NCBI GenBank assembly: GCA_030141605.1
Contig: JAQGDQ010000163.1
Location: 1-64,000 of the forward strand
Length of the DNA: 64,000 nt
Source of the DNA: Tubiluchus corallicola
Lineage: Eukaryota > Priapulida > Priapulimorpha > Priapulimorphida > Tubiluchidae
Direction: 5' to 3'
Part shown: in pieces, positions 1 through 64,000 of the stretch
How the letters are laid out: every line of letters starts with the position of its first letter
Numbering within the stretch: the first letter of the stretch is position 1
Made by a program: the position numbers and the translations under genes
Notes under the pieces: model-generated
Databases searched by the model: none
What the model was told of the DNA's origin: nothing
What the model saw: the letters and a program-made list of their open reading frames with translations, nothing else

Positions 1-1644
1 TGTTAAATAAGCGTAACACTCTATTCACCGAACTTATATTCATGGGTTTAGCAGTTGGATGTTTGTTTGTCTTTACAAATGGGATATTGCATACAAAAAC
101 ATTACAGGGGTTAAACTTATTTTTTACACTTACAATGCATTGTTCCATTTGTCTTGTTAGTGACTTGAGTATTTCATCTAGGTGAGTGTTCTGGTCGTTT
201 TCTCGATTCTGTTGAATATGTTGTCTTACGTCATTGATTCCACACGTTATGATAACGTTTTCCAATTTCTTCTCAGGGTATCGGTCTCGTACGAAGGCTG
301 TCATTTCATTCAGCTTTATCCCTCTGTAAGAATGCACCTGTAGATTTTTAGCTATTTCTTGAGGATTCAAGTAAGCGGTTCGGGAATCACCCAAGATTAA
401 TGTATCAGTTGATGTATTAATTTTTTTGCACGTTCGCGGCTTTGGTTTCTCCGCATTGTCGGTTATGGTGTTTTGCGGACAAGATGTAGTCAGTTTCGTG
501 TCACTAAGCTCACACCCTGTTACGTTATTCTTTGATGTGGAGGCAACTGTAACTGTGTTTACGCTACTTGGTTCTTGATTATACACGTTCTTTGCATTCA
601 TTGTCACATTCATTGTTTCCGAAGCTGGTCTGTCTGCTTTTTCTTTTGTCTGTTATGAAAAGCTGTAACCGTCTTTAATTGCTTTACTCATTCTTGCTTC
701 TGTTTCATATAATATCAAAAGCTCATCTCCGCACGTTTGTTGTGTCATAAGGCTATACAACTTTTCTATTTTTCTACTCAGTCGTTCTTCAGTCTCATTT
801 ATTTTTTGCCAAACACTTTGCGGCGATTCGTTTTGTAGATAGTAGCTCAGTTTGTCGATTTTTCCATGTAGTAGTCTTAGGTCAAGCTCACTTGATGTTT
901 GAGTCTCACTTTGTTGTGTTTCTATGAGGTTATGCAGTCTGGTAATTTCCTTATTCAGTGTTGTTTGTTTTGCGTAAGAAGCTCTAAGCTGTGCTTCCAG
1001 GCTTGTGATTTGACGTTGACTTTGTCTATTTATAAATTGGAGTGTTAATAAGCGTTGTCCCAACTTTAGATTTTCACAGTCTCCGATGCAGACTGTTTTT
1101 GGAAAAATACCGTCGTGTTCGGACAAATCATCAAGGCTGTTGGAAATGAGAAGCGTTGTTTGTTTTCCATCAACTAAGTTATTCACATGCGAGTTGGCTT
1201 TCACAAACTCACTTTCTGTGTTAGAATGTAGTGGCTGCGGATTAATACATGTTAATAGAAACAACTTTTCTGTTTCTGGCGGAGTGTCATATTCGGATTC
1301 TGACTCGTTATCTGATGTCTCGGGACATCACAAACATCAGCGCTGGTTGGTTTTTAGGAGAGTTTTTATGGTCTTGATCACCACTAGTGTTTGGGAATTC
1401 ATAATCAACGATTATGCTGTGGTTGACCAAATCTGCTTCGTGATTTGACGATTTTTGATTTGTTTCCTGTACAGTCTGTTTAATGAGTGTATTGCCGTAC
1501 TGTTTATTGTAGCACTTCACAGGCTCGAAGCTTTAATGACTGTTGTATGGTTTTGCATTTTTGGCAACTTTTCCTGGTCTTTGTCTGGGGTTTAGAGAGA
1601 GGTGCTGGGCTGGTTAGCTCATCAACGTCTTCTGACATATCCAT
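1..1644 (-). pseudogene. Broken retrotransposon ORF1-like gene (CxxC / coiled coil / SGNH hydrolase), truncated by window edge
   Basis: Read on the minus strand. A first segment starts at ATG 1644-1642 and carries a basic stretch with a CxxC pair (CQKC), then hits a stop near 1508. A second reading frame covers about 1520-1308. A third, about 1320-1, carries a roughly 200-residue region with leucine heptads typical of a coiled coil, then an in-frame TAA at 653-655. The same frame continues into an SGNH (GDSL-like) hydrolase: LILGDSRT at about 400-375 is block I, and TCGINDV at about 248-228 is the block III G-x-N-D. The catalytic D-x-x-H block would lie left of the window. Two frameshifts plus one stop mark it as dead. 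Zinc-finger, coiled-coil and esterase combinations are known from ORF1 of CR1/L2-type non-LTR retrotransposons; a decayed host gene is the alternative. Confidence 0.6.
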
Positions 1645-1739
1645 TGTCCTAACCAATGATGCGTCGGTGTGTATACAGTTAACAGGTAACGATGTTGTCG
1701 TACTAGTTCCAGTCGACTAGATTACACACCAATCCTTTG

Positions 1740-3024
1740 CTATTTTTTGAATAGTTTTCCGTTAATAATTCAAAAACTACTTGAATTTTTACCAAAATAT
1801 TTACATATTCAGGTACTGCATAAGTTTATGCACATGTATATATAATTTTCTATTACTAGTTTAAGCAAAAAACTTAGTAAACACAGTAAAAATCAGAGCA
1901 ACAAAATTACGTCCTAACTGCATGCAAGCACGTAAGCACCCCTGTCATTAATTTCATTAATTTTTTTTTGCAAAATACCACATATGTTATCAGATACCTG
2001 ATGTAAAGTACATTATAATTTAGTACTTATTCAGAAACATTACTACCGTGCCACAGTTATTTTTCACGGGCATGATTATGGCCATTAACTGTGTTATAGC
2101 AAATGGGTGATTTTCTTGGCCTTAAAACAGTGTACACTTTTTTTGCATTTTAGCAACTATCAGTAACTTTATGTATTAGTGTTATTTGCTATAACACAGC
2201 ATTATTCTCCTGCATGCCTAATTTTTATTAGTTACTATCGTGATCTTTTGACAATGTCACTGTTTAGTATTTAGTAAATCTTTGCCCACTTAACCACCTG
2301 CTGTCTTTCTGACAAGAACATGAAAATGCTATTCAGACTGGTGTGGCATGACTCAATGGTGCAATGCAAATTAACTGACACCAGCAGTAATGATACTCGC
2401 ATGTGCCAGGCACCCTTTTGAATCAAAGAACAGAAAATAAACAGCGGCGCTGTCCTCTGTTGACCAAAAAGTTAATATAGAAGCCACAAACTGCATATAG
2501 CCAAAGACATGGGCAAAGCTTACAGAAAAGATTGCTGTTATTACTGAATGTGTGCTGCAGTTTGCTGTGCAACTTTGGTTTTCTGAATTATAGCACACAA
2601 AACAAAATTATTTTTGAAATTACGTGATGAAGATGGCATTGATGAAAACGGTGGTACTTGTGTGGGTGGTGACCGACAGTAGCGGAGGCGGGAGTGGAAA
2701 TTATAGGGGGTCACAAACAACTATAGTGATGGCTGTGATAGTTGTGACAGTACAACTGATGTGATGTAGCAAAAGTTGCAGTAATCTGTATTCTGTAGTA
2801 CATAGTACATAGTATCTGTTTTTTACGTTCATTTCAGTACATAAAAAGTACCATAGAGTAATAAATAAGGCTTAGTTAAAAGTCAATGCTGTCATTGTTA
2901 GTATCAGTACAGTACAATCTGTAACAGTATTCTTCCTTTTCCCAAAATATTCTCGTGAGCAGCTACAATACAAATTTCACACATCAGTGAAGAGGCTAAT
3001 TACACTTTTTCTCCTCTTCTTCAG
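1740..3024. other. AT-rich non-coding stretch upstream of the first visible EGF exon
   Basis: No coding exon is recognisable here. The one structured item is a perfect 16-bp inverted repeat at 2089-2104 and 2184-2199, listed separately. The next exon begins in phase 1, so upstream exons of the EGF gene must exist. They are either left of the window, which would put the dead retroelement in an intron, or too short to recognise here. Confidence 0.5.
2089..2199. repeat. Inverted repeat with 16-bp perfect arms
   Basis: CTGTGTTATAGCAAAT at 2089-2104 is the exact reverse complement of 2184-2199, with a 79-bp spacer. It could be a small fold-back or MITE remnant. I found no convincing target-site duplication. 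Confidence 0.5.
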
Positions 3025-3138
3025 ATTTTAATGAATGCGAGTCCCTGCCTTGCTTAAATGATGCACACTGTATTGATGGTTTAGCCAACTATGAATGTAC
3101 TTGTACAGAAGGTTTTTCTGGAACGCACTGCGACATAG
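3025..3138 (+). CDS. EGF exon 1 (of those visible): one EGF module, phase 1 to phase 1
   Basis: The acceptor is a pyrimidine tract ending TTCTTCAG and the donor is ATAG|GTATTC. The 114-bp exon encodes one EGF module opening (D)FNECESLPC and closing GFSGTHCD. The D-x-N-E-C opening resembles calcium-binding EGF modules. Confidence 0.75.
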
Positions 3139-6100
3139 GTATTCATAGACCTACATTTTAATATATTGTAATAGAAATTACAATAAGTTAAAAGATTTGT
3201 CAACTACAGTATATCAAATTTCACAGTTTACTGGATTAAATTAATAAGTACAATATCGCAAATTTCCAGGAATGGATCATCGTTGATTACACATTTGCTT
3301 TTACTTTGTAGAAGTTGATGAATGCTGGAGTTCACCCTGTCAAAACAATGGTACTTGCGTCAACCATATAAATTACTACAGCTGTAATTGTACCGCGGGT
3401 TTCATGGGAGTCAATTGCGAGTGGGAACACACCTGCAGCTCTGCTCCCTGTAAGAACAGGGGTACTTGTGCAGAAGACGGAATGAGTTATTTTTGCACAT
3501 GTCCACCTGCTTACAAAGGGGCGAATTGTGAACTGGACCATTTTTGTAACAGTTATCCATGTAAAAATAACGGCACTTGTCAAGAAATGGAAACTGGTTA
3601 TTTCTGCACATGTGAACCAGGTTTTAAAGGTAATAACTGTGAATTTGAACATTTTTGTAACTCTGCACCCTGTGAGAATGGTGGGACATGTGAGGAGAGT
3701 AAGACACATTATTTTTGTGTCTGCCCTTCTGACTATATAGGACTGAATTGCGAACTTGAACGCTTTTGTAACTCCAAACCGTGTCAGAATGGTGGAACAT
3801 GTGAGGAAGGCCCAACTGATTATTTTTGCTTCTGTGCTAAGGGCTATAGAGGAACAAATTGTGAACTTGAACATTTTTGTAACTCTGCCCCATGCCAGAA
3901 TGGGGGCATTTGTGAAGAAAGCATGGTTGCTTATGTTTGCTCATGTGCACCTGGTTTTCGAGGAACTAATTGTGAACTGACCTCTATCAGTGCCAGGCGC
4001 ATGCGCGTCGACATTTGCAGAAGTGCCCCGTGTGAAAACAATGGCACCTGTGTGAGCCGCGGAAATCGCTACGACTGCAAGTGCTCTACGGGATTTTCAG
4101 GAATTAATTGCGAAGTGGAACATCCTTGTAATTCTGCTCCATGTAGGAATGGTGGGACATGTGAAGATGACAAAGAAACTGGTTATTTTTGTGTATGTGC
4201 ATCGGAATACAATGGAACCAACTGTGAAATGCTAACTGCCACGTCAGAGAGTAACAAGGTTATAGTTGACATGTTTACATACAGTAATTAAACATAAGTA
4301 AGGCATGGGGCTTTTGAAAGAGACAAACAAGATTAGGCCCTGAATTATACGTCAAAATTACAAAGCTCACATAATTCATTATGACCGGCAAGCCATTCGA
4401 TAAATATTCTTGTATTTTGAACCCCTTTGGCAAACATCGGCCTAGCCATGCAGCCAAATTCTTACATCATTGATTCTACGTGCTCTCTTGGTGGACAGGC
4501 CATTTGGGCGCAAGACATTTGGCACCACTGTCGATGCACATTGCCCTGCAAGAACACTGTGATGTTATTCGCTGCGTATAGTAAGCTGAAATTGTGGAAA
4601 TTCTTGTTCACTGTAATATTACCGCGTGACTTTTAAAACGTTTAAAGCTTTTGTAAGAAAACAGTTATTTTTCTGCATACAATCGTGTGATTAAAACTGG
4701 AGCCAGTTATAACCCACTTAGCATGTATGAAAGCACTGCTGCGTTGCTGAGCACATATCTTGCATGTATCATGCATTTCGCGGTTGTTAAAATTCTGATA
4801 TTGATAACCATACATTAAGTATTTGGTGCATCAATTGATTTCGAGTTGGTAGTTAGCATAAACAACGCATTACATGTTAATTTCTTCTAAAGCACATCAA
4901 GGTACCTTCAATGAATACAGTATCATTTGTGATAATATACTATTAGTTGAATTGCTGCAGAAAGGCTAAACTTTGTTTTGTCAAGATCTCTTGCTACGCA
5001 CAGTTTTGTGTAATCTACTGTTTTTGTGATGCATTAGGTTTTTTACGCTAAACTGTTGCTGTAATATTGATAAAATGCTAATCTAAACTTGCAGTAACTA
5101 CTCCTGCTTCGTTCTTTGCATAAACAACAAAAGAAATAGTTAATAGTTATAACACATGTTACTATATATATTAAATTTAGTAAACTAAACTTAAAAAAAC
5201 ATTATATCTTTATTCATACACTGAGTTTAGAGATAATACATACTGAGAGTTAGAAAGATGGTAAATCATAAAAAAATTAATAAACAGTGATTTAAAAAAA
5301 TGGGGAAACATTAAATTTTACTGATGCCCAAATGTTTCGTTCCCAAGTGTCCCCGAGCCCAAATGTCTCGTGCTCAAATGTCCCGTGCCCAAATGTCATG
5401 TACACTCTAAGTGAGGATTTATTAGTCGCTTTCTTCCAGCAGCCTGAAAAGTAGTTAGTTACCATTTCCTTGAAAGAGCATCAAATGCTACACCTAATAT
5501 GCAAAATGTAGTTTCTAATATCTTCACCATGTTAAGTAAATTTAACAGGGGCAACTTGGTCCAAAGAAGTTCTAAAAATTAGTGCATTATTATTTGAATC
5601 TGCAATGGTAAGCCAACGATGTAATTCTCTTATGCTCCCCGTTGCAAATACTAACTGAAGCCAGTATAGCTTGACTTTAGCTGAACTACTAGCCTGCACT
5701 GTAATTCTAGAGTTGAGTTATGTATATTATCTTCCTATATAATATTTTGTTCCATGATACATACATGCTATCACTTCAGAGTAAAATAATGGAATCACTG
5801 TGTGATAACTGCATTGTACAAGAAAACTAACTGCTTTACGAACAACTGTATGGCTATAATCGTGTCAATTTATACTTTGTTGTTCTTAGATTAGTTGTGT
5901 CTCAGATCCCTGCCTTAACAACGGCACGTGTGTGGACGATGGACAAGCCTACAAGTGTACCTGTCTGGCTGAATACACCGGTTTCAACTGCGAAACTGCC
6001 ACTGATCTTTGTGCAGGTAACTTTTGCCAAAATGGTGCAACTTGTACAGCAAACAAACATTCGTATACTTGTCTTTGTTTGGCAGGTTATACGGGAAAAA

Positions 6101-6540
6101 CTTGTGAGACGGCAGACCAGTGCAAATCGAACCCATGTCAGAATGATGGCACTTGTGTACATGTAAACGGTTCCTATACGTGCAAGTGTGCACCTGGATA
6201 CAGTGGTTCGAACTGTGAGGACAAAGACGGCAGCTGTACTGCTCATCTGCCAAGTTTGTTCAACATGAAGCCCGTCTCCACCCAATCTTGTCACGACGAC
6301 TTTGATTGCCCTAAAGAGGAGAAGTGTTGCGAGTATTCCGAACATGGTTTCATCTGCTCTCCTCCTCAAAAACGATACCAGTGGAAATTTCTTGTTGGAG
6401 GTGACAAATATAATATGCTTTATGTGGTGGCTGGCGTACTCGCAACTGTCTTTATCGTACCTATCGTTGTTTGTTGCATTGTGTTTAGACGAATGTACAA
6501 AAAGTCTGCAGTAGCGCCTACTCCTGAATCACCAATATAA
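3025..6540 (+). CDS. EGF-repeat type I transmembrane protein, 3' part of gene (three visible exons)
   Basis: Visible coding exons are 3025-3138, 3312-4258 and 5890-6540. The 5' end is missing. Together they give about 570 residues: 12 EGF-like modules with the six-cysteine C..C.NGGTC...C.C..G..G..C pattern, a WAP-like segment with DCP, KCC and a final C, one membrane helix (about [20 protein letters not shown]) and a tail of about 20 residues starting RRMYKKS. The first two junctions follow the phase-1 rule of EGF exons. The 4258/5890 junction is phase 0 and uses a weak donor (AAG|GTTATA). The Cys-rich ectodomain and short tail suggest a cell-surface adhesion or ligand-type protein of the broad fibropellin/Notch-ligand EGF class. 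I cannot assign an orthologue. A poly(A) signal AATAAA lies at 6926-6931. Confidence 0.75.
3312..4258 (+). CDS. EGF exon 2: eight EGF modules in one uninterrupted exon
   Basis: The acceptor is CTTTGTAG|AA. The exon runs through eight EGF modules without an intron. Modules 2-6 and 8 share the linker E-H/R-F/P/T-C-N/S-S and a unit of about 111 bp, so the array probably grew by duplication within the exon. Module 7 has an atypical insert (SARRMRVD) before its first cysteine. The frame stays open to a TAA at 4289-4291, so the end at 4258 rests on a weak phase-0 donor. If that donor is skipped, the product would end as a secreted form after about 10 extra residues. Confidence 0.75.
4259..5889 (+). 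other. Intron of the EGF gene
   Basis: Non-coding sequence between the EGF exons. It contains the TAA at 4289-4291 that would end a read-through transcript, an AATAAA at 5279-5284, and a 15-bp tandem repeat at 5327-5400. No further coding exon is seen. Confidence 0.5.
5327..5400 (+). repeat. 15-bp tandem repeat, about five imperfect copies
   Basis: The unit is roughly GCCCAAATGTCYCGT, repeated about five times with substitutions. It lies in the EGF-gene intron. Runs such as [10 protein letters not shown] appear when translated but are a by-product of the 15-bp period. Confidence 0.8.
5890..6540 (+). CDS. EGF gene last exon: three EGF modules, WAP-like segment, membrane helix, stop
   Basis: The acceptor is TTGTTCTTAG. 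The first residues are [14 protein letters not shown]. Three EGF modules are followed by a cysteine segment ([15 protein letters not shown] then GFICSPP) that resembles the second half of a WAP four-disulfide core, then a hydrophobic helix of about 23 residues and a basic stop-transfer RRMYKK. The TAA is at 6538-6540. The reading frame is secure, but the junction to the previous exon is not. Confidence 0.8.
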
Positions 6541-7814
6541 GCAGGTGATAACATTAATATATGTTATATGCATTATTGATGAGCCATCTAATGTAAGATT
6601 TGTTATAATAACAGAGAGCATGCAAAAGGGTTTTAAAGCTGGTAAATCAAATGTAATTCTCAGTTATTACATGAGCAGCTATGATGAACTTAATATAATC
6701 AGGTTTTATGAAAATTGTACTAACTTATTTATTATTTATTAACTTAAAAAGTAAGAATTAAAGTATAGTAATATGAATACTGTAAATACTTTGTTTATTT
6801 TTAAAGTATAATAATTTTCATACTGTAAATAGTTAAAGTTTATTTACGTATAAGAATACTGTATAGTATTGTGATTATAATAACGTATCAGTATTATTAT
6901 GATGTGCTATGTACTAAATTTTACCAATAAAACAGTGATGCTGTGGATTTTGTTTCTTTTAATAGATTTCTGATGATATATTAGTCCTGTACGTATGTGT
7001 GTTGGCTTTTTTTAATTTTACCAAAAATTTCCATTTGTGAAAAACATGATAAACATTAACCTGCATGATTCTAACAGACATGCCTAAGTAACATATTCAA
7101 CTTTAGTAAACTTAGTACATAGGTTAACTTGCATGATGACAGTGAGAGATCTAGAGCATAGCAACAACAGAGTAAAAGTTCATATAACTGTTATCAACTG
7201 CCTTATAGTTTGCTCTGTAAAAGGCACAAACTCAAAATTCTGGTAGAATACCACACAAAGTTTCAAATAATCATTAAATATAAGTATACTGTCCATATAT
7301 CTAAAACAAGCAAGCCTAAGTAAGATGGAATAGACGCTGCCCAAAAGCTATAAGTATTAAAAGCATATATCTAAGAATAAAAATTATTTCTAGATCAAGT
7401 GCCCCAGCATAACAATGTCACTGTGAATCATAATCTACACACTAATGATGAATTACTACTACCAGCAGTATCTAATGCATTTTCGTTTTACATTAGTGCA
7501 CTTCGTTTTTCTGCAAGATCATCATGAAAACATAACTGCATGCTGGAGGCTGAAATGCTGGTGACAAATCAGTGTATAATACTTATGAAGGAGGCAGTAT
7601 TAAAGGAAAGATAGTGGATCACTTTCACTGCTAAGAGGACTTATCTGCAATACTTCACAGCACCTAGGTAGACCCTCATTGCAACAAAATAGCACAATCT
7701 ATAACAACTTCTTATAGAAAGAGACATCTGCACCCTTTGTAAGTTCATAACAGTCTTTGCAGAGGTTGAAGAACAAAAACAGCTGTAAAAACTACAGTCT
7801 AACTTTAGTGAGAG
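6541..7814 (+). other. 3' UTR of EGF gene and intergenic spacer
   Basis: AT-rich. AATAAA at 6926-6931 is the best polyadenylation signal for the EGF gene, giving a 3' UTR of about 400 bp. From about 6960 to 7814 I see no gene. A pyrimidine-rich CTTTGCAG at about 7755-7763 could be the acceptor of a 5' UTR exon of the next gene. Confidence 0.45.
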
Positions 7815-9965
7815 ATGAAGAAATTAATTCTCTGTTTCCTCTTGGTGATGACTGCATTCAGGTTAGTAAATGTTTTGTATGTAGCTAGATCTGTTTGTCA
7901 AAACATACAAGGAAAGACACTGTAAGTGGAATACAACAAATATGTTTGCTGCTTCTAAAGTAGTCTATGTATTACTTTTGATCAGGATAGATTAGATCAT
8001 TAGAAAATGTTCAAGGAAAAACCGTTTTCATCTCCAATTGCTGTCCGTGGCACTCTTGCGAACTCCGGGAAGAATCCCACAATTCTCCTAAACCCATGCG
8101 GTTTACTGTTAAATAGAATAATGTGCAATCCAATAATATAAACTTATATATTTTGAAAACCTACCTCTGTGATTCCCTGTCTTAAATTTATCCTGACACT
8201 GCGTTGAAAGTGGGGAGAGCAAAAATGAGAGTACATGTATATTTACTGTAAAGTCTGGTCAGTAGAACAATTTGCATCTTTTGTTTGCATGTCCTCATAG
8301 AAAGTTGAACCCAAAAATAATAATTTTCTTAGCATTCAGGTTGCTGCAGGCCGTGTAGATTGTCGTTGTAAGATCCCCCGAGGAATACCAGACAAAAATG
8401 CTGAAGGCGGATACAGAGTCGAATATTTGGACGTCTGTACCCATCAAGACTACAAATGGGGCAAGACGGCACAAGAATGTTGGGGTCGACCACTTGCAAG
8501 AGATGTGTGTGACTGCTGTGACGTGTGCGGCATAGTAAGTACATTCTATTGTTATTTTATTCTAGGCAGAACATTACTCAATATATTGCTAAAAAAGAAG
8601 TGTTGGAATGCCGGATTCCCTCGATTCCCTAATGGGCTCCCCCAATGGGAGTAATTGAAGTAAGCCTCTACAGGCGGAGTTTGGGGAATTGTAAATCCAC
8701 AGAAGAAATTTTTATATTCTCTCAATTTGATAAAACTTTTGAGGGCATACGTTATTACTGTATCTGTGTTTAGAAATATGACGTATATTAGAGCACAATA
8801 TATGGTCCCTCATTTTTGTTATAAAGTAATAAGCCTTTTCACAGTTCCAGCGATTGACGATGATCGTGAAAAGGTCAAAGGTTAAATGTACCAGACAACA
8901 GATTTGTGTACACTTGACAACGCCTCCCAGCTTAAGCTTCCAAGCAAGATCTTGCTAGTAAATAACTCTACGCACAGACTAATGCATAATTAAGCAAAGT
9001 CCACGTAAAACAACTGAGGTTACTGAACTATAGCAGCAGATGGCTTGCTTTGCACGCACGCATCATGTGATGGTTGTTGTAAAGCTGTGGCGCACTTAAC
9101 CTTTGACCTACAGCAACTGCACATGCGCACAACGAAACTTTGCGCAAGTTTAAACTTAAAATTTACTTGAAATTGCGAGGGAATGCAATTCTCCCTCCCA
9201 AACAAAGAAACCCCCTATTCCCATTTACCCCCACAACACTACACCATTGATAACACGACATGAAAGAAAAGCATCACTAAGTTATATGTAGATATGGTAA
9301 TTTAACAAAACTCAAAGACCGCGCATATTTTCATTCTGCATTCAGGCTTTTATGCAATGTCTGACTGTAATAAGCAAAATTACTTAAATGCGTAGAATAA
9401 AATTTGCAGTTATGTAAAATAAAACAACCGGATCCAGTGGTTGGTTCATTTTGATCAGGCAAATTACAGAAAGAAATAATTGATACACACGTCCCACACG
9501 TGTGTAAATGGATTATGGCAAGACGCATTGCTATTTAAACAGAGTAAGGAGGATACCGCAGATTATGATATATGCTTTACGGAAGACAGAAGACGCCTTG
9601 AGGATTATGGATTGGTCCTTGCAGCTTTCTCTGTGTGACACGGGCCTTATATGTACAGGCACTTGTTTTCGTCCTCTATATTCAGAAACAAAGGAAAATT
9701 CATTTACCTTTAAATTTGATGTATAATAGTCACTAAGTCACAGTTAACCAAGTGTGATTTAAGCGCATTTGCTATTAGAACACTACAATATCACGTAAAC
9801 ATGAATGAGCACCGTAATTGATTACTTTGAAAATAAAACGTTTGCTCTTCAACATTCCAGATTAAAGGAGACTACTGCTCTCCCTGGCCTCAAGCAGGAC
9901 AACCTGTTGGCTGCACCGATGGTTCGAAATGCAAGGAACTCGAAGGACACTACATTTGCGTGTAG
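7815..9965 (+). CDS. Secreted cysteine-rich protein A with IGFBP-like C-terminal half, 117 aa, three coding exons
   Basis: Coding exons are 7815-7861, 8333-8534 and 9861-9965, with consistent phases (2, then 0) and GT..AG ends. Exon 1 encodes the hydrophobic signal peptide core MKKLILCFLLVMTAF. Exon 2 encodes GRVDCRCKIPRG, then DVCTHQDYKWGKT, then RDVCDCCDVCG. Exon 3 encodes GDYC, AGQPVGCTDGSKC and a C-terminal YICV. The mature chain has 12 cysteines. The CDCCDVCG...GDYC...GC.DG..C arrangement resembles the IGFBP N-terminal (single insulin-binding domain) fold, but spacing is not identical. The N-terminal half matches no domain I know. Exon lengths of exons 2 and 3 (202 and 105) equal those of the neighbouring paralogue exactly. 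It is probably an extracellular binding or signalling protein; the ligand is unknown. Confidence 0.85.
8872..9109. repeat. Inverted pair of AGGTCAAAGGTTAA sequences in intron 2 of gene A
   Basis: AGGTCAAAGGTTA at 8872-8884 and its reverse complement at 9097-9109. The match extends inward to about 22 bp with three transitions. Each arm is a near-consensus DR1 nuclear-receptor half-site pair (HNF4/COUP-TF/RXR type). The alternative is that these are the terminal inverted repeats of a 238-bp MITE. Confidence 0.5.
9489..9652 (-). mobile_element. Short dispersed repeat with CGTGTCACACAG-type end
   Basis: The reverse complement begins GGCCCGTGTCACACAGAG and aligns over about 100 bp with 49105-49225. 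Both share blocks reading like AAGGYGTCTTC, CATAATC and GCCATAATCC. The other end, CCCACACGTGTGTAAATGG, resembles a degenerate inverted terminal repeat. It lies in intron 2 of gene A and carries no coding potential, so it is probably a non-autonomous DNA transposon. Confidence 0.5.
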
Positions 9966-11836
9966 AGCGCCACAGATTTAAAAAAACAACTAACGTACCA
10001 CATACGTTAAATATATGAATCATTTAACAAAAATCAAATGATGTACTTTTCCAACGTTCTGCCTTTAGTGTTTTCCTTGAGAGTTTTTAAACGACTCAGC
10101 TATCTTAAACCACAATATAAATCAACTTTGTTTTAAGGCGTTTTTGGGGTAACAGGTCAAATGACCAGGGCTCTTCAGTCTCTGTGCCTGCAGCTTAACA
10201 GAGCTGGAGTTTACTGGGCACAGACCTCACCAGAGCCATAACTCACTAAGCTGGAGCGTCATGTAATGATCCTATAAAACTATAATGCGCTATATAACGT
10301 GCTATATTTTAAGCACAAGAAAACCCTTACTTACATAAGGCTAAAAAATCGTCTTGAAATTTTGTGTAACCTGCATAACTGCCTTATTGCGCACAGAACT
10401 TGTATTAGCAGTAACGCTGTATAACACTTGAAAATTTAAACTCCTTGCCAGGGTTATAAGGCACAGCCGCCATTTTGTCGGTAGGTCGTTTGAAACAGGT
10501 TTAAATAACATTGTGTAAAGTTTGAAAAAATAATCAGAACATATGTAGCACAGAACACACTTCACTAACTAAGCAAAAGTATAAATTACTTTATCTTGTT
10601 AACAAGATCAAAAATACATTTTTCGGTGACTCATTGGCGCACACTGGGAAGGTGAACATTTTACTGGTTGGCACTACATTGCTAACAATATTATTTCTAA
10701 TTACAGTAGTCTTTCAAGCAGGTAAACATAATGCTAAGTAGTATACCTTTGCGTGGAAAGCTTTTTCTGGCATACTTTAAAATTGCCCTTTCTTTCTTTT
10801 TTCCTTTTACATCATAATTCAATTTCATCAGTATAGCACATTTCTCGCCACAACCAGTCTGTTTCCCGATTCTAGCACGGAAAGAATTACAAACTTCCAC
10901 TAGCCTGTGGCCGAGTATCACCTAATTAAACTAATTAAAAGTTTAAGTGTCATAAACAAATTAGCAGAGAGTGAAGCTCTGCCCTGTAAGCATTTTCTAC
11001 ATGTTAGTAATTAACGGCCCTAACTCTAATAAAGCTCTAACTCAGACTTACTCTCAGAAGCTGCAATTTGGTCAAATGCCTTGTAATATGTCTTTGATTA
11101 TTGCTGAGCAATAATCATTGACCTGGCCTTGTATACCTTATTTTGGAAATCACATAAGCTAAATCACTAATTTTCAGGTGAACAAAAAAGAATGTGCAAG
11201 GTGCATATTGAACATTTTACTTTTATACATTGTACACACAGTTGTACAGAATTCAAGTTTTGAAGTGCGCAGTTCAAATAAAATTTTTTAAGAAAGACTA
11301 AAAAACACAATAATAAGATGTGGCTTAATTATTCTAAAACTAGCAGAGTGAGAGATTTTGAGTGTGAAAACACTTAAAACGATTCTAGTGATACCTGAGA
11401 TAGGTGACTAGTAAGTAATCCCACTGACTGCCTAAATGATTGGCTAAACAACCCAGGTGACAGATGGACTGACCGAATGGTTCCAAAAAACTCTATGACT
11501 TATTTGTTTTTCTATGTATTTATTGTAAACATAATAGTTTCTCTTCGAACATGTAACATAAATCTCTGTAACAAATGAAAACCAATGTCTAATAAAAGTG
11601 ACCAGTAATAGCCATAGAAACTTTACCCAGAATAAACTGAAGAAACTTTTGACATGAAAGATTACATGTCATTAGCAAGCCAAGGTTAGCAAGATCAACA
11701 GGTACAAACTAAAGTGAAAGTTAATGACGTAATGTGACAAGGTCAGGCAAGAAACTTACAAATGACAGGATTATCAGAGTGCTGCAAGGAGTGTGAATGA
11801 CCATTGACCAGTGGGTCAATGTCGGAAGTCTTTGCA
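9966..11836. other. Intergenic spacer between the paralogues A and B
   Basis: Contains the 3' UTR of gene A, for which I find no canonical AATAAA in the first few hundred bases, and a hairpin-forming segment at 10169-10237. Otherwise AT-rich with no recognisable exon. Confidence 0.4.
10169..10237 (+). other. Two-step hairpin downstream of gene A
   Basis: GGCTCT (10169-10174) pairs with AGAGCC (10232-10237), and TCTGTGCC (10181-10188) pairs with GGCACAGA (10217-10224), nested inside it. The segment is GC-richer than its surroundings. It could be a structured 3' UTR element or a fold-back repeat. Confidence 0.35.
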
Positions 11837-11843
11837 TATAAAA
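11837..11843 (+). promoter_or_regulatory. TATA box of secreted gene B
   Basis: GCATATAAAAAC places TATAAAA at 11837-11843. A plausible start of transcription lies about 25-30 bp downstream, followed by a short 5' UTR exon ending at 11918 (ATACAG|GTATGT). The matching acceptor is GTAATAG|GT at 12230, leading into the exon with the ATG at 12294. Confidence 0.5.
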
Positions 11844-12293
11844 ACACAGAGACTGTTATGATATTTTCACTGACCAAAGCTGTTTGACTCCAGTTACATC
11901 TCTTTGTTTTGGATACAGGTATGTACTTAGGTAGGATTTTGTAACTAGCTTTAGATTGTTTTCTTTGTTAGGAAAAAATAAAATACAATTTTCAATCTAA
12001 TGCATAAAATATGCAAAAAATAGCATTAACCTACGTGAATATTGTTCAACACAAGCTATTACTTTACAGTTTAAGCCACAATTAGAAATTTGTTGATCCT
12101 TTTTTATCATAACTTGTGTGAATTTATTTTAACCTTCATTAATTTAACTTACTTTGATTACTAAAGTTTACAAAAAATACTAAAATCTTCAGGTGCTTCT
12201 ATCTGCTAATTTCCAGTTTTTTCGTAATAGGTAGAAAGAAGAAGATTGTGCATAGTTGTTTACCACAATAATCTGATCTAAGGATACCATAAA

Positions 12294-15136
12294 ATGGAGA
12301 AACTCATTGTGATTTTTCTTGTAGCTGCTGTCAGGTAAGTCTACGTCAACCACTGTACCAAAGAATTGAGAAATTCATTTTGATTTCACTTGTAAAAAGT
12401 CACAGGTTAAAAAAATTGTGAAAAGGTCGGGAAAAAAGAAAGGCAGGAGTCTACAGTTCCCCACACAGTCTAAGTACCCTAACTCTAACCGGACCCTAAT
12501 TCTAACCGTAATCTTAATTTACTTCTCGAACTATTTTCTTGTGTGTGGAAAATTGTAAACTTTAGCCAAATGAAATAAGTCTAACCCTAGCCCCTATTCA
12601 TAACCTAACCCTAAAATATAGAATTAAACATGTTTTTTCACATACCTAACTACCATCAGTAGGGTAGTGAATATGTACTAGTCATGTATTTCCAGTTAAT
12701 AACTGATTCAAAATATTTTGCATTTTATTGCTTTAACTGGTACTTAAGTAATTTCTGGCTGATTTGAATATTTTTATTTGATTACTTCTTTCCTAGCCAA
12801 AATTGTGACTTTTTTCTGTGACATTTTCCTAGCCAAAAAGGTGTGACTTTTTTCTGTGATTTTTTTACATGTGACTTCATTATTGGTCACCTACTAAACA
12901 CAGGTACCATTGCCTCTGATGTGACACGCGCACATATATATTTACAACCTACATGAGAGAGGACAAGAGAAACAACTAAAGAGAAAGGATGTGTTTTAAT
13001 TTTATCATAAACGAATGTCCCAACTGCCAAGAATGACCAAGTTACTGCCAGTCAAGCAAATTATTCCGTCTTCTTCTAGCGTCAAGAAAAATTTCTCATA
13101 TTTTCAGCATCCAGTTTGCCAAAGGCCGGGTAGACTGTCGATGCCAAATACCACGAGGAGTGGCAGACCCAGATGCTGAAGATGGATTTAGAGTTGAATT
13201 TGTGGACGTGTGCACACATCCAGATTACAACTGGGGTAAAACGGCATGTGAGTGTTGCCCACGACCGCTTGCAAGAGACGTATGCGACTGCTGCGACGTT
13301 TGCGGTGTGGTAAGTAAGAGGCAACAAATTTAAATTAACTTTACTAACATCAGTCTTTATCCTGCCTTTATCTTTATAACAATTCTGCTAAAATTAGGAC
13401 ATGTTTTTACTAAGTGACCAAAGTTAAATAACATTGGGCATGACTAGTAAATGGAAGGTAATTATAAATGCGGAGCAGTTCGATTATAATTACTGAGGTT
13501 ATATTGGAGCTGTGTTCATTGGTGGTTGAGGCTTAAATACATATTGAAAACTTATTGATGGGTTTATTTCGCCAGTCAGCACAAAAAAGCAAGTAAACAA
13601 AGAAAAGTACATTAAAGCAATCAACGTGTGCTATCGCTCCCTCCTCAGCGCAGAGTTCCTGACCTATTCGCAAACAACACAAGTGCGCACGCAGCCAAAA
13701 CTCAGAAGAATTGCGCGCTGGTGCCATCATCCAGGTAACGCCCTAAACTCATAGCAGTTACTCAGCTCCCCAAATTAGCTTAAATATTAATAGCTAATTT
13801 CTAAACTGTACACTCAAAATAGTAACAAATGGCGCCTAGAAACTTGAGAACATGCACAAAATAGTGCAACAAAACCTTCCCAAATGTAATTACTACCTAA
13901 GTACGAACATTGGAATCACATGAGGATTGAAACAACAAATGTGCCACCATAACATATTTGGATTTCATCGTTCTGCTAAAATCGGGGTGAGTTTTTACTA
14001 AGCGACCAAAGTTAACTAACATTGGGCATGAGTAGTAAATGGAAGGTAATAATCGGGAAATTACTTCTGGGCAAGAAAAAATGGGTTCTCATTCTGTAGC
14101 TGCTGTTGCAGACTATTTATCTTCTTCAAGGAGAATGTAAGTGTGTCTCATCTTAGAGGTCTATACACTCCATCCTTGATAAGTGTTAAGTTGCCGTCCT
14201 GCCTCAAACGTCCAGATCATAAATGGATGTTGTCATTGAGTACTGGATTCTACTTTGCCTTCTGGTGAACTATGAACATGTAGAAAACACATCCCTGTTA
14301 AGAAAACAATACGGTTAGAATAAGATAATTGAGCTGCCCTGACTTAGCTAAGCTGACGAGACATCTTAGGCATGTCAAGTGAGATGGTGGGATGAGACAT
14401 GTTGAGATCATAAGCTACGATAAAATGAGCCACGCAGGGCCTATTTCAGCCTAGGCGAGGCCCGGGGAAGTGGGGCGTGTGAGGCCCCATCGGGGGGGGC
14501 GCTACCATGGTTGGCGCCCAGAAAATTTTTGAACTGCTAGAACGTCGGAGAAGCATTTTCAAAGAGAAAATATGGAGTTATACAGTTGTTAAAGGAAAGA
14601 ACAATTGAAAGAAAAACTGCTCAAGACCAGTCCTTAATACTTGTCAATACTGGCACGCGGCGAGCTTGCGGCAAGAGAGGGAGAGAGGTGGCAGTATGTT
14701 CGCATAAAGCAAAAAAAATGTTACCTTGGCGCGAGGCCCCGGGGAAGTATCCCCACTCCCCCCCCCTTGAAATAGGCCGTGGAGCCTATTTAGATAAAGT
14801 AGTACTGCGGTAATGAGCAGAGATGAAATGAAGCGAGGTAAAGAAAAAACAAACCATCAAATGAGACGAGAAGAGAAAATTACTTTACCCATTAATTACT
14901 TTTATTAACATTATGATAAGTTTTTTCACAGTCTCATGTCATTTATGGTAGTCCTACAGTGTAAGAAATGAACACAAAATCACCACACATTTTGACATTG
15001 GGCCTAAAGATTTTGATTCTCAATATTACAGGTCGAAGGAGATGAGTGTACACTAGTACCTCTTGCTGGACAACCATTTGGCTGCACAGATGGCTCTGAA
15101 TGTACAGAAGTTGATGGACAGTCTATATGTGTGTAG
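12294..15136 (+). CDS. Secreted cysteine-rich protein B with IGFBP-like C-terminal half, 115 aa, three coding exons
   Basis: Coding exons are 12294-12334, 13108-13309 and 15032-15136, with the same phases and the same exon 2 and 3 lengths as gene A. Exon 1 encodes the signal core MEKLIVIFLVAAV. Exon 2 encodes GRVDCRCQIPRG, DVCTHPDYNWGKT and the stretch PLARDVCDCCDVCG, which is identical to gene A. Exon 3 encodes GDEC, AGQPFGCTDGSEC and a final SICV. By my hand alignment exon 2 is about 75% and exon 3 about 59% identical to gene A. B has 14 cysteines; the two extra fall at ACECC where A has QECW, suggesting one additional disulfide. AATAAA lies at 15374-15379. A tandem duplication is the obvious origin. 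Function is unknown; the IGFBP-like C-terminal half is the only lead. Confidence 0.85.
12363..12410 (+). repeat. Decayed echo of gene B exon 1
   Basis: The stretch GAGAAATTCATTTTGATTTC resembles the start of exon 1 (GAGAAACTCATTGTGATTTT), and the similarity runs on through CTTGTA to a CAGGTTAA that mirrors the CAGGTAAG donor. It begins about 72 bp after the exon. It has no ATG and is probably a local tandem duplication that decayed. Confidence 0.45.
12441..12568 (-). mobile_element. MITE copy 1 with telomere-like core
   Basis: The reverse complement opens TTGGCTAAAGTTTACAATT, continues CCACACACAAGAAA, contains TTAGGGT-like units and ends GTGTGGGGAACTGTAGACT. It aligns end to end with 33787-33914 on the other strand. 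The ends form inverted repeats (AGTTTACAATTC against GAATTGTAAACT in copy 2). It lies in intron 1 of gene B. Confidence 0.6.
13383..14051 (+). repeat. 80-bp direct duplication within intron 2 of gene B
   Basis: Segments 13383-13463 and 13971-14051 share TTCTGCTAAAAT, TTTTTACTAAG and ATTGGGCATGA in the same order with few substitutions. The offset is 588 bp. They are either two copies of a short dispersed repeat or an old local duplication. Confidence 0.7.
14431..14781. mobile_element. 351-bp GC-rich inverted-repeat element (MITE-like)
   Basis: Left end CACGCAGGGCCTATTTCA, right end TGAAATAGGCCGTG, so the termini are inverted (GGCCTATTTCA). GAGC is found directly outside both ends (14427-14430 and 14782-14785), a possible 4-bp target duplication. 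A second near-repeat, GGCGAGGCCCGGGGAAGT, occurs near both ends in the same orientation. Its GC content contrasts strongly with the AT-rich intron around it. No transposase is encoded. Confidence 0.6.
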
Positions 15137-17155
15137 ATGCTGCTGCACTTTAGTTTTTATAAGCTTAGCATTTCTTTGTCTCTCAGGCATAGATCTGTGT
15201 AATTAATGTGTAGTATGTGTCCATTTTATATGAATTACATTGTTAAAATTTGAGTACGCATGCAAGTAATATTCCACAAAAAATTGTTGCATTTTTTTAT
15301 AGACACAAAACACAAATGTATATATACTGTATATATGGACATTGTGCTTACATGAATTGATGATGATGATGACAATAAATCTTTTATTGAAAATAAATAA
15401 ATATTTACAGAGGTGTTTCTGTTTGCATGAAAAGATTGGCCTACTGTCAAATGTAAGCATAGGAGAATTAAATTTTTGTTAATGGGCTAACAATAGGCCC
15501 TACTGTTTTGTGATATGTATACAACACATTTACAATATCTGCATGCTATTTTACTATGTATCAACACATGCAGTCACGATGTGCTGAAAGATCTAGAAAT
15601 ATTTACATGAAACTATAAGCATTATACTTTTAATGGGAATAAGAACTGTACATTTCATTGACTTACGTTATAAAATTAAAAATAACCTCAACACCTTACG
15701 CACATTACCACAAAGTAAAAATGATGAATGAAGTTATAGCCAGATGCTTTACTACTAGTAAAGACAATAAGATCAATTTAGCAAAAGAAACACGCAAATA
15801 AAGTTAACACAAACTGTATCAAACTGTACTCAAGCCTACTCAAAGGCTTAAAATATATATGCAATACATTTTAATAGAAATGGTTTGTAAATACAAAGGT
15901 TCTAGTAAATCTAATGAGAGGAAAGACGAAATGCATTTGGGGCCCATCCAAGTTTCTAATTTGTCTATTAGCAATTGTAGGATGGTCACAAATGCACGCG
16001 CATACATCCTCACCTATGTTAGCTCTTGACGGGCAATTGTTCTTATTGAACACAAGTTCCTATAAGAATTAAAAAAATTGCAGTCAACAGACTTTACCGT
16101 GACCTTCACTTACGTACATTGGTCCATGTGAAGTGTGAATTCTCATTAGCTTTTATATTGCACTACCCGAAAATTTATTATGAAGCCTCGATTTCAAAAC
16201 TACAGTTTAGACCGACAAATCCTCCCACAATAACTGTTATAAAGTTTCAGATTTTGTTGCTGTTTGGTAGTGAATTTTAAACCAAAAATAGTTAACATGA
16301 TATTAATCGAAAAAAGCACGTTGCTACAAGTTGTGTGACCAAAAACCATAAAGGCCTATGATAAAATTAAAGTTATACTGGACCCCCAAATGCCCAAACA
16401 GCGGTTTCACAGGCTCTCTTTTCAAAGATTCCAGAAAACGGGCTTTACTATCACAAAGTCAAAATAATAGTGACCAAGCCAATTTTTATTAAACGCAATA
16501 TTTCTAAGCTCGTAAAACCCACCTTGTCCCTTACCCTCATTACCTATTTATTCGTTTGTATGTTTATTCTAATCAGTTTTTCTGCTTCATTAATACCAAA
16601 ATAATCTTCTTTCATCTACGCATCTTCTTCACCTGCTAATGCACTATTTGCAAATGAACACTTAAAGGTTCAGTGCTGTTTTCAATATATTTGCTACAAG
16701 TAAATAAATGTTCTGTTTTTGCTAATTCATTATTGCAATTCAGGGCACAATTAATTCCTTACAATTGATGGCCTTATGCGTATTTGCTTTTATTTTTACC
16801 ATAATTATGAAGTCTAAAATTCAAATTATTTTTGCCTCTACACAGAATTGTGAAATTATGCTCCCGTTTAACTTTTTGATTGTTTGCCAGAAATCTTAAT
16901 TTTGTGCTCTTATTCACATTTTCGTTGAATTTGTCTTTTATTACAGATGTTTTCCATTTCATTATACCAACTCCAAAACTTTATTGTCCAATCCTGAAAT
17001 CCAAAGGTTCTGTGAAACGCACCTTTTTTGTAGCAAGTACGTATGCTTTTAATAAAATTATAGTGTGTCTGTTAACAACATCGAATTGATCTTTCTAAAC
17101 AACTTTTGCGTCTATAGATGGCGGTAATGCACTGTTACTGAAACACGTGGAAAGC
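15137..17155 (+). other. 3' UTR of gene B and upstream region of ALDH7A1
   Basis: Holds the gene B poly(A) signal at 15374-15379 and a GATGATGAT run just before it. No gene is seen from 15500 to 17100. TAGATGGCG at 17115-17123, about 35 bp before the ALDH7A1 ATG, resembles both a YY1 site and the CTCF-like motif repeated across the window. Confidence 0.4.
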
Positions 17156-18781
17156 ATGGCATTGAGGATTTTGCGTTACTCTCATAAGTTGCAAGCAAAT
17201 TTTCATCATTTCTTTTTTAGTAAATTGTATTTGTCAACCAACGCAATGTTGGTTGAAAGTGCACAGTATTCATGGTTGAAGGAACTTGGTCTCAGTTCTG
17301 AAAATTGTGGTGTATACTTCGGAAAGTGGACGGGTAATGGCAATGTAGTTACGTCTTATAGCCCTGCCAGTGGTGAAGCAATAGCCAACGTTACTGAAGG
17401 TAATTTGACTGACTACAATAACGCAGTTGGTGCTGCAATGGATGCGTGGAAAATTTGGGCAGATGTACCTGCACCGAAACGTGGTGAAATCGTGCGACAG
17501 ATTGGTGACGCACTTCGAGAAAAAATTACACTGTTGGGAAATTTGGAAAGCTTGGAAAACGGAAAGATTGCAGCTGAGGGCAAGGGTGAAGTGCAGGAGT
17601 ATGTTGACATATGTGATTATGCTGTCGGACTGTCACGCATGTTTTCTGGAAAGGTCATACCATCAGAAAGGCCTGGACATGCTTTACTCGAAGTATGGAA
17701 TCCGCTTGGCACAATAGGAATTATTACTGCGTTTAATTTTCCAGTAGCAGTGTATGGTTGGAATAGTGCTATTGCTATGGTGTGTGGTAATACAATGGTG
17801 TGGAAAGGAGCTCCAACTACACCGTTAACGAGCATTGCAATTAGCAAAATCACATCTGCGGTACTTGAACGAAATGGCTTACCCGGAGCTGTATGTTCAC
17901 TTGTCTGCGGTGGTGCTGAAATTGGTGAAGCCATGGCAAAAGATGAACGCTTGCCATTAGTTTCGTTCACTGGCAGCACAGCAGTAGGTAAAAAAGTGGC
18001 ACTTTCTGTCCAGGAAAGGTTCGGGAAGTGTCTTTTAGAACTAGGTGGAAACAATGCTGTCATTGTTCTTGAGGATGCAGATCTTGACATGGTGGTACCA
18101 GCTGTAACATTTGCTGCTGTTGGCACAGCTGGCCAGCGATGTACTACAGCTCGCAGGCTGATCGTCCACGAAAAGTTGTATGATGCCGTCGTGGAACGAG
18201 TAAAGAAAGCATATGCACAGATCTGCCCTGGTCGAATGGGTGATCCCTTAAATGAAAAAACGCTTTACGGTCCGCTGCACACTAATGAAGCAGTAGCACA
18301 ATATCTCAAGGCTATAGAAGATGCAAAGTCACAGGGTGGTGCTGTGATATTTGGTGGGAAGGTAATAGACAGGCCCGGATACTTCGTTGAACCAACTATC
18401 GTCACTGGTCTGGCCCACGATGCTGAGATTGTTAAGCGAGAAACGTTTGCCCCAATTCTGTACATCCTGAAGACATCAGGTATCAATGAAGCCATTACCT
18501 ATAACAATGAGGTCTCTCAAGGTTTATCAAGCAGTCTGTTTACGCAAAACCTTGCAAATGTGTTTAAATGGATGGGGCCATTTGGATCAGACTGTGGCAT
18601 CGTTAACGTGAATATTCCCACGAGTGGAGCAGAAATCGGGGGTGCATTTGGTGGAGAGAAGCACACCGGCGGTGGGCGCGAATCGGGTAGCGATGCCTGG
18701 AAGCAGTACGTGAGGCGGTCAACTTGTACTATAAATTACTCCAAAGATCTGCCTCTGGCACAAGGAATCAAGTTTGAGTAG
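17156..18781 (+). CDS. ALDH7A1: Alpha-aminoadipic semialdehyde dehydrogenase (antiquitin), intron-free
   Basis: A 541-aa uninterrupted frame from ATG 17156 to TAG 18779-18781. The family oxidises alpha-aminoadipic semialdehyde in lysine breakdown with NAD+, and also betaine aldehyde and other aldehydes; it works as a tetramer. Seen directly: [12 protein letters not shown] with the catalytic Asn near 194, VWKGAP with Lys 217, FTGST, ELGGNNA with the general-base Glu 295, [10 protein letters not shown] with the nucleophile Cys 329, and the antiquitin C-terminal block [18 protein letters not shown]. The first 30 residues ([11 protein letters not shown]...) are basic and free of acids, like a mitochondrial presequence. 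Met31 (ATG 17246) starts a segment, [10 protein letters not shown], that corresponds to the cytosolic start used in vertebrates, so dual targeting is plausible. AATAAA is at 19386-19391. The absence of introns is odd next to its intron-rich neighbours. Confidence 0.97.
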
Positions 18782-21636
18782 AAGCTTCATAGACATAATG
18801 GGTGTGTCATCTCAGTTATCCTTTCCAAGTCTGACAACATTCTCCTCTTCTAGAATAGGAAAGTTAGGGATCTATTTTATGGAGGTATAGTCCCTTTTTT
18901 ATATTCAGGAAAATCAGTGAAACCTTGTGTTAGTGAGATGTGGACCTGCAGCCATTTACGCTAGTCAAATGTTTGTCATTCAATTTTTATTATAAAATCT
19001 TCTAAATAGACACTGTGAAATGTAAATTTTTTCTCCATTTTTGCACAGTGCAGTTTCATTGTAGCTAAAATAATGTAACTCAAACTATAGATTATAGTGA
19101 ATAATTAACCATGAAAACAAGCATGTGCTGCTATCTGTCGGGCAGCTAATTACACATTTGTCACAAGGAAATACAGATATAAACCATGTTTTTACTTATG
19201 TAAATTTCTTCTATTTACAACCTATGTTCTGTAGGCCTCTTGCAACTAGTTACTCTTTTTTCGATATTATTTGGTTTTCTAGTAAAATAACAACCTTTTT
19301 TACTCTTGGTTGCAAAGATCATGATTATTTTTATCTACGAGATTTTGTTAGACATCAAGGCTACATTTTACCAAAAAGTTGAACAAATAAAATAGTTGTT
19401 ACTGCTTGCATATGTGTGCTACAAAGTTGTGCATTATTTCATTGCAAGGAACAAATGCACTCAGCTTCAATTGAAACATGTTTGGTTGTGTTAAAATGCA
19501 CAGAATTAAGATTGTGCTTAAACTAGTGGAGACATGTTTAGTAACTGGAGTTCATAATAGTAATGTTGATCCAAAAAGAAACCAAGATAAAGTTACAAAC
19601 CAGTGATTTTATAAAAGGACTGTATTGCTTATCACTTTATGACTATTTTTAGTCTTAGCTTTCATAAAAAAATCATGAGGCAGTGATTGTTCTTATTTCT
19701 AATATTTATTGTTTCCAATTTTTTATGTTAACAATAGTTTTTCTTAATTTGCTTATCAAATAAATGTTCTATCAGTTTATTTGTTCTTGAATATTACAAG
19801 ATTTAGTACAGCACAATAAATCAACTCACCAGGCCTCACTAACCAATAATAGTTGACACTAGCAACAAAACAATGTGAGAGGCCCGGAGGAAATATACAA
19901 TTTCAGTGATAAAAATGGAATGGCACAAAATAAATTTTTGTAGTATCAAATTCTACTGCTTTTACGATCATGTTTCATCAATAGTTCAGAAAATAGCAAT
20001 CCTATATCTACAGAGTATCCAGTGATTAAAGTTTTGGCACTAATATGACACGTTACTATACTGTAGGTTTAGCAATGCTCTTTAACATGACAAATAATAA
20101 CAAATTCATCTTTGCAATGCTACATGTCTTGCCAAAAAATTGATTGTCCAGAAAAATTTAAAATTCACCAAAAAATACAATACAACCACATCACATAAGG
20201 TGTTTTGACAAAATGTTTGGTGCTTGGAATAGATAAGTAAAGCAGTAATAGATATTTCAATTAAATCATAAATGAATCATAATAGATTTTTAATGATGAA
20301 ACTGACAGTATGCGTATTGCCTGTTCATCAAATTTTTATAAGCTATGCAAAGTACACATAAGTACTTGGACCCTGTATTCACCATAGCTACAAGTAATTT
20401 TTGTTAAACTCACGAACCAATAATTAATGATTAAAATTGCAAAAGGTCCCAATTTCAAACAAAAAAGTCAGTAAAGCTGAAGTGCCACATATACACGTAA
20501 CAGAAATGCATGTATGTTCACAAAAACAGAAGGTTAACATGCAATACTGAAGTAGGATGCAATAGTTTTGATGCATGTAATTTTAACAACAGAAACAATA
20601 AACTAGATTACCATATAATTAATACACTGCTGGATTAAGAATGTTACACTGCACTCCCGAAAGTTTTTAAAATGTAAATACCTTTTCTACTACAATAAAC
20701 AATATGTTGCAAAAGACAACATAAAGTCAGAATTGTTGCTTTGCTCATTTTTTTAAATAAAATTTAAATTTGAAATGAAAATAACAATCATACCCTTTTT
20801 TTATAAAGCGTCCAGTGTGTGTTTGGATAAAAATCAGACTAACAACTTTTAGTTTAAAACTTTGAATCCAACTGGAACTATGCAGCAGGTACTTCATAAA
20901 AGCGCAAGATTTGAACAATAGATGGCACCAGTTTCCACCAGTCTTACTATTTTATGCTAGACAAAAATTCTGTTCACAAGCACAAAATATTGCTTTTTGT
21001 AATTCACAATTTCAATTTGAAAATTTACAAAATAAAAATTAATTTAGATTACCTCTAAAAAGAACTAATGGCTTGTATGGTTATACAACTTCATGTAAAC
21101 AATTTTAATTAGTACTTTAACAATACGTGCAACAATTACTCAGTAATCACGAAACACCAATAATACAATTTCTCTATAAAAATAGGAAGGTTCTAAAATT
21201 GGTAAAAACACACGCTTCTCCTCACACCATCGGTCAAAAAACAATCAGTTTATCAAGCTATAAAGCAGTGAAAAAAATGCACCAACCTGCTAACAAGCCG
21301 CAAATACTTTACAATTCCTTATACGAAGGTTGAATAAAAACTAATAAACGGTAACACCTTATCAGTACAATTAATTGTATGACACAAAAGTGATAGACAG
21401 ATTCAAGGGTTAATGATCCCCACTGTTCAGTTAAGTTACAGAGTTACTCACATACTTATGTAAGTAAAGTTACATTAAAATAATAAACATACTCGAAATC
21501 TGGTGGAGCATAACACTCGTATGCGGAAAAGTTACTTTTTGCATCAAATTATGTACATGGTGTTCCAAAAGAACCTGAGAAGTAGAAATATACAAAAACC
21601 AAGTTATATGCTAGCAAACTTGGAGTCAAGTAAATA

Positions 21637-21700
21637 CAGTCAAACCTCATTATAACACTCCCTAATACAATGTTAACCTCGCTTAATGCCTAGATTTTTG
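21637..21700 (+). mobile_element. Possible pogo/Tigger-like transposon terminus
   Basis: TA followed by CAGTCAAACCTCATTATAAC resembles the terminal inverted repeats of pogo/Tigger elements, which insert at TA. A short related repeat follows (TTAACCTCGCTTAAT). I found no opposite end, so this is a solo or truncated end at best. Confidence 0.35.
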
Positions 21701-23622
21701 GCAGAAGAAAATGTCAACATTTACATAGACATGTATATATTCAATGCACCTATCTTAAACAAAATAACAAAGCACCCGACTTGATGAACATGTCCATGTT
21801 TTTCATAACATGCAGAATTTCTGTGGTTTGTCTGCGACCAACAGATACTGTAGTATAATATCTATATGCAACCGCAATTCGTCAAAATATACAATATGGT
21901 TAGCATATATCAGAATATATTTCCAGTACAATGTTTTTTTCTGGGACACCATGTAGAATTTGTGAAGACGATAATCTGGAAATGCCATCTAGCAACTATC
22001 AATTACATATAAGCATTATTGAAGCAGTCAGCACCCCTCATATCGTTGCAAAAGTAAACATAACTCACGTTCGCCAGTGTCACGTATCGTTCACATGTCA
22101 CGTATTATAATTGAATTTATAGAAAGCAATATATACATAAAGTAAAACTATTCATAGTTCATTATTTTTGCTTCAACCACGTCATTGATAATCAATAATG
22201 ACGACGCTAAAACTCATGGGACTTAGTAGAGTTTCTAAACATTCTATATATTCAGACTGTGAAGTTAAGAAAAATTCACAAAAAAATTACAACTGTGCAG
22301 TTACCTGATTCAAAATTGCTAAGAAAAATTAAAATGCCTGGTTGCAACATCCCTGATGTTTAACAAAAACAAAACATTACTAAACTGCCAAATTTTATTG
22401 TTTTATAGGAATTAGTGGTACAAAGGATAAGGAAATGTAGTTAAAATTATTAAAAAAAGAAAATTTAATATAATTATAATATAACACATAATTATCCATA
22501 AACTTAGGAATTGATAAGCAAGAAAACACTAGCTAATGAAATAACATTTTAACTACAAGTTCATAATCACACACCTGTTACTATGGTTACAAACAAGCAA
22601 AGGGATAATAACAAAGCTATCAAAAAGCTCTTTTGTAAATTCCTCGCATCCACAAAATAAAATGAAAAATACCTGACAAAGAGAAATGAACAAGAGCTTC
22701 CATAATGAATTCGTGTATCTAAATACATGTACTAATAAAATAACAGGCTCCGAAGATGTGCATCCAAAGGATAAAATCGCAGCGGTGCGGCAAAATGGCA
22801 TTGGTGTGAATGCAAGTGTGGGCAGTGAGATACAACGGTCAAGGATGGCTATCGGTCAGTTCTGGTCAGTACTATCCGTCTCCATTTCTTCTTCCACTAG
22901 AGAGCCTGGAAATGAAAAAATCATAATTTGATTTAATTCACAAATAAGCAAAACTAAGATACTGACAAGTTGGGTAAAAGTTCAACTCATTTTTCTTTCT
23001 GTTTCCATCATGCTGCTACTCACAATTCTCATCCACAAATTTTACGCGATAAATGCTGCTAACACCAATGAAAAAATTTAAAGTAAAATGCAATGAAAAA
23101 ATGACAAAAAAATCTCATTTGATGGCTAGAACAAAATGTTTCTGGAAACTGTTAGCGAATATATCACTACACCAGCCTTAACTAATCTCAGCTGATTGGC
23201 CTCTGACCTTGAGTGGTCACTTAGCCTTGTTTTGGGCGATTTAGGTTAAAAAAAACTTTTACTTTTCTAATAGGTTAGTTCACTAACAAGCTAGTGAAAA
23301 CATCTTACCAATCTGCTCAAAAAACTTGCTGAAAATGTGCCAAGAATGTAGATGCACAGTGACGGTCAAGCACTACTCTTTAACATGTTTAACAGGTGCA
23401 TTTATATTAGAAATGCAATAAAAGCACTTTTTGAGTTCATATAACAACAAAAACGATATTTTAACTGTGAGGAATGATTTGTATAAATAAATATGATTTG
23501 TACAAATAATTATATGAATTCGAATGATAAGTACTTGGAAGACAGTAAAATTTTGTTAGAATGAAACAAAATAAACTGAAATTACTTGACAAAGACATGC
23601 ATTCAGTATCAGAGCATGCAAA

Positions 23623-23758
23623 TATGTTGATGTTGATTATAGGACAGGTACAGTTATTTTTCAAATTTTTCAAGCACTCTAAAATAAAAATATGTTGATG
23701 TTGATTATAGGACAGGTACAGTTATTTTTCAAATTTTTCAAGCACTCTAAAATAAAAA
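23623..23758 (+). repeat. 68-bp perfect tandem duplication
   Basis: 23623-23690 and 23691-23758 are identical. The unit contains GATTATAGGACAGGTACAG. No divergence is visible between the copies, so the duplication is recent or an assembly artefact. Confidence 0.9.
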
Positions 23759-25302
23759 TTTTATTGGAATTGACCACAACCAAAAGATTCTGGTACAAAA
23801 CTTGTGTAAAGGGAAATTTAAATGACTCTCTGTGTTCTGATACCTACAGAAGAACTAACTTGTTAAATTTACACACTTTGTTCTTTGCTATATTACTTCT
23901 CCTTTAAGATATTCAGAACAGACAAAACAGACTTAATTACATCCAAAATTATTCAGATAAAGAGCTTGTTCTTAATACCATGACATCAGTACATCAGTAC
24001 ATCGGCTGAAAGTGCTCATTTGCTATAACAGCAGACACGGATACTTTAACAAAAATGCTTTTTATGAATTAGATGTTAACGTGTAATTATAGCTTTGAAA
24101 AGCATTATGTTGAAACATAGTTGACTTGTCCTTGAAATATCGAAGCATTAAGATCGTAAGCTGTTAACCAGTAAAAACTTACACAGCATTAGATGTGCTG
24201 ACATATCGCTAGATTGTCTGAATTCTACTGCTACTACCCGACAAAATTTTTACTTTCATTGCACAAAAGTGCAAAAATAAAGCTGAGCAAAAATAAAATG
24301 GAAATAAATTTTCAGTAGAACTTCAAATAGAACCTGTGAAAAAAACAACTGTTTTTTATAGTTTGGCTTCTCGCAGGCTTACTTAAAAGGGAAGAAAATG
24401 GAATTTTAAGGTATATCCCAAAGAACTTATCATACAAATTTATATTATTTAGCATTACGCTTACTTGTTTGAAAGACTTATGTGTAACTGAAAAAGAAAA
24501 TTCTTAATAATTTAAAATGTCCAATTGTCCATGCCATCTGGTAAAAGGACACGGCATTGCCATCCCAGTGTGCACCAGTGACTCACCAAAAAAACCCATA
24601 TTGATTTTATTGACAATATAAGGTATTTTTAAATTTTTCCTTAGTTAGTGAAGAGTGTGCCATGAATGCTTTGATTATATTTCAAACTTAACAAAATGTT
24701 ATCTAAACTTGTTTCACACGACTTATTAAGCGGTCGTCGCAGGAGTTCAAAATTACAAGTTTTATACAGTGTTATTGCTAACACAAACCCACTTTGCAGC
24801 AAGTGACATAAAATTTCAAGACAATTTTTTAAACTTTATTTAAGAAAGAAGTATTTTGTGGGGCATTAACATAGATGGTTGTGGCAGGTGCAGTCCACTA
24901 GTCTCAAATGGAACCTGCATCAGCAAGGCAAATAGCCAATGGTAGTACTAGAAACCAAACACCCCAACGACAGTTTGTCAGGCATTACCAGTTACCAATT
25001 AACTTATTAACCAGACTTCACACTGTTTAATTTCAGTCACTAGGCACATATTGTCACCACTCAGCTAAATTGCCTCGCCCTAACCAAGACAAAAGAATGA
25101 AGGATACGTATTAATTAAATCCTTGTTTTGCCACAACTAATAAACATTAGTGGAAGACCTTGGCAAGTTAACATTGAGTGCTGAGATGCACACAAAAAAG
25201 GAGAGAAGTCTGTATTCTCTGACAGACAATCTTGCGACTGCTCAACACTTATCCCAATAAAGATCTATCCCAACACAAAGGCAATAAAATAAACAAAAAG
25301 CC

Positions 25303-25345
25303 ATGCAAGTGCAGTGCAAAGCAGTGCAACAGTGCAGTGCAATGC
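25303..25345 (-). repeat. TTGCACTGC cluster in the MAPKAPK2 3' UTR
   Basis: On the minus strand TTGCACTGC occurs three times in about 40 bases, 40-85 nt after the stop codon of MAPKAPK2. It may be a simple cryptic repeat, or a cluster of sites for an RNA-binding protein or microRNA. Confidence 0.5.
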
Positions 25346-25385
25346 CATGCGAGCACCAGTGATTACCGTGACGACAGAGAGGCTG

Positions 25386-51792
<26,407 letters not shown>

Positions 51793-54700
51793 GCTTGTAG
51801 TCTCGTTAATTTGTTCAGGATCTATAAAGTTGCAGCGGTTCTGACTGTGATACAGGTTCAGGAGGTCCAGTATATTCAGGTAAATATGCCGTCCCAAAGC
51901 TAAGTGTGGCATGAGAGAAGATTTACAACACAGTCATAAACCCGGCACTGATGTTTATTTGCAATTTTTATGGGTTGGTAACGCGTCGCACAATATACAC
52001 AAAACTTTCTGCACAAACTTTTCAAGAACTTCACCTACACTGCCGTGGTGATGAAACTGCTCAGTGCTCAAATGACGTGTGTAACGAACTGTAGATTGCG
52101 CGATTTCGTGAGAAAGGTTTTGTGTTGTGCTTCCATCTGTTGGGCAAAAATGTCAGAAGAGAATATTCCTTACACTTGCTTTTATGTTAGCATTCACTTA
52201 AATGACAATAATTTCTAAAATAGTAAAGATGTTTTGATTTTTTTTTTCAATATTTTACATGATTGTAGATTATCTCCATCATCAAGGATGAGAGATTGAT
52301 TTTTCAGAGATGTCGCATCCACTTTCCGATGTATCTGCTAAGAGAAATAGCTAAATGCCACAGCAGGTGATTTTGCTGACAGATAACTATCCGTCTAATT
52401 ATAATACTTAGGCCTTGTGTTGCTTAACTTCAGTTACTAAACATACACCATGACCATTCATGCAGTTATGGGTTACCTAATACATATCCTAGTTCCAATC
52501 TTAAACAACTATATAAATATTATTATCTACATTAAATCAGCCATTGAGTGTTGAATTAAATCGTGCAGAGTGCCGAACAATACAAAAAATACAAGAAAAA
52601 ATAATTGTGTTCTGAGATATCGTATATGGTGTGGCTGGCAAGGCATGTAATGTTGTACGATGTAATGTTTGGCAGCAGCCAGTAGGCACTACAATATCGT
52701 GTTATGTGACATGTTATGTTAACGGTTATGTAATGTGGCGTTACTGCATTGCACTAAAAGTCTTGAGTCTACCAGTAGTAGATATAACATTAGTACTGTA
52801 TTATTATAATTATTGGCGCAATTCAATTTTGTACTGAGTAAAACAAAACCATTTTTATATCTGTCGACAGATGGCGCGAGATGCACAGAAATCACGTTGT
52901 GTTTACATTGCAGCGCATGACAATCAGATCAGACTGTACCTCAGCTGCTTCCGTGGTAGTCATTCCGACAGGCGTGAGGATGTCTGTAGTTTAATAATTT
53001 GATGTTGTGCTATTTGTTAGTAATGCTGCTAGACGAGTTATAACTGCAAACTGGTAAGTATGATGGAATTACCTAAGTTATCTATTCAAACTAAGTTTCA
53101 ACTCTATTTACACTGGCTGTAGTCTTGAACAATATATTTCTAGTTCTAAAAACTCTTTAACGACACACTAGAACTTCTGAGTCCAAGTTGTAGCTATTAT
53201 GATGAAAATTGTCTAGACCAAAAACGGACTACAATTCACAGATTGCATACTGCAGAGCGATATTGTGGAATTGTGGTACACTATATATTTACTATAGGAC
53301 GCATTGGATCGCAGTACTATTATTATACGAGTTTTAGTTCATAAGTACAAGTTCGTAAATATATGATGGAGTTATATTTATTACTATATTAGTATTACAG
53401 TTGCGAATCTTCCAAAATGTCATAATGTCCTAATAATATATAATAATAAATTATGACTTTCTTAAATAAAACCCAAATTCAGCCAGCTTTGGTTCACCTT
53501 AAATTCCTTACGAAATTCCCATTAAATTGCTGTTATTATTATAAATTGTTGATAAATTATGTTATGTCTGAAAAAGTTGTTAAAAATCTGAAGTCTGTTT
53601 TGGTGCCATTTTTGCATGTTGGTTTTAAATTTTATGCCAGTAAAGTTTGTTGACAAATTAAAAAGACAAATCTTGAATATTAATCATTTTTTTAAAAACT
53701 AAAAACGCTACTTGGACAGCCAGGGTTTTTCATCGAGCAAATCGGCGAGCAAACTGACATCAATAAAAAGTGCCAGTTTGCAAGATCAAAAACGCATATT
53801 TTGTTCACTTTGTACACGTAAATTTCTTCTTTCCACCAATCAACAATTACTATTACTGTTTACATCTTTCATTACACTTTTAGCTGCAAGAGCTCTAAAG
53901 GCTATGCAGGCCTTACTCACTACATTGAACTGCTGAAAGACTGTGACATCTGTGTGAACACTGGCAAGCCAGTTTTCACCAAAAATTTTTTTAATTAAAT
54001 GACGGTCATCATGCTGCCATGGTAGATAGTTAGTAGGCACTGCACTGAGTAGACACTAGTATGCCAGTGACTGTTTATTATAATCAGTTCAACTTCACCA
54101 TGTTCATAGGAATGCTCTGTGTGTGGGTCTTACCATTTTTTTCAGCAATTGCTGATATGTGCATGTTGGTGTATTCATGAGTGCTGTCGCATTATACTGC
54201 GAGGTAAAATAGCCTTATTAACATTTTATATCATTTGTTGAGTCTTTTTGCTATTGCTCAGGCTGAAAACCTAATGAATGCCCTGCTTATCATTTATGAT
54301 GCTCAGAAACAATAATGATGTTGTTGACTGTGAAATCATTGTATATTGATACACCCCAAAATACAGTTGATAGTTGTTTCAGATCATTAGCTGTATTACT
54401 ACACATAACTTATAACCTTTTTGTGAAATTCTTTTAACATTTACAACCTTGCCAGACAGACAAGTTAAATCACTTATGACCATCAAAGAAAGAAAATGTT
54501 TATCTTTCTTGATTATGCCCAATCTGCCTTGCTCCTTTCCCATTTCAAACTGTATGCTCTTGTTGGAAGGCTCTATGGAAGGCTATGGAAAGCTAACTAA
54601 TCAATTAAATTAGTTAATAAAACAGGCTAATTAATCAACTAAATCATTAATGCATTAAACCAAGTAGGTTGTCAAATTGTTTCTGATGTGTTCTTTCTAC

Positions 54701-56638
54701 CTTCATAGAAATTAACTTCTCTGTATACCTCAGCTTTCAAGCCTTCCAAATTGGGTACTTATATTGTAAGTCTTAAGTCTTAATAATGACTTGTGCTAAG
54801 AGTGTGGAAATGTTGGCAATAAATTTTTGCTTATCTGATTCTGTCCATGCATGATGCATCTCCAGTTCCACCTATCTGTCTCTCCATTGATTTACATTCA
54901 GTGATGTAATTTCACGTACATACTTAGATAATAACAATATGTAAGCAGATTAAGTTATTTTCTAATAATTTGGGTATACAGATATTCTTCTGGATGATTC
55001 TGTGATTAAAGCAAGGTTTACCGTATCAGCACTGTATTGGCAGATCCAATCCAAGAGAATGACCATTATTTGTAAAACAAATTAGTAAACAACTCACCTG
55101 AAACTATAAAGATAATTTCAGTTTCTACCATGAAAATTTATAAAAGCAAAATGAACATCTCCATTACCGTTTTATTTGGATCTTTCAAAAAGAGCGAGAA
55201 ATTGGCCAACCTCTTTTCGTTGCCAAGGAAGGCTTCCTTAAATCATGCATTATCTTCATGAAAAATTGATTTCTCTGATCGAAAACTTACCAGAGCTATC
55301 AATCCCCTATTTCGTGGTCACCTGTCGACAAAATTTACGCATAATATATGGTCTCTAGGTGTTGTAGTTCATGGTGTCTTTAAAAATTAACAGTAGTGTT
55401 GACAAGTAGATTAAAAAAAGAATTGAGACTGACGTGTAAATCTTCGTTACTCTAGTAATATGGTTTCGGTTTTCAAGTTTGTGCAAGATTCATTTAATCT
55501 GTTAAAACGAGCGTTTCTACCTGAACGAATGCAATGCAATTTACCGTCTTTGGTCACTTTGCTGATAGCTTTTCAAAACTCTAGAATCTTTTAATCTAAT
55601 TCTGAGCAGCGCATTAGTGTGATTGGCTACATTTTGTGAAAATTAGCAGATCCAAGATTTCTGAGCAGTTTTCATTCACCAAAGCACAGCACTATGTAGT
55701 ATAGCCTCTCTAAGGTATGTACCAGTGACATCACATGTTCCTATTCCTGCATATAGTGACATTGTTGTTTTCTATCGGGAGTGACAATTTGACCAATCAC
55801 AGATTGCCAGCAGCCAACATCGAAATATTAGTCAGATCTTCACGGCATAATGTGATATTTAACTTTAGATGCAAGAAACCCATCTTGGTTTAACCCTGTC
55901 ACCTCAATGTGTGAGACACATTCTGGATGGCTGTAGTGAGACAGGAATCTATTTCATTACAACATTATGCTTTATGACGAGTCACTGAACCAACAGAGGT
56001 TTCTTAGCTACTTTCTGATGCAAATGACTCCCTGTGTACAACAAAGAGCCAGAATTAGTATGAAATTGCCTACAGTGAGCATTTATCTTGCAGTCACCAC
56101 TTTCGTCCCTGACCAACCTCAGCACCATTCTTAACTTCAGTCACAGGCCACTCATCATGCTGACTTGGCTATGCCCTTTAGACTAATGTTAGAACTCACC
56201 CAGTTCATTTATAAAGCTAATTTTGAGAAACTAAGAAATGCTGAACAACATTTGTAGTTTGAACTGCTAAAAAATGTTATGTCACTGCTATTCAATGTTT
56301 TCACTCTCCTTTTCATTTTCATTTTATTATTTCTCTGAATTTTGCACAACAGCTTGCTGTTTAGTGAATGCTTTACAAAACACTGAAATTATTATGGCAT
56401 AGAAATAGCTCTATTTGCATTAAGTGTAGCACATTTTCATAAAAGACAGAAGAAGTACCACAAAATGATTACAAGTAATTGTGCTCTATAAAAACACTTA
56501 TTAAGTATGCTTGTATTTTTATGCTGTTTTATAGCTTTTCTATAATTTTATTGAAATTTTGCTAGTGAAAATAGTGACTATAGTGAAAGTGTGAATAGTA
56601 CTGGGTAACTATTGCGGTTATAATCTTTTCTCTTTCAG
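51793..56638. other. Head-to-head spacer between MAPKAPK2 and SLC2A13, plus probable SLC2A13 intron 1
   Basis: MAPKAPK2 reads left from 51792. A GC-richer stretch at about 52865-53053 ends in a strong donor (AAACTG|GTAAGTA, GT at 53054). It is the best candidate for a non-coding first exon of SLC2A13 and begins next to CAGATGGCG (52868-52876). The acceptor at 56638 would then close an intron of about 3.6 kb. No coding sequence is recognised in between. Confidence 0.4.
52868..53053 (+). promoter_or_regulatory. Candidate promoter / non-coding first exon of SLC2A13
   Basis: Compositionally distinct from its AT-rich flanks and closed by a consensus donor. The SLC2A13 ATG exon begins directly after a strong acceptor (TCTCTTTCAG) at 56638, so an upstream non-coding exon is required if transcription starts further left. 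Placement here is inference. Confidence 0.35.
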
Positions 56639-57204
56639 GTAGTCACGACCAAAAGCTCCGTGCAATATCAACCCGTGTCAAAAGATAGAATGTGTCAAAT
56701 TTGAGTGCTTGCAGGAATGAGATGATGTGACAAATGTCAACCACGTTAACCCTTAGAGTAGGTCATTGTCATTTCCGGCTTTGGTGAGCAGTTGACGAAT
56801 CACCATGACACGACGTCCGGCACCTCTCATCGACAATATCGACGATGACTACGCGATGGACAAGCTCCAAAGTCGCACGCCCATCTTCGTGTTCGTCCTG
56901 ACAGCCTTTTCTGCCATCGGAGGTTTCCTGTTTGGGTATGATACTGGCGTCATTGCAGGAGCCATGCTTCTTTTGAAGGACAGCTTCGGTTTGACATCAC
57001 TATGGCAATCACTCATCGTCAGCGTAACCGTCGCCTTTGCCGCTCTGTTTGCCCTGGTTGGTGGGCTTGCCAATGACCATCTGGGACGAAAGCCGGTCAT
57101 CTTCTGTGCCAGTTTTGTCTTCACTGCTGGAGCCCTCGTCATGGGGCTGTCCACTAACAAGTATATGTTGTTTGGTGGTAGAATTGTCATTGGGGCAGGC
57201 ATAG
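56639..57204 (+). CDS. SLC2A13: Proton/myo-inositol cotransporter, first coding exon (partial gene)
   Basis: The exon runs from an acceptor at 56638 to donor ATAG|GTGAGT (phase 1). Coding starts at ATG 56805 in a strong context (CACCATGA), giving 133 residues plus one base. It shows the sugar-porter signatures GGFLFGYDTGVIAGAMLLLK (TM1), LWQSLIVSVTV (TM2) and the loop GLANDHLGRKP, then FTAGALVMGLS, TNKYMLFGGR and IVIGAGI. These correspond closely to SLC2A13 (HMIT), which imports myo-inositol with protons. The acidic stretch DNIDDDYAMD lies in the cytosolic N-terminus. The remaining exons are right of the window. Four short upstream ORFs precede the ATG. Confidence 0.93.
56690..56787 (+). promoter_or_regulatory. 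SLC2A13: Cluster of upstream ORFs in the SLC2A13 5' UTR
   Basis: Upstream ATGs at 56690 (4 codons), 56717 (2 codons), 56722 (2 codons) and 56734 (17 codons, MSTTLTLRVGHCHFRLW) all terminate before the main ATG at 56805. The last stop is 17 bases upstream of the main start. Such a set usually lowers translation or makes it conditional. Confidence 0.6.
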
Positions 57205-57300
57205 GTGAGTGATATTGTTCTGCTTAGTGAACTTCTCTTTAATCTAGAGAAGAGGCTGTAACGCTATTACATAAAATAAAAATAAGTTGGCAAAGTTTAA

Positions 57301-57440
57301 ATTGAAAAGAAAGGAAATGAAGCAAAAAAAGGATGAGGAAAAAGAGAGAAGGACGAGGGTGACAAGAGAGAAAAGAGTGAAGACGAGCGAAAAAGGAAAA
57401 AAAGGAAACAAAATAAAACGAAAGAAAAAAGACAAGAACT
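57301..57440 (+). repeat. Purine-rich tract of about 140 bp
   Basis: The plus strand is almost entirely A and G, with words such as AAAGAGAGAAGGA and GAGAGAAAAGAG, starting about 95 bp after the SLC2A13 donor. The Lys/Glu-rich frame through it is compositional. Confidence 0.75.
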
Positions 57441-58304
57441 TGATAGAAATAAGTGAAAATAAAAATTCGATTTTTTAAGATCACAAAGATTTTGTCACCT
57501 AACACTGTCACATTTATTTTTAAAGCAGATTCCCAAAATCTTCTGAATTAAGGGAAATAATTTTCTATCAAGTGGCCTCGTAATTTGTTTCTTGATTCCC
57601 GGCCCCTGGCCTTTTATCTGTTGGCGAGCTTACAGTCAATTCCACAGTTGAATGTTTCTTCACACCTTCCTTTTTAAAGCTGTGTTTCAATAACTAACAA
57701 TAAATACTAAAATCTACAATAAGCCATTGTTTAACTGCCGTTAGAAATCAATGGAGTATTCAAGTAAGCTTTACACATGTAGGCCTATATGTAATTTTTT
57801 GTTTTGCAATGGAAATATTGGGAATGTGTTTTCAGCCAGCAGGTTATAAATCCTGCATAACACATTGCCTCATATTGACATTTCAGCTGCAATTCGGCAA
57901 GTAATGAAATTCTATTGTGGAACACTCTCACAACAGTTCATCAATGTCTATTGAATTTTTTCAACTGCAAGCAGATCGCTAACTATTGATATCTGTCAGA
58001 GTAGCACTAAGGCAAATATGAATTCATTTCACTTCATTTCAATGGCACACCTGTTTCTTTATAAAGTCCTTGGGCAGTTTTAACTAAGCTTCATAGCTAA
58101 GCCTATAGGCTGCAAAATTGGTTTGCAAAAACCAATATGGAGAACAGTGATTCTTACTTCTTTGTCGTTATTATCATTAAATTATTGAAATCCATCTTAA
58201 CTCTAACTGCATTAAACTTGGTATTGTTTAATCACATCAAAAACCACGGTTTGCTAAGATTGAAGACTAAAGATTAAAGGTTAAAGAGCTGAAATTATGA
58301 AATT

Positions 58305-58314
58305 GCACATATAC

Positions 58315-58350
<36 letters not shown>
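58305..58350 (+). repeat. AT and GTAT microsatellite
   Basis: A TA dinucleotide run followed by about four GTAT units, immediately left of the palindrome. Confidence 0.9.
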
Positions 58351-58452
58351 GTTAACAAAAATGTATGTATATTCAGCATCATTGCACATGTTTATATATA
58401 TATATATATATACATGTGCAATGATGCTGAATATACATACATTTTTGTTAAC
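58351..58452. repeat. 102-bp palindrome with 40-bp perfect arms
   Basis: 58351-58390 (beginning GTTAACAAAAATGTATGTAT) is the exact reverse complement of 58413-58452. The loop is a TA run. Transcribed in either direction it would fold into a long perfect hairpin. No target duplication is obvious. Confidence 0.95.
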
Positions 58453-60059
58453 TCCCTGTTGCACTGGAGATTGAGCATGCCCTTATTTAGGTAAATCAAT
58501 CAGGGTTACCATCGGTGATTTGAATTCTGATCGACTTTCGCAGCCAGCACAGCGTAATGCAACATTTTCCACGGTTAAGTGCGTAACTTTTGCCAGAGTA
58601 GAAATAAAACATAATGGCACGAACGTCATGGGGTAAAAGCTGAGCAATACTTTACTGCTCGATTTACTAATGGACACAGAAAACTGCTTGATCTTTTTGC
58701 TTCTGTGAAAGTGAAAAACTCAATCATGCAAAGAACATTCGCACAGGAAAGTTTGGTGAACCTCCACGAACCCGGCTTTTATGCTGTTTAGAGGTTAAAT
58801 TTATGTTTGAAAGTGAGAAAATGAAGTAAGTTTGTTAAGACAATGAAAATTAAAGTGTATAAAGATATGTGGTCTGCAGAGGAGAGCCTCTTCTTATAGT
58901 AAATACATTTTACTCACCTTAGATTGATCAGATACGGCCAAATGCCAAGGAAATGCTTGAATAGCGGCAAAATTTTATGCAGACTAATACTAAGTGAAAT
59001 AAGTCCGGAACATGAAGCATGGGTTGCTCGCTTATAGAATAAGAAGTTATTCCATTGTGATGCCACAATATAAAAACTGGCTAACAATTTATTGCATGAA
59101 CAGCAAGAATGAGAATAAGACTGGCATCAGGGCGAAAAAGATCTGCTTATAAGGTTACATCACAAGCGAGTAACCCAATTGAACAATTAAAAGGATGGGG
59201 AGATTTCTGGTAAAGGAACGTAGATCAGATTACTGTAAATCTCAATATAGAAAATAATTATTGTACATGCTGCGGTTTCATTATTCACACATCAGTTATT
59301 CTTTGCAGCTCATTATTAATGAACAGTAGCTGTTGAAAGACCAGTTAGTGATGTGACAATTGAACATTAGAAGGAATATAGAAGCCCAGCAGAGTTCAAA
59401 GATCAGACTACATAGCTTCTTGTTGTCATTACAAGTGAGCTTAACTGCATTTCGGAACAAGATAATTGCCTTCATTTTGATTATTTAAAATTTGGCAACC
59501 AAATCAACTCATCTATAGTTGCATAGTAGTACTAAAAATAATTATGTGTACAATTTAATTACTTATTTTAGTAATTTACACAAATTTTAATGATGCTGCT
59601 GGTCTCCAGCATTTCACTATTTACTTAGTTTTGGTGGTGCTCTCTTTTGATAAATTGTGGCAACCTGACTAGTGAAATTTACTTGGGGAAATCTTCTGTA
59701 CGATTAGCAATATTCATAGAAAAGACATTAAAGTCATTCATTGCATTGAAATTGCCTATTGAAACGACTTATTATTGATGGAAATCAGAGTGGGCAAGCT
59801 TTTGACATCTTATCTGTCTTAGAAGATTGTATGTAAGCAGAACTTTATTGAACAAAAAGCTTTTTACACTTTTAACTGATAGATCTATGTTTGCTGTTTT
59901 GCATTTCTGCACTGCTTAAAAGCAAAATGGCTTTATTGTGGGCAGTGAGATTTATCGATTTTGTACACAAATATAGCGTATTAGTCCCTTTTTGGGTGTT
60001 TGTGGGTAAAACTTTAACAAAGAGAAATTCGTTTTACAACTAAACTATAAGTTGCATTG

Positions 60060-60345
60060 TGTGAGATTAGTCTTATTGTTTATTTCCATTTGTCATGGTT
60101 TTTGGTTGTTTTTTTTTTCTGCCGTTGTTGTATTTTTGTTTTTGTATTTCTGCACGTTTATGTATTTTTTAATATAGTTGTGTCTGTTGTGATTAGCGTC
60201 TTTTTGTTTACTGTCTTTTGAGAAGGGTGGTTGACTCGATAACCTTTCGCCACCCTTTCTCTAATTGTTCGTCTGTATTTTTGTGTATTTTATTGTCAAA
60301 TCATTGTAAATTTATGGAGGAAAATAAAATTACTATTATTTCGAC
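60060..60345 (+). mobile_element. Probable 3' end of a non-LTR retrotransposon
   Basis: A T-rich region is followed by an 8-bp stem (AAGGGTGG at 60223-60230, CCACCCTT at 60250-60257) and then GGAGGAAAATAAAATTACT. A GGTGG/CCACC hairpin shortly before an AATAAA-like end is a common form of LINE 3' UTRs. No coding part remains, so the call rests on form alone. Confidence 0.4.
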
Positions 60346-63300
60346 AGTCAGGTCTTATCATACAGAAAATTTATGCGATATCAAATACAATTATGAAGTT
60401 AGTAACCAGTTACTGACTAATGACTGAGATCATTTGCATATGCCATAACAATGTGAATATAGAAGGACCCGGAATTTTCTAACAGCTTAAACTTTGTGTT
60501 CTTTGCAAAAGGCAGGCAGCTATAGAACCCAGCTTCACCCAGGCACAGACAAATTAAGTGCAAATTAAAGTACAAAAGTCTTTTGTTTTTCACAGTAGAG
60601 ATATCATTGCTAATGCTCCGATCTCTCAGCTCTAGGGAGATAATATCCTTCTAAATATTTAAATCCGGTTCTTCATTTACTGCTTTCTATTTCTGTGCTT
60701 AGAAACATTTTGCTGTTGGTGAAAAAGCTAAGTGCAATTGCAGATTTATAAATAGAAAAAGCCAACAGAGTCTCTCTACTGCGGAAATGAGCCAATTAGA
60801 GCAATTTTCCCTGTGTATTGTCGACTTTCCTGAACTCCTTTCTGGAGCGTTTGCTAAGTTGCAAGAAATTGTGACAGAAATTGTTATGCTTTTACCGATT
60901 TGAATGGTACGCTTCAAAGAGAAAAAGAAAGCTCATTTTGCAACTGTTTCTGTATTTATGATAACTGCAAGTGTATTGGCAAAATGTTTTTTCATCCAAC
61001 TGCCATGAGTATTGATTAGCCATTACAAGATTAACTCTTTAGCACACAAACATAAAATTACAGGTCCAACGTACATCAAATTGCTGCATTGGGTAGTTTG
61101 ACATTTCAGGCTTCTTCTTGGTAACATTAGAAAATGTGTCCTCATACCTTTTACTAGCAACAAAATGCTGAAAAATCAATCAAATTGAAATCAGAGGAAG
61201 AACTTTTCCCAGATAAAGCAAAGTTTTCCGTTTAGAGACTATAGATGAGTGACGTAGTAACGAGTTCTGGACAGCAGAATAGTAGTACATATTCTGTATG
61301 TTTTTGTAATTCTGTCTGTGAGAGGTTATCGACTATTCCTTCGATTAATGAACTAATGACTCGTTGCTAAATACAAGGAAACCGCGTGTAGAAATGGCTA
61401 GAAACATCCAGTAGGTGTTCCAGAAAGTCTGTGGAATAAAAGTCTGAATACAAGGCAGTTAGTGTTGTCCACAGTTAAGGGGTAGTATCTCATGATAGTA
61501 GCTGTAGAAAGGTTCGGCAAGGCCACTGACAGTTGTGGTCAAAAGGTACAAGGAAAGCAGCCTGAAATATTGACCAGCATTGTTTCATGCAAGGACAAAT
61601 AATAATCTTCTGCAAGTGCAGAATGTCATTAGTTATCCACTCCAATGGTAGATGCATGAGTAGGGCATTTAATAGCATTTGTGTATCTGTCCACAAGGGG
61701 TGAAACTATAATCACCAAACTTGGCACAGGGATAGGGCTGTGAGAAACCTGAAAATTGAATTGAATTGAATTTGTTTATTTCACAGGTGAATAATATATA
61801 TATGTACCATAGTAGTCCTTGATATGTACCAAAAGGTACACATTTAGTGTAAGGTCACTATATCTTCACTTGTGCCAACACTACCCTCTGTCACATTGGT
61901 TACATGCTGCTTGCGAGGAAGGCATTACTATTTAACTGTTAGCCTCCGCCCAATCTGGGCTTCCCTGTTATATGTGGGTATACTGACTCCAAAAGGATGT
62001 GGGTATGCATTTCTAATGAGTGCCCTCTAAGTCTGACAGCGGACTTCTTAAAATGTGTGATATTCAGCATAGTAGCCATGGCTGTTAAGCTTTACATTGA
62101 ATTAGCTATTAGAGGATGTAGTCCGTACTTTTCTTTGATTTACAAACCTAATGTTATTTACTGATTAATGAAGAGTGATGGTTGGAATGCTTTTCTATTA
62201 TAATGCTAAACTGAAAAGCAAACGTTTACTACAACTGCAGGAGTGACTTGCATACAAAATACACAAGCTTCCTTTGCTTTTCATAGGCTTCATTTCTCCG
62301 TGTTTGCTTTACTTGGCGAAAAGTAATCTCCCAATTTAGTTAGCGTTAATTGCTTCAAGAGCAAACTTAATTAAATTTTTGGAAGATCGACATCTTTGTT
62401 CAATTGTGTTAGGTTTTGCTGAGGATAAATTAGTTGTTTTTCTTTGTCTCTGACTTACATGAAACTCATGAAGACTATTACACAAACAGTAGTGACTTAA
62501 CAAAACTAAACTGCTCACTAACATTTTAAAATTAAAAATCGAGATCTACAAAATTATGAAAATATTCGCTATTAAAACAATACATCAGGATGAAATTATC
62601 GCAAAGGACGAAAGCATGTACAGAAGAACCATTAGAATGGTATCAAGTTTTAGTGAAATTATCTCCAGCCATAAAAGTCTTTGGTTATTGACATCTCTCA
62701 AATGCCATTGTGAAAGGCAAGACATGTTTCGAAAATTCAAAAACTTACATGAAATTGAGTTTGTAATAAAATTGGTAACAGGAAGATGAGAAAACCAATT
62801 CACCAGTGGCCACACCTAACGACACCTACAAATTAGAAAAAATAACTAAAATAATATATGGAAGCTGTTCCATTATATTCCACTGTTAATAATTGTGAAG
62901 TTTCATGCTAGCATGACATTCACAAAGCTGAGAGCACAGCCATATGTTAGAGCCTTCAATTTGATGAAGTTAACATATTTCAATGGAGCAGAAGTGTTCT
63001 GTGTTACTGTTTTGTTTAAATTTAAGCTATATTGAATATGCACTGGGCGCATGAGCTAAAGAAGCAGGTCAACTTAAGACAATATGCTTTAATTCTGACA
63101 ACCAGTCAAATTTACCATTCATATTCGCGAATGGCGGTGGCACTAGCCAAAAAAGAAGGGTTGTTAGCCTGTATGCATCATCCTTTACCTCTTGTAATGG
63201 TTCGTGTTTGCCAGGAGCTGTTATTCACCGAAAATCAGTGAACGCAAAATTTCTTCCCATTAACCTTCAATGTTCACATGTTCGTAGGATTGGCAAATCT

Positions 63301-63691
63301 CTACAATGCATAAATAAGCTAGTAATGTGTCATAAATAGCATCAGCACTATGCTGCATTCCTAATCCTTGATCAGTGGGTTAACAAAAGCCTGAACTACA
63401 TCGTTTAATAATGCGCAATTACTGATTAGTCACGCAAGCTAGCATAATTTTACCATGCCTGAGGTGAAAAGTATCGATTCTTTATTGATATTGTGTTTGT
63501 TGTATTGCTTTAACCCGACAGCTGACATTGATCCGGCATTTCTAAACCATAGCCAGAAGTTTCACTGTTTTCTGTGCAACCTTGCATAAAATTCTTACTG
63601 AAGCACATCTCTTTAACATAAGTTCTTAAAACACACATGATTTTTTCGCACACAATAATCATGATTTGTTAAACTTTACGCTGAACTTTTA

Positions 63692-63713
63692 CACTCACTC
63701 ACTCACTCACTTA
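63692..63713 (+). repeat. ACTC microsatellite
   Basis: About five CACT units in a row. Confidence 0.9.
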
Positions 63714-63734
63714 ATCATGTGACTAATTAATGTC

Positions 63735-63960
63735 ATTTGGGTTTCACAGCAGAAACAGCAGCCACACCCTTTTTCCACTCCTCCAGATTTTCCAGTCTTA
63801 CTATTTGATCTAGAGTGCCCACGTCTACCTCCATCCTAGGTCTTATTAGTGGCATGCACTGATATTCTCAATCCAGGACCCGACTGATTCTCTATGAACG
63901 TTTTTCAGCATTCCTGACAGTGATATCTGGCAGTACACGAATCCTTAAGTGGAAGGTTTT
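63735..63960 (-). pseudogene. Decayed coding-like stretch, unrecognised
   Basis: One minus-strand frame reads RIRVLPDITVRNAEKRS, stop, then after a second stop MPLIRPRMEVDVGTLDQIVR and LENLEEWKKGVAAVSAVKPK before a third stop. The amino-acid composition looks protein-like and the region is less AT-rich than its surroundings. It may be a transposon protein remnant. I do not recognise the family. Confidence 0.25.
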
Positions 63961-64000
63961 TTACTGTGGCTGCTCATTTAGTCTGGCTCTTGAGAATTGA

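What the first reader, a model, noticed from the sequence alone, without database searches (positions are those of the whole stretch)
7815..15136. Tandem pair of secreted proteins joining an unknown cysteine domain to an IGFBP-like half domain
Two head-to-tail genes have identical exon phases and identical lengths for exons 2 and 3, and encode 117- and 115-aa secreted proteins. The N-terminal domain (GRVDCRC-IPRG, DVCTH-DY-WGKTA, PLARDVCDCCDVCG) is about 75% identical between the copies and matches no family I can name. The C-terminal half resembles the insulin/IGF-binding domain and is less conserved (about 59%). That the unrecognised half is under tighter constraint suggests it carries the shared function.
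Basis: partly seen in the sequence, partly recalled or inferred. Interest (0 to 1): 0.8.

Follow-up and report, generated by a model that had tools for sequence, protein, structure and literature searches.

The report
Divergent single IGFBP-domain gene pair
Two neighbouring animal genes make small secreted proteins that look like one known hormone-binding domain with unusually long loops near its start, rather than a new domain joined to half of a known one.

Summary
Two intact head-to-tail three-exon genes encode proteins of 117 and 115 aa; exons 2 and 3 are 202 and 105 nt in both, introns in phase 2 and 0, coding parts under purifying selection (NG86 dN/dS 0.109).

The two-domain reading does not hold. 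The border drawn between an 'unknown N-domain' and an 'IGFBP-like half' is an intron inside one 12-cysteine IGFBP/SIBD-type domain. The same intron, two codons after C8, recurs in 11 of 11 parsed exons, the window pair included. A bridging paralogue, L005, matches an IGFBP profile.

Unusual are long C2-C3 and C3-C4 loops with no sequence match of their own, a short C11-C12 loop, and loss of a hydrophobic position kept in 10 of 10 references. Canonical IGF binding is unlikely; the ligand is unknown. A and B alone miss Pfam's IGFBP cut-off. Tighter N-half constraint is not significant (p = 0.11). AlphaFold models were too poor to use. A divergent branch of a known kind.

The parts
7815..7861 (+). 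Gene A exon 1: start codon and signal peptide (by eye); phase 2 intron follows
8333..8534 (+). Gene A exon 2: N-subdomain, C1-C8, ends two codons after C8
8370..8435 (+). Gene A C2-C3 loop, 22 residues (references 4-7)
   Evidence: spacing; coordinates counted by hand
8439..8477 (+). Gene A C3-C4 loop, 13 residues (references 5-7, paralogues 12)
   Evidence: spacing; coordinates counted by hand
9861..9965 (+). Gene A exon 3: C-subdomain, C9-C12, and stop
12294..12334 (+). Gene B exon 1: start codon and signal peptide (by eye); phase 2 intron follows
13108..13309 (+). Gene B exon 2: N-subdomain, ends two codons after C8; two extra cysteines beside C4
15032..15136 (+). Gene B exon 3: C-subdomain, C9-C12, and stop

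Best explanation
Genes A and B are a tandem duplicate pair of small secreted proteins made of one IGFBP/SIBD-type domain (single insulin-binding domain kind), split by an intron into an N-subdomain exon (C1-C8) and a C-subdomain exon (C9-C12). They are the most divergent of the related loci found in this animal genome. Their N-subdomain carries long C2-C3 and C3-C4 loops; their C-subdomain has a short C11-C12 loop and lacks a hydrophobic residue kept in all references examined. Most likely mode of action: an extracellular, disulphide-rich protein that binds another secreted or surface protein. Since the residues through which IGF-binding proteins hold IGF have no counterpart, the contact surface has probably moved to the expanded N-subdomain loops, or the ligand is not an insulin-like peptide. 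Shown: gene structure, purifying selection, C5-C11 framework, shared intron. Inferred: homology of the C1-C4 segment, secretion, disulphides, loss of IGF binding, any ligand. Odds: one IGFBP/SIBD-type domain about 0.9; the changed contact surface about 0.35.
For: Cysteine pattern from C5 to C11 met by A, B, L005 and 7 of 7 references; shuffles meet it in 4, 20 and 4 of 100,000. hhalign of A/B/L005 against references: probability 85, 93 with four scorpion sequences added, 93.5 against the genome's paralogues, all starting near C4. L005, 36% identical to exon 2 of A, scores E 1.7e-6 against the reference profile at Z 20,000. Paralogue L020 finds SIBD-1 in the PDB at 5.7e-8 and 2 of 5 paralogues scanned pass the Pfam IGFBP cut-off. 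Same donor position, C8 plus two codons, in 11 of 11 N-exons parsed out of 12 loci scanned. Loop lengths rise by steps: references, scorpion, paralogues, L005, A. Tree: A, B and L005 together at 90/88. Ser in place of a hydrophobic residue kept in 10 of 10 references, and a C11-C12 loop of 8 against 12-17 in 5 references with C12 in view.
Against: A scores 16.4 bits against the Pfam IGFBP cut-off of 28, L005 19.2, B nothing; the family search of the whole genome returned only L001 and L002. phmmer of B against the PDB puts unrelated chains first and HTRA1 sixth at E 7.8; the A/B/L005 profile reaches SIBD-1 only at E 0.11. On their own A and B score E 0.015 and 1.2 against the first reference profile, 0.0024 and 0.018 with scorpion sequences added, 0.086 and 1 against the paralogue profile. 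The C1-C4 segment alone has no profile signal (probability 0.3 and 0.4). The tree carries long-branch warnings. Models unusable. No expression or binding data.
Confidence: 0.8

Rival explanations
1. One reading: a new cysteine domain (exon 2) joined to the second half of an IGFBP domain (exon 3), the new domain carrying the function.
For: No profile signal for the C1-C4 segment by itself; no named family covers it.
Against: CxCCxxC and the C5-C11 spacing begin inside exon 2; the intron is that of related genes whose N-exon is recognisably IGFBP-type; L005 encodes the whole domain in one open frame.
Confidence: 0.06
2. A working insulin- or IGF-binding protein that holds its ligand in the usual way, through the C-subdomain groove.
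For: IGFBP-type framework; literature says the N-terminal IGFBP domain is the primary binding interface (PMC5618481, passages).
Against: Ser replaces the hydrophobic residue before C11, and the C11-C12 loop is 8 residues. Counted ungapped on the IGFBP5 chain, taking the V of GVY as Val49, the contacts Leu70 and Leu74 named in PMC5618481 fall at or beyond the end of A and B.
Confidence: 0.15
3. A neuroparsin-type hormone acting on a receptor, rather than a binding protein.
For: Neuroparsins resemble the IGFBP N-domain and are reported from molluscs and annelids (PMC8398477, passages); sub-threshold Neuroparsin matches for L005, L016, L020 and L010. The mosquito receptor is a venus kinase receptor (PMC4888303, passages).
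Against: No Neuroparsin match for A or B up to E 10; the whole-genome search gave three matches, none over the cut-off and none at A, B or L005; every paralogue that matched scores higher for IGFBP.
Confidence: 0.12
4. An immune or haemolymph factor of the arthropod SIBD sort. This can be true together with the best explanation.
For: SIBD-2 is overexpressed in TGase-positive shrimp haemocytes (PMC9513592, passage); [quoted passage not shown]
Against: No expression data here; the C11-side residues differ from SIBD-1.
Confidence: 0.25

Closest known systems
[quoted passage not shown]
   Same: One small domain; CDCC core and C5-C11 spacing; best PDB match of the A/B/L005 profile, though at E 0.11
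   Different: C1-C4 spacing 2/4/5 against 1/22/13 in A; Phe, not Ser, two before C11
Scorpion venom-gland IGFBP-like proteins (Urodacus yaschenkoi, PMC4447460)
   Same: C5-C9 spacing in 4 of 4; C1-x-C2 start in 3 of 4; C2-C3 loop of 4-9, partly longer than in vertebrates
   Different: C3-C4 of 6, C11-C12 of 12-17 where seen, Leu two before C11
IGFBP N-terminal domain (human IGFBP3, 5, 7) and HTRA1
   Same: CxCCxxC, C8-x7-C9 and C10-x5-C11
   Different: Short N-subdomain loops; hydrophobic C11 flank; part of longer proteins
Neuroparsins (PF07327)
   Same: Small secreted cysteine-rich proteins described as similar to the IGFBP N-domain (PMC8398477)
   Different: No match for A or B; sub-threshold for some paralogues

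Membership tests
IGFBP/SIBD-type domain, by framework | Twelve cysteines in the domain (PMC7555818) | tested here: met
   12 in mature A and in L005; B has these plus two more
IGFBP/SIBD-type domain, by framework | CxCCxxC motif with C8-x7-C9 and C10-x5-C11 | tested here: met
   Met by A, B, L005 and 7 of 7 references
IGFBP/SIBD-type domain, by framework | C1-C4 segment homologous to the IGFBP N-subdomain start | tested here: inconclusive
   No sequence signal; cysteine order, stepwise loop lengths and shared intron favour it
IGFBP/SIBD-type domain, by framework | One fold of two subdomains | tested here: inconclusive
   pLDDT 51 and 62.5, too low
Pfam PF00219 by curated cut-off | Score of at least 28 bits | tested here: not met
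   A 16.4, B none, L005 19.2; so A and B are not filed as Pfam members
Functional IGF-binding protein | Hydrophobic IGF contacts on the C-subdomain side | tested here: not met
   Ser two before C11; protein ends where Leu70 would lie by ungapped count
Functional IGF-binding protein | Binds insulin-like peptides | not testable with these tools
   Needs protein
Neuroparsin | PF07327 match over cut-off | tested here: not met
   No match for A or B up to E 10; none over cut-off in the genome

The most novel reading that the evidence does not exclude
A and B, with L005, are an undescribed branch of single IGFBP-domain proteins in which ligand recognition has left the C-subdomain groove and moved to an enlarged pair of N-subdomain loops, giving a secreted signalling or immune protein with a non-insulin ligand; gene B would have braced the new surface with an extra disulphide.
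Probability: 0.2. Interest if true: 0.45.

Novelty: new variant of a known kind. Interest (0 to 1): 0.2.

Why it matters
It shows how far a single IGFBP-type domain can drift while its cysteine core and its intron stay in place, and why curated profiles miss such members: in A and B only the part from about C4 on is recognisable. The intermediate paralogues in the same genome make the series testable. It does not reveal a new domain.

Tried and rejected
Rejected: a separate N-terminal domain (rival 1). Rejected as an argument: tighter constraint on the N half. Set aside: fold comparison; both models were poor and no fold search was run. Led nowhere: viral contigs (59 pattern matches, none confirmed); a cytochrome oxidase search of the own genome to place the organism (no match); a search of the paper library for six letter motifs (one paper, the scorpion transcriptome); exon 3 of A as query (only A and B found); a bacterial promoter scan upstream of gene B, no more than chance and not suited to an animal gene. 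A first alignment with separate exons was misaligned and not used further; MAFFT also misplaced the C-subdomain of L002, so spacings were counted from the sequences. The organism and the spread of the branch among phyla were not determined.

Full report
The observation. The two genes were rebuilt from the sequence: gene A 7815-7861, 8333-8534, 9861-9965; gene B 12294-12334, 13108-13309, 15032-15136. All four introns are GT-AG, exons 2 and 3 are 202 and 105 nt in both, and the introns lie in phase 2 (within what looks by eye like the signal peptide) and phase 0. The products are 117 and 115 aa. Exon 2 is identical at 51 of 68 residues and exon 3 at 20 of 34; third codon positions hold 32 of 51 and 21 of 34 differences; NG86 dN/dS over both exons is 0.109; outside the exons the two gene regions share only two matches of 16 and 18 nt at E 0.29. 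By sequence criteria these are real, constrained genes; no transcript was available.

The constraint argument. The contrast of 75% and 59% gives Fisher p = 0.11, or 0.06 without cysteine columns; NG86 dN/dS is 0.110 for exon 2 and 0.076 for exon 3, with dS saturated in the latter. It is suggestive at most.

What the N half is. PMC7555818 (passages) names twelve cysteines and an XGCCXXC motif as typical of IGFBPs. hhalign of A/B/L005 against the references aligns columns 46-89 at probability 85, 46-90 at 93 when four scorpion sequences are added. Singly the scores are weaker: A 0.015 and B 1.2 against the first profile, 0.0024 and 0.018 against the second. Pfam IGFBP matches A at residues 60-107 with 16.4 bits against a cut-off of 28, and B not at all. 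phmmer of B in the PDB lists unrelated chains first and HTRA1 sixth at E 7.8. The A/B/L005 profile finds SIBD-1 first at E 0.11 and HTRA1 third at E 4.

The bridge through paralogues. The Pfam family itself finds only L001 and L002 in the genome. Exon 2 of A finds A, B and, at 36% identity and E 0.0035, L005. The domain of L005 lies in one open frame with a Thr/Glu-rich tail; it scores 19.2 bits in Pfam, under the cut-off, but E 1.7e-6 against the reference profile at Z 20,000. L005 led, weakly (E 0.73), to L010. L010 finds 11 places, nine at E 1.3e-5 or better, itself included; some, such as C2163 and C1955, are near copies and might be haplotypes. Of five joined paralogues scanned, two pass the Pfam IGFBP cut-off and three score 24.2-27.1 bits. 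L020 finds SIBD-1 in the PDB at 5.7e-8. Twelve loci were scanned for an N-exon; 11 gave one, and L023 did not fit the pattern. In 11 of 11 the donor stands two codons after C8 (8 GT, 3 GC), and read by eye the acceptor leaves phase 2 in all 11; a C-exon in phase 0 was found inside the held DNA for 7 of the 11. The 11 include A and B. The intronless L001, L002 and L005 do not bear on this. So the layout noticed in two genes is shared by related genes, and exon 2 is the N-subdomain exon.

What is odd. C1-C2/C2-C3/C3-C4 spacings are 2-3/4-7/5-7 in the seven references, 1-2/4-9/6 in four scorpion sequences, 1-2/8-12/12 in the eight paralogues tabulated, 1/15/13 in L005 and 1/22/13 in A: the loops lengthen by steps. 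The letters of this segment alone match neither references (probability 0.3) nor paralogues (0.4), so its homology rests on cysteine order, the loop series and the intron. At the other end, C11-C12 is 8 residues in A and B, 11 in L005, 12-17 in the five references with C12 in view and 16-32 in six paralogues. The residue two before C11 is hydrophobic in 10 of 10 references in which it was read, Tyr in L005 and Ser in A and B. PMC5618481 (passages) names Val49, Leu70 and Leu74 of IGFBP5 as conserved contacts; if Val49 is the V of GVY in the chain, an ungapped count puts Leu70 at the last residue of A and B and Leu74 beyond it. Canonical IGF binding is therefore unlikely. Gene B has two further cysteines beside C4, a possible extra disulphide.

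Tree and structure. A tree of 16 sequences puts A, B and L005 together (90/88) on the side of SIBD-1 and the paralogues (83/87), with warnings of long branches. AlphaFold gave pLDDT 51.1 and pTM 0.31 for the L005 domain and 62.5 and 0.40 for exon 2 of A; neither was used.

Function. Relatives in print, each seen in passages only: SIBD-2 in shrimp haemocytes (PMC9513592), SIBD-like proteins with ten remote paralogues in Hydra (PMC3509713), IGFBP-related proteins in nemerteans, brachiopods and phoronids (PMC8557429), and a neuroparsin/IGFBP protein in oyster (PMC8398477). A neuroparsin identity is not supported for A or B. A secreted binding protein with an altered contact surface is the reading I think most likely.

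Verdict. Real genes and correct anatomy, but a misplaced domain border. A divergent branch of single IGFBP-domain proteins, of modest interest.

Noticed in passing
G000: C2050, C854, C840 (three places), C107, C2163, C1955, C1229: A multigene family of IGFBP/SIBD-type N-exons, three of them on one strand within about 24 kb of C840.
   Followed up: partly
L010, L020, L021 (N-exon donors): Three of 11 N-exons use a GC instead of a GT donor at the shared intron.
   Followed up: no
L019 (C840:27362): No C-exon was found in the held DNA or among the matches near it; possibly an incomplete copy.
   Followed up: no
L010 and L015: Both C-exons run on to a shared ending SGPW(V/I)DSTD, unlike the other members.
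   Followed up: no
L023: Another IGFBP-like exon with C2-C3 of 15 but C3-C4 of only 4 residues, by hand count; weak match, E 0.25.
   Followed up: no
window 11837-11918 and 15374-15379: By eye: a TATA-like box with a possible 5' untranslated exon ending in a donor before gene B, and an AATAAA after its stop.
   Followed up: no
window 3287-6537 +, 17099-18778 +, 51418-51933 -, 56796-57209 +: Open frames named by eye: EGF-repeat protein, aldehyde dehydrogenase-like frame of 560 aa, MAPKAP-kinase-like exon, inositol-transporter-like exon.
   Followed up: no
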